Origin: Verminephrobacter eiseniae EF01-2
GTDB lineage: Bacteria > Pseudomonadota > Gammaproteobacteria > Burkholderiales > Burkholderiaceae_C
Length of the DNA: 64,000 nucleotides
Direction: 5' to 3'
Assembly: GCF_000015565.1 (NCBI RefSeq)
Contig: NC_008786.1
Span: forward strand, 2,542,001-2,606,000
Below, in pieces: positions 1 through 64,000 of the stretch (position 1 is the first letter of the stretch; every line of letters starts with the position of its first letter). Below the pieces are notes generated by a model. That model saw only the letters and a list, made by a program, of their open reading frames with translations, was not told the DNA's origin and ran no database searches. A program made the position numbers and the translations under genes.

Positions 1-758
1 ACATCGTGGCGCTCGATCCGGCCATCTACCTCGCGCGCTACCCGAAGGACCTGTCGGGCGGCCAGGCGCAGCGCGTCGGCGTGGCGCGGGCGCTGGCCGC
101 CGATCCCCCGCTCATGCTGATGGATGAGCCGTTCGGCGCCATCGATCCGATCAACCGGGAGTTGATTCAGGACGAATTTCTCCAGATTCAGCGGCAGGTC
201 AAAAAGACCATCCTCTTTGTCAGCCACGACATCGACGAGGCGGTGAAGATGGCCGACAAGATTGCCATTTTCCGTGGCGGCCGGCTCGAGCAGTTCGATA
301 CGCCCGACCACATCCTGGCGCGACCGGCCAGCCCGTTCATTGCCGACTTCGTTGGCGCCGACCGCGCACTCAAGCGCTTGCGCCTGCTGCGCGCCCGCGA
401 TGCGCTGACGGCCTGCCATTGCGCGCTGCGCATCGGCCAGAGCAGCGCGCGCGCAAAGGCGCTGATGGCCGAATTCGCATCGCTGCTTGGCAGCGACCAG
501 ATCGTGCTTCTCGACGAAGACGACAAGCCCCTGGGTTGCCTGACGCGCGCCGGGTTGCCCGATGGCGCCCTGAGCGCTGCGTACGCCATCCCGATGCAGG
601 AAATGGCGCATTCCGGCGACGATCTGCGTTCCGTGGTGTCGTCCATGTTCGCCAGCGGCACTGCGTGCTTGCCCACGGTGGACGACGATGGCCGGTTTGT
701 CGGCTATGTCAGTCAGGCGCGCGTCGTCGAGTTGCTGCGCATCAGAGGGCAGACATGA
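1..758 (+). CDS. Osmoprotectant-type ABC transporter ATP-binding protein (5' partial)
   Basis: Cytoplasmic ATPase of a glycine betaine/choline/carnitine-type importer (OpuCA/ProV/YehX family). The gene is cut by the window edge: the reading frame is open to base 3, and the Walker A region lies outside. Visible are the ABC signature LSGGQAQRVGVARALA, the Walker B stretch LMLMDEPFGAID and the switch histidine in FVSHDIDEA. About 130 C-terminal residues follow the ATPase core and end in a CBS-like segment (GTACLPTVDDDGRFVGYVSQ), as in OpuCA-type ATPases, where such domains sense ionic strength. The stop overlaps the permease start (ATGA at 755-758), so translation is probably coupled. The transporter class is well supported; the exact substrate is not. 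Confidence 0.88.
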   Translation, partial: IVALDPAIYLARYPKDLSGGQAQRVGVARALAADPPLMLMDEPFGAIDPINRELIQDEFLQIQRQVKKTILFVSHDIDEAVKMADKIAIFRGGRLEQFDTPDHILARPASPFIADFVGADRALKRLRLLRARDALTACHCALRIGQSSARAKALMAEFASLLGSDQIVLLDEDDKPLGCLTRAGLPDGALSAAYAIPMQEMAHSGDDLRSVVSSMFASGTACLPTVDDDGRFVGYVSQARVVELLRIRGQT

Positions 759-1486
759 AACTGGCGCAGTATTCTTGGCGCCCTTGCCTGGCCACTGCGC
801 TGGCGGTGTGCACGCCGGCCCATGCGGCGGGCCGGGACATCGTTGACGGATTGATGCAATTTCGCAGCGACATCGCGTACCAGTCCATCCAGCTCATGAC
901 GATGGTTGCCATCGCCGGCGCGCTTGCCATCGTGGCGGCAGTGCCGCTCGGCATCTGCATGAGTCGGCCAGCGCAGCGCCGCGCAGCCGTCATCATGCAG
1001 GTGCTCAATGTCGGGCAGGCCATTCCCAAGCTGGCACTGCTGGCGCTGGCGATGAGCGTGCTGGGCATCGGCACGGTGCCGGCGATTTTTGGCCTGTGGG
1101 TGGCCACCCTGTTGCCGATCGCGCAAAACACCTATGAAGGCTTGCGGGCGGTGCCGCGCGCACTGATCGAGGCGGCCACCGGAATGGGCATGACGCCGCT
1201 GCAGATTCTCTGGCGCGTCGAGTTGCCCAATGCGCTGTACGTCATCTTTGCCGGCATTCGGACGGCGCTGGCCATTACCGTCGGGACGGCGCCGCTCGCC
1301 TTTCTGATCGGTGGCGGCGGACTTGGCGAGTTGATCTTTACCGGCATCGATCTCAACGATTTCACCATGTTGCTGGCAGGCGCAATACCCATTGCCCTGT
1401 TGGCAATCCTTACCGATGCAGTCCTTGGACTGGTGCAACGCAAGCTGGTCTCGCGTGGTGTCACCCCCTGCGACGGAAAAAACTGA
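755..1486 (+). CDS. Osmoprotectant-type ABC transporter permease
   Basis: Inner-membrane permease of 243 residues from the OpuCB/ProW/YehW family, which translocates betaine-type solutes using the ATPase encoded just upstream. An N-terminal hydrophobic stretch (about residues 10-25) is followed by several membrane segments, for example LMTMVAIAGALAIVAAVPLG and LALLALAMSVLGIGTVPAIF. The cytoplasmic coupling loop is seen as ALIEAATGMGMTPLQILWRV, matching the EAA motif. The ATG at 755 was chosen because it overlaps the ATPase stop. The binding-protein gene follows after 14 bases, giving a standard importer operon. Confidence 0.88.
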   Translation: MKLAQYSWRPCLATALAVCTPAHAAGRDIVDGLMQFRSDIAYQSIQLMTMVAIAGALAIVAAVPLGICMSRPAQRRAAVIMQVLNVGQAIPKLALLALAMSVLGIGTVPAIFGLWVATLLPIAQNTYEGLRAVPRALIEAATGMGMTPLQILWRVELPNALYVIFAGIRTALAITVGTAPLAFLIGGGGLGELIFTGIDLNDFTMLLAGAIPIALLAILTDAVLGLVQRKLVSRGVTPCDGKN

Positions 1487-1500
1487 AAGTTGAGGAAACC

Positions 1501-2400
1501 ATGAAAAATCCATTGCTTGCACGCGCCTTCGCCTTGACCTGCGTGCTGCTGACGGCGTTCTGGAGCACCCCCTCGTCAGCAGCGCCGATCGTGGTCGGCG
1601 GCAAGAATTTCACCGAGCAGCAATTGATGACGGAGATAACCACGCAATTGCTGGAGGCCAAGGGCTTTGAGATTGTCAAGAAGGATGGCATGGGCAGCGC
1701 AGTGCTGCGGCAGGCGCAGGAGAACGGCCAGATCGATCTGTACTGGGAATACACCGGCACCTCGCTCATCACCTACAACAAAGTGAGCGAACGCTTCAGC
1801 CCGGAGGACACCTACCGGAAGGTCAAGGAACTCGATGCGGCCAAGGGCCTGGTGTGGCTGAACCCGTCGCGCGCCAATAACACCTACTCGCTCGCCATGA
1901 ATGCAGACGAGGCGAACAAGCAGGGGATTGTCAGCATCAGCGATCTGGCACAGGCCATCCGCAGCGGCAAGGCGCTCCGTTTCGCCTGCAATTCCGAGTT
2001 CTATGCCCGCCCGGATGGCTTGCGTCCGCTGGAAAAGAGCTATGGCTTCGACTTCGCGCGCGCCAAGCTCAAGCGCATGGACACCGGCCTGACCTATCAG
2101 GCCCTGAAAGACCGCCAGGTGGATATTGCGCTGGTCTTTGCCACCGATGGCCGTGTGCCTGCCTTCAACTTTGTGATATTGAAGGACGACAAGGGCTTTT
2201 TCCCGGCCTATGCATTGACGCCGGTGGTCAGAAAGGTCGTGCTCGACGCCAATCCCTCGCTGGCCCCCATTCTGAATGCACTGTCCGAAAAACTCGATGC
2301 CCCCACCATGGCGCGCCTGAACGCGAGTGTCGATGTCTCCCGCAAATCATTGCGCGAGGTCGCCCGCGACTTCCTGAAACAGTCGGGCCTGATCGGATGA
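1501..2400 (+). CDS. Osmoprotectant ABC transporter substrate-binding protein
   Basis: Periplasmic binding protein of 299 residues, OpuCC/OsmF (QAT) family. It has a clear Sec signal peptide (MKNPLLARAFALTCVLLTAF, cleavage likely after SSA near residue 27), and the mature protein begins with the family hallmark GGKNFTEQ. The motif DLYWEYTGTSLITY is also typical and lies in the ligand-binding half. Such proteins bind quaternary amines in an aromatic cage. It starts 14 bases after the permease stop, with GAGGAAACC just upstream of the ATG. Together the first three genes form a full importer. Substrate candidates are glycine betaine, choline, carnitine or similar betaines; sequence alone does not decide. 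Confidence 0.9.
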   Translation: MKNPLLARAFALTCVLLTAFWSTPSSAAPIVVGGKNFTEQQLMTEITTQLLEAKGFEIVKKDGMGSAVLRQAQENGQIDLYWEYTGTSLITYNKVSERFSPEDTYRKVKELDAAKGLVWLNPSRANNTYSLAMNADEANKQGIVSISDLAQAIRSGKALRFACNSEFYARPDGLRPLEKSYGFDFARAKLKRMDTGLTYQALKDRQVDIALVFATDGRVPAFNFVILKDDKGFFPAYALTPVVRKVVLDANPSLAPILNALSEKLDAPTMARLNASVDVSRKSLREVARDFLKQSGLIG

Positions 2401-2422
2401 AGACCCTGCAACGCAAATCATC

Positions 2423-3271
2423 ATGAACCAGAACCTGATCAAGGTCGCCGCAGCGCAGATCGACGGCGCCTATGGCGATATCGGCGCAAACCTGAGCCGC
2501 CACCTCGGCCTCATTGCGCAGGCCCGCGCCGGCGCTGTGGGCTTGCTGGTCTTTCCTGAGCTGTCGCTGTGCGGGCACAGCGCCGGCAAGGATGCCTTGA
2601 GGCTGGCCATGACCCGCGACGACCCGGTGATTGCCGCGCTTGCAGAGGCGAGCACGGATTTGCACACCGTGTTCGGCTTCATCGAGGAAGCCCCCGCCGG
2701 CCAGTTTTACAACAGCCAGGCGACGGTCGCCCATGGCAAGCTCATCCATGTGCACCGCAAGGTGCAACTGGCAACCTACGGCAAGTTGAGGGATGGGCTG
2801 TACTACGCTGCCGGCACGGTGTGCGGGAGTTTTCCGCTCGATGCGCGCTGGCAGATGGCCACGCCCATCTGCGCGGATTTGTGGAACCCGGCGCTGGTGC
2901 ACGCGCTCGCCTGCGATGGCGCCACCTTGCTCGCAGCGCCGGTCAGTTCCGCCCGCGAAGCGGTGGGAGCCGGCTTCGACAATCCCTCCGCCTGGGACAT
3001 CAACCTGCGCTTTTACGCGCTCACCTATGGCGTAGCCATCGTCATGGCCAACCGCGTAGGCAGCGAGGGAATGATGAGCTTCTGGGGCGGCTCGCGCATC
3101 CTCGACCCCTTCGGCCAGACGGTCGCGCTTGGCAGCGCCAGTGAAGAGGGCTTGATCATCGGTGAGATCGACTATGAGTCGGTGCGCCAGGCGCGCTTTT
3201 TGTTGCCCACCGTGCGGGATGCGCGCGCCTTGCGCCAGCGGGCCGCAAAACACGCCCTGGCCCAGGACTGA
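2423..3271 (+). CDS. Carbon-nitrogen hydrolase (nitrilase superfamily)
   Basis: Cytoplasmic amidase/nitrilase-superfamily enzyme of 282 residues that would cleave a C-N bond in an amide or nitrile. The Glu-Lys-Cys triad is intact: E46 in LLVFPELSLCG, K113 in VHRKVQLATYG and C150 in TPICADLWNP. The length is normal for the family. It starts 22 bases after the binding-protein gene and is followed within 9 bases by an acyl-CoA dehydrogenase, so it is probably part of the same operon and acts on an imported nitrogenous compound. The substrate is unknown. Confidence 0.85.
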   Translation: MNQNLIKVAAAQIDGAYGDIGANLSRHLGLIAQARAGAVGLLVFPELSLCGHSAGKDALRLAMTRDDPVIAALAEASTDLHTVFGFIEEAPAGQFYNSQATVAHGKLIHVHRKVQLATYGKLRDGLYYAAGTVCGSFPLDARWQMATPICADLWNPALVHALACDGATLLAAPVSSAREAVGAGFDNPSAWDINLRFYALTYGVAIVMANRVGSEGMMSFWGGSRILDPFGQTVALGSASEEGLIIGEIDYESVRQARFLLPTVRDARALRQRAAKHALAQD

Positions 3272-3280
3272 GAGACAGCG

Positions 3281-4453
3281 ATGCAGGATTTTCTTCTCGA
3301 TGATGCCGACCGGATGTTCCGCGCCGAAGTCCGCGCCTTTTTGCAGCGCGAACTGGCGCCACGAGCGGTCGCCATCGAAGACCGGCAAGACTGGTCTGCC
3401 GTGAAGCAAGTGGTGCGCGCACTTGGCGCGGCCGGTTACCTGCGGCTGATGTTTGCCGACCTGTACCAGGGCAGCCTGGCCCAGCCCGGCCTCACCCATG
3501 CAACCGTGCTTTCCGAAGAAGCCGCCTACCTCAACTACGCCTTCGAGACCACCATCGCAACGGCGTTGAGTTGCGCCTACCCCCTGCATCGCCATGCCAG
3601 CCGCCGCCTGTGCGACACCTATCTGGCGCCGATTCTCGATGGCGCCGCGATTGGCGCCATCTGCGTGACGGAAACCAATGTCGGCAGCGATTCGGCAGGC
3701 ATGGAAACGCGCATGGTGTTTGACGCCAAGACCAATGAATGGGTCATCGATGGCTTCAAGCGCTATATCTCCAACGCTTCCGTGGCCGATGTGTATATCG
3801 TCTATGGCATGGCAAGCGCCGGGATGACGGCCATTGCCGTGCCGGGCCATGCGCCCGGCATCCGGTTTCCGCGCAATTACACCTTCATGGGGCGGCGCGG
3901 CTCTCTCGTGGGCGAAGTTGAATTCAAGGACTGCCGCGTATCGGCTGAGCACTTGCTCGGCGAGCCGGGCGGCGGGTCGCGCATCATGCGCGGCATGTTC
4001 AATTTCGAGCGCGTCATCCTCGGCGGCTCAGGTCTTGGCGTTGCGCGCAGCGCATTCGATATCGCGGTGGCGCATGCGCAGCAGCGCCAGAGTTTCGGCC
4101 AGGCGCTCGGTTGCAAACAACTGATCTGGGACAAGATCGCGCAGATGAGCTGGAGAATCGATGCGGCAGAGCTGCTCACCTATCGGGCCAGCAAAATGTA
4201 TGACGCCGGCAGCGACGGCAAGGCGCTGATGAAGGAAGCTGCCATGGCAAAACTGGTCGCCACCGAAACGGCAAACTTCTGCGCCAATGAAACCGTGCAG
4301 ATTCTCGGCGGCGACGGCATCACCAAGGAGTTCGGTCGCGCCGAACAGATTTACCGCGACGCGCGCGCGCTCACCATCGTTGGCGGCACCTCCGAGATGG
4401 CCAAGTACCTGATCGCCAGCCGTGATTTGCCCGGTCTGCGGATCACGCTCTGA
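3281..4453 (+). CDS. Acyl-CoA dehydrogenase family protein (CaiA-like)
   Basis: FAD-dependent acyl-CoA dehydrogenase of 390 residues, expected to make an alpha,beta-unsaturated acyl-CoA. Family motifs include ICVTETNVGSDSAGMETRM (FAD/substrate loop) and ILGGDGITKEFGRAEQIYRD near the C-terminus. The medium-chain catalytic glutamate site near the C-terminus reads IVGGTSEM, with no Glu. Instead E243 in FNFERVILGG sits where isovaleryl-CoA and long-chain enzymes carry their base. E. coli CaiA, as recalled, shows a similar arrangement. With a betaine importer upstream and a CoA ligase downstream, a role on a betainyl- or branched acyl-CoA is plausible inference. Confidence 0.87.
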   Translation: MQDFLLDDADRMFRAEVRAFLQRELAPRAVAIEDRQDWSAVKQVVRALGAAGYLRLMFADLYQGSLAQPGLTHATVLSEEAAYLNYAFETTIATALSCAYPLHRHASRRLCDTYLAPILDGAAIGAICVTETNVGSDSAGMETRMVFDAKTNEWVIDGFKRYISNASVADVYIVYGMASAGMTAIAVPGHAPGIRFPRNYTFMGRRGSLVGEVEFKDCRVSAEHLLGEPGGGSRIMRGMFNFERVILGGSGLGVARSAFDIAVAHAQQRQSFGQALGCKQLIWDKIAQMSWRIDAAELLTYRASKMYDAGSDGKALMKEAAMAKLVATETANFCANETVQILGGDGITKEFGRAEQIYRDARALTIVGGTSEMAKYLIASRDLPGLRITL

Positions 4454-4498
4454 ATACCCGGCTCATCACCCTGCTCATTACTCAGCTTATGCCGTTTT

Positions 4499-6115
4499 AT
4501 GCCCACCATCGCCTCCCTCTTTGAAAACACCGTCAGCAAATACCCCGACCGCCCGGCCCTCGCCTGCGGCGCCAGCACACTTTCCTATGCCGCCTGGAAT
4601 GCGCGTGTCCGACGCTTTGCGCAAGCCCTGTTCAACCTGGGGGTGCGCCAGATGGACCGGGTTGCCATCCTGCAAAAGACCTCCGAGGCAACACCGACCG
4701 CGTACATGGCCTGCCAGTTGCTCGGCGCGATTGCCGTGCCGATGAATCATCGGCTCTCGCCCGATGAGGCGGCCTACATCCTGCGCGATGCCGGCGCCCG
4801 CGCCGTGATCTACGACGATGCGATGCTGCCGCTCATGGGCAAGATGGTGCTGGCGCTGCCGGACCTGCGCACCTTCATCCGCGTGCGCAGCGCAGCGTCC
4901 GATGTGTCCGATGTGTCCGGTGCGTCCGGTGCGTCCGGTGCGTCCGGTGCGCCCGATGCGCCCGGCCTGCCAAAACACCATCATTGCTTCGAGGCGCTGA
5001 TCGATGGCGCCACACGGCTCGATGCGCCGCTGCCGCAACCGGGCGCGGAGGATATCTCGGCCATCGTCTACACCTCCGGCACGACCGGGCGTCCGAAAGG
5101 CGCGATTCACACCCACGGCAATGATGTGGCGATTGCGACCAACTGCGTGATGGAGTACAGCCTGACCTGCACCGACGTGGCGCTGCATATCGCGCCGCTG
5201 TATCACGTCGGCGGCATGCAAGCCTATTTCCTGCCGCACATGGTGGTGGGCGCTGCCAACGTGATCTTGCCGCGTTACACAGCGCTGACCACGCTGGAGG
5301 CGATTGCGCGCCATCGCGTCACCACCTTGTTCGCAGTGCCCACGCAAATTCAGGACATGCTGTTCCACCCCGACTTCGCCGCCATGGATGTCAGCAGCCT
5401 GCGCATGATCACCACAGGCGGCGCCGCCATTGCTGCGGCCACGATGCAGCGCGTCATCCATGAGTTTTGCCCCCGCGTCTTCAACGGCTATGGCATGACC
5501 GAAGCCAGTCTGACCCTGCTGCTGCATCCGCGCGATGCCTTGGCGCATCTCGGCTCCTGCGGCAAGCCGACCCTGATCAGCACCTGCCGCGTCATCAGGA
5601 ACGACCCTGAACGCAGGGTCGCCGCCAGCGAGACCCTGGCTGCCGGCGAGGTCGGACAACTCATCGTGCGAGGCCCGCAACTGGTTGCCCGCTACTGGAA
5701 CGACCCCGCTGAAACGGAAAAAAAATTCAGGGATGGCTGGCTCTACACAGGCGACCTTTTCAGCGTCGATGACGCCGGATATTTTCACTTTCATGGACGC
5801 GCCGACGACATGATCGTGTCCGGCGGCGAAAACATCTATCCGCGCGAAATCGAGGAAGTCCTGTACCACTGCCCCGGCGTGCAAGAGGCCGCCGTGATTG
5901 GCCTGCCCGACCCGAAATGGGGGCAGGCCGTCACGGCCTTCGTGGTCAAGAGCGATATCGATCTCCTTGCCGCCGAGGTCATCGCCTTCTGCAAGGCCAG
6001 CCTCACGTCGTACAAATGCCCGAAACAAGTGTTCTTCCTCGACCAGTTGCCGCGCAACCCCAGTGGCAAGATATTGCGCAGGGAACTGGCACCGCAACCG
6101 GGAGTCTCGGCATGA
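4499..6115 (+). CDS. AMP-dependent acyl-CoA synthetase (CaiC/fatty acyl-CoA ligase-like)
   Basis: Adenylate-forming CoA ligase of 538 residues that activates a carboxylic acid through an acyl-AMP. It has the complete motif series: the P-loop YTSGTTGRPKGAIHTH, GYGMTEAS, YTGDLF, the hinge GRADDMIVSGGENIYPREIE and the catalytic lysine region PRNPSGKILRREL. A low-complexity insert of about 21 residues (roughly 135-155, made of SDV/SGA repeats) is encoded by 9-bp tandem repeats at 4901-4963, between the N-terminal lobe and the P-loop. The start follows the dehydrogenase by 45 bases. The gene overlaps the start of the enoyl-CoA hydratase remnant (ATGA at 6112-6115), indicating an operon. Confidence 0.9.
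   Translation: MPTIASLFENTVSKYPDRPALACGASTLSYAAWNARVRRFAQALFNLGVRQMDRVAILQKTSEATPTAYMACQLLGAIAVPMNHRLSPDEAAYILRDAGARAVIYDDAMLPLMGKMVLALPDLRTFIRVRSAASDVSDVSGASGASGASGAPDAPGLPKHHHCFEALIDGATRLDAPLPQPGAEDISAIVYTSGTTGRPKGAIHTHGNDVAIATNCVMEYSLTCTDVALHIAPLYHVGGMQAYFLPHMVVGAANVILPRYTALTTLEAIARHRVTTLFAVPTQIQDMLFHPDFAAMDVSSLRMITTGGAAIAAATMQRVIHEFCPRVFNGYGMTEASLTLLLHPRDALAHLGSCGKPTLISTCRVIRNDPERRVAASETLAAGEVGQLIVRGPQLVARYWNDPAETEKKFRDGWLYTGDLFSVDDAGYFHFHGRADDMIVSGGENIYPREIEEVLYHCPGVQEAAVIGLPDPKWGQAVTAFVVKSDIDLLAAEVIAFCKASLTSYKCPKQVFFLDQLPRNPSGKILRRELAPQPGVSA
4901..4963 (+). repeat. In-frame 9-bp tandem repeat (7 units) inside the CoA-ligase gene
   Basis: There are seven consecutive 9-bp units: two GATGTGTCC, three GGTGCGTCC, then GGTGCGCCC and GATGCGCCC. 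The unit length is a multiple of three, so copy-number change would lengthen or shorten a Ser/Gly/Ala/Asp linker without shifting the frame. The units are read directly from the sequence. Confidence 0.9.
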
Positions 6116-6537
6116 GCCAAGCTGTGCTGTACGAGCAGGATGCAGCCATCGTCACGCCGACCCTCCACCGGCCAGCCACGCGCAATGCCCTGACCGACAT
6201 GGAGATGATCGATGCGCTGGCGGCGCGCCTGTCCTGCGCGCAGGCCGATGCCCGCGTGCGCATGATCGTGCCGACCGGCGCCGGGCCAGCCTTCTCGTCG
6301 GGCGGCAACATCGAGCACATGCGCGACGCGCTTGGCCTGTTGCAAACGATTGCCGAGAATCCCCCGGCGTCTTGCGCATGTCCAAACGGCCCATGCGGGA
6401 AGGGCAGCGGATGGACCTGCCCAGCCTGCTGGAATCGTCAGCCGCATTTCAAGGCATTGCGCACCGCACGGCAGACCACCGTGCGGCGCTCGCCGCGACG
6501 TTTCAAAAACGCCCGTCGATGCGTGCCGGAGACTTAG
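6112..6537 (+). pseudogene. Enoyl-CoA hydratase/isomerase, internally deleted and frameshifted
   Basis: The start (ATG at 6112, overlapping the ligase stop) and first 70 or so codons encode a crotonase N-terminus, including HRPATRNALTDMEM and the oxyanion-hole-like PAFSSGGNIEHM. The frame then jumps to sequence that belongs to the C-terminal part of the family (LLQTIAENPP, then VLRMSKRPMREGQRMDLPSL in the next frame). The central 120-130 residues, holding the second oxyanion and catalytic segment, are missing. A separate one-base loss in the CCCCC run at 6361-6365 would explain the frame change: restoring one C gives NPPGVLRMSKR. An intact protein would be about 260 residues. No functional hydratase can come from this copy. 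Confidence 0.82.
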
Positions 6538-6540
6538 CGC

Positions 6541-7911
6541 ATGGACACGCCCGCGTTCATCCATCGCCTGGCATTCGAGGACCTACCCGCAGCGGTCGTC
6601 GAGCAAGGCAGGCTGTGCCTGCTCGATCTCCTGGGCGTGGCGCTGGCGGGCCGGCAGACCGCCTTGTCGCGCATCGCCAGCGACCATGCGGTCGAATTCT
6701 TTGGCGCTGGCAAGCTGCGCTCGCGCATTCTCTTCGACGGGCGCAGCGCCAGTCCTGTCGGCGCAGGCATGGCGGGCGCGATGACCATCGATAGCTGCGA
6801 CGGCCACGATGGCCATGCGCAAACCAAGGGGCATGTCGGCGTGACCGTGCTGCCGGCATTGCTGGCGCTGGCCGATCGGCGCCATGACATGCCTGCCATG
6901 CCAGCCATGGGCAGCAGGGAATTTCTCACCGCGCTGGTGCTGGGCTACGAGATCGGCACGCGCGCCGGCATTGCCCTGCATGCCAGCGCCTGCGACTACC
7001 ACACGTCCGGCGCCTGGAACGCGCTGGCAGCCGCCGCGCTCGCTGCCCGCCTGTTGCCGCTGGACATCCAACAGACCCGCGAGGCGCTCGGCATTGCCGA
7101 ATACCACGGGCCGCGCAGCCAGATGATGCGCTGCATCGACCACCCGACCATGGTCAAGGATGGCTCAGGCTGGGGCTGCATGGCGGGACTCAGCGCAGGC
7201 TTTCTGGCGCAGCGAGGCTTTACCGGCGCACCCGCGCTCACCCTCGAGCAGCCCGCAGCCCAGGTGTATTGGGACGATCTCGGCACCCGCTGGCGCATCC
7301 TGGAGCAATACTTCAAGCCGCAGCCGGTCTGTCGCTGGGCGCATCCCGCCATCGATGCGGCACAGGCGCTGCGGCGCCGGCACGGCCTTGCGAGCGAGCA
7401 GATCCGCTCGGTGCGCATCGCCACCTTTCACCATGCAACGCGACTGTCCCACCCGCAGCCGGCCACGACCGAACAGGCGCAATACAGCCTGCCCTTCCCG
7501 GTGGCAGTGGCGCTGAAATACGGCGCGGTCAGATTCGACGCGCTGACAGGCGAGGCCCTCGAGGATGCCGAAGTCTTGCGCTTGAGCCACGCCATTCGCG
7601 CAGAGGAACGCGCCGAATTCAGTGCGCGCTTTCCCGAGCAACGCGTAGCCGACGTGAGGATCGAACTATTCGATGGCCGCCACTTCGACTCCGGGCCGAC
7701 CCAGGCATCAGGCGACCCGGACTTGCCGCTTGCTGCCAGCGCGATTCGGCAAAAATTCTGGCGCTTTGCCGAAGGCGTGCACAGCAAACCGCAGGAATTG
7801 GCAAACCGGGTTGAACGGCTAGGCGCGGATGACACCCCGATCGCGCCCCTGCTCGACCTGGTGCTTGGCGAACTTCAGCGCCATCGATCTTCGCATCGAG
7901 GGATGACATAA
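6541..7911 (+). CDS. MmgE/PrpD family protein
   Basis: Protein of 456 residues from the MmgE/PrpD family, which includes 2-methylcitrate dehydratase and related cofactor-independent dehydratases, isomerases and decarboxylases. Recognisable features are the early LLDLLGVALAG segment, DSCDGHDGHAQTKGHVGVTV (the family's D-DGH region) and the helical repeat around ALAAAALAARLLPLD. The length is normal (about 450). It begins 3 bases after the wrecked hydratase and ends the catabolic operon. The natural substrate is unknown; a role in dehydrating or isomerising an intermediate of the upstream acyl-CoA pathway is inference. Confidence 0.85.
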   Translation: MDTPAFIHRLAFEDLPAAVVEQGRLCLLDLLGVALAGRQTALSRIASDHAVEFFGAGKLRSRILFDGRSASPVGAGMAGAMTIDSCDGHDGHAQTKGHVGVTVLPALLALADRRHDMPAMPAMGSREFLTALVLGYEIGTRAGIALHASACDYHTSGAWNALAAAALAARLLPLDIQQTREALGIAEYHGPRSQMMRCIDHPTMVKDGSGWGCMAGLSAGFLAQRGFTGAPALTLEQPAAQVYWDDLGTRWRILEQYFKPQPVCRWAHPAIDAAQALRRRHGLASEQIRSVRIATFHHATRLSHPQPATTEQAQYSLPFPVAVALKYGAVRFDALTGEALEDAEVLRLSHAIRAEERAEFSARFPEQRVADVRIELFDGRHFDSGPTQASGDPDLPLAASAIRQKFWRFAEGVHSKPQELANRVERLGADDTPIAPLLDLVLGELQRHRSSHRGMT

Positions 7912-7954
7912 AAATTCAGCGCAGCCCGTTTCCAAATCTGTGTGAACCTGCGTC

Positions 7955-7988
7955 ATCTGCGGATTGGAAAATCGATTCATCCGCAGAT
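7955..7988. repeat. Inverted repeat downstream of the MmgE/PrpD gene
   Basis: Two perfect 10-bp arms, ATCTGCGGAT (7955-7964) and ATCCGCAGAT (7979-7988), flank a 14-base loop. There is no T-run after it, so an intrinsic terminator is unlikely. It could be a dispersed intergenic repeat or a regulator site. The rest of the 270-base gap to the next gene also holds three tandem TTCGCCCC units (8097-8119) and no supported gene. Confidence 0.5.
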
Positions 7989-8181
7989 TGATGCAGATGA
8001 CATGGCGTTGACAGTGGTTCATACGGTTCTCGATATCGAGGCTGTTCTTCGATCGCGACCGGTGTTCGTGATTGCGGAGGGCTTTGTTTTTTGACCTTCG
8101 CCCCTTCGCCCCTTCGCCCATTGCGCGGGCGTCTGTGAGAGTCTGCGCCATCTGCAGACGACTTTGTTCCAACACGCGCTC

Positions 8182-9147
8182 ATGAAACCCGACCCAGTCC
8201 TGACCCAACGCATGGGTTTCTTTCTGGTGCCGCATTTTTCGATGATGGCCCTCAGTTCCGCCACCGAACCGCTGCGCGCAGCCAACCGGGTGGCAGGCAA
8301 GCCGCTCTACAGTTGGCACCTGGTCAGTGCCGACGGCGAGCCGGTACCCTCGAGCTCCGGCTTTGCCCTGCTGCCCGAATTTGCCATGACCCTGGCGCCG
8401 GAATTTAGCCATTTCTTTGTCGTGGCAAGCATTGGCGTGGCGGATTATCGCAACCAGCAAGTGTTTCAGTTCTTGAGGCGCTATGCCGCCAGCGGGCGGC
8501 CACTCGGCGGCATCAGCCTTGGCTCCATGATCCTGGCGCGGGCCGGGCTGCTCGACCAGCGGCGTTGCACGATACACTGGGAAGCCTTGAGAGCGCTGGC
8601 CGACGAGTTCCCGGCAATCGAGGTCTGCCGCGACCTTTACTGCGTCGACGGCAACCGCCTGACCTGCGCCGGCGGCACGGCGGCCATGGACCTGATGCTG
8701 GAACTCATCGCCCGCCAGCATAGCCGCCAACTCGCCGTCGAAGTGGCCGACCAGTTCCTGCACACGCGCATACGCAGCGCCGCAGAAAGCCAGAAGATGG
8801 CCATCGAATGGCGCTACGGCGTTGCAGACCGGCGCATCGTCAACGCCATCACGCTGATGGAACAAAACATCGAGCGGCCCATTCCGATGAAAACCATCGC
8901 CTCTCTGGTCGGCATCTCGCCGCGCCAGTTTGAGCGGATGTGGTGGAAGCACTTCAATATGCGCCCATCGCAGTTCTACATCGAGCTGCGCTTGAAGGCG
9001 GCGCAAAAACTGCTGCACGAATCGACCTGGTCGCTGCTCGACATCGCCATGCGCTGCGGCTTTACCGGAGCATCCCATTTTGGCCGCTGCTACCGGAAAT
9101 TATTTGATCGCACACCGGGCGAAGAACGCAACGCTACGCCCCGTTGA
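8182..9147 (+). CDS. GlxA family transcriptional regulator (DJ-1/PfpI-like plus AraC domains)
   Basis: DNA-binding regulator of 321 residues. Residues 1 to about 185 form a DJ-1/PfpI (class I amidotransferase-like) sensor domain. The nucleophile-elbow region reads GGISLGSMILARAGLL and has no cysteine, as expected for a non-catalytic sensor. Residues about 215-315 form an AraC-type double helix-turn-helix (IASLVGISPRQFERMWWKHF, then LLDIAMRCGFTGASHFGRCY). The family includes regulators of glycine betaine, carnitine and arginine catabolism (GbdR, CdhR, ArgR). That fits the betaine-type importer and acyl-CoA genes upstream, which it may control. ATG 8182 is preferred to the upstream TTG at 8164. 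Confidence 0.88.
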   Translation: MKPDPVLTQRMGFFLVPHFSMMALSSATEPLRAANRVAGKPLYSWHLVSADGEPVPSSSGFALLPEFAMTLAPEFSHFFVVASIGVADYRNQQVFQFLRRYAASGRPLGGISLGSMILARAGLLDQRRCTIHWEALRALADEFPAIEVCRDLYCVDGNRLTCAGGTAAMDLMLELIARQHSRQLAVEVADQFLHTRIRSAAESQKMAIEWRYGVADRRIVNAITLMEQNIERPIPMKTIASLVGISPRQFERMWWKHFNMRPSQFYIELRLKAAQKLLHESTWSLLDIAMRCGFTGASHFGRCYRKLFDRTPGEERNATPR

Positions 9148-9350
9148 GAGGGCATGCACCGCCTTCGGCGCGCCGATGACGGCGCACTCGGGCGCGTTCG
9201 ACTGCCGTTTCCAGGATAACCACCTTCCAGTGCCCACGGCCATGTGGCGTGAATTTCTTGCCTTGCACGAATGCACTGAAATGCACCGCATCTCCAGACA
9301 AAACGAATGGGCCTGTGAATGGGCCTGTATTTGTGTGGGTAAACCTCGGC
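9148..9350. other. Intergenic region between convergent genes
   Basis: These 203 bases separate the GlxA-type regulator and the efflux outer-membrane gene, which converge. They contain a tandem direct repeat of GAATGGGCCTGT (around 9305-9330). A 78-codon open frame on the minus strand has no recognisable domain and runs into both neighbours, so it is not called a gene. Confidence 0.5.
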
Positions 9351-10814
9351 TCAGGAGGGCGCCTTGGCAACCGTATCCGGGGCGCCGCCGCCCAGCGCTT
9401 TGTACAGCGTCACCTGGTTTTGCAACTGCGCCAGCCGCGTCTGCACCACGGCCTGCTGGGTGCTGAACAGGGAGCGCTGGGCGTCGAGCAGGTCCAGGTG
9501 GCTGGCCACGCCATTGAGGTAGCGCAGTTCGGCCAGCCGCAGGCTCGCCGCCTCCGCCTGTGCCTGGTTTTGCCGGGCCTGAACCTGTTCGCCCAGCGTC
9601 GCCTGGCCGGCCAGCGCGTCGGACACTTCACGGAAAGCGGTCTGTATGGCTTTCTCGTACTGCGCGACGGCGATGCTGCGGACGGCCTCGGAGACTTCGA
9701 GTTGGGCCTGGTTGCGGCCGGCGTCGAACAGTGCCAGCAGCAGCGACGGCGCGATCGAGAATCCCCACGACCCGCCATGGAACAAGCCCGATAGCGCGTC
9801 GCTGGCCGTGCCGGCCTGGGCGGTGAGCGTGATGTGCGGGAAGAATGCTGCCCGCGCAGCATCCATGCTGGCCTTGGCCGCGATCAGCTGCTGCTCGGCC
9901 TGGCGGATGTCCGGGCGGCGCGTGAGCAGTTCCGACGGCAGGCCCGCTGGCAGTGGCACCAGCGCCGGCGCATCGGCCAGCCGGCTGCGCGCCAGGCTGG
10001 CGCGGATGTCGTCCGGCAAGGCCTGGCCCAGCAGCAGGGCGAGGGCGTTTTCGTCGACGGCTCGCTGCCGCTGCTGTTGGGCCAATGTGGCCCGGGCGTC
10101 CTGCGTCAGCGACTCGGCCTGGCGCCAGTCGAGTTCCGAGACCACGCCGGCATCCAGACGCATCCGGGTCAGGCGCGCCGAGGACTCGCGCGAGGCCAGC
10201 GTCTGGCGCGACAGGCCGAGCAGTTCTTCATCCGCCAGCAGGTTCAGCCAGCCGTTGGCCACGGACGCTACCAGGCTGAGTTGCGCGGCGTTGCGCCCCT
10301 CCTGGCTGGCCAGATACTGGGCCAGGGCCTGATCCTTCAGGCGCGCGATGCGGCCAAAGAAGTCGATCTCCCAGGCCGTCACGGCCAGGCCCAGGCCAAA
10401 CGACGGGTTCGGCTTGCCGTCCGTGGCGCGCGCGCGGCTGGCCTTGGCGTTCAGGTCGACGCCGGGGTACAGGTCTGCGCGGCGCAGTTGGAACTGGGCG
10501 CGCGTCTGTTCGACGTTCAGCATCGCCACGCGCAAATCGCGGTTGTTGGTCAGCGCAATGTCCAGCAGTTGGCGCAGCCGCGGGTCGGCAAAGTAGTCCT
10601 GCCAAGGCAGCAGGCTGGCAGCGCCTTGCGGGGCGTCTGCCGCTGCCAATGCGTAGCTCGCCGGCACCGGTGCCGCAGGGCGCTCGTAGGCGGTGGTCAT
10701 GACCGAGCAGCCGGCCTGGGTCATCAGCAGCGCGACGGCGCAGAGGCGAAGCGGCAATGTGCGCGTTGCCGCAATGGCGGCAGTGGCGGCAATGGATTGG
10801 CGGCGTTCAATCAT
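9351..10814 (-). CDS. RND efflux outer-membrane channel lipoprotein (NodT/OprM family)
   Basis: Outer-membrane TolC-like channel of 487 residues that exports drugs or solvents together with the pump and adaptor encoded upstream. The signal peptide ends in a lipobox (LLMTQAGC), giving acylated C36. The mature protein shows OEP family features, including LPWQDYFADPRLRQLLDIAL near the start, GLPSELLTRRPDIRQAEQQL in the middle and the C-terminal helix region EAASLRLAELRYLNGVASHL. The start overlaps the pump gene stop by 8 bases, showing translational coupling. The tripartite order adaptor-pump-channel matches MexAB-OprM/AcrAB systems. Confidence 0.92.
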   Translation of the reverse strand: MIERRQSIAATAAIAATRTLPLRLCAVALLMTQAGCSVMTTAYERPAAPVPASYALAAADAPQGAASLLPWQDYFADPRLRQLLDIALTNNRDLRVAMLNVEQTRAQFQLRRADLYPGVDLNAKASRARATDGKPNPSFGLGLAVTAWEIDFFGRIARLKDQALAQYLASQEGRNAAQLSLVASVANGWLNLLADEELLGLSRQTLASRESSARLTRMRLDAGVVSELDWRQAESLTQDARATLAQQQRQRAVDENALALLLGQALPDDIRASLARSRLADAPALVPLPAGLPSELLTRRPDIRQAEQQLIAAKASMDAARAAFFPHITLTAQAGTASDALSGLFHGGSWGFSIAPSLLLALFDAGRNQAQLEVSEAVRSIAVAQYEKAIQTAFREVSDALAGQATLGEQVQARQNQAQAEAASLRLAELRYLNGVASHLDLLDAQRSLFSTQQAVVQTRLAQLQNQVTLYKALGGGAPDTVAKAPS

Positions 10815-13800
10815 GGGTTTCGACTCCTGCGGCTTGCGCGTGGCGGCGGTTCATTTGCTGCTGGCGCGCGCTGCCTTTGAACAGGCCGCGGACCATGACG
10901 AAGAACCAGGGTACGAAGAACAGGGCCAGCGCCGTGCCGGTGATCATGCCGCCCAGCACGCCGGTGCCGATGGCGCGCTGGCTGGCCGAGCCGGCACCCG
11001 AGGCGATGACCAGCGGCATGACGCCCAAGCCAAAGGCCATCGAGGTCATCACGATGGGGCGAAAGCGCAACCGGGCAGCGGCCCGCGCCGATTCGATCAA
11101 GCCCTGACCCTGGGCCTGCAGGTCCTTGGCAAATTCGATGATCAAAATGGCGTTCTTGGCCGACAGGCCGATGATGGTGATCAGCCCCACCTGGAAGTAG
11201 ATGTCGTTCGCGTAGCCGCGCAGCAAGGTGGCCAGCAGCACGCCCAGCACGCCCAGCGGCACCACCAGGATCACGGCCAGCGGAATCGACCAACTCTCGT
11301 ACAGCGCGGCCAGGCACAGGAACACCGCCAGGATCGAAAAGCTGTACAGGATCAGCGCTTGCGCGCCGGCCAGCTTTTCTTCACGCGACTGTCCGGTCCA
11401 CTCGAAGCCGAATCCTGCGGGCAACTGGGCGGCGAGTCTTTCCATCTCGGCCATCGCCGCGCCGGTGCTATAGCCCGGGGCTGCGGACCCGGAGATGCGC
11501 ATTGCCGCGTAGCCGTTGTAGCGCACGGTCTGCTGCGCGCCGGTCACCCAGCGGGTGCTGGCAAAAGCGGACAGCGGCACCGGTTGGCCCTGGCGGTTGT
11601 GGGCGTTGATCTGCAGCAGATCCTCCGGCTGCATGCGGGCCGGGGCATCGGCTTGCACCACCACGCGCTGCAACCGGCCCTGGTTCGGGAAGTCGTTCAC
11701 ATAGTTCGCGCCCAAGGTCGTGGACAGTGCCGAGTTGATGGCATCGAACGACACGCCCAGGGCGTTGGCCCGGTCGCGGTCGATGTCGATCTGCAACTGC
11801 GGGGCGTCTTCCAGACCGTCCGGCCGCACCTGGGCCAGCAGCTTGCTTTGCGCGGCCAGGCCCAGCAATTGGTTGCGCGCACGCACCAATGCCTGGTGAC
11901 CCGCAGCGCCGCGGTCTTGCAGCCGGAAGGTGAAGCCGCTGGCATTGCCCAGTTCGGGAATCGGTGGCGGGCTCAGCGGGAAGATGAATGCGTCCCGCAC
12001 CCCCATCAGCGCGCCAAACGCGCGGCCTGCCAGGGCCTGGGCCGATTGCTCGGGCTTCGGGCGTTCAGACCAGTCCTTGAGCGTCACGAAGGCCAGCGCC
12101 GCGTTTTGCCCCTGGCCGGAAAAGCTGAAACCCAGAACGCCGACCATGCTTTCCACTTCGGGCTGCTGCAGGATGAAGCCCTCGACCTGCTGCACCACGG
12201 CCAGCGTGCGCTCCTGGGTGGCCCCCGGGGGCAGTTGCACGTTGACGATGATGCTGCCCTGGTCTTCTGCCGGCAGGAACGCGCCGGGCAGGCGCAGGTA
12301 CAAAATGGCCACGGCGCCGATGATGGCGGCGTACAGGACCAGGTAACGGACGGCCCGCGTGAGCATGCGTGCCACCAGGCTTTCATATCCTTTGGCGGTG
12401 CGCGCGAAGCCGCGGTTCCAGCCCCCGAAAAAGCCGCCTTTTGCATGCTCCGGCCCGGCCGGCACGGGGCGGAGCAAGGTGGCGCACAACGCCGGGGTCA
12501 GCGACAGGGCCATGAACGCGGACAAACTGATGGACGCGACCATCACGGTGGCGAACTGGCGGTAGATGTTGCCGGTGGAGCCGGCAAAGAACGCCAGCGG
12601 CACGAACACCGAGATCAGCACCACGGTCACCCCGATGATGGCGCCCGAGATCTGGCGCATGGCTTTGCGGGTGGCATCCAGCGGCGACAGCCCCTCGGTG
12701 CGCATGATGCGCTCGACGTTTTCCACCACCACGATGGCGTCGTCCACCACGATACCGATCACCAGCACCATGCCGAACATGGTGAGCACGTTGATCGAAA
12801 AACCCAGTGCCAGCAGCGTGGCGAAGGTGCCCAGCAGGGCCACCGGGACCACGATGGTCGGGATGATCGTGTAGCGCCAGTTTTGCAGGAACAAAAACAT
12901 CACCAGAAACACCAGGGCCACGGCCTCCAGCAGGGTCTCGGCGACTTGCCGGATGGACAGGCTGACAAAGCGCGAGCTGTCGTATGGAATGCTCCAGACC
13001 ATGCCCTGGGGGAAATGGCGCGCGAGTTCATCCATGCGGGCGCGCACGGCCCGGGCCGCTTGCAGCGCGTTGCCGCCGGGGGCGAGTTGAAGACCGACGC
13101 CCACGGCGGGCTGGCCGTTCAGGCGGGCGGCGGTGGCGTAGGCCTGGCCGCCCAGTTCCACGCGCGCCACATCCTTGATGCGCACGGTCGAGCCGTCAGG
13201 GTTGGCGCGCAGCACCACATTGCCAAACTGCTCGGTGCTGGTGAGTTGGCCGTTGACGACGACGGTGGCCGTCACCTGCTGGTCTGCCTGGCCGGCAATG
13301 TGGGGCAGGTCGCCGATCGCGCCGCTGGTCACCTGCGCGTTCTGCGCGCGGATGGCGGCCGTGATCTCGGCGGCCGAGAGCGAAAAGCCGGCCATCTTGG
13401 CGGGGTCGATCCAGATGCGCATCGCGCGCTCGGTGCCGAACAGTTGTGCCTGGCCAATGCCGGGCAGGCGTTGCAGTTCGGGCAGCACATTGCGCGAGGC
13501 ATAGTCACCCAGCGCCACCTGGTCGGTGGCCGGGTTGGTGGACGCGAGCATGGTAAACAGCAGGAAGTTCGAGCGCGCTTTGTCCACGCGCACGCCCTGC
13601 TGCGCCACCGCCGCCGGCAAGCGCGGCGTGGCGCGCGAGAGCCGGTTTTGCACGTCCACCTGCGCCAGATCGGGATTGGTGCCGGTCTCGAAACTCAGCG
13701 TGATGCTGCCCGAGCCATCGGCCTGCGCCACAGACTCCATGTAAATCAGCCCGGGCGCGCCGTTCATTTCGCGCTCGATCACGGACAGCACCGAGTCTTC

Positions 13801-13971
13801 CAGCGTCGGTGCCGATGCGCCGGGATAGATGGCGCTGACGACGATGGTCGGTGGCGCCACCGGCGGGTACTGGGAGATCGGTAGCTGCGTCAGCGCCACG
13901 CCGCCCAGCACCATGATGAACAGCGCAATCACCCAGGCAAAGATGGGTCGGTCGATGAAGAACTTGGCCAT
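10807..13971 (-). CDS. RND multidrug efflux pump, inner-membrane subunit (HAE1, AcrB/MexB-like)
   Basis: Proton-driven inner-membrane pump of 1054 residues, the usual length for the hydrophobe/amphiphile efflux-1 family. It begins MAKFFIDRPIFAWVIALFIM (TM1). The proton-relay aspartates lie in TM4 (GIVVDDAIVVVENVER, around D410/D411). The periplasmic drug-binding subdomains lie between TM1-2 and TM7-8, and the C-terminal TM10-12 block contains GLITIIGLSAKNAILIIEFA with the relay lysine. Substrates are not predictable from sequence. The gene sits 13 bases after the adaptor gene and overlaps the channel gene. Confidence 0.94.
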   Translation of the reverse strand: MAKFFIDRPIFAWVIALFIMVLGGVALTQLPISQYPPVAPPTIVVSAIYPGASAPTLEDSVLSVIEREMNGAPGLIYMESVAQADGSGSITLSFETGTNPDLAQVDVQNRLSRATPRLPAAVAQQGVRVDKARSNFLLFTMLASTNPATDQVALGDYASRNVLPELQRLPGIGQAQLFGTERAMRIWIDPAKMAGFSLSAAEITAAIRAQNAQVTSGAIGDLPHIAGQADQQVTATVVVNGQLTSTEQFGNVVLRANPDGSTVRIKDVARVELGGQAYATAARLNGQPAVGVGLQLAPGGNALQAARAVRARMDELARHFPQGMVWSIPYDSSRFVSLSIRQVAETLLEAVALVFLVMFLFLQNWRYTIIPTIVVPVALLGTFATLLALGFSINVLTMFGMVLVIGIVVDDAIVVVENVERIMRTEGLSPLDATRKAMRQISGAIIGVTVVLISVFVPLAFFAGSTGNIYRQFATVMVASISLSAFMALSLTPALCATLLRPVPAGPEHAKGGFFGGWNRGFARTAKGYESLVARMLTRAVRYLVLYAAIIGAVAILYLRLPGAFLPAEDQGSIIVNVQLPPGATQERTLAVVQQVEGFILQQPEVESMVGVLGFSFSGQGQNAALAFVTLKDWSERPKPEQSAQALAGRAFGALMGVRDAFIFPLSPPPIPELGNASGFTFRLQDRGAAGHQALVRARNQLLGLAAQSKLLAQVRPDGLEDAPQLQIDIDRDRANALGVSFDAINSALSTTLGANYVNDFPNQGRLQRVVVQADAPARMQPEDLLQINAHNRQGQPVPLSAFASTRWVTGAQQTVRYNGYAAMRISGSAAPGYSTGAAMAEMERLAAQLPAGFGFEWTGQSREEKLAGAQALILYSFSILAVFLCLAALYESWSIPLAVILVVPLGVLGVLLATLLRGYANDIYFQVGLITIIGLSAKNAILIIEFAKDLQAQGQGLIESARAAARLRFRPIVMTSMAFGLGVMPLVIASGAGSASQRAIGTGVLGGMITGTALALFFVPWFFVMVRGLFKGSARQQQMNRRHAQAAGVETHD

Positions 13972-13984
13972 GCCGGAGTACCCC

Positions 13985-15199
13985 TTACGGCTTGGCCGCG
14001 CTCAACACGGGCGCTATCGCTGTCGCTGCAGCGGCAGGGGGCTGCCATGGCACCGGCTTGACTGCTGTGCCGGGCGGCAGCATCTGCAATTTCTGAAAAC
14101 CATCGACGATGACCTGCTCGCCAGCCTTCAGGCCATCGAGCACCACCCAACGGTTGTTGCGCGCCGCGCTGATCTTGATCGGGCGCACCGAGACCTTGCC
14201 ATCCGCGTCCACCACACTGACGCTGTCCCCCTGCTGCGTGCGCGTGACGGCCTGCTGCGGCAGCATGATGGCGTTGCTGGCCTGGGCCTGTTCGATGCGC
14301 ACGCGCAGGTACAGGCCGGGCAACAGCTCGCCCTTGGGGTTGGGCACTTGGGCGCGCAAACTGACCCAGCCCGTGCCCGGGTCCACCGACAAATCGGTGA
14401 ACAGCAACCGGCCAGTCTGCGCGTATTGCGAACCATCGCTCAGAACCAGCTTGACGCTGGCCGCCTCGCTGCTGCCGGCGCGCTTGAACTGCCCGCTGTC
14501 CAGCGCGCGGCGCAACTGGAACAGGTCGCTGGCGGACTGGGTGAAGTTCACGTACACCGGATCGATCTGCTGGATCAGCGCCAGGGCCGTGGCCTCCCCC
14601 TGGCCGACCAAGGCGCCTTCGGTGACCAGAGCGCGGCCGATGCGGCCGGAGATCGGCGCTGTCACGCTGGCGTAGCCCAACTGGATCTCGGCGCTGCGCA
14701 CTGCGGCCTCGGCGACCGCCACATCGGCTTGCGCCAACTGCTCGGCGGCTTCGGCGTTGGTGAAGTCCTGCATGCTGATCGCCTGGGCGCCGATCAGAGG
14801 GCGGTAGCGCGCCAGTTGGGCGCTGGCCTGCGCCAGTTGGGCCCGCGCCTTGGCCAGGCTGGCGCGGGCACTTTGCGCGGCAGCGGCGTAAGGGGCGGGA
14901 TCGATGCGAAACAGTTCCTGCCCCGCTTTGACATCGCTGCCTTCGTTGAACAGACGCTGCTGCAAAATGCCCGCAGCCCGGGCACGCACCTGCGCGACAC
15001 GGGAAGCCTCGACGCGGCCCGGCAATTCGGTGACCAGGCCCGCATCGCCCGGGGTGGCGGTGACCACCCCCACCTCGACGGGCGGCATCTTCGGGCCGTC
15101 CGCCGGGGCCTGTGCTTCACTCTTTACGCAGGCGCCAACCACGATGGCGGCAAGCAATGAGAGCAGCCTGTGGGCCGGAACGGCGCGCAATGTGGGCAT
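13985..15199 (-). CDS. RND efflux periplasmic adaptor lipoprotein (AcrA/MexA-like)
   Basis: Membrane-fusion protein of 404 residues that bridges the pump and the outer-membrane channel. The lipoprotein signal ends VVGAC (C24). The barrel-sandwich/lipoyl half-motif is seen as VAQVRARAAGILQQRLFNEG and VTAPISGRIGRALVTEGALV, with a helical hairpin between them (about residues 100-165). The ATG at 15199 was chosen over an upstream in-frame start because AAAGGA lies 7 bases before it and the lipoprotein signal begins there. It is the first gene of the three-gene efflux operon. No adjacent repressor gene was found in the window. Confidence 0.92.
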   Translation of the reverse strand: MPTLRAVPAHRLLSLLAAIVVGACVKSEAQAPADGPKMPPVEVGVVTATPGDAGLVTELPGRVEASRVAQVRARAAGILQQRLFNEGSDVKAGQELFRIDPAPYAAAAQSARASLAKARAQLAQASAQLARYRPLIGAQAISMQDFTNAEAAEQLAQADVAVAEAAVRSAEIQLGYASVTAPISGRIGRALVTEGALVGQGEATALALIQQIDPVYVNFTQSASDLFQLRRALDSGQFKRAGSSEAASVKLVLSDGSQYAQTGRLLFTDLSVDPGTGWVSLRAQVPNPKGELLPGLYLRVRIEQAQASNAIMLPQQAVTRTQQGDSVSVVDADGKVSVRPIKISAARNNRWVVLDGLKAGEQVIVDGFQKLQMLPPGTAVKPVPWQPPAAAATAIAPVLSAAKP

Positions 15200-15340
15200 G
15201 GGAGTCCTTTGGGGATGTTTTCGGGATTGAAGACCGCAACGAGGGCCGCAATGGGGGCGATTGTGATCTGATTTTTCTTTCGGGATCGGCGCGGACTTTG
15301 CCGTATGCGACAATCACGGGTTTTCGAACGGGTGCCATGC

Positions 15341-15416
15341 GCGGCTGTAGCTCAGTGGATAGAGTATTGGCCTCCGAAGCCAAGGGTCGTGGGTTCGATC
15401 CCCGCCAGCCGCACCA
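15341..15416 (+). tRNA. tRNA-Arg (anticodon CCG)
   Basis: Cloverleaf with acceptor GCGGCTG/CAGCCGC, D-arm around TAGCTCAGTGGATAGAG, anticodon stem TTGGC/GCCAA with loop CTCCGAA (anticodon CCG), T-arm GGGTTCGATCCCC, and encoded CCA at 15414-15416. It reads the CGG arginine codon. It is the first of a tRNA series leading into tuf, and lies divergent from the efflux operon. Confidence 0.95.
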
Positions 15417-15476
15417 CTGATCTGATGATGAGAGTTGGGCAATCGACCGGTTCCCGAAGAACTGCCCGGAATTTGC

Positions 15477-15485
15477 TGCTATACT
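15477..15485 (+). promoter_or_regulatory. Possible extended -10 promoter for the tRNA-Tyr/Gly/Thr-tuf unit
   Basis: TGCTATACT matches an extended -10 element (TG-N-TATAAT-like), with TATACT at 15480-15485. Transcription would begin about 15492, just before tRNA-Tyr. No good -35 hexamer was found at the usual spacing, which extended -10 promoters can tolerate. Confidence 0.4.
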
Positions 15486-15497
15486 CGCCGATTCCTT

Positions 15498-15583
15498 GGA
15501 GGGGTGCCCGAGTGGCTAAAGGGGGCAGACTGTAAATCTGTTGGCTTGCGCCTACACTGGTTCGAATCCAGTCCCCTCCACCA
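15498..15583 (+). tRNA. tRNA-Tyr (anticodon GTA)
   Basis: Class II tRNA of 86 nt with a long variable arm (GTTGGCTTGCGCCTAC). The acceptor is GGAGGGG/CCCCTCC, the anticodon loop CTGTAAA (anticodon GTA), the T-arm CTGGTTCGAATCCAG, and CCA is encoded at 15581-15583. The order tRNA-Tyr, Gly, Thr, tuf, Trp is a conserved bacterial arrangement. Confidence 0.95.
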
Positions 15584-15625
15584 GTGATGAATGCGGTGAC
15601 GAGTGCGCAAGGGTCGTTGGTCGAT

Positions 15626-15699
15626 GCGGGAGTAGTTCAGTGGCAGAACCCTAGCCTTCCAAGCTAATGACGCGGGTTCGATTCCCGCCTCCCGCTCCA
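15626..15699 (+). tRNA. tRNA-Gly (anticodon TCC)
   Basis: Acceptor GCGGGAG/CTCCCGC, D-stem GTTC/GAAC, anticodon loop CTTCCAA (anticodon TCC), T-arm CGGGTTCGATTCCCG, and encoded CCA at 15697-15699. The first pair of the anticodon stem is C-A rather than a Watson-Crick pair (CTAGC against GCTAA); the other four pairs are normal. Confidence 0.93.
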
Positions 15700-15777
15700 A
15701 CGCCGTTTGCCGGTTCGCCGCCGGGGCATCGTCGGTTGCGGCTGGTTGCTTGTCACGTTGGTACGGGTTTGTCGATG

Positions 15778-15852
<75 letters not shown>

Positions 15853-15927
15853 CTTTCAGGCGCATCCGGTTCCGGGTGCGCCGAGAACCCTTTCGGGTTG
15901 GTATGGATTTTTTTCGGAGTTCGAGAA

Positions 15928-17118
15928 ATGGCAAAAGGAAAGTTCGAGCGCACCAAGCCCCACGTCAACGTGGGCACCATCGGTCACGTCGACCATGGCA
16001 AGACAACGCTGACGGCGGCCATCGCCACCGTGCTGTCTACCAAGTTCGGCGGCGAAGCCAAGGCTTATGACCAGATCGATGCAGCGCCCGAAGAAAAGGC
16101 CCGTGGCATCACCATCAACACCGCCCATGTGGAATACGAGACGGCCAACCGCCACTACGCCCATGTCGACTGCCCCGGCCACGCCGACTATGTGAAGAAC
16201 ATGATCACCGGCGCCGCCCAGATGGACGGCGCCATCCTGGTGTGCTCGGCCGCCGACGGCCCCATGCCCCAGACCCGCGAACATATCCTGCTGGCCCGCC
16301 AGGTGGGCGTGCCCTACATCGTCGTGTTCCTGAACAAATGCGACATGGTCGATGACGAAGAACTGCTCGAACTCGTCGAGATGGAAGTGCGCGAACTGCT
16401 CGACAAGTACGACTTCCCCGGCGACGACACCCCGATCATTCGCGGCTCGGCCAAGTTGGCGCTCGAAGGCGACAAGGGCGTGCAAGGCGAACAAGCCATC
16501 ATGAAGCTCGCGCACGCGCTGGACACCTACATCCCGACGCCCGAGCGCGCGATAGACGGCACCTTCCTGATGCCGGTGGAAGACGTATTCTCGATCTCCG
16601 GCCGCGGCACCGTGGTCACCGGCCGCGTCGAGCGCGGCGTCATCAAGGTGGGCGAAGAAATCGAAATCGTCGGCATCCGCGACACGCAAAAAACCATCTG
16701 CACCGGCGTGGAGATGTTCCGCAAACTGCTCGACCAGGGCCAGGCCGGCGACAACGTCGGCCTGCTGCTGCGCGGCACCAAGCGCGAAGACGTGGAACGC
16801 GGGCAGGTGCTGTGCAAGCCCGGCTCGATCAAGCCGCACACCCACTTCACCGCCGAGGTCTACGTGCTGAGCAAGGACGAAGGAGGGCGGCACACGCCGT
16901 TTTTCAACAACTACCGGCCGCAGTTCTACTTTCGCACCACGGACGTGACCGGGGCCATCGAGTTGCCGGCGGACAAGGAAATGGTGATGCCGGGCGACAA
17001 CGTATCGATCACGGTCAAGCTGATCAACCCGATCGCGATGGAAGAAGGACTGCGCTTTGCGATCCGCGAAGGCGGTCGCACCGTGGGCGCTGGTGTCGTG
17101 GCCAAGATCCTGGCCTGA
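15928..17118 (+). CDS. tuf: Elongation factor Tu
   Basis: GTPase of 396 residues that delivers aminoacyl-tRNA to the ribosome. Diagnostic motifs are GHVDHGKTT (G1), the switch region [21 protein letters not shown] (G3) and NKCDMV (G4), followed by the beta-barrel domains 2 and 3 with [13 protein letters not shown]. The ATG at 15928 gives the canonical [20 protein letters not shown] start, with CGGAG 9-13 bases upstream. It lies between tRNA-Thr and tRNA-Trp as in many proteobacteria, which often carry a second tuf copy in the fus/str operon; none is visible here. Confidence 0.98.
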
Positions 17119-17133
17119 TTTTCAAACATGCAC

Positions 17134-17209
17134 AGGGGTATAGCTCAATTGGCAGAGCGTCGGTCTCCAAAACCGAAGGTTGTAGGTTCGATTCCTACTG
17201 CCCCTGCCA
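17134..17209 (+). tRNA. tRNA-Trp (anticodon CCA)
   Basis: Acceptor AGGGGTA/TGCCCCT, anticodon stem TCGGT/ACCGA with loop CTCCAAA (anticodon CCA), T-arm TAGGTTCGATTCCTA, discriminator G and encoded CCA at 17207-17209. Position 7 with 66 is a non-standard A-T pair neighbouring a G-wobble, but the fold is otherwise normal. It lies between tuf and secE, a conserved location. Confidence 0.95.
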
Positions 17210-17228
17210 CTTGAGAATGTGGCCCACA

Positions 17229-17273
17229 CAAACCCGCAGGGCTTTTGCCCGGGTCCCGTCCCTGAAGGGTTTG
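17229..17273 (+). promoter_or_regulatory. Structured leader between tRNA-Trp and secE
   Basis: A 7-bp outer pairing, CAAACCC (17229-17235) with GGGTTTG (17267-17273), encloses a compact hairpin, GGGC-TTTT-GCCC (17239-17250). It could be a processing or attenuation structure between the tRNA and the secE-nusG message. The pairing is read from the sequence; the function is inference. Confidence 0.35.
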
Positions 17274-17319
17274 GTTGTCTCGAATGACGCCGTCAATCGG
17301 AAGCAGAAATTACTCAAAG

Positions 17320-17709
17320 ATGGCCACTTCACCACAGGTCGAAACTGTCAACACCGGCGCAGACAAGGCCAGACTCGCAGCGGCGGCGGCCTTGGTCGTC
17401 GCGTCGGTCGTGGGCTTTTATTTGCTGGGCAAACAAGGCGCGCTGGCGCAGTGGGCAACGCTGATCGCCGGGCTCGTTGCCGCCGCTGGCGTGTTCCTGC
17501 TGTCCGGGCCTGGACGCCAATTCCTGGCTTTTGCCCGCGATGCATGGCACGAGGTGGGCAAGGTCGTCTGGCCGACCCGCAAGGAAGCACTGCAAATGAC
17601 GGCGTATGTGTTTGCCTTCGTGGTGGTCATGGCGCTCTTCCTGTGGCTCACCGACAAGACGCTGGAATGGGTTTTGTACGACTTGATTTTGGGATGGAAA
17701 AGGTCATGA
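17320..17709 (+). CDS. secE: Preprotein translocase subunit SecE
   Basis: Inner-membrane Sec translocon subunit of 129 residues. Three hydrophobic segments are present: about residues 15-35 (AAAAALVVASVVGFYLLG), 40-60 (WATLIAGLVAAAGVFLLSG) and 92-112 (AYVFAFVVVMALFLWLTDKT). The conserved cytoplasmic amphipathic motif ARDAWHEVGKVVWPTRKEAL precedes the last one. This longer three-helix form matches the E. coli type. The ATG at 17320 is preferred; upstream in-frame starts (17284, 17275) would add up to 15 poorly conserved residues. The stop overlaps the nusG start (ATGA), indicating coupling. Confidence 0.94.
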   Translation: MATSPQVETVNTGADKARLAAAAALVVASVVGFYLLGKQGALAQWATLIAGLVAAAGVFLLSGPGRQFLAFARDAWHEVGKVVWPTRKEALQMTAYVFAFVVVMALFLWLTDKTLEWVLYDLILGWKRS

Positions 17710-18344
17710 CCAGCGCTGCAAAAATCACCGAGGCGCAAGCCTCTGCGGGCGCCTTGGCCGGGGGCAGTCCCCATTGGACCGAAGTCGGCTCCAGTGCGGC
17801 TGCAACCCATCCCGATCTGCGCTGGTACATCGTCCACGCCTATCTGGGCATGGAAAAGGCGGTGGAGCGCAACATACAGGAGCGCATCCACCGGGCCGGC
17901 ATGCAGGACAAGTTCGGCCGCATCCTGGTGCCGACCGAGCAGGTCGTGGAGATGAAGAACGGCCAGCGCAAGACGACGGAACGGCGCCTGTTCCCGGGCT
18001 ATATGCTGGTCGAGATGGTGATGGACGACGATACCTGGCACCTGGTCAAGCACACCAACAAGGTCAAGGGTTTCGTCGGTGGCAGCAAGAACCGGCCGCC
18101 CTCCATTTCCGATGCCGAGGTGCAGAGCATCGTCAGCCACATGATCGAAGGCGCCGACAAGCCACGGCACAAGATGGAGCTCATGGTGGGCGAGCAGGTA
18201 CGCGTCAAGGAGGGGCCATTCACGGACTTCAATGGCATGGTCGAAGAGGTCAATTACGAAAAGAGCCGCGTGCGCGTCTCGGTGATGATTTTTGGGCGTT
18301 CCACGCCGGTCGAGTTGGAGTTCGGTCAGGTTGAAAAAGCCTGA
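17706..18344 (+). CDS. nusG: Transcription termination/antitermination protein NusG
   Basis: Transcription factor of 212 residues that binds RNA polymerase and links it to Rho or the ribosome. The NGN domain starts at RWYIVHAYLGMEKAVERNIQ, with the polymerase-contacting FPGYMLVEM. The C-terminal KOW domain contains VGEQVRVKEGPFTDFNGMVE. A variable N-terminal extension of about 38 residues precedes the NGN core. The ATG at 17706 overlaps the secE stop. An in-frame ATG at 17694 exists but would extend into secE. Confidence 0.96.
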   Translation: MTSAAKITEAQASAGALAGGSPHWTEVGSSAAATHPDLRWYIVHAYLGMEKAVERNIQERIHRAGMQDKFGRILVPTEQVVEMKNGQRKTTERRLFPGYMLVEMVMDDDTWHLVKHTNKVKGFVGGSKNRPPSISDAEVQSIVSHMIEGADKPRHKMELMVGEQVRVKEGPFTDFNGMVEEVNYEKSRVRVSVMIFGRSTPVELEFGQVEKA

Positions 18345-18359
18345 TCGGCGAACGGGATG

Positions 18360-18382
18360 CCGCACCTTTCGACTCGGTGCGG
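18360..18382 (+). promoter_or_regulatory. Stem-loop between nusG and rplK
   Basis: Perfect 7-bp arms CCGCACC (18360-18366) and GGTGCGG (18376-18382) enclose a 9-base loop in the 126-base nusG-rplK spacer. The spacer also carries an AAGGAG site ahead of rplK. The hairpin could belong to the L11-operon leader used for translational autoregulation by L1, or could be a weak attenuator. No U-run follows. Confidence 0.4.
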
Positions 18383-18470
18383 ACATCTGGTGCAAGGAGT
18401 CGTCAACCCCGGGGAGCCGGTTGCCGCAGGTTGCGGCGCAGGCGTCATGACCCGCAAGGAGTAGTCACAC

Positions 18471-18902
18471 ATGGCCAAGAAAATCGTCGGCTTCATCAAG
18501 CTGCAAGTGCCGGCCGGCAAGGCCAATCCATCCCCCCCGATTGGTCCCGCCCTGGGCCAGCGGGGTCTGAACATCATGGAGTTCTGCAAGGCATTCAACG
18601 CGCAGACCCAAGGTGTGGAGCCTGGTTTGCCGCTGCCCGTGGTCATCACGGCATTTGCCGACAAGAGCTTCACTTTCATCATCAAGACGCCGCCGGCGAC
18701 GACGCTGATCAAGAAGGCCATCAAGCTCGAAAAAGGCTCTGCCAGCGCGCTGAGCACCAAGGTTGGCAAGATCACGCGCGCGCAGCTCGAAGAAATCGCC
18801 AAGACCAAGATGAAGGACATGAACGCCGCAAACGTCGACGCTGCCGTCCGGACACTGGCTGGTTCCGCACGCTCGATGGGCGTGACGGTGGAGGGTTTGT
18901 AA
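18471..18902 (+). CDS. rplK: 50S ribosomal protein L11
   Basis: Ribosomal stalk-base protein of 143 residues that binds the 23S GTPase-associated region. The sequence is highly conserved: [40 protein letters not shown] and the C-terminal [17 protein letters not shown] lies about 10 bases before the ATG. The stop is immediately followed by the rplA ATG. L11 and L1 form one operon, normally repressed by L1. Confidence 0.98.
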
Positions 18903-19598
18903 ATGCCGCAGTTGACGAAAAAACAAAAGGCCATGCAGGGCAAGGTCGACAGCACCCGCTTGTACGCCTTCACCGATGCCCTGGTCTTGGTCAAGCAAGC
19001 CGCCACCGCCAAATTCGATGAATCGATCGACGTGGCCGTGCAGTTGGGCATCGATGCCAAGAAGTCTGACCAAGTGGTGCGTGGCGCCGTGGTGCTGCCC
19101 AACGGCACCGGCAAGATCACCCGCGTGGCCGTGTTTGCCCAAGGTGCCAAGGCCGAAGAAGCCAAGGCCGCTGGCGCCGATGTCGTCGGCATGGACGATC
19201 TGGCGGCGATGGTCAAGGCCGGCGACATGCCGTTCGACGTGGTGATTGCAGCCCCTGACGCGATGCGCGTAGTGGGCACGCTCGGTCAGATCCTGGGGCC
19301 GCGCGGCCTGATGCCCAATCCCAAGGTGGGCACGGTGACCCCTGACGTGGCCCTGGCGGTAAAGAACGCCAAGGCCGGCCAGGTGCAGTTTCGCGCCAAC
19401 AAGGCCGGCATCGTGCACAGCACGATCGGCCGCCGTTCGTTCGACGACGCCAAGCTGCAAGGCAACCTGGCGGCGCTGATCGATGCGCTGAACAAGACCA
19501 AGCCGGCGTCGAGCAAGGGCCAGTACCTGCGCAAGCTGGCGCTGTCTTCGACGATGGGGGTGGGTGTGCGCGTCGATACGCAGTCCATCACCGTGTGA
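18903..19598 (+). CDS. rplA: 50S ribosomal protein L1
   Basis: L1-stalk protein of 231 residues; in E. coli it also represses the rplKA message. Family markers are [39 protein letters not shown] and the C-terminal [13 protein letters not shown]. It abuts rplK with no gap. A 263-base gap follows before rplJ. Confidence 0.98.
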
Positions 19599-19861
19599 TG
19601 GCGCGCCGTCGTCGCAAGACGTGACAAGAAATCTTCGGGTCTACCAAAGGCCCGATGTGGTGGGCTGAAAGTGGTGCGCAAACGCTTTCAGGCCATCGAA
19701 GACCGTTGGTGTGCCAGCCGCACTCAAACCCCCGGAGCGAGGGGGGCCAACGCAGATGGCGATCCTGCTGCAGATGGAATTCGTTTTCCGGAAAACAGTT
19801 GATCGCTGCAACGTGAGCGCACGAGGGCCCAGGCCCGAATGCGCAGTGGAAGGAGCAGACC
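19599..19861 (+). promoter_or_regulatory. rplJ leader region (probable L10-leader type regulatory RNA)
   Basis: This 263-base untranslated stretch precedes rplJ, where proteobacteria carry the rplJL promoter and the L10(L12)4-binding leader. It contains GAAGACCGTTGGTGTG (about 19698-19713), reminiscent of the leader consensus. It also has a strong hairpin with CCCCC (19729-19733) and GGGGG (19741-19745) around a 7-base loop. AAGGAG at the end is the rplJ ribosome-binding site. Assignment as an L10 leader rests on position and partial motif, not on a covariance search. Confidence 0.5.
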
Positions 19862-20386
19862 TTGAGTCTTCAACGCAGTGAGAAAGAAGCGGTCATCAGC
19901 GAAGTCAGCCGCCTGGTCGCCAAAGCCCAAACGCTGGTGCTGGCGGAATACCGTGGCATCACGGTTGCCGACATGACCAAGTTGCGCGTGCAAGCGCGCA
20001 GCAATGGCGTGCGCCTGAGTGTTTTGAAGAACACCTTGGCGCGCCGTGCCGTGGCTGGCAGCGCGTTTGACGTGCTGGCCGGGCAGATGACCGGCCCGCT
20101 GATCTATGGCTTCTCCGAAGACGCCGTGGCGGCCGCGAAAGTGGTGGCCGAGTTTGCGAAAACCAACGACAAGTTGGTGATTCGCGCTGGCGCTTTCGCT
20201 GGCAAAGCCCTGGATGTCAACGGCGTCAAGCAGTTGGCCAGCATTCCTTCCAAGGAGGTGCTGCTGGCCCAACTGTGCGGCTTGCTGATGTCGCCCATAT
20301 CCCGCACCGCCGTGGTGCTCAGCGCGCTGGCGGCGAAAAAAGGTGAAGGTGAAGGCGTGGGCCAAGCCCAAGCCGTGCCCGCCTGA
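19862..20386 (+). CDS. rplJ: 50S ribosomal protein L10
   Basis: Stalk-base protein of 174 residues that anchors L7/L12 dimers through its C-terminal helix. Conserved segments are [40 protein letters not shown] and [14 protein letters not shown]. The start is TTG at 19862: it gives the expected N-terminus (Ser-Leu-Gln-Arg-Ser-Glu-Lys) and has AAGGAG 7 bases upstream, while no suitable ATG is nearby. The rare start codon may add to the known autogenous control. It is followed by rplL after 66 bases. Confidence 0.96.
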
Positions 20387-20452
20387 AGTCCGGCCCGCCT
20401 GTCACCCGTTCCGTTATCCGTGAAACACCCATTGAATCGTTAGGAAAGCAAA

Positions 20453-20827
20453 ATGGCATTCGATAAAGACGTATTTCTGACCGCGCTGGACAGCATGACG
20501 GTCCTGGAACTCAATGACCTGGTCAAGGCCATTGAGGAGAAGTTCGGCGTGAGCGCTGCCGCAATGGCGGCTCCGGCTGCGGCCAGTGGCCCTGGTGCAG
20601 CGGTCGTCGAAGAAAAGACCGAATTCAACGTGCTGCTGACCGAGGCGGGCGCCAACAAGGTGTCGGTCATCAAGGCCGTGCGCGAAATCACCGGTCTGGG
20701 CCTGAAGGAAGCCAAGGATTTGGTCGATGGCGCTCCGAAGAACGTCAAAGAGGGTATTGCCAAGGCCGATGCCGAAGCCGCTGTCAAGAAGCTGCTCGAC
20801 GCCGGTGCCAAGGCCGAGCTCAAGTAA
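20453..20827 (+). CDS. rplL: 50S ribosomal protein L7/L12
   Basis: Acidic stalk protein of 124 residues that recruits translational GTPases. It has the N-terminal dimerisation domain ([20 protein letters not shown]), an Ala-rich hinge (about residues 35-52) and the C-terminal factor-binding domain with [20 protein letters not shown] and [19 protein letters not shown]. The ribosome-binding sequence AGGAAAG lies upstream of the ATG. The normal length supports an intact gene. Confidence 0.98.
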
Positions 20828-21117
20828 TCCGGCCTCGTTTGGCGGGCTGGGGTTGCCCCTCACCGGGCCTCCAGCCCCCGATATGCGTTCAGAGCGCACC
20901 CGAAAACCGGCCCGACCAGAGCGCGCGCCGGATTTCGAGTGTCTTCTGATCATTGCGACAGCAGAAGACGCCTTGGTTCGGGTGATGTGCAACGCATCAC
21001 CGTCCGCCATGGTTGGTAGTGGCCAACCACCAAGCCCGCAGAAACGGCGCGAACAGTGCGTTTTGCGGGTCAGTCGTCGAAGACCCAGGACGCATGTCTT
21101 TGTCCGGAGATTTCATG
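20828..21117 (+). promoter_or_regulatory. rplL-rpoB intercistronic region with possible attenuator
   Basis: This 290-base gap lies where enteric bacteria have a partial terminator and RNase processing site controlling the ribosomal-protein to polymerase-subunit ratio. Close to the rplL stop, GGGCTGG (20844-20850) can pair with CCAGCCC (20871-20877), with GGGG/CCCC pairs inside. No long U-run follows, which would suit partial rather than full termination. No gene is supported in the gap. Confidence 0.4.
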
Positions 21118-25227
<4,110 letters not shown>

Positions 25228-25248
25228 GCGCAAAAGGAAAGAGTCACC

Positions 25249-29484
<4,236 letters not shown>

Positions 29485-29487
29485 GCC

Positions 29488-30900
29488 GTGGCCTCGGGCG
29501 CCCGGCCCGGCGCTGGGTCCGGCGCCGGCGCTCCCGGTGCCGCCATTGCGCCGATCGTCCCGATCGCGCCGATTGCCCTGTGGCAGCAATTGGGCGCCGT
29601 CGCTGTGGCGCTGCAGGCCATCCGCAGCGGGCAGTCGGGCACGGCAGTGCTGGCCGCAGTCGATGCCGACCTGCGCCCGGGCGTGCAGGCCCTGTTGTTC
29701 CAGGTGCTGCGCCAGGCCGGACGGGCCGAACTGCTGCGCCGCCAACTGGCCGCCCGGACCCCGCCGCCGGCGGTGGACGCCCTGCTGTGCGTCGCATTGG
29801 CGCTGTGCTGGAATCCCGAAGACGCGCCCTATGCGCCCTTCACGCTGGTCAACCAGGCGGTGGAGGCCGCCAAGCACAGCGCAGCGGCGCGCGCGCAGTC
29901 CGCGTTCATCAACGCCTGTCTGCGCCGCTTCCTGCGCGAGCGCGAGGCGCTGCTCGCCGCCACCGACGACGATCCGCTGGCGCGCTGGAACCACCCCCGG
30001 TGGTGGATCCGGCAACTGCGCCAGGACCATCCCCGGCACTGGCAGCAGATCCTGCAAGCGAACAACCGCCACGCGCCGATGGTGCTGCGGGTCAACCAGA
30101 GAAAGTGCAGCCTGGCGCAATACCTGCGCGCGCTCGATGCCATCGATATGCAAGCCACCGTGGTCGCCGACATGGGCCTGGCGCTGCGGCAGCCGGTGCC
30201 CGTGCAAGCGCTGCCGGGCTTTGCCCAGGGCTGGGTCTCGGTGCAAGACGCCGCTGCACAGAAGGCGGCCCCGCTGCTGCTCCAGGGGCTGGATCTGCGG
30301 CAACCGCTGCGCGTGCTCGACGCCTGCGCCGCCCCGGGAGGCAAGACCGCCCATTTGCTGGAACTGGCCGGCGCCGATGCGCCGCTGCAAGTGACTGCGC
30401 TGGAGATCGATGCCACGCGCAGCGCCCGCATCGACGCCAGCTTGCAGCGCCTGGGCCTTGGCGCCCAGGTTCTGGTGGCCGACGCCACCCGGCCGCAGGA
30501 CTGGTGGCAGCCGCATTGCGGCGGCGCGCCGTTCGATGCCATTTTGCTCGACGCACCCTGCAGCGCATCGGGCATCGTGCGGCGCCATCCGGATGTGCGC
30601 TGGCTGCGCCGCGCGACCGACATCGCCCCGTTGGCCGCCCTGCAAGCCCGGTTGCTGCGCGCCCTGTGGCCGCTGCTGCGGCCCGGTGGACGTTTGCTGT
30701 ACTGCAGTTGCTCGGTATTCCGTGCCGAAGGGGATGCCCCAGTGCAAGCGTTTCTTGCGCACCACACTGATGCACGATTGCTACCTTCGCCGGGCCATTT
30801 GCTACCGGGCAATGCGGACAAGGACGGGGCTGTCCCGGACAATGCAGGCGGTGATCACGACGGATTTTTTTACGCACTGTTGCATAAATTGCCGCCATGA
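29488..30900 (+). CDS. rsmB: 16S rRNA (cytosine-C5)-methyltransferase RsmB (Fmu/Sun)
   Basis: SAM-dependent methyltransferase of 470 residues expected to make m5C967 in 16S rRNA. It has the NusB-like N-terminal domain (about residues 30-165, with TLVNQAVEAAKHSAAARAQS and FINACLRRFLRERE), the SAM motif DACAAPGGKTAHLL, C358 in DAPCSASG, and the catalytic C408 in LLYCSCSVF. The GTG at 29488 lies directly after the rpoC stop. It adds a Gly/Ala/Pro-rich lead of about 30 residues, and no internal ATG offers a better start. In related bacteria this gene usually travels with def/fmt and the DUF4390-ntrYX genes; here only the latter follow. Confidence 0.92.
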   Translation: MASGARPGAGSGAGAPGAAIAPIVPIAPIALWQQLGAVAVALQAIRSGQSGTAVLAAVDADLRPGVQALLFQVLRQAGRAELLRRQLAARTPPPAVDALLCVALALCWNPEDAPYAPFTLVNQAVEAAKHSAAARAQSAFINACLRRFLREREALLAATDDDPLARWNHPRWWIRQLRQDHPRHWQQILQANNRHAPMVLRVNQRKCSLAQYLRALDAIDMQATVVADMGLALRQPVPVQALPGFAQGWVSVQDAAAQKAAPLLLQGLDLRQPLRVLDACAAPGGKTAHLLELAGADAPLQVTALEIDATRSARIDASLQRLGLGAQVLVADATRPQDWWQPHCGGAPFDAILLDAPCSASGIVRRHPDVRWLRRATDIAPLAALQARLLRALWPLLRPGGRLLYCSCSVFRAEGDAPVQAFLAHHTDARLLPSPGHLLPGNADKDGAVPDNAGGDHDGFFYALLHKLPP

Positions 30901-30949
30901 GCCCCCGGGGGATTCCTGGGTCGGGCATGGCGCGTGGCACCGATGGCTG

Positions 30950-31561
30950 ATGGGCGCATGTCGATGCTTGCTGGCCTGCTGCTTGCTGCTGCCGCAAGCG
31001 CAAGCGCAGGTGGCTGGTGCCGAAACCGGCGAAATGCAACTCGAGCGCGCCGACGACGGCCTGTACCTGAGCGCCAACTTGCAGTTGGACCTGCCGCAAC
31101 TGGCCGAAGACGCGCTGTACAAAGGCATTCCGATGTTCTTCGTGGCCGAGGCCCAGGTGCTGCGTGCCCGCTGGTACTGGTCCGGCCGCCTGGTCAGCAC
31201 GGCCAGCCGCCACTTCAGGCTGAGCTACCAGCCGCTGACCCGCCGCTGGCGTTTGAACATCTCTGCCGCGCCATTTCGCAACAGCGGCCTGGGCGTGGTG
31301 CTGGGGCAGAGTTTTGACGACTATGCCGATGCGCTGTCCGCCATCGGGCGCTTTTCGCACTGGAAAATTGCGCAACGCAATGAGATAGCGGCAGATGCCG
31401 TGCACCTGGTCGACTTCCGGTTCCGGCTCGACATGTCCCAACTTCCCCGCCTGTTCCAGATCGATGCCGTGGGGCGTCCGGGCTGGGATCTGCTGGCCTC
31501 CTACAGCCAGCGCCTGGCGCCCGTCCCCGCGCAGCAACAGTCTGCGGAGCCTGTCCGGTGA
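30950..31561 (+). CDS. DUF4390 domain-containing protein
   Basis: Exported protein of about 203 residues with an N-terminal signal peptide (MGACRCLLACCLLLPQAQAQ). The rest is a soluble domain with the family-typical AEDALYKGIPMFFVAEAQVL, RARWYWSGRLVSTASRHFRL and FRFRLDMSQLPRLFQI. Its biochemical function is unknown. It is conserved between rsmB and ntrY in betaproteobacteria, so it may act in envelope sensing with that kinase, which is inference. Its stop overlaps the histidine kinase GTG start. The ATG 30950 start is the best supported, but an earlier start cannot be excluded. Confidence 0.82.
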   Translation: MGACRCLLACCLLLPQAQAQVAGAETGEMQLERADDGLYLSANLQLDLPQLAEDALYKGIPMFFVAEAQVLRARWYWSGRLVSTASRHFRLSYQPLTRRWRLNISAAPFRNSGLGVVLGQSFDDYADALSAIGRFSHWKIAQRNEIAADAVHLVDFRFRLDMSQLPRLFQIDAVGRPGWDLLASYSQRLAPVPAQQQSAEPVR

Positions 31562-33852
31562 GCGCCGACGCCACCCGGCCCGAGGATGGGGCATCCGCCC
31601 GGCACAGGGTGCGCCAGTCGCGCGCGCTGCGCTGGGCGCTGGGGGTCGGTACGGCCTTCATGACGGCCATTGGCATGGTGCTGCTGTTCTTGCTCACCCT
31701 GGCGACGAACAACCGCACGCTGTACGAACGCAACTACGCCTGGCTCTTTGGCGTGAACGTGCTGGTGGCGCTGGTGCTGCTGGCGGTGCTGGTCTGGGTG
31801 ACCCTGCGTCTGGGCATGCGCTTGCGCAAAGGGCGTTTTGGCAGCCGGCTGTTGGCCAAGCTGGCCGCCATTTTTGCGTTGGTCGGGCTGATGCCCGGTC
31901 TGCTGATCTATGTGGTGTCCTACCAGTTCGTCACACGCTCCATCGAAAGCTGGTTCGACGTGAAGGTCGAGGGCGCATTGTCGGCGGGCGTGAGCCTGGC
32001 CCATGTGTCGCTGGATTCGCTGGCCGCCGACATGGTCGCCAAAACCCGCAACGCCGCGACCCAACTGGCCCAGGTGCCCGATGCAGCGGCCGGGCTGGCG
32101 CTCGAGCGCCTGCGCGACCAGATCGGCGCCACCGACATGGTGCTGTGGAACGCTGCGGGCCAGGCCGTGGCCAGCGCCGGCCAGTCACGCTTCAGCCTGA
32201 ACCCGGAACGTCCGGGCGTCGCGCTGCTGCGCAGCGTGCGCCAGCAGCGCGCCACGGCACAGATCGAGGGACTCGACGATATTGCCGACCAGGCCGCCGT
32301 GCAGAACGCGCGGGTCAAGGTGCTGGCGCTGGTCAGCAACCCCCGCGTAGACCTGTTGCTGGAGCCGCGCTACCTGCAAGCCACGCTCAGCTTGCCGTCA
32401 GCGCTGGTCGCCAATGCCATTGCCGTGCAAGAGGCCAACCGCGAGTACCAGGAGCGGGCCTTGGTGCGCGCTGGCCTGCGGCGCATGTATGTGGGCACGC
32501 TGACGCTGAGCCTGTTCCTGGCGGTTTTCGGCGCCGTGCTGCTGGCCGTGCTGCTGGGCAAGCAATTGGTCCGGCCACTGCTGGTGCTGGCCGAAGGGGT
32601 GCGCGAGGTGGCCGCCGGCAACCTGAGCCCCAAGGCGATGTTGCAAGGCAAGGACGAGCTTGGCGGGTTGACCCGGTCGTTTGCGCTGATGACCGAGCAG
32701 TTGGCCGACGCCCGGCAGGCCGTCGAGCAGAGCATGGGCGAGGTCTATGCATCGCGCGCCAACCTGCAAACCATTTTGGACAACCTCACGGCCGGGGTCA
32801 TCGTGCTCGACGCGCAGGGGCTGATCCGCTCTTCCAACCCTGGCGCCACCCGCATCCTGTGCGCGCCGATGGCCGCCTTCGAGGGCCGGCCTGTGGCCGA
32901 GGTGCCGGGGCTGGCCGAGTTTGCGGCAGCGGTTCAGGGCCATTTCGAGGCCTTTTTCGGCGACCACGAACGCCATGGGCTCGACCACTGGCAGCAGCCG
33001 TTCGAGCTGCACACCGCAGCCGGCGGAGCGGGCCAGCACACCACCAGCCTCGTCGTGCGCGGTGCCGAGCTGCCCGACGCGACCAGACTGTTGGTTTTTG
33101 ACGACATTTCGGAAATTGTTTCTGCGCAACGGGCGCAGGCCTGGGGCGAGGTGGCCCGGCGTCTCGCGCACGAGATCAAGAACCCGCTGACGCCGATTCA
33201 ACTGTCTGCCGAGCGGCTGGCAATGAAGCTCTCGGGCAAACTGCCCGACCCCGAGCAAGCCATTTTGCTGAAGTCCGTCAAGACCATCGTCGATCAGGTC
33301 GACGCGATGAAGCGGCTGGTCAATGAGTTCCGCGATTACGCCCGCCTGCCGGCTGCGCATTTGCAGGCGCTGGACCTCAATGCGCTGGTGGCGGATGTGC
33401 TGCATTTATATGCAGCGGAAAACGCCACCGTCCCGGTGCAGGCCCAACTGGACCCGCACTGCCCGCTGATTGCCGGTGATGCGCAGCAACTGCGCCAGGT
33501 GGTGCACAACCTGCTGCAAAACGCGCAGGACGCGACCGAGCAGGCGCGCGCTGCCAGTCCGCAAGAGGCCATGCCGCCGGTGCGCATCAGCACCCGCTGG
33601 AGCGCCTCATCGCGCCGCGTGCGGCTCACGGTGGCCGACAGTGGTGCGGGCTTTGCGGCGCATATCCTGCAGCGCGCCTTCGAGCCCTATGTCACCACCA
33701 AGCCCAGGGGCACCGGCCTGGGTTTGGCCGTGGTCAAAAAGATCGCCGATGAGCATGGGGCGCGCATCGAACTATCCAACCGCACCGAAGATGGCATGGT
33801 ACGCGGCGCCCAAGTGTCGTTATCATTTGCCCCTGGCCCGGCGGCGGCATGA
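31558..33852 (+). CDS. ntrY: NtrY-like membrane sensor histidine kinase
   Basis: Membrane kinase of 764 residues. Three hydrophobic segments lie near the N-terminus (about residues 32-52, 60-85 and 100-125). A periplasmic domain runs from about 126 to 305. TM4 is at about 312-335 (LTLSLFLAVFGAVLLAVLLG) and is followed by HAMP, a PAS-like domain (LDNLTAGVIVLDAQGLIRSS), the phospho-acceptor H538 in RRLAHEIKNPLTPIQLSAER, and an ATPase domain with NLLQNAQDATEQ and GTGLGLAVVKKIADEHGARI. It starts at GTG overlapping the DUF4390 stop. The response regulator gene begins 40 bases downstream. NtrY/NtrX pairs respond to nitrogen or redox cues; the signal here is unknown. Confidence 0.9.
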   Translation: MSADATRPEDGASARHRVRQSRALRWALGVGTAFMTAIGMVLLFLLTLATNNRTLYERNYAWLFGVNVLVALVLLAVLVWVTLRLGMRLRKGRFGSRLLAKLAAIFALVGLMPGLLIYVVSYQFVTRSIESWFDVKVEGALSAGVSLAHVSLDSLAADMVAKTRNAATQLAQVPDAAAGLALERLRDQIGATDMVLWNAAGQAVASAGQSRFSLNPERPGVALLRSVRQQRATAQIEGLDDIADQAAVQNARVKVLALVSNPRVDLLLEPRYLQATLSLPSALVANAIAVQEANREYQERALVRAGLRRMYVGTLTLSLFLAVFGAVLLAVLLGKQLVRPLLVLAEGVREVAAGNLSPKAMLQGKDELGGLTRSFALMTEQLADARQAVEQSMGEVYASRANLQTILDNLTAGVIVLDAQGLIRSSNPGATRILCAPMAAFEGRPVAEVPGLAEFAAAVQGHFEAFFGDHERHGLDHWQQPFELHTAAGGAGQHTTSLVVRGAELPDATRLLVFDDISEIVSAQRAQAWGEVARRLAHEIKNPLTPIQLSAERLAMKLSGKLPDPEQAILLKSVKTIVDQVDAMKRLVNEFRDYARLPAAHLQALDLNALVADVLHLYAAENATVPVQAQLDPHCPLIAGDAQQLRQVVHNLLQNAQDATEQARAASPQEAMPPVRISTRWSASSRRVRLTVADSGAGFAAHILQRAFEPYVTTKPRGTGLGLAVVKKIADEHGARIELSNRTEDGMVRGAQVSLSFAPGPAAA

Positions 33853-33892
33853 CAACACCGCCCCCACAGCATCCCAAGGCGCTTCAACACAC

Positions 33893-34567
33893 ATGGCAAA
33901 TATTCTGGTGGTCGACGATGAGCTCGGCATACGTGACCTGTTGTCGGAAATCCTGAACGACGAAGGTCACAGCGTAGACCTCGCAGAAAACGCAACCCAG
34001 GCCCGCGCCGCCCGGGCAGGCACCAGGTATGACTTGGTGCTGCTGGACATCTGGATGCCTGACACCGATGGCGTCTCGCTGCTCAAGGAATGGGCCACGG
34101 CCGGCCTGCTGACCATGCCCGTGATCATGATGAGCGGTCACGCCACCATCGACACCGCCGTGGAGGCTACGCGCATTGGCGCTTTCTCGTTCCTTGAAAA
34201 GCCGATCACCCTGCAAAAGCTGCTCAAGGCCGTCGAGCAGGGCTTGGCGCGCAATGTCGCCCACCCGGTGGCCGCAGTCCAGCCGCCCGCAGCGGAGCCG
34301 GCAACAAATCCGGGCTACGCGCCGCTGCCCGCCATGTCGGCCGTGCTCACGGGCGCCGATGCCGGCCCCCATTCACACCAGGACTTTGACCTGAACCGTC
34401 CGCTGCGTGAGGCCCGCGACGATTTCGAGAAAGCCTATTTCGAGTTTCACCTCAAGCGCGAAGGGGGCTCCATGACCCGCGTCGCCGAGAAGACCGGCCT
34501 GGAGCGCACCCACCTGTACCGCAAGCTGCGCCAGCTCGGGGTCGATCTCGGACGCAAGCGGGGTTAG
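33893..34567 (+). CDS. NtrX-like response regulator lacking the AAA+ domain
   Basis: Response regulator of 224 residues. The receiver domain has D8/D9, the phospho-acceptor D52 in LVLLDIWMPDTDG, and the conserved lysine in FLEKPITLQ. After a Pro/Ala-rich linker (about residues 125-160), the C-terminus carries a Fis-type helix-turn-helix (MTRVAEKTGLERTHLYRKLR). The sigma-54-interacting AAA+ ATPase of classical NtrX is absent, so it cannot activate sigma-54 promoters directly. It is paired with the upstream kinase. Confidence 0.9.
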   Translation: MANILVVDDELGIRDLLSEILNDEGHSVDLAENATQARAARAGTRYDLVLLDIWMPDTDGVSLLKEWATAGLLTMPVIMMSGHATIDTAVEATRIGAFSFLEKPITLQKLLKAVEQGLARNVAHPVAAVQPPAAEPATNPGYAPLPAMSAVLTGADAGPHSHQDFDLNRPLREARDDFEKAYFEFHLKREGGSMTRVAEKTGLERTHLYRKLRQLGVDLGRKRG

Positions 34568-34659
34568 CTCCGGACAGGGTGCTGGTACCGCGCCAGCGCA
34601 CACCTCCTGCCACTGGCGCACCATCGGTCGCTCGACCTGCGGGTGCCATGACCCACGGG

Positions 34660-34989
34660 TCACGGGCAATGGAACAGTTCTTCCATCTCGGCCCAGTGCT
34701 CGCCGCTTTTTCGGCTGCTCAACGGGCGCTGGCATGGCATGCAGACGGCCCACCAGCGCTGGGTCTCGGGGTCATTGGCCATGCGCTCCATGTCCTGTTC
34801 AAAATCGCTCCCGTGGTATTCGAAGTGACTGAACAACAGGTTTTCCGGCTCGCGCAGATAGATGGTGTAGTTGCGGATGTTCGAGCGCCGGATCTGCGCC
34901 AGCACCGCAGGCCACACGGCGGCATGCAGTGCTTTGTATTCCTCCAGCATCTCCGCCCGGATGCCGATCACCGCGCCATGGCGTTGCAT
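34660..34989 (-). CDS. L-rhamnose/L-fucose mutarotase family protein
   Basis: Small ferredoxin-like-fold protein of 109 residues from the RhaM-type mutarotase family (DUF718), which interconverts alpha and beta anomers of 6-deoxy sugars. Motifs include GAVIGIRAEMLEEYKALHAA, the catalytic-region SNIRNYTIYLREPENLLFSH and DFEQDMERMANDPETQRWW. It is the last gene of a minus-strand unit, 17 bases after the enolase-superfamily gene. It suggests the cluster handles a 6-deoxyhexose or related free sugar; rhamnose versus fucose cannot be decided. Confidence 0.88.
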   Translation of the reverse strand: MQRHGAVIGIRAEMLEEYKALHAAVWPAVLAQIRRSNIRNYTIYLREPENLLFSHFEYHGSDFEQDMERMANDPETQRWWAVCMPCQRPLSSRKSGEHWAEMEELFHCP

Positions 34990-35006
34990 AGGTCGTCTCC
35001 CCGTTG

Positions 35007-36116
35007 TCAGCCTGCAGGATGGACGAAGTGATCGCTGCCAAGGGCTGCTATGGCTTGCCAGTCCCATTCGATTCCCAGACCCGGCAATTCGGGCGGGATG
35101 GCATAGCCGGCCTCCATCTTGAGCCTGCTTTTGGCCACGGGGTCGAGCTGCGGGATGTGCTCTACCCAGCGCGCATTGGGCACGGCGCAGGCCAGGCTCA
35201 CATGCAGTTCCATCAAAAAATGCGGGCATACGCTGATGTTGTGGCATTGGGCAAGATGCGCCACTTTCAACCAGGGCGTGATGCCGCCAATGCGCGCCAC
35301 ATCCACTTGCACGATGTGGCAGGCCTGCGCCTGCAGATAGTCGGCAAACTGGCCCAGGCTGTACAGCGACTCGCCAACCGCAATCGGGATGGCCGAGTGC
35401 CTGCACAGGTGCCGATGGGCCATGATGCTGTCCGCCGGCATGGGCTCTTCGAGCCAGGCCAACTGCAAATGCGCCAGGGCCTGGGCCCGGCGCAGCGCTT
35501 CGCTCAAGGTCAGCGACTGGTTTGCATCCACCATTAGTTCGTACCCGGGCCCGACGGCGGCGCGGACAGCGCTCAGGCGCGCGACATCTTCGCCCACATG
35601 CGGGCGGCCGATTTTTATTTTCGAGCCGGCAAAGCCCTCTTTTTGCGCCTGCACCGCTTGTGCCACCAACTCCTGCGTGGACAGTTGCAGCCAGCCGCCC
35701 TCGGTGGTGTACAGCGGGCGTTTTGGTGCGCTGCCGCCGGCCACTTTCCACAGCGGCAACTGCAGCAGCTTGCAGCGCCGATCCCACAGTGCCGTATCGA
35801 TGGCGGCCAGTGCCAGGCTGGTAATGGCGCCGACATGGGTGGCGTGGGTGTGGAAGAGCAGATCCTGCCAGATGCTTTCGATGCAATCCGGATCCTGGCC
35901 CAGCAAGCGCGGCACCAGATGGTCACGCAGCAAGGCCATGATGGACGATCCTCCGGTGCCAATGGTGTAGCTGTAACCCACACCTTCACTCCCATCGCTG
36001 CAGCGCAGACGCAATATGGGCGTTTCCTGGCGCACGAAACTCTGGATGGCGTCGCTGCGCAGGGTCTTGGGCTCCAGCGCAATCAGATCGACCCGGACGC
36101 TTTCGATGCGGGGCAT
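35007..36116 (-). CDS. Enolase-superfamily acid-sugar dehydratase (mandelate racemase/muconate lactonizing type)
   Basis: Enzyme of 369 residues, probably an aldonic-acid dehydratase. It has the mandelate-racemase subgroup residues: the KxK base motif in GSKIKIGRP, metal ligands in MVDANQ, WLEEPMPADS and VGESLY, and a DVARIGGIT segment followed by the histidine of CPHFLMELH, giving a His-Asp dyad. Such enzymes dehydrate acid sugars to 2-keto-3-deoxy acids. The ATG at 36116 lies 2 bases after the MaoC stop. With a mutarotase downstream and a lactonase and dehydrogenase on the opposite strand, a sugar-acid route is likely. Confidence 0.88.
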   Translation of the reverse strand: MPRIESVRVDLIALEPKTLRSDAIQSFVRQETPILRLRCSDGSEGVGYSYTIGTGGSSIMALLRDHLVPRLLGQDPDCIESIWQDLLFHTHATHVGAITSLALAAIDTALWDRRCKLLQLPLWKVAGGSAPKRPLYTTEGGWLQLSTQELVAQAVQAQKEGFAGSKIKIGRPHVGEDVARLSAVRAAVGPGYELMVDANQSLTLSEALRRAQALAHLQLAWLEEPMPADSIMAHRHLCRHSAIPIAVGESLYSLGQFADYLQAQACHIVQVDVARIGGITPWLKVAHLAQCHNISVCPHFLMELHVSLACAVPNARWVEHIPQLDPVAKSRLKMEAGYAIPPELPGLGIEWDWQAIAALGSDHFVHPAG

Positions 36117-36118
36117 GG

Positions 36119-36565
36119 TCAGTGCTTTCTTTGTTGAACGAGATGGATGTGCTCGCATGCCAGAACCACCTCGTCGCGCTGATTGAGCACCTCGGTCAGT
36201 TCCCAAACGCGCCCCTGGTCCGGGCGCTTGGGGTCCGGCTCTTTCCTGGCCACGGTCAATCGCGTCCGGATGGTATCACCTATGAACACTGGTTTTATGA
36301 ATCGAAGTCGATCGTATCCGTAGCTGAAGGCGACCGGGTTGATCCGGGATGCCGTCAGCCCAACGCCCAGCGCAAAAACCATCGTGCCATGCGCAATGCG
36401 CTGCCCGAAAGCCTGGGTTTTCATGAACTCGGCATCCATGTGGTGAGGAAAAAAATCCCCCGTGTGGCCGGCGTGGATGACAAAGTCGGTTTCGGTGATG
36501 GTTCTGCCGGCAGTGACCCTGCTGCTGCCAATGCAGTAGTCCTCGAAGAATTTTTCTTCATTCAT
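36119..36565 (-). CDS. MaoC-like dehydratase (hot-dog fold), first copy
   Basis: Protein of 148 residues with the hydratase-2 motif region ([20 protein letters not shown], then [15 protein letters not shown]). MaoC proteins hydrate enoyl-CoA substrates. It is the first gene of the minus-strand unit MaoC-dehydratase-mutarotase and is divergent from the signal-less binding-protein gene across an 83-base spacer. A second MaoC gene lies at 39062-39565 in the plus-strand unit. The two may form a heteromer or act on successive substrates; this is inference. Confidence 0.86.
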
Positions 36566-36648
36566 CGCGTTTCCCAGGGTTTGTACTGAGTCGATGGTGC
36601 TGCTTCCGTACCGATAATTTCATCAGCAAAAGATGGTTTCATGCATAG
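36566..36648. promoter_or_regulatory. Divergent promoter region of the sugar/CoA catabolic cluster
   Basis: This 83-base spacer separates the start of the minus-strand MaoC gene from the plus-strand binding-protein-like gene and must carry the promoters for both units. It is more AT-rich than its surroundings (CCGATAATTTCATCAGCAAA). No confident -35/-10 pair or palindromic operator was assigned. The IclR-type regulator at the end of the plus-strand unit is the natural candidate to bind here. Confidence 0.4.
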
Positions 36649-37899
36649 GTGTTTATACCGAGTCAGCGACCAAGCCGACGACCCCATCGACCATTGCTCG
36701 GGAGCCATGAATTGGATGCATCGGTATTACTCAAAGGTGTGACCTGGGGGCATTCCCGTGGGCTGGTTCCCATGGTGGCAACGGGGCAGCGCTTCTCGGA
36801 ACTGAACCCCCATGTGCAGTTGCGCTGGGAAGTCCGGTCATTGCAGGCTTTTGCGGATCAGCCCATCGATGTGCTGGCGCGGCAATACGACCTGCTGGTG
36901 TTGGACCATCCGTCCATCGGCGAGGCGCAAGCCCATGGTCTGCTGGTTCCGCTCGATGGGTATTTGCCGGCCGATTTTCTTGCCGACCAAGCGCGCAACA
37001 GCGTGGGCAGGTCGCACCAGAGCTATCAGTTGGAGGGGCATCAATGGGCATTGGCAACAGACGCCGCCACCCCGGTATCGGCGGCCCGGCCGGATGTCTT
37101 GCAGCGGCATGGCATGCAGTTGCCGCAGTCATGGGATGAGATGCTGGAGCTCGCGCGCGCCGGCTTGGTGGCCTTGGCGGGCCTGCCGCTCGATGGCCTG
37201 ATGCATTTTTATACCCTCTGCATTTCCGAGGGGGATGAGCCTTTTTGCCACGCAGCCCATTTGGTGGAGCAGGAGGCGGGTGTCAATGCGCTGATGGCGC
37301 TCAAGGAACTGGTCGACGCCTGCGGTGGCGCGTGCTTGGACAGGAATCCGATTGCCGTTTACGAGTTGCTGACCCGCAGCGAACGCCATGCCTACAGTCC
37401 GTTCGCCTACGGTTATTCCAACTACGCCAGAGACAGTTATGTCGACCGCCCATTGCAATTTGGCGGTCTCGTGACGCGCCATGGCAAACGCTTTACTTCC
37501 ACCCTGGGCGGTGCCGGCTTGGCCGTGTCAGCGCACAGCCAGCAGCGTGAATGGGCGGTGCGTTATGCCGGGTTCGTGGCCAGCGCGCCGGTGCAATCGG
37601 GGCTTTATGTCGAAAATGGCGGCCAACCCGGGCACAGGAGCGCTTGGCTGGATGCGCACAACAACCAACTGACGAACGATTTTTTTGTCAACACACTGCC
37701 AACATTGGAGCAGGCCTATGTGCGTCCCCGCTATAGCGGATATATCCGATTTCAGGAACAGGCCCCCGATATTCTCAGGCGCTTTCTCGGCGGGGCACAA
37801 ACTGCGCTGAAAACCATGCAGGAATTGAACGCACTGGATGCGCAATGGCGCCGCGGGCGCATCAATGAACGCCTGCATCTGCATGGGGCCATGGCATGA
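36649..37899 (+). CDS. Solute-binding-protein-like protein without signal peptide
   Basis: Protein of 416 residues with the overall character of family-1 ABC solute-binding proteins ([60 protein letters not shown]). The N-terminus is Arg/Pro-rich ([20 protein letters not shown]) with no hydrophobic core or cleavage site, so it should stay in the cytoplasm. GTG 36649 is the proposed start; the first conserved residues are near position 26, so a shorter start is possible but would also lack a signal. It overlaps the CaiB/BaiF CoA-transferase gene by 4 bases. I infer an intracellular ligand-binding, sensing or enzyme-partner role; the function is not established. Confidence 0.72.
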
Positions 37900-39059
37900 G
37901 TACGCCAGCGGATCATTTGCCGCTGGCAGGGTTGCTGGTTTTGGATTTCAGTCAATTCCTGGCAGGACCGAGTGCGACCCTGCGCATGGCCGACATGGGG
38001 GCCACCGTGATCAAGGTGGAGCGGCCCGTCACGGGCGATCTGTGCCGGCAGCTTTATATATCCGATCTGGAAATCGATGGCGACAGCACGCTTTTTCATA
38101 CCATCAATCGAAACAAGCGTTCTTATGCGGCAGATCTGAAAAATCCCGAAGATTTGGCAAAGGTGCGCCGCCTGATCGGCAAGGCCGACCTGATGATCGA
38201 GAATTTTCGCCCCGGCGTGATGGAGCGCATCGGCCTGTCTTACGCGGAAGTGCGCACGCTGAATCCGCGCATCATCTATGGCAGCGTTACCGGCTATGGC
38301 CGCACAGGCCCATGGATCGATCTTCCCGGACAGGACTTGCTTGCGCAAAGCCGAAGCGGGGTGGTGTGGCTCAACGGCGATGCGGATCAAGGGCCGGTTC
38401 CGGTGGGGTTGGCACTGGCAGACATTCTCACAGGGGCGCATCTGGTGCAAGGACTGCTCGGGGCACTGGTGCGCCGGGGCATTCACGGTCGAGGCGCCCG
38501 GGTGGAGGTGAGCCTGCTGGAGTCTGTGCTGGATTTTCAGTTTGAGGTATTGACCACCTATCTCAATGACGGCGCCAGACCACCGAAACGGTCTGCCGTG
38601 AACAATGCCCATGCGTACCTGGGTGCGCCATACGGTATTTACGCCACGGCGGATGGCTATTTGTCGCTGGCAATGGGCCCGATTGCAACGCTGGCCAAGG
38701 CGCTCGATTGCGCTGCGCTGCAACCGTATCTGGATCGCAATTGCTGGTTCACCCGGCGTGACGCCATCAAGGATATTCTCGGCAAGCACCTCAAGACGCA
38801 GGCGACGCAATACTGGCTGGACAGACTGATTCCGGTGGACTACTGGTGTGCGCCGGTCATGACCTGGGCCGAATTGCTCGAGCATGACGGGTTCAAGACC
38901 CTGGGCTTTTTGCAGGATGTGGTGCGCGGTAATGGTGCGCGCGTGCGAACCACGAGTTGTCCGATCCGCTTTGACGGTATACGGCCGCAGGCTGCGCGTG
39001 CCGCGCCAAAGGTCGCAGAGGATAACGCCTGGGTGGAAGCCAACTACCTTGCCGACTGA
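37896..39059 (+). CDS. CaiB/BaiF family CoA-transferase
   Basis: Class III CoA-transferase of 387 residues, which moves CoA between carboxylates through aspartyl-CoA chemistry. Family hallmarks are [64 protein letters not shown] and the catalytic aspartate in PGQDLLAQ. The ATG overlaps the preceding stop (ATGA at 37896-37899), and the MaoC gene starts 2 bases after its stop. Translational coupling of the three genes suggests one pathway or complex producing and hydrating a CoA thioester. Confidence 0.9.
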
Positions 39060-39061
39060 CG

Positions 39062-39565
39062 ATGAACCGACCACACAACACGCCCCGTGACCTACACCAG
39101 CAGATACGGATCTGGAACGCCGAAGACTGGTATTGGGAAGATATCGTTCCCGGTACGAAAATCCGTTCCATCCGGCGGACCATTTCCGAGGGCGAAAGCA
39201 TGCAATTCAATGCGCTGGTTCTGGACATGCATCCTTATGTGGCAGACGAGCCTTTTGCCAGCAAGGAAGGCATGTTTGGCAAACGGCTGGTGGCAGGGGC
39301 ATTCGTATTCAGTGCCGGCCTGGGGCTGGTGGCGACGAATTGCAAGAACGCCTTCAGCTATGGCTATGACCGATTGCGCTTCATTGCCCCGGTGTTCATT
39401 GGCGACACCATTTACACCATCAAGACGGACATGAGCAAAGCGCCCAAGAACGAAACACTGGGTCTGTACCGCGCAAGCTATGAAGTATTCAAAAACGATG
39501 CCGAACTGGTGCTGTATTGCGAGCACCTGCAGACCGTCAAACTGCGCCAACACTCGAATACTTGA
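39062..39565 (+). CDS. MaoC-like dehydratase, second copy
   Basis: Hot-dog-fold protein of 167 residues. The segment [20 protein letters not shown], followed by [14 protein letters not shown], aligns with the MaoC hydratase region of the 148-residue copy on the opposite strand. Both share the later [11 protein letters not shown](A/K)PVFIGDTI stretch, so they are clear paralogues. It starts 2 bases after the CoA-transferase gene. A hydratase or dehydratase acting on a CoA ester made by that enzyme is the likely role. Confidence 0.86.
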
Positions 39566-39602
39566 ATATTTGAGTACGTAGCCGCCGCACCAGGAAAATG
39601 CC

Positions 39603-40478
39603 ATGCGCCCATGGATTGACACCCATTTGCATCTGCTTTATCCGCAGCGCCTGGACTACGACTGGACAAAGTCGTTGCCGGTGCTCGATCGCGCCCATGT
39701 TCTGGAGGAATATGCCGGCTTGGCACAGCCGTCAGGCATTCGTCTGGCCTTGCATATGGAGGCCGATGTCCGGGCGCAGCAGATGGAAGCGGAAACCGAC
39801 CTGATCGGCCAACTGGCCCGGCAACCAGACAGCCTCATTGCCGGGGCGATTTCATCGTGCCGACCGGAGCACGATGAGATCGGCGGCTTTCTGGAACGGG
39901 CCTTGTCCAATCCGCTGATTCATGGTTTCAGGCGTGTATTGCATGTCGTTCCCGATGAACTATCCACGAGCGCCACCTTTCGCCGCAATGTGCGTGCATT
40001 GACTGGCCAGGGCCACCCTTTCGACCTGTGCGTTCTGCCGGGGCAGTTCCACCTGGCGGACGCGCTGGCAAAAGCCTGCCCTGAATCACAAATGGTATTG
40101 GATCACTGTGGCGTGCCTGCGGTGGCGAGTCAGGCATTGGATCCCTGGAAAGAGGGTATTGCGCGGTTGGCCGCGAATCCGAACATGGCGTGCAAGATTT
40201 CGGGCCTGATTGCTTATGGCGATGCCAGTCGCTGGCCTGACGGGGATGTGGCCAGTGTGGTGCGCGATGTGCGCCCATATTTTGAGCATGTGGTGGATCG
40301 TTTCGGTTGGGGCAGATTGGTCTGGGGAAGTGATTACCCGGTATGCAACCTGACCCGCGACCTTCCCACCTGGAAAGCCGTCACCGACCAGCTTGTCGCC
40401 GGGTGTAGCGACAGTGAGATAGATGCACTGGCATATGGCAATGCACGCCGCATTTACCGTCTCACCGATACCTGCTGA
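39603..40478 (+). CDS. Amidohydrolase-2 family hydrolase (sugar lactonase-like)
   Basis: TIM-barrel metal-dependent hydrolase of 291 residues. Metal and active-site motifs are the N-terminal WIDTHLHLLYP, the histidine in LDHCGVPA and the terminal aspartate in WGSDYPVCN. The family (COG3618-type) includes L-fucono- and L-rhamnono-lactonases and 2-pyrone-4,6-dicarboxylate lactonase. Placed beside a Gfo/Idh/MocA dehydrogenase, an enolase-superfamily dehydratase and a mutarotase, it is best read as opening a sugar lactone. The exact substrate is inference. Confidence 0.87.
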   Translation: MRPWIDTHLHLLYPQRLDYDWTKSLPVLDRAHVLEEYAGLAQPSGIRLALHMEADVRAQQMEAETDLIGQLARQPDSLIAGAISSCRPEHDEIGGFLERALSNPLIHGFRRVLHVVPDELSTSATFRRNVRALTGQGHPFDLCVLPGQFHLADALAKACPESQMVLDHCGVPAVASQALDPWKEGIARLAANPNMACKISGLIAYGDASRWPDGDVASVVRDVRPYFEHVVDRFGWGRLVWGSDYPVCNLTRDLPTWKAVTDQLVAGCSDSEIDALAYGNARRIYRLTDTC

Positions 40479-40496
40479 CATCCTGTGAATCCCGCC

Positions 40497-41558
40497 ATGA
40501 CCGACATTCAGTCCTTGCAGCAAGAATGGCCATTGCCATCGAGGCCCCGTCCCGTCGTAATCATCGGTGCCGGCGGAATCGTCAATGACGCGCATCTGCC
40601 GGCTTATAAAAAGGCCGGATTTTTTGTCCAGGGTGTGTATGACCTGGATACTGAGCGGGCCAAGGGCACGGCCGCCCAATGGGGCATAGGCCGGGTCTAC
40701 GAAACTCTGGAGCAAGCGGTCTCCGAAACCGGCGTGGTGTTTGATCTGGCATTGCCACCGTCAGCCGTGATGGGAGTGCTCGATGCATTGCCTGATGGAG
40801 CGGTGGTGCTGATCCAGAAGCCGATGGGCAAAGATCTGGCGCAGGCGCGTGCAATAGTGGCTGTATGTCAGCGCAAAAAATTGCTGGCCGCCATCAACCA
40901 TCAATTGCGCTTTGCTCCTTATATGCTGGCCGTGCGCGACGCCATCGGGCGCGGTTGCCTGGGCAGCGTCAGTGACGTTGAAATGCAATTGAACGTTGCC
41001 GACCCCTGGCATTTGTTCCCATTTCTGGAAACGATGGAGCGGGTGGAAATACAGGTTCACTCCATTCACTATCTGGATCTCATACGCTCTTTGCTTGGCG
41101 ACCCTGTAGGCGTGTATGCACTGACCATCGCTGATGCACGCTACCCCCGGCTCAAAAGCACCCGGTCGTCGATCATTCTCAATTACGGCAGCAAAACGCG
41201 CGTCTGCCTCTCACTCAATCACAACTATGCCCATGGAGAAAAGGGGCAATCGGCGATGTTCAAGTTCGAGGGCACGGATGGTGTGATATGGGTGCAGTTG
41301 GGCGTGATGCTGGACTATCCCGAAGGGCGTCCGGATACGGTGCAAGTGAAGCTGCGCGGCCAGGATTGGAAAAACCTGGCGCTCACAGGAAGCTGGTTTC
41401 CCGATGCATTCATCGGCCCGATGAGCAATCTGCAGCGATTTTCCTCGGGAGAGGATCCGGCCCTGCTGACGAATGTGCACGATGTTTTGCGCACCATGGT
41501 CTTGGTCGAGGCTGCATATGTTTCGAGCGCCTCCGGCGGCACGCCGTTGTGCGCATGA
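40497..41558 (+). CDS. Gfo/Idh/MocA family oxidoreductase
   Basis: NAD(P)-dependent dehydrogenase of 353 residues from the ATG. The Rossmann motif is VVIIGAGGIVNDAHLPAYKK. The catalytic lysine lies in VLIQKPMGKDL, where the common EKP motif reads QKP, and the C-terminal alpha/beta domain carries the substrate-side HSIHYLDLIRSLLGDP. Members oxidise or reduce sugars and inositols. A GTG at 40485 is an alternative start. The gene lies between the lactonase-like gene and the sugar importer genes, fitting oxidation of the imported sugar to a lactone. Confidence 0.87.
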   Translation: MTDIQSLQQEWPLPSRPRPVVIIGAGGIVNDAHLPAYKKAGFFVQGVYDLDTERAKGTAAQWGIGRVYETLEQAVSETGVVFDLALPPSAVMGVLDALPDGAVVLIQKPMGKDLAQARAIVAVCQRKKLLAAINHQLRFAPYMLAVRDAIGRGCLGSVSDVEMQLNVADPWHLFPFLETMERVEIQVHSIHYLDLIRSLLGDPVGVYALTIADARYPRLKSTRSSIILNYGSKTRVCLSLNHNYAHGEKGQSAMFKFEGTDGVIWVQLGVMLDYPEGRPDTVQVKLRGQDWKNLALTGSWFPDAFIGPMSNLQRFSSGEDPALLTNVHDVLRTMVLVEAAYVSSASGGTPLCA

Positions 41559-41575
41559 ACTTAGGAGACATTCAC

Positions 41576-42922
41576 ATGAAGTCAGAAAATCATCGGCAAT
41601 GGTCTGCCACGGCCCGCACAGCGATTGCGCTGGGTGCATGGCTGCTTGCCGCAGTGGCCGGCACCGGTGTTCAGGCGCAAGAGTTCAAAGGTTATACGCT
41701 GAAAGTAAAGCTGATCGGTGGCACACAGTATGAGCCGCTGTACGCCATCATCCCGGAATGGGAAAAGAAAACCGGTGCCAGGGTCGAAATCCTGTCACGC
41801 AAAAACCACTTCGAATTGGACAAGGAGATCAAGCAGGACATTGCTGCCCGCAAGATCGACTACTGTGTGGCATCAAACCATACCAGTTTCTCACCACAAT
41901 ATGGTGATATCTATCGTGATCTGCAAAAAGCATTGCCTGCCACCTGGGTGAGTCAATTCGGGAAACTGGTCCTTGAGCATTCCACCGTGGCTGGTTCCCT
42001 GGTGCTGTTGCCACGCCATTCCGATGTCAGCGAACTGTATTACAATAAAAAATTCTATGACAACACCGAAAACAAGGCCGCCTACAAAACCAGATTTGGC
42101 AAAGAGTTACTGGTTCCCGATACCTGGACAGAATTTGCACGGCAGGCAAAGTTCTTCAGCAAGCCGCCCTCGGTCTATGGCACCCAGTTCCCCGGCAAGG
42201 ATGAGGCCATTACCGGGCGTTTCTATGAAATGCTCGTCGCAGAAGGCGGTGCGTTGTTCGACAAGGACTGGCGCCCGACATTCAATTCTGCGGTGGGTGA
42301 GCGTGCCCTGAATTTCTTTGTCGACCTTTACAAGTCCGGAGCCGTGCCCAAGGGTGTGCCCAACTATATTTGGGACGACCTGGGCCAGGGTTTTGCCAGC
42401 GGCAATATCGCGCTGAATCTGGATTGGGGTGGTTGGGCCGGCTTTTTCAACGACCCCAAAAACTCCAGGATCGCCGGCAACGTTGGCATTGCGCGTGCAC
42501 CCAGGGGTTCTTCGGGAAAACGCACCGGTTGGGCCGGGTCACATGGTTTTTCCATTACCAAGGCTTGTGATAATCCAAAGGCCGCAGCCAGTTTGGTCAT
42601 GGCCCTGACAAGTCTGGAGGCCCAGATGATCGAGGCGCGCAATGGCATGATGCCAACCCGCATGGATGCACAAAAGCAGGCCGCAGGGGAATTTGCAAAA
42701 AAGGGCGACAAGTACATGCTGGAAGTATTTCAGACCTTTGCCAAAGGCATGGCCGAGGATGCATTTACACCACCGCTGATCCCGGAGTGGATCGAAGCCT
42801 CCAACGCCATTTGGCCTGAGTTGCAAAAAGCGCTGATCGGCGAGAAAACCGGCAAGCAGGCGCTGGATGACGCAGCCAACAAAGTATTGGCGATCATGCA
42901 GGATGCCGGTCGGGTGAGATAG
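41576..42922 (+). CDS. Carbohydrate-type ABC transporter substrate-binding protein
   Basis: Periplasmic family-1 solute-binding protein of 448 residues. The signal peptide (about residues 1-34, TAIALGAWLLAAVAGTGVQA) precedes the mature start QEFKGYTLKVKLIGGT. Typical segments are YEPLYAIIPEWEKKTGARVE, LPRHSDVSELYYNKKFYDN and IALNLDWGGWAGFFNDP. AGGAGA lies 8 bases before the ATG. It leads an importer set with two MalF/MalG-type permeases. Unlike the binding-protein-like gene at 36649, this one is clearly exported, so the cluster has both an exported and a cytoplasmic version of the fold. Confidence 0.9.
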   Translation: MKSENHRQWSATARTAIALGAWLLAAVAGTGVQAQEFKGYTLKVKLIGGTQYEPLYAIIPEWEKKTGARVEILSRKNHFELDKEIKQDIAARKIDYCVASNHTSFSPQYGDIYRDLQKALPATWVSQFGKLVLEHSTVAGSLVLLPRHSDVSELYYNKKFYDNTENKAAYKTRFGKELLVPDTWTEFARQAKFFSKPPSVYGTQFPGKDEAITGRFYEMLVAEGGALFDKDWRPTFNSAVGERALNFFVDLYKSGAVPKGVPNYIWDDLGQGFASGNIALNLDWGGWAGFFNDPKNSRIAGNVGIARAPRGSSGKRTGWAGSHGFSITKACDNPKAAASLVMALTSLEAQMIEARNGMMPTRMDAQKQAAGEFAKKGDKYMLEVFQTFAKGMAEDAFTPPLIPEWIEASNAIWPELQKALIGEKTGKQALDDAANKVLAIMQDAGRVR

Positions 42923-42940
42923 CTGGCCAAACGGTCTTTC

Positions 42941-43819
42941 ATGCGCCGCTCCTGGCCTTACCTGTTGCTGCTGCCGGCATTGCTGATCGTGGCGCTGGTG
43001 GTGTTGCTGCCGTTGGTCTTTTCACTGTATTCGAGCTTTACTGCATACCGACTGACGCGGCCGGACTCGATCACCCGTTTCATCGGATTTGCGAATTATG
43101 TCCGCCTGTTTCAGGACATGGATTTCTGGTGGGCCTTCGGGCGGACCATCCTGTTTTTGACGATCGTCCTGAATGCGGAGTTGTCGTTGGGCTTGGGGCT
43201 GGCATTGCTATTGGAGCAGGTGACGCGCGGGCAACGCCTGCTGCGGACGATCCTGATGTTCCCGATGATGTTTTCGCCCATTTTGGTCGGTTTTCAATTC
43301 AAATTCATGTTCAACGACAACATTGGCATCGTCAATTACATTCTGCAGCACGGCTTCGGGATGCAGGAGTCCGTGCCGTGGCTGGTGGATGGCCGGCTGG
43401 CTTTGTTTGCGCTGGCCGTGGCTGAAATCTGGAACTCTACTTCCGTTTTTGCCATCCTGTTGTTGGCCGGTTTGATGTCCATGCCCTCGGACCCGATCGA
43501 GGCGGCAAAGGTTGACGGGTGTAGCGCATGGCAGGCATTCCGGCATGTCACGCTGCCTTATCTGATGCCTTTTGTCTGGATCGCCATGACGATCCGCTCG
43601 CTGGAGGTGGGGCGGGCCTTTGACATTGTAAAAATAATGACCAATGGAGGGCCTGGCGGACGCACGGAGCTGATCTGGACGCTGATGGCCCGCACCGGTT
43701 ACGTGGATGGAAGAATGGGTCTGGCAAATGCCATGGGATATATCTCGATCATTCTTTCCATGGCGTTTACGGTGCATTTCTTTGCAAAGTTGTCGGCCGC
43801 ACGCCGGCATGTGTATTGA
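42941..43819 (+). CDS. ABC transporter permease (MalF-like)
   Basis: Inner-membrane permease of 292 residues with six predicted membrane segments, the first being YLLLLPALLIVALVVLLPLV. The coupling motif is DPIEAAKVDGCSAWQAFRHV (EAA loop). It lies 18 bases after the binding-protein gene and 25 bases before its partner permease. These binding-protein-dependent sugar permeases form a heterodimer that needs two ATPase subunits. Confidence 0.9.
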   Translation: MRRSWPYLLLLPALLIVALVVLLPLVFSLYSSFTAYRLTRPDSITRFIGFANYVRLFQDMDFWWAFGRTILFLTIVLNAELSLGLGLALLLEQVTRGQRLLRTILMFPMMFSPILVGFQFKFMFNDNIGIVNYILQHGFGMQESVPWLVDGRLALFALAVAEIWNSTSVFAILLLAGLMSMPSDPIEAAKVDGCSAWQAFRHVTLPYLMPFVWIAMTIRSLEVGRAFDIVKIMTNGGPGGRTELIWTLMARTGYVDGRMGLANAMGYISIILSMAFTVHFFAKLSAARRHVY

Positions 43820-43844
43820 GCGCAGGGTTCGCGCAGGTTGCCAT

Positions 43845-44687
43845 ATGAGAAAAAACGTACGCCAGGCCCTGTTGTGGCTATGCATTTTTCTGGCCATGGG
43901 TTTTATTTGCATGCCGGGCCTGTGGGTGGTGCTGAATGCCTTCCGACCGAATGTTGCCATTCTCGGCAATGAAAATCCGTTGAACTTTTCCAGCTATACA
44001 CTGGACAATTTCCGGAACATTCTGGGCCTTGGCGGGATTCAGCCTCTGCCGGTATTGGCCTATTTTCGTAACTCCATGATCATCTCCATGACGAGCACGG
44101 TAATGGCGCTCGTCGTCGGTCTGGCTGGTGGTTACGCATTTGCGCGTTTTCATTTCCGCGGCAAGAATGCGATGTTTGTCGGATTGATGCTGACGCGCGC
44201 CATTCCGGGGGTGGCCTTGTCCTTGCCGATATTCATCATATGGTCCTGGCTGGGGTTGCTCGATACCATGCCGGGTGTCATCATGGTGTATTTGGCGATG
44301 AATGTCCCGTTTACCATCTGGCTGTTGGATGGATTTTTGCGCCAGGTGCCGCAGGAATTGTCCCAGGCAGCCCGAATCGATGGTTGCACGGCTTGGCAGG
44401 CTTTCTGGAAAGTGGAATTTCCGTTGGCGCGCGGGGGAATCGCCGCTGCGGGTATCTTTGCCTTTCTGACCAGTTGGAACGAGTTTGCGCTGGCTTCACA
44501 GCTGACCAGGTCGCCGGACACCAAGACCATGCCCGTGGCTTTGATGGATTTCACGGCGCAATTTACCATCGATTGGGCCGGCATGTGCGCCATGGCGGTG
44601 CTGATCATCATTCCCGCACTGCTGCTGACGTTTCTGGTGCAAAAGCACCTGATTGCCGGGCTGACGCTGGGCGGCGTCAAAGGCTGA
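43845..44687 (+). CDS. ABC transporter permease (MalG-like)
   Basis: Second inner-membrane permease of the importer, 280 residues. TM1 is ALLWLCIFLAMGFICMPGLW, and the EAA coupling loop reads SQAARIDGCTAWQAFWKVEF. The C-terminus ends in LVQKHLIAGLTLGGVKG, a common ending in MalG-type subunits. ATG 43845 was chosen as the conserved start. No ATP-binding protein gene follows; the next gene is the IclR regulator. Confidence 0.9.
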   Translation: MRKNVRQALLWLCIFLAMGFICMPGLWVVLNAFRPNVAILGNENPLNFSSYTLDNFRNILGLGGIQPLPVLAYFRNSMIISMTSTVMALVVGLAGGYAFARFHFRGKNAMFVGLMLTRAIPGVALSLPIFIIWSWLGLLDTMPGVIMVYLAMNVPFTIWLLDGFLRQVPQELSQAARIDGCTAWQAFWKVEFPLARGGIAAAGIFAFLTSWNEFALASQLTRSPDTKTMPVALMDFTAQFTIDWAGMCAMAVLIIIPALLLTFLVQKHLIAGLTLGGVKG

Positions 44688-44704
44688 CATTGCGGTGCTG
44701 CCTC

Positions 44705-45571
44705 ATGAAACCAACGACTGCGGTACCCAAAAAAAGCGCCAAACCCGCTGCACAGAAGGCTGCTGCGCAAAAGGCTGCTGTGCCTCTGGCTGCCAGTGCC
44801 AAACGGCCACAGTATGCGGCCCCGGCATTGGAAAAGGGTATCGATATCCTGGAACTGCTCACCGATGCAGAGCATGGTTTGGGCATGGCGGAAATTGCGC
44901 AGAAGTTGCACCGCAGCGTTGGCGAGATATTCCGGATGGTGGTTACGCTGCAGCGCCGCAACTGGCTGTATGCGGATCGCGCTGATTGCTATCACTTGAC
45001 GACGCGGATGTTTGAATTGGCCCACAGGAACCGGCCCATTCGTACTTTGGTGGAGGCAGCATTGCCCAGCATGCAACTGGTTGCCAAGCAGGCATTGCAA
45101 TCGTGCCATCTTGCCGTGTTTGAAGCGGGCCGGATATTGGTCATTGCGCAGGTTCAAGCGCCGGGGCCGCTGTCTTTCGGGGTGCGCACCGGCTCTGTGG
45201 TCGGTATGTTCAATACCGCTTCCGGCCAGGTGATGCTGGCGTTCCGTTCGCCGCAAGAAAGGGAACGTCTGTTGGAGCAAAACGCCATTTTGACCGGTGA
45301 GCCCGGTGTTTTGCGTGGAGAGGCATTGGCGGGCGTCGATAAAGTCGCCGCTGACGGGTTTGCCTGCTCTCCCAGCCAGCAATTGCGCGGGGTGACGAAT
45401 CTTGGCTGTCCTGTATGGGGGAGCGATGGCCAGGTGGTTGCAGCGGTCGTCATCCCCTTCGTAGAGCGGTTGGACGTTTACCGTGGCCCGACTTTGGAGG
45501 AAACGCTGCTGATTTTGAAAAATGCCGCTGTGGATATTTCCAAGGCTTTGGGGCAACCCGGGGGGTCGTGA
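44705..45571 (+). CDS. IclR family transcriptional regulator
   Basis: Regulator of 288 residues. An Ala/Lys-rich N-terminal tail (about residues 1-35) precedes the winged helix-turn-helix (LGMAEIAQKLHRSVGEIFRM) and the IclR effector-binding domain (about residues 110-280, with FNTASGQVMLAFRSPQERER and LRGVTNLGCPVWG). It ends the plus-strand unit, 17 bases after the permease gene. IclR proteins usually control neighbouring catabolic genes, so the 36566-36648 divergent region is the probable target. Confidence 0.9.
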   Translation: MKPTTAVPKKSAKPAAQKAAAQKAAVPLAASAKRPQYAAPALEKGIDILELLTDAEHGLGMAEIAQKLHRSVGEIFRMVVTLQRRNWLYADRADCYHLTTRMFELAHRNRPIRTLVEAALPSMQLVAKQALQSCHLAVFEAGRILVIAQVQAPGPLSFGVRTGSVVGMFNTASGQVMLAFRSPQERERLLEQNAILTGEPGVLRGEALAGVDKVAADGFACSPSQQLRGVTNLGCPVWGSDGQVVAAVVIPFVERLDVYRGPTLEETLLILKNAAVDISKALGQPGGS

Positions 45572-45606
45572 CCGGAGCGGCAGGGTGGCAGGGTGGTGCA
45601 GCGCTG

Positions 45607-46437
45607 CTACATGGCCTTGAACAGGTGGGCGTAGAGGCGGCTGACGGGGAGCTTTTCGGGGCGACCGGTCAATTCCAGGTGCAGCTTGCCGGCTTCGTCG
45701 CGCGTCACGGTGGTGATGGCGTCGGCACGCACCAGGGTGCTGCGGTGGATCTGCCAGAACACCCGCTGATCGAGCTGGGCGATCAGTTCCTTGAGCGGGG
45801 TGCGGATCAGGAATTCGCGCGCCGCCGTGAGCACGCGCACGTACTTGTCTGCGGCCTCGAAATACAGCACCTCGGCCACGGGCACCATATGGACGCGGTT
45901 GCCGCTGCTGGCCGGAATCAGCGTCAGCGCTGCGCCGGAAGATGCGCTGCTGCCCGGCACGACACCCGGCGCTGCCAGCAGATGGCGCAGTTGCGCCATG
46001 GTGGCCTCCAAATCAATAGCGTAAGGCGCGTGATTGGCGAGCGCCTGCTGTAGTTTTTGCACTGTTTTTTGCAGCCGCGCCGGCTGTATTGGCTTGAGCA
46101 GGTAGTCGATGGCCTGCGCTTCAAAAGCCTGCACGGCGTACTGGTCGTAGGCCGTCACGAACACCAGCGCCGGAAACGGGCGCGCGGACGGGCCTGTGCC
46201 GGGCCAGTCCTCGGCCAGTTCCACGGCGGCGTCGAGCCCGCTTTGGCCGGGCATGCGGATGTCGAAGAACAGCAACTCGGGTTGCAATGCCAGCGCCTGG
46301 CGCACGGCCGACAGCCCATCGCCCACGGTGGCGACGATTTGCAACCCGGGCCAGGCGCGGCTGAGCTCTTGCTGCAACGCGGCGGCCAGCAGGGGCTCGT
46401 CTTCGGCAATCAATGCGCGCGGGGCGGGCTGGTTCAT
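45607..46437 (-). CDS. LytTR-type response regulator
   Basis: Response regulator of 276 residues. The receiver domain has acidic residues in ALIAEDEPL, phospho-acceptor D59 in LLFFDIRMPGQSG and the lysine in IDYLLKPIQP. The LytTR DNA-binding domain occupies about residues 175-276 (NRVHMVPVAEVLYFEAADKY, FWQIHRSTLVRADAI). It overlaps the kinase gene by 4 bases. The protein resembles AlgR/LytR regulators, which control surface or polysaccharide functions; the regulon here is unknown. Confidence 0.9.
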   Translation of the reverse strand: MNQPAPRALIAEDEPLLAAALQQELSRAWPGLQIVATVGDGLSAVRQALALQPELLFFDIRMPGQSGLDAAVELAEDWPGTGPSARPFPALVFVTAYDQYAVQAFEAQAIDYLLKPIQPARLQKTVQKLQQALANHAPYAIDLEATMAQLRHLLAAPGVVPGSSASSGAALTLIPASSGNRVHMVPVAEVLYFEAADKYVRVLTAAREFLIRTPLKELIAQLDQRVFWQIHRSTLVRADAITTVTRDEAGKLHLELTGRPEKLPVSRLYAHLFKAM

Positions 46438-47525
46438 GGCGCTGGCCGCAGCGGAAAAGTGACGCAGGCGCAGGTTCCACCTGCGCTGGGGGTTTGCACA
46501 TCGAGGGTGCCTGCGCTGCCGTGCAGGCTGGCCAGGCGTTCGCGCACCTGGCTCAGGCCAAAGCGTTGGCCGGGGGGCGGGGCGGGGGGCAGGCCGGCGC
46601 CGGTGTCATGGACTTCGATGACCAGCAGCGGGCCGTGGGCGCCAGGGCGGGTGCCGGCGCGCACGCTGATGCGGCCACCGGCGACCTGGGGCTCCAGGCC
46701 GTGGCGGATGGCATTTTCCACCAGGGGTTGCAGCAGCAGGGTCGGCACGGGCACGGCGCGCAGGGCCTCGGGCAGGGTGAGGGTGTAGGCCATGCGCGGG
46801 CCCATGCGCATGGCCATCAGTTCCAGATAGTCGCGCAGGCGCTCGAACTCGGTGGCCAGCGGGTGCTCGGTGCTGCGCGATGCGCTGAGTGTGGCGCGCA
46901 GGTAGTCGATCATGCGGTCGATCATCTGCTGCGCGCGCGCCGGGTCGGTGCCGATCAACATGCGCAGGTTGGCCAGCGTGTTGAACAGCATGTGCGGCTC
47001 CAGTTGCGTTTGCAGCAGCCGGAGTTGCGCCTCGGCGGCTTGGCCGCGCGCCTCGTCCATTCTGGCGTGCAGCCTGGTGTGTTTGCTGCCGCTGTAGAAG
47101 AAATAGATGACGGCAAAGCTTGCCAGCAGCGTGATGCCGATGGAGATGCGCAACTGTGCCCCGCCGCCCGGCGCCCAGGATGAAAATCCGCACCACCAGG
47201 CGGCCAGCAAGTTGCCCCCCAGGTAGCCCAGGATGATGCCCAGCGCCGGCAAGACCAATCCGGGGATGCCGGCGGGCCAGCCCGTGTCGGGGTTGGGCCG
47301 AAAGAGGTGGCGCCCGAAGTCGATCAGCGCCCAGCACAGCGTGCCGATGGCCAGCGAGTAGCGCAAGGGGATGTCGTAAGGCCAATCGGGCTGGAACGCG
47401 CACTGTATGGCCGCGATGACTAGGCAAAAGGCCATGGTCCGCAGCAGGTTGCGCAGTTTGTCGAGCCAGTCGATGGGCGTGGCGCGGCGCCAGGCCCCAT
47501 CGCGGTCATGCAAAGCAGCGCTCAT
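46434..47525 (-). CDS. LytS/AlgZ-type sensor histidine kinase
   Basis: Membrane kinase of 363 residues. About four hydrophobic segments fill residues 20-150 (for example LRTMAFCLVIAAIQCAF and GIPGLVLPALGIILGYLGGN). The His_kinase (PF06580-type) phospho-acceptor region is LLQTQLEPHMLFNTLANLRM, and the ATPase domain has PTLLLQPLVENAIRHGLEPQ and PPGQRFGLSQVRERLASLHG. ATG 47525 overlaps the stop of the upstream 2TM gene, and its own stop overlaps the regulator start, making a tightly coupled three-gene unit. Confidence 0.9.
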   Translation of the reverse strand: MSAALHDRDGAWRRATPIDWLDKLRNLLRTMAFCLVIAAIQCAFQPDWPYDIPLRYSLAIGTLCWALIDFGRHLFRPNPDTGWPAGIPGLVLPALGIILGYLGGNLLAAWWCGFSSWAPGGGAQLRISIGITLLASFAVIYFFYSGSKHTRLHARMDEARGQAAEAQLRLLQTQLEPHMLFNTLANLRMLIGTDPARAQQMIDRMIDYLRATLSASRSTEHPLATEFERLRDYLELMAMRMGPRMAYTLTLPEALRAVPVPTLLLQPLVENAIRHGLEPQVAGGRISVRAGTRPGAHGPLLVIEVHDTGAGLPPAPPPGQRFGLSQVRERLASLHGSAGTLDVQTPSAGGTCACVTFPLRPAP

Positions 47526-47848
47526 CGCACTTGGCGCCGCAGGCGCTCGCGCTCCTTTTGCACCATGCGCTCGCGCAGGCCGCTGGCGGGGCCGCACATA
47601 AAGACCGCGATGCCGTGCAGCGCCAGACCGAGGCCCCAGCCGAGCAGCGGAAAGACCGTCCAGTGTCGGCTGCCAAAACCGTGGTGCGAGATGGCAAAGA
47701 GCGCCAGATTGATCACGACGAACGCTGTCGCATGGATGTACCAGCCCAGTTTTGCGCCAGCACGCCGGCGGGCCAGTCGGTCGATATCTTTGGGTGTCAT
47801 GGGTTGGGTTTCGGGTGTCATGGGTTGGTCAAGAGGGTGGGGTGTCAT
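47522..47848 (-). CDS. 2TM domain-containing protein
   Basis: Small membrane protein of up to 108 residues with two hydrophobic helices (WYIHATAFVVINLALFAIS and VFPLLGWGLGLALHGIAVFM) and a basic C-terminal tail (VQKERERLRRQVR), as in the 2TM family often found beside LytTR systems. The start is uncertain: three in-frame ATGs (47848, 47821, 47800) each sit in a copy of a tandem repeat that encodes QPMTP. The last gives the most conserved-looking start (MTPKDIDRLARRR). It is coupled to the kinase gene by an ATGA overlap. Confidence 0.75.
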   Translation of the reverse strand: MTPHPLDQPMTPETQPMTPKDIDRLARRRAGAKLGWYIHATAFVVINLALFAISHHGFGSRHWTVFPLLGWGLGLALHGIAVFMCGPASGLRERMVQKERERLRRQVR

Positions 47849-47854
47849 GGGTTG
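47792..47854 (-). repeat. Tandem repeat that multiplies the start codon of the 2TM gene
   Basis: GGGTGTCATGGGTTG occurs three times (47792-47806, 47813-47827, 47840-47854). On the minus strand each copy carries CAACCCATGACACCC, an ATG in the same frame. Two copies are followed by a TCAAGAGGGTGG/CCAAGAGGGTGG element. The result is three equivalent start sites for one gene. Confidence 0.85.
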
Positions 47855-47925
47855 TCCAAGAGGGTGGTTTCAGGATGGTGTGGACTGTGCCGGGGTGGCC
47901 GGGCCGGCGCCAGCGCCTGGCGACG

Positions 47926-48009
47926 AAATGCGGCTGCGCCGGTGCGAAATGGGGTTGCGCTGGCGCGAAGTGGAACTGCGCTGAGGCAAAACGGGGCTGC
48001 GCTGATGCG
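47926..48009. repeat. Four degenerate 21-bp tandem repeats
   Basis: Four 21-base units follow each other exactly (47926-47946, 47947-47967, 47968-47988, 47989-48009), consensus AAATGGGGCTGCGCTGGTGCG. On the minus strand, in one frame, they read as a heptapeptide repeat like PAQPHFA. They lie in the 224-base gap between the 2TM gene and the VapC-like gene. A short minus-strand frame (47829-48059) covers them, but no recognised domain supports a gene. Confidence 0.75.
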
Positions 48010-48072
48010 CAGGGCAGGCCGGCGGCGCGGGGTCTGCAAGCGGCGGTCGAAGGTCGCATCCGAGGCTGTGGG

Positions 48073-48474
48073 TCATTCGAGCAACTTGGCTCCGGCCATT
48101 GGGGATGGCGCCGTGTCGAATGTCAGAAATGGCAGTTCGGCGTTTTTCCGGGCAAGGGCGATATGCAAGCAATCCGCAAAATCGGCGGCCCCTTCTTCGT
48201 ATGCCATCAGCGCTTGCTCCAGCGCATTTTCTGCCTCGAATGCCAATTCCACCGTGCTCAGCAAAGCGCAGAAGGCGCCCAGGATGTCCTCCTTGCTGAA
48301 TTGGTAGCGTGAGCGCAGTACCCACTCGAACTCCAGCGCCACCGTGATCGGCACGAACAGTGACCGCGCCCATTGGCGGTAATGTGACAAGGCCCTGAGT
48401 GCAGCCGCGTTCTGTGGCCGGTCGTCATTGACGACGAGGCGCACCAAGACATTGGTATCGATGGATGCCGCCAT
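48073..48474 (-). CDS. vapC: PIN-domain toxin (VapC-like)
   Basis: PIN-domain ribonuclease of 133 residues, the toxin of a VapBC-type module, expected to cut RNA when not bound by its antitoxin. Acidic residues of the active site are seen in ASIDTNVLVRLV near the start, in the central region (LEFEWVLRSRYQFS) and at GAADFADCLHIALA and LTFD. It starts 2 bases after the antitoxin stop, the usual tight arrangement. The start at 48474 follows the family N-terminus. Confidence 0.88.
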   Translation of the reverse strand: MAASIDTNVLVRLVVNDDRPQNAAALRALSHYRQWARSLFVPITVALEFEWVLRSRYQFSKEDILGAFCALLSTVELAFEAENALEQALMAYEEGAADFADCLHIALARKNAELPFLTFDTAPSPMAGAKLLE

Positions 48475-48476
48475 GT

Positions 48477-48692
48477 TCAGGGCCGCATCTCGTCGATGGC
48501 CACATGCTTTTCTGCGGCAGGAGTGAGCATTCCGGCCACATCGGCGACAGACCTGTTTTTCACCCTGACGAGCAGCCGCCCGTCGGCCAGTGCATGCCAT
48601 ACCAGCCGGGTGCCGGCAGTGCCATGGATATGTTGCCGAATGCTGGCGGGAACGGTGGTTTGCCCTTTCGCGGTAATGGTCGATTCCGCCAT
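48477..48692 (-). CDS. vapB: AbrB-family antitoxin (VapB-like)
   Basis: DNA-binding antitoxin of 71 residues. The swapped-hairpin AbrB domain is at the N-terminus (STITAKGQTTVPASIRQHIH, then DGRLLVRVKN), and the C-terminal tail (about residues 45-71) would wrap the toxin. It is first in the pair, as is normal, so it can autoregulate the module. It is divergent from the MdtA-like gene across a 123-base spacer. Confidence 0.87.
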   Translation of the reverse strand: MAESTITAKGQTTVPASIRQHIHGTAGTRLVWHALADGRLLVRVKNRSVADVAGMLTPAAEKHVAIDEMRP

Positions 48693-48815
48693 CTTCGCTC
48701 CTTACAATACGCCCAAACGCAAGGCGCATCATAAAACGACAAAACAATAAAACAACAAAACAATAAAACAAGCCATCCACTGAACCAAAGGGCAGAAACA
48801 CGCATCAGGAGCGCC
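48693..48815. promoter_or_regulatory. Divergent spacer with A/C-rich repeats between vapB and the efflux operon
   Basis: The spacer contains a low-GC block at 48731-48771 built from AAAACAA(T/C) units (ATAAAACGACAAAACAATAA, then AACAACAAAACAATAAAACA). It is in sharp contrast to the GC-rich surroundings. It must hold the promoters for vapBC and the mdtABC-like genes. The exact promoter elements could not be assigned. Confidence 0.5.
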
Positions 48816-50087
48816 ATGAACCCGCAAGATGTCAACGCAGCCCCGCCATCGGTCACGCCCTCCGCCACCGGCAAGAAAGCGCGGCGCTCCTTGTGGGGCG
48901 GCGGCTTGGTGGCACTGGTTCTGTTGGGCCTGGTCGGTGCTGCGGCCTGGCATCTGGTGCGGCGCGCCCATGATGATCAGGGGCGTGACCGGGGCCCCGG
49001 CGGACGGCCCAACGTGATCGTGACCGTGGGGCAGGCCACGGTGCGCAAGGCCGAGTTGCCGGTGATCATCGACGCGCTGGGCACGGTGATTCCTGCCACC
49101 ACGGTCACGCTGCGGCCCCAGGTGTCGGGCCTGCTCACGCAGGTGCTGTTCACCGAGGGGCAAATGGTCAGCAAGGGGCAGTTGCTGGCCCGGATCGACC
49201 CCCGTCCGTTCGAGCAGACGCTGCTGCAGGCCCGGGGCAACCGCCTGCGGGATGAGGCGCAGTTGGAACATGCCCGCGTGATGCTGGAGCGCTACCGCAC
49301 GCTGCTGGCGCAGGATGCGATCGCCCGCCAGGATGTGGATGCCCAGGCGGCGCTGGTCAAGCAGTTGGAGGGCACGGTGCTGACCGACAGGGCGCAGGAG
49401 GACATGGCGCAGTTGAACCTGGACTACACGCGCATCACGGCGCCGGTTGCGGGGCGCATTGGTCTGCGCATGGTGGATGCGGGCAATCTGGTGACATCGG
49501 GGGCTTCGGGGGGCTTGGGGGCTTCGGGAGATGCTGCGGGCATTGCGACCATCACCCGGTTGGCGCCCATCGATGTGCAGTTCTCGGTGCCGCAGGACCG
49601 CGTGGGCGATATCCGCGCCGCGCAGGGTGATTCGGCTGCGCTGGTGGTGACGGCGCTGGACCGCACGCGCCAGAGCGTGCTTGGCAAGGGACGCTTTGCC
49701 ACGCTGGACAATCTGGTGGACACCGCCACCGGCACCGTCAAGGCCAAGGCGCGCTTCGATAACGCTGGCGCTGCGCTGTTTCCGAACCAGTTCGTGAACG
49801 TGCAATTGCTGCTGCGCCACGTGGCGGCGCTGGTGGTTCCGGTCACCGCCGTGCGCACCGGCCCGAACGGGGACTATGTGTATGTGATCGACCAGGAGCG
49901 CAAGGTGTCATTGCGCAAAGTCCGGCGCGGGCAGGCCAGTGTGGAACTGATGGCGATCACCGAGGGGCTTGCCGAAGGCGAGCGGGTGGTCACCGAAGGC
50001 GGCGACCGGCTGCAAGACGGCATGGTGGTGCAAGTGCCTGGCGCGAAGGATGGCCCGCGCCCGCATCGTCCGCCGCGCAATCCTTGA
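48816..50087 (+). CDS. mdtA: RND efflux periplasmic adaptor (MdtA-like)
   Basis: Membrane-fusion protein of 423 residues with one N-terminal membrane anchor (about residues 27-47, GGGLVALVLLGLVGAAAWHL) rather than a lipobox. The lipoyl half-motif is VIPATTVTLRPQVSGLLTQV, with a helical hairpin and then LDYTRITAPVAGRIGLRMVD. It leads adaptor-pump-pump genes in the MdtABC order, where two different pump subunits form a mixed trimer. The ATG at 48816 has CAGGAG 8 bases upstream. Confidence 0.88.
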   Translation: MNPQDVNAAPPSVTPSATGKKARRSLWGGGLVALVLLGLVGAAAWHLVRRAHDDQGRDRGPGGRPNVIVTVGQATVRKAELPVIIDALGTVIPATTVTLRPQVSGLLTQVLFTEGQMVSKGQLLARIDPRPFEQTLLQARGNRLRDEAQLEHARVMLERYRTLLAQDAIARQDVDAQAALVKQLEGTVLTDRAQEDMAQLNLDYTRITAPVAGRIGLRMVDAGNLVTSGASGGLGASGDAAGIATITRLAPIDVQFSVPQDRVGDIRAAQGDSAALVVTALDRTRQSVLGKGRFATLDNLVDTATGTVKAKARFDNAGAALFPNQFVNVQLLLRHVAALVVPVTAVRTGPNGDYVYVIDQERKVSLRKVRRGQASVELMAITEGLAEGERVVTEGGDRLQDGMVVQVPGAKDGPRPHRPPRNP

Positions 50088-50102
50088 GCGCAGGCTGTCG
50101 GC

Positions 50103-53100
50103 ATGAGTCCTTCGCGTCCGTTCATCGACCGGCCCGTGGCCACTGCGCTGCTGATGCTGGCGATCGTGCTGGCCGGGTTGCTGGGTTTGCGTTTGTTGCC
50201 GTTATCGGCCTTGCCCGAGGTGGATTACCCCACCATCGAGGTGCAGACCCTGTACCCGGGCGCCAGCCCCGAGGTGATGGGCCGCACGGTGACTGCGCCG
50301 CTGGAGCGCCAGTTGGGCCAGATGTCGGGGCTTGCGCGCATGGCTTCGAGCAGCGGTGCGGGCCTGTCGATCATCACGCTGCAGTTCGGTCTGGGGCTGG
50401 CGCTGGATGTGGCCGAGCAGCAAGTGCAGGCGGCCATCAATGCCGGCAGCGCGTTGCTGCCCGCCGACCTGCCGGCGCCGCCGGTGTACGCCAAGGTCAA
50501 CCCTGCCGACGCCCCGGTGTTGACGCTGGCCATCAGTTCGGACCGGATGCCGCTGACCGAGGTGCAGAACCTGGTGAACACGCGCCTGGCGCAGAAGATC
50601 AGCCAGGTCAGTGGCGTCGGTCGGGTGTCGCTGTCCGGCGGGCAGCGCCCTGCGGTGCGCATACAGGCCGATACCCGGGCGCTGGCCTCGTATGGCATGG
50701 GCCTGGATACTCTGCGCACGGCCATCACCTCGGCCCATGCCAACAGTGCCAAGGGCAGTTTCGACGGGCCGCAGCGGGCCTACACCATCGATGCCAATGA
50801 CCAGTTGCTGACGGTGCGGGATTACCAGGACCTGATCCTGTCCTGGCGCAACGGCGCTGCGGTGCGCCTGCGGGATGTGGCGCGGGTGATCGACGGCGCC
50901 GAGAACGACCGCCTGGGCGCCTGGGCCAACGAGACCCCGGCCATCATCCTGGATGTGCAGCGCCAGCCGGGCGCGAACGTGATTGCCACGGTCGATCGCA
51001 TCCGGCAACTGCTGCCCGAGTTGCAGGCCGGCCTGCCCGCAACGCTCAAAGTCCAGTTGCTGTCGGACCGCACCCGGGGCATCCGGGCATCGGTGACGCA
51101 TGTGGCCATCGAACTGGCCCTGGCCGTGCTGATGGTGGTGCTGGTGATCTTTTTCTTCCTGCACAGCCTGCGTGCCACGGTGATCGCCAGTCTGGCGGTG
51201 CCGATCTCGCTGATCGGCACCTGCGGCGTGATGTATCTGCTCGGTTACAGCCTGAACAACCTGAGCCTGATGGCGCTGACCATTGCCACCGGTTTCGTGG
51301 TCGACGATGCCATCGTGATGCTGGAGAACATCACGCGCTATCTGCACGAGGGCGAGACACCGTTGCGGGCGGCGATCAAGGGCGCCACGCAGATCGGTTT
51401 TACGATCATCTCGTTGACGCTGTCGCTGATTGCCGTGCTCATCCCGCTGCTGTTCATGCGCGATGTGCTGGGGCGGCTGTTTCGGGAGTTTGCGGTCACG
51501 CTGGCCATCACCATCCTGATCTCGGCGGTGGTGTCGCTCACGCTGGTGCCGATGATGGCGGCGCGCTGGTTGCGCCCGGAACCCGAGGGCGGCAGCAAGG
51601 GCTGGTTCGAGCGCGGGTTCGGGCGCGTCGTCGCGGGCTATGACCGCTCGCTGCAATGGGTGCTGCGCCACCAGGGCGCCACGCTGCTGGTGGCCCTGCT
51701 GACGCTGGCGTTGACGGCCTGGCTGTACCTGGTGGTTCCCAAGGGGCTGTTTCCGACGCAAGACACCGGGCAGTTGCAGGCCCGCATCGAGGCCGCGCAG
51801 GATGTGTCCTACGCCCGCTTGAGCCAATTGCAGCAGGCCGCCGCGCGCGCCATCTTGCAGGACCCGGACGTGCAGTCGCTCAGTTCCTTCGTCGGGGTCG
51901 ATGGCGCCAACAACACCTTGCCCAACACCGGGCGCATGTTGATCAACCTGAAGGCCGAGCGCGATGCGCAGCCGGTCATCATCGGGCGGTTGCGCGAGCG
52001 TGTGCAGGCGGTGGCCGGTGTCAAGCTGTATTTGCAGCCCACGCAAGACCTGATCATCGACGCCCAAACCGGGCCTACCGAATACCGTGCATCCATCGGC
52101 GGTGTCGATGCACAGCAGGTCAACGGCTGGACCCGCAAACTGGTGCAGCGCCTGGGCAGCGAGCCCATGGTGCGCAACGCCAGCACCGATGCCGGCGCCC
52201 AGGGGCTGTCGGCCTTCGTCGACATCGACCGCAACACCGCGTCGCGCCTTTCGGTCAGTGCCAGTGCGGTCGATGACGCGCTCTACAGCGCCCTGGGCCA
52301 GCGCATCGTTTCCACCATCTTCACCGAAACCAACCAGTACCGGGTGATCCTGGAGGCGCAGCCCGAGCAACTGGGCAGCACCGAAGCGCTGGGCACGCTG
52401 CAACTGCGCACCGGCTCGGGCGGGTCCACGCCGCTGGCCGCCGTGGCCAATATCCGGGAACGATTGGTGCCGCTGCAACTGACCCGTGTGGCCCAGTATC
52501 CGGCGGCGACGCTGGGGTTTGACAAGGCGCCGGGCCAGTCCCTGGGCAGCGCGGTCGATGCGATCCGCGCCGCCGCCCGGGAGATCGGCATACCGCAGGG
52601 CCTGGACATGGAGTTCCTGGGCGCGGCCGGGGCTTACGAGAAGTCGCTGAGCAGCCAGTTGTGGCTCATCCTGGCGGCCATGGTCTGCGTCTACATCGTG
52701 CTCGGGGTGCTGTATGAGAGCTACATCCACCCGGTGACCATCCTCTCGACGCTGCCATCGGCCGGGATCGGGGCCTTGCTGGCGTTGATGCTGGCGGGCC
52801 AGGACCTGGGGGTGATCGGGGTCATCGGAATCATCTTGCTGATCGGCATCGTCAAGAAGAACGCCATCATGATGATCGACTTCGCCATCGATGCGCAGCG
52901 CAAGCAGAACCTGCCGCCGCAACAGGCCATCCACCAGGCTGCCTTGCTGCGGTTGCGGCCCATCCTGATGACCACGCTGGCGGCATTGTTTGCCGCATTG
53001 CCGCTGATATCGAACTGGGGCGATGGCGCCGAACTGCGCCGCCCGCTGGGGCTGGCCATCTTTGGCGGGCTGATCCTGAGCCAGATGCTCACACTGTTCA

Positions 53101-53183
53101 CCGTTCCGGTGATCTATCTGGCGTTTGAGCGCCTGGGTCGCAGTCGGGGCCGGGCCGCAGCGCCGCAGGAGCAGGCCCCGTGA
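50103..53183 (+). CDS. mdtB: RND efflux pump subunit (MdtB-like)
   Basis: Inner-membrane pump subunit of 1026 residues. It starts MSPSRPFIDRPVATALLMLA (TM1). The TM4 proton-relay aspartates are in GFVVDDAIVMLENITRYLHE, and the C-terminal helices include IIGIVKKN-type sequence ([20 protein letters not shown]). The early motif PLSALPEVDYPTIEVQTLYP is characteristic of MdtB/MdtC rather than AcrB subunits. The start is 15 bases after the adaptor stop, and the end overlaps the next pump gene by 4 bases. The outer-membrane partner is not encoded nearby. Confidence 0.9.
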   Translation: MSPSRPFIDRPVATALLMLAIVLAGLLGLRLLPLSALPEVDYPTIEVQTLYPGASPEVMGRTVTAPLERQLGQMSGLARMASSSGAGLSIITLQFGLGLALDVAEQQVQAAINAGSALLPADLPAPPVYAKVNPADAPVLTLAISSDRMPLTEVQNLVNTRLAQKISQVSGVGRVSLSGGQRPAVRIQADTRALASYGMGLDTLRTAITSAHANSAKGSFDGPQRAYTIDANDQLLTVRDYQDLILSWRNGAAVRLRDVARVIDGAENDRLGAWANETPAIILDVQRQPGANVIATVDRIRQLLPELQAGLPATLKVQLLSDRTRGIRASVTHVAIELALAVLMVVLVIFFFLHSLRATVIASLAVPISLIGTCGVMYLLGYSLNNLSLMALTIATGFVVDDAIVMLENITRYLHEGETPLRAAIKGATQIGFTIISLTLSLIAVLIPLLFMRDVLGRLFREFAVTLAITILISAVVSLTLVPMMAARWLRPEPEGGSKGWFERGFGRVVAGYDRSLQWVLRHQGATLLVALLTLALTAWLYLVVPKGLFPTQDTGQLQARIEAAQDVSYARLSQLQQAAARAILQDPDVQSLSSFVGVDGANNTLPNTGRMLINLKAERDAQPVIIGRLRERVQAVAGVKLYLQPTQDLIIDAQTGPTEYRASIGGVDAQQVNGWTRKLVQRLGSEPMVRNASTDAGAQGLSAFVDIDRNTASRLSVSASAVDDALYSALGQRIVSTIFTETNQYRVILEAQPEQLGSTEALGTLQLRTGSGGSTPLAAVANIRERLVPLQLTRVAQYPAATLGFDKAPGQSLGSAVDAIRAAAREIGIPQGLDMEFLGAAGAYEKSLSSQLWLILAAMVCVYIVLGVLYESYIHPVTILSTLPSAGIGALLALMLAGQDLGVIGVIGIILLIGIVKKNAIMMIDFAIDAQRKQNLPPQQAIHQAALLRLRPILMTTLAALFAALPLISNWGDGAELRRPLGLAIFGGLILSQMLTLFTVPVIYLAFERLGRSRGRAAAPQEQAP

Positions 53184-56100
53184 ACCTGTCGCGCCCCTTC
53201 GTCCAGCGGCCCGTGGCCACGGTGCTGCTGACCGTGGGCGTGGCCTTGGCGGGCATGGCCGCGTTTTTCGTGCTGCCCGTGGCGCCGCTGCCGCAGGTCG
53301 ATTACCCGGCGATTTCGGTCTCCGCCAGCATGCCCGGCGCCAGCCCCGAGACCATGGCCAGCACGGTGACCACGCCATTGGAGCGCCGCTTGGGGTTGAT
53401 TGCCGGGGTCAATGAAATGACCTCGGTCAGCGCCAACGGGACGGCCCGTGTGAGCCTGCAGTTCGACCTCGACCGCGATACCGACGCTGCCGCCCGCGCG
53501 GTGCAGGCCGCGATCAACGCCGCGCGCGTGGACCTGCCCGCCACGCTGCGCAGCAACCCCGTCTACCGCAAACGCAGTAATGCGGCAACGCCGGCCATCA
53601 TCCTGGCGCTGACCTCCCGGACCCGCACGCCCGGGCAAATCTACGACGCCGCGTCGAACATCGTGAACCAGCGCCTGTCCCAGGTGGACGGTGTTGGCGA
53701 GGTGGAAATCGGCGGTGGCTCGCTGCCCGCCGTGCGGGTGGAACTGCTGCCCTTGGCCCTGAGCCGCTACGGCATCAGCGCAGAAGATGTGCGCGCCGCC
53801 ATCCAAGCCGCCAATGCCGACCGCCCCAAGGGCGCGATCGAAGGCAGCGGGCGGCGCCTGCAGGTCTACACGCCACAGCCGGCGCGCCAGGCGGCGCAAT
53901 ACGAATCGCTGGTGATCGCCTGGCGCAACGGCGCCGCCGTGCGCCTGGGCGACGTGGCGCGCCTGGAAGACGGGGTGGAAAACAACCGCACGCTGGGCCT
54001 GTTCAATGGCCAGCCGGCCATCATCGTGCTGGTCACGCGCCAGCCGCAAGCCAACATCATCGAGATGGTGGATGCGGTGCGTGCGCTGCTGCCCGATCTG
54101 CAGGCGCAGTTGCCGCAGGACATCACGCTGGATGTGGTCTCGGACAGCACCCGCTCGATCCGCTCGTCGCTGCATGAGATCGAACTGACGCTGCTGCTGT
54201 CGCTGGTCCTGGTGGTGCTGGTGGTGGGACTGTTTTTGCGCCAACTGCGCGCCGCGCTGATTCCGGCAGTGGCCACGGTGGTGTCCCTGCTGGGCACCCT
54301 GGGCCTGATGTATCTGCTGGGCTTTGGCCTGGACAACCTGAGCCTGATGGCGTTGACCGTGGCCACGGGCTTTGTGATCGACGATGCCATCGTGGTGCTG
54401 GAGAACACCACGCGGCATATCGAAGCGGGCATCGACCGCATGCAGGCCGCCTTGCAGGGCGCGCGCGAGGTGGGCTTTACCGTGCTGTCGATCAGCCTGT
54501 CGCTGGTGGCGGTGTTCATTCCGCTGCTGTTCATGGACGGCCAGGTGGGGCGGCTGTTTCGCGAGTTCGCCATCACGCTGTCTGCGGCGGTGATGATCTC
54601 GCTGCTGGTCTCGCTGACCACCACGCCCATGATGTGCGCCTGGCTGCTGCCGAATCGGGCCCATGACCCGACCCGAGACCCGCCGCCCTCGCGCCTGGCG
54701 CGCTGGGCCGAGCGCGGCTACCAGTGGGTGCTGCGCGGCTATGCGCACAGTCTGGACTGGGCGCTGGCCAGCAAGGCGCTGGTGCTGCTGATTCTGCTGG
54801 CGGTGATCGGGCTGAACGTCTACCTGTTTTCCAGGATTCCCAAGGGCTACTTTCCGGAGCAGGACAACGGCCAGATCAACGCCGGTCTGCGGGCCGACCA
54901 GAGCATCTCGTCGCAGGCCCTGGGGCGCAAGCTGCGCCAGGCGGTAGACATCATCCGCAAAGACCCGGCGGTGGATGCCGTGGTCGGGTTTTCCGGCGGC
55001 AGCCGTGCCGGGGGCGGGTTCATGTTCGTCAACCTCAAGCCCCTCGGGCAGCGCAGCGACAGCACGCCGGTGGTCATCGCGCGCCTGCGCCCGCAACTCA
55101 ACCAGATCGCCGGCCTGCGCGTGTTTCTCAACCCGGTGCAGGAACTGCGCATGGGCGGGCGTTCGAGCAACTCCACCTACCAGTACACGCTCAAGAGTGA
55201 CAACCTGGCCGACCTCAAGCACTGGGCGACCCGGCTGGCCGAGCGCCTCAAGACCGAGCCCCGGCTCCAGGATGTGGACACCGACCAGGCCGATAACGGC
55301 GTGCAAACCCATGTGGAGGTCGATCGCGACAGCGCCGCGCGGCTGGGCGTGAGTGCTTCCGCCGTCGACAGTGCCTTGTACAACGCCTTTGGACAGCGCT
55401 CCGTGGCCACGATTTATGGCGATCTCAACCAGTACGCCGTGATCATGGAATGGGCACCCGAGTACCAGCAGGGGCCGACAGCGCTGGCCGACGTACAGGT
55501 GGCGAGCAGCCCCGCAGGGGCAGACGCAGTGCCAGGCACGGCCGCCAACCCGGGTCTGCGCGGCGGCTCCAGGGGCCAGGTGATCAGCACCGCAGCGGTC
55601 ACCATGGTGCCGCAGCAGGCCATTGCGCGTGTGTTCGAGCAGGCAGCGCCCACCTCCGTCAGCCACCAGGACGGGGAACTGGCAACGACCATCTCGTTTA
55701 ACCTCGACCCCGGCATATCGCTGGGCCAGGCGCGGGATGCCATTGCGCAGGCCGAGGCCGACATCGCCATGCCGACCAATGTGCGTGGCAGCTTCCAGGG
55801 CACCGCGCTCAGCGCCCAGCGCTCGCAAGGGCAATTGCTGCTGCTGATCATCGCGGCCATCGTGGTGATCTACATCGTGCTCGGCATCCTGTACGAGAGC
55901 CTGGTCCATCCGATCACGGTGCTCACCACCTTGCCCTCGGCCGGCGTGGGCGCCGTGTTGGCGCTGCTGCTGTTTGACATGCAGTTCACCGTCATTGCGC
56001 TGATCGGCGTGTTCCTGCTCATCGGCATCGTCAAAAAGAACGCCATCATGGTCATCGACTTTGCGCTGGAGGCCGAGCGCTCCCGCTCTCTGAGCGCGCA

Positions 56101-56449
56101 GCAGGCGGTTCGCGAGGCCTGCCTGCTGCGTTTTCGCCCCATCCTGATGACCACGCTGGCAGCGGCGCTGGGGGCCTTGCCATTGGCCATCGGCTTCGGT
56201 CAGGGCGCGCCATTGCGCCAGCCGCTGGGCGTGGCCATCATCGGCGGCCTGCTGGCCAGCCAACTGCTGACCCTGCTCACAACCCCGGTGGTGTATGTGC
56301 TGCTCGACAAACTGCGCCGCCCCGCACCCGGCGAGCATGGGCGCGGGACGGCGCCCGGGCCTGGGCCAGGCATGGCAGCCGATGGGGCATGGCGTCCCGG
56401 GTCGGCGCTACCAGCGCACAACACCTCGCACAGCGGGCGAGGCGGATAA
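53180..56449 (+). CDS. mdtC: RND efflux pump subunit (MdtC-like)
   Basis: Second pump subunit of 1089 residues, paralogous to the preceding one ([20 protein letters not shown] at the start, relay aspartates in [20 protein letters not shown]). It is longer than the usual 1025-1040. The excess is a Gly/Pro-rich insert around residues 775-800 ([20 protein letters not shown]) in the second periplasmic loop, plus a low-complexity C-terminal tail of about 45 residues. It overlaps the MdtB-like gene (ATGA-type junction). The MdtBC heterotrimer model predicts both are needed together. Confidence 0.88.
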
Positions 56450-56484
56450 TCGGGCCGCCATTTGCAAGAATCCAAGGAGCCAGG

Positions 56485-57309
56485 GTGGACGTTGTATTGC
56501 TGGTCAAGGCCGCCATCATGGGGGTCGTCGAGGGGCTGACCGAATTCTTGCCGATATCTTCCACCGGGCACCTGATTCTGGCGGGGGCGTTGCTGGGCTT
56601 CGATGATGCCAAGGCCCAGGTTTTCGATGTCGCCATCCAGACCGGCGCCATCCTGGCGGTGATCCTGGTGTACTGGGCCAAGATCCGCGCCACGCTGCAC
56701 GCCCTGCCCAGCGAGCGCCAGGCGCAGCGCTTGGCGTTCAACCTGGCCATCGGCTTTTTTCCCGCCGTGCTTCTGGGCCTGCTGTTCGGCAAGGCCATCA
56801 AGGCCCATTTGTTCACGCCGGTGGTGGTGGCCAGCACCTTCATCATCGGGGGCCTGGTCATTCTCTGGGCCGAGCGCCGAGCGCCGGCCGCCACCCGCAT
56901 CCACACGCTGGACGCGATGACAGCGCCCGATGCCCTCAAGGTCGGCTTGGTGCAATGCCTGGCCATGGTGCCCGGCACCAGCCGCAGCGGCGCCACCATC
57001 ATCGGGGGCATGCTGCTGGGCTTGTCGCGGCAGGCTGCCACCGATTTCTCGTTCTTCCTGGCCATTCCCACGCTCATTGGTGCGGGGGTCTACAGCCTGT
57101 ACCAGGAGCGCGCGCTGCTGACCGTGGCGGACCTGCCGATGTTCCTCACCGGCCTGGTCTTTTCCTTTCTCAGCGCCTGGCTGTGCGTGCGCTGGCTGCT
57201 GCGCTACATTGCCAGCCACAGCTTTGTGCCGTTTGCCTACTACCGCATCGGGTTCGGGCTCATGGTTCTGGTGACCGCCTCGACCGGATGGGTGCCATGG
57301 GTGGATTGA
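56485..57309 (+). CDS. uppP: Undecaprenyl-diphosphatase (bacitracin resistance protein)
   Basis: Polytopic inner-membrane phosphatase of 274 residues that recycles undecaprenyl pyrophosphate for cell-wall synthesis. The two catalytic motifs are present: [17 protein letters not shown] near the N-terminus and the [20 protein letters not shown] region. About eight hydrophobic segments are visible. The GTG at 56485 has AAGGAG 5 bases upstream and matches the family start. It follows the MdtC-like gene by 35 bases, so it may be cotranscribed with the efflux genes. Confidence 0.95.
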
Positions 57310-57320
57310 GGCCGATGGCT

Positions 57321-57364
57321 CATTCATCCATCCATCCATCCATCCATCCATCCATTCATCCATT
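57321..57364. repeat. Tetranucleotide (CATC)n microsatellite
   Basis: Eleven consecutive 4-bp units, CATT-(CATC)7-CATT-CATC-CATT, begin 12 bases after the uppP stop. Tetranucleotide runs are prone to slippage. Here the tract lies outside coding sequence, between uppP and the convergent ParE-like gene, so it would not cause frameshift phase variation. Confidence 0.92.
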
Positions 57365-57410
57365 GCACCCATGCACGGCAGCCGTTGCCTTGTCGCCGTC
57401 GCAGGGCGGC

Positions 57411-57740
57411 TCATGGCCCCGTGCCGCTGTTGCCGGGGTCGTCTTGCAAAATGGTCTCGTAGTCTTGGCCGCCGTAGAACACGCCAATGATGGTCACCTG
57501 TCCGGCGTTCACATCGAAGGCGATGACGGCCCGCTTCCTGTAGTTGGTGATGCGCAGACCGGGGCGCACATCATCGCGCCTGTTGCCCCGATGCGGGAAG
57601 GTGCACAGGCTCTCGCAGTAGCTCACGATCGCCTCGGTATACCGCGCTGCAATCCCGGGCGACGCCGCAGCGGCAATATGGCGGTACAGGGCTGAAAGCT
57701 GTTCCTCAGCCTCGGGGGAGAAGACGACGCGGTAGCTCAT
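57411..57740 (-). CDS. parE: RelE/ParE family toxin
   Basis: Toxin of 109 residues from the RelE/ParE superfamily. The fold is seen as YRVVFSPEAEEQLSALYRHI, ARYTEAIVSYCESLCTFPHR, the beta-strand core GLRITNYRKRAVIAFDVNAG and IIGVFYGGQDYETIL. ParE members poison DNA gyrase, while RelE members cut mRNA; the ParD-like partner points to ParE. The gap to the antitoxin gene is 100 bases, wider than usual, and holds a stem-loop. Confidence 0.87.
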   Translation of the reverse strand: MSYRVVFSPEAEEQLSALYRHIAAAASPGIAARYTEAIVSYCESLCTFPHRGNRRDDVRPGLRITNYRKRAVIAFDVNAGQVTIIGVFYGGQDYETILQDDPGNSGTGP

Positions 57741-57781
57741 TCCATTCCTGAATCATCCGCGCACTCGGTCGGCGTCGCTCG

Positions 57782-57797
57782 CCGCACATTCGTGCGG
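57782..57797. promoter_or_regulatory. Stem-loop between antitoxin and toxin genes
   Basis: CCGCAC (57782-57787) and GTGCGG (57792-57797) pair perfectly around a 4-base ATTC loop in the 100-base gap between the ParD-like and ParE-like genes. It could act as an attenuator or mRNA-stability element that lowers toxin output. Structure is read from the sequence; function is inference. Confidence 0.5.
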
Positions 57798-57840
57798 TCT
57801 GCACTCCGCCTTCGCGTTCATGAACGATTTGGCAATGGAA

Positions 57841-58107
57841 TCACGCCTTGGCATGCTCGGCGGCAAGACGCGCACGCACCTGGTCGGCCGTTACGGCGCG
57901 CGACGGATCGGCCTTGAGGGCATCGTAGGCCGGGCCCACCTGCTGGTGCAGCCAGCTTTCGACGGCCCGATCGCGCGCCAAGAGCGTGCGCAAGCCGTCG
58001 CGGATGACTTCGCTTTCGCTGGCGTACTCGCCAGCGCGCACCTTGGCCTTGATCATGTCCGACATGTCGTTGGGCAGGGTGATGCTCAGTTGTTGTGTGG
58101 TTCGCAT
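57841..58107 (-). CDS. parD: ParD-like ribbon-helix-helix antitoxin
   Basis: Antitoxin of 88 residues. The ribbon-helix-helix DNA-binding part is at the N-terminus (TQQLSITLPNDMSDMIKAKV, then GEYASESEVIRDGLRTLLAR), and the C-terminal helix (about residues 50-88, ending VRARLAAEHAKA) would bind the toxin. It precedes the ParE-like gene on the same strand, so the pair forms a type II toxin-antitoxin module with probable autoregulation. Confidence 0.88.
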   Translation of the reverse strand: MRTTQQLSITLPNDMSDMIKAKVRAGEYASESEVIRDGLRTLLARDRAVESWLHQQVGPAYDALKADPSRAVTADQVRARLAAEHAKA

Positions 58108-58282
58108 GGCGTTTTCCGGTCATCAGCACGGGATTGAATCCTACTCCACGGCCCGGCAGCCGTCTAGTGTCGCGTCACCGGTCCCTGCTGCGCCCGTATG
58201 CGCCTGGCCAGCCTCGGAGGTGTGACCCGAACCGGTGCCGCCCGACCCAGCCCGGCCTGTGGGCGACGGCGGACGCTGTGCG
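58108..58282. other. Intergenic region between parD and cobA
   Basis: This 175-base GC-rich spacer contains the parDE promoter side and the region downstream of cobA. No B12-box or other riboswitch motif was recognised, and no small gene is supported. Confidence 0.4.
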
Positions 58283-59209
58283 TCACCCGCGTCGTGCGAA
58301 ACGGGTATGTGGCACACCAGCGGACGCAGCGGAACCGGCTTGGCCAAGCCGGTGGCGGTGTCCCGTTGCGGGCGATGCGTCGGATGCGACCCGGGGGTGT
58401 TGCTCAGGAGCGCGCGCCGCCAGTGCCACGCCGCGCACGACATCGCCCACCACGATCACGGAAGGGCTGGCCAGCCCCTCGCGGGTGATGGTGGCGTGCA
58501 ATGCGTCCAGCGTGGTGACGGCATGGCGCTGCTGGGGCCAACTCGCGTGCTCGATGATGGCCACCGGGGTATCGGCGGGCAGGCCGGTCAGGAGTTCTTG
58601 CTCGATGGTGGCCGCGCTGCTCACGCCCATGTAGATCACCAGCGTGAGCTTGGCATCGCGTGCCGTGGCGGCCAACTGCTGCCAGTGGGTCTGGTGAGGC
58701 CGCCCGTGGGCGCCACCATTGCCGTGCTGGGCGTGGCCGGTGACGAACACCACGCCATGCGCATGCTCGCGGTGCGTGAGCGGCGCGCCCAGCGCAGTCA
58801 GGCCGGCCAGGCCCGCCGTGATGCCGTTGATGACGGTCACCGCAATGCCCGCAGCGCGCAGATGCTCGACCTCTTCGCCACCGCGACCAAAGATGAACGG
58901 GTCGCCGCCCTTCAGGCGCACCACCTGCTCGCCTTCGTTCACTGCTATCAGCATCAGCTTTTCGATGAAAGCCTGCGGTGTGCTCTTGCAGCCGCCACGC
59001 TTGCCCACGTAGACGATGCGGGCCGTGGGGCAGGCATGCGCCACGATGGCATCGCTGACCAAGTCATCGACCAGCAGCACGGTGGCCGCCTGAATGGCCT
59101 TGAGCGCTTTGAGCGTGAGCAGTTCAGGGTCGCCAGGGCCGGCGCCGACCAGTGTGCAACTGCCGCCGGTATCAACGAGCGGGGTGGATGGGGGCGTGGG
59201 GCGGCTCAT
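58283..59209 (-). CDS. cobA: Uroporphyrinogen-III C-methyltransferase
   Basis: SAM-dependent enzyme of 308 residues that methylates uroporphyrinogen III twice to precorrin-2, feeding siroheme and cobalamin synthesis. The motifs are CTLVGAGPGDPELLTLKALK, VRLKGGDPFIFGRGGEEVEH, GITAGLAGLTALGAPLTHRE and the C-terminal PSVIVVGDVVRG. About 45 residues follow that last motif and have low complexity (HPRVASDASPATGHRHRLGQ), making the protein longer than usual. A perfect 20-bp palindrome lies within this tail-coding part. The start overlaps the ybiB stop, so both are cotranscribed. Confidence 0.92.
   Translation of the reverse strand: MSRPTPPSTPLVDTGGSCTLVGAGPGDPELLTLKALKAIQAATVLLVDDLVSDAIVAHACPTARIVYVGKRGGCKSTPQAFIEKLMLIAVNEGEQVVRLKGGDPFIFGRGGEEVEHLRAAGIAVTVINGITAGLAGLTALGAPLTHREHAHGVVFVTGHAQHGNGGAHGRPHQTHWQQLAATARDAKLTLVIYMGVSSAATIEQELLTGLPADTPVAIIEHASWPQQRHAVTTLDALHATITREGLASPSVIVVGDVVRGVALAARAPEQHPRVASDASPATGHRHRLGQAGSAASAGVPHTRFARRG
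58334..58353. repeat. Perfect 20-bp palindrome in the cobA tail
   Basis: ACCGGCTTGGCCAAGCCGGT equals its own reverse complement. It sits in the divergent-looking C-terminal extension of cobA. It could form a hairpin in the mRNA, but no U-run follows to make it a standard terminator. Confidence 0.85.
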
Positions 59210-60129
59210 GGCAAGGTCTGTGTGCTGGCTTGATTGGCGAGCCGCAAGATATGTTCCACCTGCTGCCCAATGGCCGCAGGGACTGGCAATGCACCGGCCA
59301 GAACGCGGCGCGTGTAGGTGGCGGTGGCGGCCACGTCGATCTCTGCGGGCAGACCGGGCACTGCGCTGGCGGTGCCGGGCTGCTGCGCTTGCAGCACGCC
59401 GTGCACGCCCCGCACAAAACCGTCGTAGCGCGGCGCGCGGCGCGGGTCGGCGGCCACCTCACCTTCCAGACCGCGTGACAGCAGGGCCGTCATGCCGAGC
59501 AAGCGGAAGGTGGTTTGCAGCATCTCGAAGTACTCGGGGTGGGTGTAGCTCGTCACCACCACGGCAGGGCCGGCGCAGGGGTTCATGAGCTTGACCGCAC
59601 TGTGCCCCGGATTGCGCAAACCCACCACCTCGCGCACCGACAACAGCCGCGCCAAGCCGCCGTGCAGGTGCCGGGTGTGGAGATGGCGCAGCGCGCCGTT
59701 GGCGATCTTTTCAGGCGCCGTCAGCGCAGGAACATCCAGCGCCAGGAGCACATCGGATGCCAACACCCGGCGTGCTTCGGTGCGCATTCCGTGCAGCAGC
59801 ACGGGCAACCCCTCACGCGCCAGCAGCAGCGCCAGCAGTGGCGTGAGCACCGGCAGCTTGCGTGCCCCGTTGTAGCTGGGGATCACGATGAGCGGGCGGT
59901 CGCTGGCCGGCAGCCTGGCCAGGCGTTGGTGCGTGGCATCCAGAAAGCCGCACATCTCCTCGCTCGTCTCGCCCTTGATGCGCATGGCCAGGCAGAAGGC
60001 GCCGATCTCCAGATCGGTGACGGTGCCGTCGAGCACCTGGCCGAACAGGTCTGCCGCCTGCGCGCGCGTGAGCGGCCTGGCGCCGCGCTGGCCGCGACCG
60101 ATTTCCTTGAGGTATTGGCTGATGCCCAT
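59206..60129 (-). CDS. ybiB: YbiB family DNA-binding protein (TrpD2-like)
   Basis: Protein of 307 residues with the glycosyltransferase family-3 / anthranilate phosphoribosyltransferase fold (DLEIGAFCLAMRIKGETSEE, IVIPSYNGARKLPVLTPLLA, GHSAVKLMNPCAGPAVVVTS). YbiB/TrpD2 proteins resemble TrpD but lack its activity and bind nucleic acid. ATG 60129 (MGISQYLKEIGRGQRGARPL) is preferred over a start 20 codons upstream. It lies directly before cobA with an overlap, a pairing seen in related bacteria next to nitrogen or sulfur assimilation genes. Confidence 0.87.
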   Translation of the reverse strand: MGISQYLKEIGRGQRGARPLTRAQAADLFGQVLDGTVTDLEIGAFCLAMRIKGETSEEMCGFLDATHQRLARLPASDRPLIVIPSYNGARKLPVLTPLLALLLAREGLPVLLHGMRTEARRVLASDVLLALDVPALTAPEKIANGALRHLHTRHLHGGLARLLSVREVVGLRNPGHSAVKLMNPCAGPAVVVTSYTHPEYFEMLQTTFRLLGMTALLSRGLEGEVAADPRRAPRYDGFVRGVHGVLQAQQPGTASAVPGLPAEIDVAATATYTRRVLAGALPVPAAIGQQVEHILRLANQASTQTLP

Positions 60130-60605
60130 GGGGTGCTGCTGACACTGTTCAATGGTGTGGGGGTCTATTTTCCAGCATCCATTCAGCAACCCGGACAGAC
60201 TTTGCCCGGAACCTGTGCCGGTGTCAGGCCATTGCGCGCAGTGGCAGATAGCCTGTAGCGCATTGGCGTCAAGCCAGACCGGTTATCGTGTGAAAGGTCT
60301 GCCGTATCAGCGAATCGCGCAGCATCTGCACCACTCACGGGTGGTGGCACGGCCCTGGATTTGGTTTGCATGTCTCGATCATACACATCTGTCTGTGCAT
60401 TTACTTTTAGTCGTAGCCACTTTTTATTGCTCTTGGCGTCACGCTGGCTCCCCGGTGGGTCCGTGGATTATTGCCTGCGGCAAACGGGGATCCGGGCGAT
60501 TATTGACGACCACCATTCAAAAACTGTCCCGTCCATCGCTGCGTATGTACCAATGATGGCGCTGGTTGCCGCAGGCCGGGACTTGGCAATATACCCCCTG
60601 CATGA
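60130..60605. other. Non-coding stretch upstream of ybiB
   Basis: About 476 bases with no gene I can support. Several short frames on both strands (for example 60361-60720 plus, 60517-60702 minus) have no recognisable domain. A minus-strand frame has two Cys-x4-Cys-like spacings (VYCQVPACGN) but cannot be assigned. Base composition is lower in GC than nearby genes. It may be decayed DNA linked to the adjacent DUF3800 remnant. Confidence 0.4.
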
Positions 60606-61062
60606 AGGGCAGGCCACGGCAGCCAATATGGCAACGGTCGCCACAACGGGTATTCGCCCGATCGGCGCACAACCGCGCTGCGCCAGTTTGTGGTTTGTTC
60701 ATCGTTCGACAATTTCCTGACTGCCATCAACAGCTTTGGTTTTCGTGTCGCAGACAGCCGCGACCACTTGAAGAGCGTCAGCGTGGCGCATTCCATTTTC
60801 ACGCAGAAATTCAGGGCCTCCTGCGCTGTGTACGCAAGAACGCCGGAACTGCCGACGTTTGGCCACGGCGAAAACCATGCCTTGCTTCAGGTATGCGACA
60901 TCATTTCTTCCGCGCTGATTGACCCCATCGCGACGCTGGTGTGCTGCACGGGGCATGTTGCCAACGTTCATGTGCAGCCTGGGTGCGGCCCATCTGCGCC
61001 AGCGTTTCGCGGCGGTGCCCAAGGATCTGCCTCAGCGCTGTGGCATGTCCCGGGTGGAGTAG
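60606..61062 (+). pseudogene. DUF3800-like protein, C-terminal remnant with frameshift
   Basis: The frame starting after the stop at 60603 reads SPDRRTTALRQFVVCSS, FRVADSRDHLKSVSVAHSIF and LPTFGHGENHALLQVCDIIS, which resembles the C-terminal half of DUF3800 (RNase-H-like, mobile-element-associated) proteins. After HVQPG, near 60984, the frame breaks. The next frame continues HLRQRFAAVPKDLPQRCGMS and ends at TAG 61060-61062. Removing one G near 60985-60988 would rejoin them. The N-terminal half, including the usual acidic YxDES segment, is missing. The remnant overlaps the 3' end of the opposing sulfatase gene by 31 bases. Confidence 0.6.
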
Positions 61063-62360
61063 CCCAGACTCACCGTGGCATCCTGCGGTATCGCTGGCAT
61101 GCCGGCATTCCATCGTTCCCACGCGGCGCGCATGGCCGACAGGCGTTCGGGGTCGATGGCGGCCTGGTTGGCGCGCTCGCGTTCGTCTTGCGACAGGTCG
61201 AACAGGTAGTCATGGCCGTCCACGCGCAGGTACTTCCACGCGCCCTGGCGCATGGCGCGTTGGCCGCGATGGTTCATGCGCCAAAACAGCGCCGGCCCAT
61301 ACCATGTGGTGGCGTCGCGCAGCAGCGGCATCAGGGATTTGCCGTCGAGCGGGTAGTCGGCATCAGGCGCCACAGTGGCGGCGTCGAGCAGGGTGGCCGA
61401 CCAGTCCATGGTCATGCAGGTCTGGGCGCTGACACCACCGGGGGCGATCACCGCCGGCCAGTGCGCTATCCAGGGCACGCGGATGCCACCTTCGGTCAGG
61501 TCCATCTTGCCACCCACCAGCGGCCAGTTGTCCGAGAAGCGCTCACCGCCGTTGTCGCTGGTAAAGACCAGCAGCGTGTCGCGCGTCAGGCCATGCTGCG
61601 CAAGCAACGCCATCAGGCGGCCGATGCCCTCGTCCATGTGGTGGATCATGCGGCGGTAGCTGTGGATGCTGCCGCCGTGCAGATGGAACAGGTGGCGGTG
61701 CAGTTGCGGCGCCAGCGCCTGGTCGTCGCGCGTCTCCCAGGGCCAATGCGGCGCCGTGTAGTGCAGGCTCAGAAAAAAGGGCGTCCCGGCCTTGGCGCCG
61801 GGTGCCATGCGCGCCACATAGTCGAGCGCGTGCTCGGTGATCAGATCGGTGAGGTAGCCGTCCTGCGGCTGTTCCTGGGCGCCCAAGTACAGATCATGCT
61901 GGCCGCTGGAACTGCAGTGGGTGAAATAGTCCACTCCGCCCGACATCGGGCCGAAGAATTCCTCATACCCCGAGCGCAACGGCCCGAAAGCGGGCGGGTA
62001 GCCCAGGTGCCACTTGCCCATCAGCGCCGTGCGGTAGCCCGCGCCGCGCAGTAGCGACGGCAGCGTCGGGTGCTCGGGCGGCAGGCCCAGGGTGGTGCTG
62101 CCCCGGCTCTGGCTGTTGATCGGCTCTTCGGCCGCCCCGCGCAAACGGTACTGGTAGCGCGCCGTCATCAGCGCAAAGCGTGTGGGCGAGCACACGGGCG
62201 AGTTCGAGTAGCCCTGGGTGAGTCTGAGCCCGCCTGCGGCCAGCGCGTCGAGCGTGGGCGAGACCGGGCCGAAGCCGGCCGCGCGGGCGCCGTAGCAGCC
62301 CAGGTCGGCATAGCCGAGATCGTCGGCCACGATGAAGATGATGTTCGGTCTGGAGGACAT
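61032..62360 (-). CDS. Sulfatase family hydrolase
   Basis: Type I sulfatase of 442 residues. The formylglycine-forming motif is C57-SPTR in NSPVCSPTRFALMT, and metal-binding residues lie in FIVADDLGYADLGC near the start and FTSDNGGERF later. The second signature GKWHLGYPPAFGPLRSGYEE is present. There is no clear signal peptide from the chosen ATG (62360), so a cytoplasmic location is likely unless a longer start is used. Activity needs the formylglycine modification, whose enzyme was not seen here. The gene lies 28 bases downstream of a binding-protein gene on the same strand. Confidence 0.9.
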   Translation of the reverse strand: MSSRPNIIFIVADDLGYADLGCYGARAAGFGPVSPTLDALAAGGLRLTQGYSNSPVCSPTRFALMTARYQYRLRGAAEEPINSQSRGSTTLGLPPEHPTLPSLLRGAGYRTALMGKWHLGYPPAFGPLRSGYEEFFGPMSGGVDYFTHCSSSGQHDLYLGAQEQPQDGYLTDLITEHALDYVARMAPGAKAGTPFFLSLHYTAPHWPWETRDDQALAPQLHRHLFHLHGGSIHSYRRMIHHMDEGIGRLMALLAQHGLTRDTLLVFTSDNGGERFSDNWPLVGGKMDLTEGGIRVPWIAHWPAVIAPGGVSAQTCMTMDWSATLLDAATVAPDADYPLDGKSLMPLLRDATTWYGPALFWRMNHRGQRAMRQGAWKYLRVDGHDYLFDLSQDERERANQAAIDPERLSAMRAAWERWNAGMPAIPQDATVSLGYSTRDMPQR

Positions 62361-62388
62361 GGGCCGTGCTGGAGTGGGTTCAGTGGGT

Positions 62389-63339
62389 TCAGGGCTTGAA
62401 GCCGGAGCGCTGCACCACCGGCGCCCATTGCGCACGGTAGGCCCGCAGCATGGCCTCGGTCTGCGCCATGCTGGCCGCCACCGGCGTCATTTTGGCGGCC
62501 ATGAACTGGCGCCGGGTGTCGGGGTCCTGCATCAGTTGATGGATCAGCCCGGCCAGGCGTTCGGCCTGGGTTTTGGGCATGCTCATCGGGGCGAAGAAAC
62601 TGTTCCAGCCCGTGGCGACCAGATCCATGCCGGCTTCCCGGAAGGTCGGGATGTCCGCTGCCAGCGGGCTGCGCCGGGCACTGGAGACGGCCAGAATGCG
62701 GATCTTGCCCGCCTCGTGTTGGGGCAGCAGGCTGTCGAAGCTGTCGAACGCCACCGGCAACTGCCCGCCGATGAGGTCGGTCAGCAGCGGTGCCGAACCC
62801 CGGTAGCCCACCGCTTCGGCGCGCACCTGGGCGGCATCGCCCACCATCAGAGCGAAGAAATGCGGCAGGCTGCCGGTAGCGGGCACGCCGAAGTTGGCTT
62901 GGTTTGGGTTGGCGCGCAACCAAGCCAGCAGATGGGACAGTTCGCGCACCGGGACGGCGCTGGCCACGGCGACGCCAAACTCATAGTTGTTGACATGGCT
63001 CAGGGGGCGAAAGTCGCGCTCGGCGTCGTAACCCGCATCGGCAAAGACCAGGGGTGCCACCAGCATCACGGCCGGGTTGGCCAGCAAGAGCGTGGGCTGT
63101 TGGGCCGGCGCGCTTTTGACGTACTGGGCTGACAGCCGACCGCCGGCGCCGGTCTTGTTTTCCACCAGCACGGCAATGCCCAGCTTGGCACCGAGTTTGT
63201 CGGCCACGATGCGGGCCACGCGGTCACTCGATCCGCCGGGCGGGTAGCCCACCACGATGCGCAGCGGCGCCTGAGCCTGGGCCAGCGTGGCGGACAGGGC
63301 CAGTGCAGCGGTCAGTATCGAGGCAACAGGTTTCCACAT
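62389..63339 (-). CDS. Tripartite tricarboxylate transporter substrate-binding protein (Bug family)
   Basis: Periplasmic binding protein of 316 residues. The signal peptide is MWKPVASILTAALALSATLA, with cleavage after AQA. The mature protein begins with the Bug hallmark RIVVGYPPGGSSDRVARIVA, followed later by the typical NFGVPATGSLPHFFALMVGD and VAFDSFDSLLPQHEAGKIRI. Bug proteins are very numerous in Burkholderiales and bind carboxylates or related compounds; the TctA/TctB membrane partners are not adjacent. It lies directly upstream of the sulfatase gene, hinting at a sulfated or acidic substrate, which is inference. Confidence 0.9.
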   Translation of the reverse strand: MWKPVASILTAALALSATLAQAQAPLRIVVGYPPGGSSDRVARIVADKLGAKLGIAVLVENKTGAGGRLSAQYVKSAPAQQPTLLLANPAVMLVAPLVFADAGYDAERDFRPLSHVNNYEFGVAVASAVPVRELSHLLAWLRANPNQANFGVPATGSLPHFFALMVGDAAQVRAEAVGYRGSAPLLTDLIGGQLPVAFDSFDSLLPQHEAGKIRILAVSSARRSPLAADIPTFREAGMDLVATGWNSFFAPMSMPKTQAERLAGLIHQLMQDPDTRRQFMAAKMTPVAASMAQTEAMLRAYRAQWAPVVQRSGFKP

Positions 63340-63464
63340 GGGCAGGGTCTCCCGGGCAACGAAGAAAAACCGGCACTGGCGGGTGTCGGCGAGTGCCGGT
63401 GGGCGGGACGATTGTCCCATGGGTGCAGGCCATGCCACCCGGCGCCGGGCCCGCACCGGCTTGT

Positions 63465-63514
63465 CATTCGTTCATCCGGATTTCCGCTCGGGTTTATCCG
63501 GATGAATTTGAATG
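63465..63514. repeat. Long inverted repeat
   Basis: TTCATCCGGAT (63471-63481) pairs perfectly with ATCCGGATGAA (63496-63506). Outside it CATTC (63465-63469) pairs with GAATG (63510-63514), with small bulges between. Related TTCATCCGG sequence recurs near 63530. It could be an operator pair or an RNA hairpin. Confidence 0.75.
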
Positions 63515-63574
63515 ATGCATCAGATCGATTCATCCGGCGGATTCAATTGCTTGTGCCTCGGTGATCAATGAATA

Positions 63575-63614
63575 ATAGTAATGTGTTCCATTAGTTATAG
63601 TAATGCATTTCATT
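63575..63614. repeat. Imperfect 18-bp direct repeat at 22-bp spacing
   Basis: ATAGTAATGTGTTCCATT (63575-63592) and ATAGTAATGCATTTCATT (63597-63614) match at 15 of 18 positions, with start-to-start spacing of 22 bases, about two helical turns. Such spacing suits tandem binding of a regulator on one DNA face. Confidence 0.7.
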
Positions 63615-63805
63615 CTATGACCCTGTGTTCTCTGGTTTGAAATAACTATTTGATTTATGATCGATATCTTGATCTGATGGTGCCCGACTGATTATCTGGT
63701 TGGTTCATGAGGGTGCTCCGGCATCTGTGCTCTCAGATGAAAATTTCGGAGACTGCAATTACTTTTGTTTTCGTTTGACAGGCGCAGGAACATCCGGAGT
63801 AAATC

Positions 63806-64000
63806 ATGAACAACCTGAAAGTATCGACGCGGCTGATGCTCGGTTTCGGCATGCTCACGGTGATCGGTCTGAGCATTGCCATCCTGAGTGCGCTCAGGAT
63901 GAAGACGCTGGCCAACCAGCTCGATGAGGTCGCGACCGACCGGATGGTGAAGGTGGCCCAGTTCACGCTGTTGAAAGACGATCTCGGTGCCATCGTCCGA
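63806..64000 (+). CDS. Methyl-accepting chemotaxis protein (3' partial)
   Basis: Only the first 65 residues are in the window. They begin MNNLKVSTRLMLGFGMLTVI with a membrane segment (about residues 11-31, LMLGFGMLTVIGLSIAILSA), then start a four-helix-bundle ligand-binding domain (LANQLDEVATDRMVKVAQFT). This is the usual start of Tsr/Tar-like receptors of Burkholderiales. The signalling domain is beyond the window edge, so the assignment rests on the N-terminus. GGAG lies 8 bases before the ATG. Confidence 0.75.
   Translation, partial: MNNLKVSTRLMLGFGMLTVIGLSIAILSALRMKTLANQLDEVATDRMVKVAQFTLLKDDLGAIVR

Follow-up and report, generated by a model that had tools for sequence, protein, structure and literature searches.

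A candidate CoA-dependent deoxy-sugar pathway encoded with a solute-binding-protein fold that lacks a visible signal peptide

The window, a 64,000-nucleotide stretch of Verminephrobacter eiseniae EF01-2 DNA, carries a 12-gene cluster at positions 34660-45571. We confirmed its families and coordinates, and profiles matched every family named in a sequence-only reading of this DNA (mutarotase, Gfo, lactonase, enolase, importer, CaiB, two MaoC and IclR). The features are as follows.

34660..34989, minus strand: rhaM, RhaM/YiiL-type L-rhamnose mutarotase family, 109 aa (PF05336, 109.3 bits)
35007..36116, minus strand: eno, enolase-superfamily (MR/MLE) acid-sugar dehydratase-like protein, 369 aa (MR_MLE_C, 228 bits)
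36119..36565, minus strand: maoC1, MaoC-type hydratase 1, 148 aa (PF01575, 83.7 bits; 4ffu, 233 bits)
36566..36711: intergenic region between the divergent minus- and plus-strand genes
36712..37899, plus strand: cSBP, solute-binding-protein (SBP) fold, 395 aa, probable TTG start (SBP_bac_1, 33.6 bits)
37896..39059, plus strand: caiB, CaiB/BaiF class III CoA-transferase, 387 aa (PF02515, 318 bits)
39062..39565, plus strand: maoC2, MaoC-type hydratase 2, 167 aa (PF01575, 48.1 bits)
39603..40478, plus strand: COG3618-type amidohydrolase, sugar-lactonase-like, 291 aa (PF04909, Amidohydro_2, 149 bits)
40485..41558, plus strand: gfo, Gfo/Idh/MocA dehydrogenase, 357 aa (PF01408, 36 bits)
41576..42922, plus strand: ABC sugar SBP with an N-terminal signal segment, 448 aa (PF01547, 72.8 bits)
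42941..43819, plus strand: ABC permease A, 292 aa (PF00528, 54.7 bits)
43845..44687, plus strand: ABC permease B, 280 aa (PF00528, 86.3 bits)
44705..45571, plus strand: IclR-family regulator, 288 aa (PF01614, IclR_C, 68.2 bits; PF09339, 41.2 bits)

Three genes, maoC1 (one of the two MaoC genes, 36119-36565), eno and rhaM, are encoded on the minus strand. Overlaps of 4 or 2 bases had been described between the CoA genes; cSBP and caiB do share 4 bases, but gaps of 2 bases lie between caiB and maoC2 and between maoC1 and eno. A search for operators in 36530-36740 turned up nothing beyond short inverted repeats, none of them seen in common with loci L002 or L005. At L005, all 12 genes occur in the same order as in the window. 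Because of this, and because the core recurs widely, the gene set is not a chance juxtaposition. The neighbours beyond the cluster, at 45607-47597, encode a LytTR regulator and a histidine kinase and have no relation to the pathway.

The ABC importer proper occupies 41576-44687 and consists of the exported SBP, whose signal segment has a hydropathy of 2.3, and two permeases. The sugar-type importer of the earlier reading is present to this extent but lacks its ATPase: profile matches placed no ABC ATPase gene within 34660-45571, and none follows permease B. In L005, a homologue of the ATPase of L014 sits between gfo and sbp. The window's genome has 12 OB_MalK matches elsewhere, the best at 59% to the L005 ATPase. 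At the Bacteroidota cSBP loci, the ABC permeases of the window found no match.

Non-phosphorylative pathways for L-fucose and L-rhamnose use a dehydrogenase, a lactonase and an enolase-superfamily dehydratase. The window resembles them in having mutarotase-family, dehydrogenase, lactonase-like and enolase-superfamily genes, and differs in adding CaiB, two MaoC proteins and a cytosolic SBP-fold protein. Its proteins also fall below the NCBIfam cut-offs for the classical enzymes. RhaM scores 45 bits with the L-rhamnose mutarotase model TIGR02625 (cut-off 99.6). The lactonase-like protein, which we take to be of the COG3618 type, reaches 112 bits with the L-fucono-1,5-lactonase model NF052480 (cut-off 400) and 64 bits with 4dlf. 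The best specific models for the Gfo dehydrogenase are far below cut-off, although the family itself is matched. Eno carries the residues that are presumably catalytic (KxK at 166/168, D197, E223, E249, D272, H299 and E319), but it does not score as an L-fuconate or L-rhamnonate dehydratase: the L-rhamnonate dehydratase model gives 95 bits against a cut-off of 393, and the L-fuconate dehydratase structure 116 bits. Its nearest solved relatives by sequence are 3,6-anhydro-L-galactonate cycloisomerase (5xd7, 236 bits) and then L-talarate/galactarate dehydratase (2pp0, 216 bits); the latter activity also provides its best equivalog model, at 283 bits against a cut-off of 500. Neither a keto-deoxy acid aldolase nor a dehydrogenase plus hydrolase was found among the 12 cluster genes, and eight HpcH/HpaI-family matches lie elsewhere in the V. 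eiseniae genome.

Catalytic-position residues of the CoA genes are conserved. Asp176 of CaiB, which we take to be the catalytic Asp of a class III CoA-transferase, is conserved in 113/113 aligned sequences. The presumed catalytic residues of the hydratases are D37/H42 in MaoC1 (55/55) and D55/H57 in MaoC2 (17/17), whose motif differs from that of MaoC1. The CaiB module thus comprises a class III CoA-transferase with its Asp and a hydratase with its catalytic-position residues. The best-scoring models are those of oxalate, glutarate, formyl and mesaconate CoA-transferases for CaiB and that of PaaZ for MaoC1, all below cut-off; MaoC1 scores 54.5 bits with the RipB/Ich model (cut-off 340). Pairs of a CoA-transferase and a hydratase are known from carnitine (CaiB/CaiD) and itaconate (Ict/Ich-type) metabolism. 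As in those systems, a class III CoA-transferase is found here with a MaoC protein or a crotonase, and the catalytic-position residues are conserved. Unlike in those systems, the genes alongside encode a sugar dehydrogenase, sugar transporters and glycosidases, and the 12 window genes include no CitE-type lyase.

The sequence-only reading had proposed looking for linked CoA and sugar genes in other genomes, and the linkage holds there. We counted it at the 62 cSBP loci with more than 6 kb of sequence on both sides: caiB is present at 58 and gfo at 45, in several phyla. An enoyl-CoA hydratase, either MaoC or an unrelated crotonase, accompanies caiB at 56 of those 58. At eight loci, all with an aldehyde dehydrogenase (ALDH) gene and all without gfo, crotonase stands in for MaoC, so the locus keeps a CoA-ester hydratase through a non-homologous substitute. 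CoA-transferases are also concentrated at these loci: eight of 12 genomes have just two class III enzymes, both of them at the cSBP locus, and of the 27 CaiB matches in the 12 genomes, 23 fall at cSBP loci. Seven genomes have a cSBP locus without a caiB match. Four of them (G010, G413, G415 and G411) have a related CaiB elsewhere, which in G010 lies within a maoC1-gfo-SBP2-caiB-caiB array; the other three (G412, G414 and G416) carry cSBP, yet a genome search found no match to window-type CaiB. Some cSBP loci lie next to RuBisCO-like and DUF1537-type kinase genes.

Some sugar genes of the window are less constant. Eno lies within 7 kb of cSBP at only 10 of the 62 loci and a lactonase at 13, the latter by a loose model built from a 19-protein cluster (10 of them best-matching the window lactonase) whose Hymenobacter hits look spurious; by tblastn, 8 of 80 loci have a lactonase at 170 bits or more. 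Enolase and lactonase are accessory. RhaM was found near the core at 3 of 80 loci, one of them weak, and at L137; being this rare, the mutarotase is not core. Most cSBP loci, in contrast to the non-phosphorylative routes, drop eno and the lactonase and keep the CoA genes, and gfo, caiB and a hydratase persist at loci that lack these two. The extreme is a set of 22 loci with two caiB, maoC1, gfo and a second signal-less SBP-fold protein (SBP2), but no eno, lactonase, maoC2, ALDH or crotonase. SBP2 occurs at 41 of the 62 loci. It is alone at 35, the lactonase is alone at 7, both are present at 6 and neither at 14; we set this anticorrelation aside as weak, and the lactonase model is loose.

Neighbouring genes point to the sugar. 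Each of the 22 minimal loci with two caiB carries a permease, of FucP type at 16 and of RhaT type at 6. Models built in this analysis place fucP-like genes near 21 of the 62 loci, RhaT near 12 and GH29 near 7; the FucP of L022 is above cut-off (372.8 versus 280.4 bits). GH78 and GH106-like genes also occur, and the neighbours include fucosidase and rhamnosidase genes. These neighbours point to L-fucose, L-rhamnose or L-galactose. Because loci differ in their sugar context (fucose, rhamnose, agar), a single substrate may not suit every one of them. No RhaA was detected in any of 13 genomes, a point in favour of the pathway proposed below; fucose-isomerase C-domain matches were present in 7 of the 13, six of them over cut-off and none in the window's genome, and other fucose routes are thus possible in those genomes.

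We propose, with a probability of about one half, that the whole cluster serves to break down one sugar, a 6-deoxy-L-hexose or a sugar of the L-galactose type, with CoA-dependent dehydration of the aldonate; an L-fucose or L-rhamnose type is the most likely substrate. The ABC system, with an ATPase encoded elsewhere, would import the sugar. RhaM would mutarotate it, Gfo oxidise it to the lactone and the COG3618 protein open the lactone to the aldonate. CaiB would then load CoA onto the sugar acid, and for this step cSBP would hold the acid, or the lactone, in the cytoplasm. MaoC1 or MaoC2, or crotonase elsewhere, would eliminate water from the 3-hydroxyacyl-CoA by beta-elimination, leaving the 2-keto-3-deoxy form. 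CaiB would move the CoA on to another molecule of sugar acid, making CoA catalytic as in carnitine CaiB/CaiD. In some lineages the enolase homologue may serve as an accessory dehydratase or epimerase, and the IclR-family protein may regulate the unit. An enolase-type dehydratase in the same cluster counts against this proposal, since a second dehydratase would be redundant here. So do the lack of a route for a keto-deoxy acid in the cluster, the fucose-isomerase matches, the mixed sugar context, the three cSBP genomes with no CaiB match, the absence of loop enrichment in cSBP and the near-host GC3 of rhaM and eno (the last two described below).

The sequence-only reading placed the reactions in another order, with the enolase making a 2-keto-3-deoxy acid and CaiB and MaoC acting downstream on that or a derived acid as a CoA thioester. 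Its broader idea, that sugar oxidation and CoA chemistry form one pathway, is strongly supported by the conserved linkage. The order itself is doubtful. Eno, the lactonase-like gene and gfo do co-occur in the window, L005, L007, L014 and L075 (the L075 lactonase being weak, 26% identity), and a keto-deoxy acid needs a downstream route in a cluster without an aldolase. But 2-keto acids are unusual CoA-transferase substrates. The low counts of eno and lactonase, and the persistence of the other genes without them, make a CoA step on the enolase product less likely, as the CoA genes are independent of eno. More likely, the CoA step acts on the aldonate and replaces, or precedes, enolase-type dehydration.

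Alternatively, two routes for one glycoside may be bundled, with the CoA genes serving an acid other than the sugar skeleton, such as a substituent (acyl or methyl-branched) or a fragment of C3/C4 size that the sugar releases. The hints are indirect: the sub-cut-off models that fit CaiB and MaoC1 best, and the RuBisCO-like and kinase genes beside some loci. We consider this unlikely, because the 22 minimal FucP/RhaT loci leave no separate skeleton route among the enzymes modelled.

The proposed aldonate pathway gives a place to cSBP, the cluster's oddest gene, which was overlooked in the first reading. It lies between the divergent intergenic region and caiB and has an SBP fold, but no visible signal peptide, and at the Bacteroidota loci no permease match was found. 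This sets it apart from SBP_bac_1 proteins of ABC importers (MalE3, 6dtq; SmoF, 7yzs), as does its usual neighbour, caiB. By eye, a visible signal segment is absent in 21/21 aligned homologues, and by hydropathy 78 of 80 loci have no strongly hydrophobic start. At 53 of 60 loci the first recognised gene to follow cSBP is caiB, and cSBP overlaps or closely abuts it at many loci. Even the distant cSBP of L093/L094 (37-38% identity) adjoins caiB, together with gfo and MaoC or crotonase. In 52 sequences, 78 positions keep the window residue in at least 98%, and mean identity over 52 loci is 0.58, against 0.56 for gfo; such conservation looks like purifying selection. All of this makes it very improbable that cSBP is a functionless remnant that lost its signal peptide in an otherwise ordinary gene mix.

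By gene neighbourhood, cSBP is the usual partner of CaiB. We predict that it is CaiB's substrate-holding partner, or an enzyme. Identity matrices of cSBP correlate with those of caiB, gfo, maoC1 and SBP2 (r 0.74-0.86, caiB lowest), which fits joint inheritance and singles out no one partner. Loops hold 12 of the 37 invariant polar residues, no enrichment over the 34% of all residues that lie there, and we therefore do not claim a proven active cleft. PMC7683729 describes cyclohexadienyl dehydratase as an enzyme evolved from an arginine SBP, so an SBP fold can become a dehydratase; cSBP differs in being of the sugar-SBP type, and its enzyme role is putative. A bolder version of the proposal is tentative: a widespread undescribed route in which the sugar acid loses water as its CoA thioester, CaiB recycles the CoA, and one or two SBPs that shifted to the cytoplasm are now essential, as lactone-opening or dehydrating enzymes or as the substrate-capturing subunit of the CoA-transferase. 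Genes of the cSBP type are currently annotated as transporter parts.

The literature searched, whose scope left out most subscription papers, held no description of the cluster; the available parts of PMC12977620 and PMC9676036 do not concern it. Fucose and rhamnose are major deoxy-sugars of algal, plant and host glycans. If true, a conserved CoA-dependent deoxy-sugar route would fill an annotation gap in Bacteroidota, Acidobacteria, Chloroflexi and other degraders, and the signal-less SBP families would add a new case in which binding proteins have been put to use in the metabolism of the cytoplasm. The idea is testable in the hosts whose only two class III CoA-transferases sit at the locus. 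The window copy was probably acquired horizontally. The unit may be composite, since the GC3 values of rhaM (80) and eno (77) are near that of the host, unlike those of the other ten cluster genes (63-73).

The cluster at 34660-45571 consists of 12 genes on two divergent strands, and every gene family assigned to it by the sequence-only reading was correct. The minus-strand genes, and the first plus-strand gene, which encodes a solute-binding-protein (SBP) fold without a visible signal peptide (cSBP), are as follows.

36119-36565, minus, maoC1 (hydratase)
35007-36116, minus, enolase-superfamily gene (eno)
34660-34989, minus, rhaM (mutarotase family)
36712-37899, plus, cSBP

The plus strand then continues with caiB (class III CoA-transferase), the hydratase gene maoC2, a lactonase-type amidohydrolase, gfo (dehydrogenase), an exported SBP, two permeases, and iclR. 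Of the overlaps claimed for the CoA genes, the one of 4 bases is real but lies between cSBP and caiB, while those of 2 bases are in fact 2-base gaps (caiB-maoC2 and maoC1-eno). No ABC ATPase gene lies within 34660-45571. In locus L005, a homologue of the ATPase of locus L014 sits between gfo and sbp, and elsewhere in the window genome there are 12 MalK-type candidates, the top one 59% identical to the L005 ATPase.

We then asked how the relatives of cSBP are surrounded. Genome contigs were scanned for these relatives, and the best 80 of at least 479 were retained; this set spans beta- and gammaproteobacteria, Bacteroidota, Acidobacteria, Chloroflexi, Paenibacillus, Opitutaceae, Trueperaceae, and Fodinibius. 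Since these loci were picked by cSBP similarity, the counts describe the close family. Genes were scored up to 7 kb from cSBP in the 62 loci with more than 6 kb on both sides, using gene models built from the surveyed loci themselves and named partly from window proteins. Linkage of CoA genes to sugar genes in other genomes had been set as a test beforehand, and it was found: caiB is present in 58 of 62 loci (at least two copies in 39) and gfo in 45, which supports the joint sugar/CoA reading. Also nearby are a second SBP-type family, SBP2 (47), maoC1 (44), iclR (33), fucP (21), a lactonase (13, by a loose model), RhaT (12), ALDH (12), maoC2 (11), eno (10), crotonase (10), GH29 (7), and rhaM (2). 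In 53 of the 60 loci having a recognized plus-strand gene after cSBP, the next one is caiB, at 10 bases or less in 38 of the 53 (counted by eye). A hydratase accompanies caiB in 56 of 58 loci; the exceptions are L018 and L059, where the 7-kb range contains no hydratase, and in L059 crotonase and ALDH lie farther away. Scored for maoC1 and crotonase alone, 42 loci have maoC1 without crotonase, 8 crotonase without maoC1, 2 both, and 10 neither. All eight crotonase loci without maoC1 lack gfo and contain ALDH. In L028 (17586-20890), a RuBisCO-like protein, a DUF1537-type kinase (SBD_N/NBD_C), and an Asp/Glu-racemase-family gene come shortly after the core; each of these protein clusters occurs in 8 of 80 loci, including Acidobacteria, Mucilaginibacter, and Paenibacillus.

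CaiB and a hydratase are common to the Gfo-type and the ALDH/crotonase-type loci. Gfo and the lactonase would convert a sugar to a lactone and then an aldonate, and in crotonase-type loci ALDH would take the place of Gfo and reach the acid directly. The simplest common chemistry would be conversion of the sugar acid to a CoA thioester, beta-elimination, and return of the CoA, with CaiB and the hydratase carrying out the dehydration. Carnitine metabolism follows the same scheme. The Asp at the CaiB catalytic position is kept in 113/113 sequences, and MaoC1 D37/H42 in 55/55. The union of sugar and CoA chemistry proposed by the sequence-only reading is supported, but its placement of the CoA step, downstream of a keto-deoxy acid made by the enolase, was revised. 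That order is the less likely one, although the enolase homologue in the window cluster leaves room for it: 22 loci combine two caiB copies with maoC1, cytosolic SBP2, and gfo, and maoC2, lactonase, eno, ALDH, and crotonase are all missing from them. All 22 have a permease, FucP type in 16 and RhaT type in 6. The role of cSBP may be to hand the acid to CaiB, or it may itself be an enzyme; cyclohexadienyl dehydratase (PMC7683729) is a precedent for an SBP turned enzyme. The system is a new form of sugar-acid catabolism with a putative cytoplasmic binding-protein component.

SBP2-type proteins fall into two groups by maximum 12-residue mean hydropathy: 50 have no hydrophobic start (1.68 or less) and 6 are exported (1.87 or more). 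All six exported proteins are in loci with ABC permeases, which also occur near three of the 50 (L011, L045, and L072). Cytosolic SBP2, present in 41/62 loci, has the same SBP fold (MalE3 match, E 9e-29) and invariant His/Asp positions. Of the two SBP2 kinds, the window cluster has just the exported one.

With 34 CaiB-family matches in the window genome, some of them pieces, linkage in that genome alone says little. In 12 genomes, however, 23 of 27 class III CoA-transferase matches are at cSBP loci: both of the only two in eight genomes, 3/3 in a Paenibacillus genome with two cSBP loci (L048 and L069), 2/3 in two genomes, and 0/2 in G010, whose CaiB pair lies about 50 kb from cSBP inside a maoC1-gfo-SBP2-caiB-caiB core. 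Seven loci (L023, L026, L029, L033, L051, L063, and L065; some are short contigs) have no caiB match; in four of the genomes concerned a close CaiB lies at another place (fragments in G411), and the other three gave no match. A CaiB like that of the window was not found in the metagenome-assembled Opitutaceae genomes of L026 and L065, so cSBP may function without CaiB. In both, a lactonase-like gene directly follows cSBP (L026, 4007-6074; L065, 9884-12019).

L022 has a FucP that scores over its cut-off, L015 has RhaT and an alpha-L-fucosidase, and L074 has sulfatase and agarase-type genes; locus neighbors also include GH78 proteins of rhamnosidase type and GH106-like ones. Together these point to substrates of the L-fucose, L-rhamnose, or L-galactose type. 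RhaA was absent in all 13 genomes searched, but a fucose-isomerase C-domain matched in 7 (above cut-off in 6; the window genome had no match), so an isomerase route is excluded only partly.

The cluster was probably gained at a variable site. Ten of its genes have a GC3 of 63-73%, against 80-88% for six flanking or nearby genes. No convincing cSBP match was found in 15 same-genus genomes (one marginal, 26% identity). A close ntrX is present in 14 same-genus stretches, and in all six of them that were inspected tRNA-Phe follows it, then differing genes, among them a phage-type integrase in L132. In the window, where no tRNA-Phe was found, the cluster comes straight after ntrX (34567-34660). With near-host GC3, eno (77%) and rhaM (80%), at 34660-36116, may have a separate history, which would make the cluster one of mixed origin. 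Immediately past it (45607-47597) lie a LytTR response regulator and a histidine kinase, a pair not found within 7.8 kb after ntrX in the six same-genus genomes.

Among 399 sampled genomes of the same order, a close cSBP occurs in the window genome alone. Relatives of 37-38% identity are found in two others, both adjoining caiB; L093 adds Gfo-family, MaoC, and lactonase-like genes and L094 adds gfo and crotonase. Five more genomes have marginal hits (E 3e-4 to 9e-4). The window genome also has another cSBP-like stretch, interrupted by in-frame stops and convergent with a nearby caiB-crotonase pair (L092, 8694-9993 and 12282-14280).
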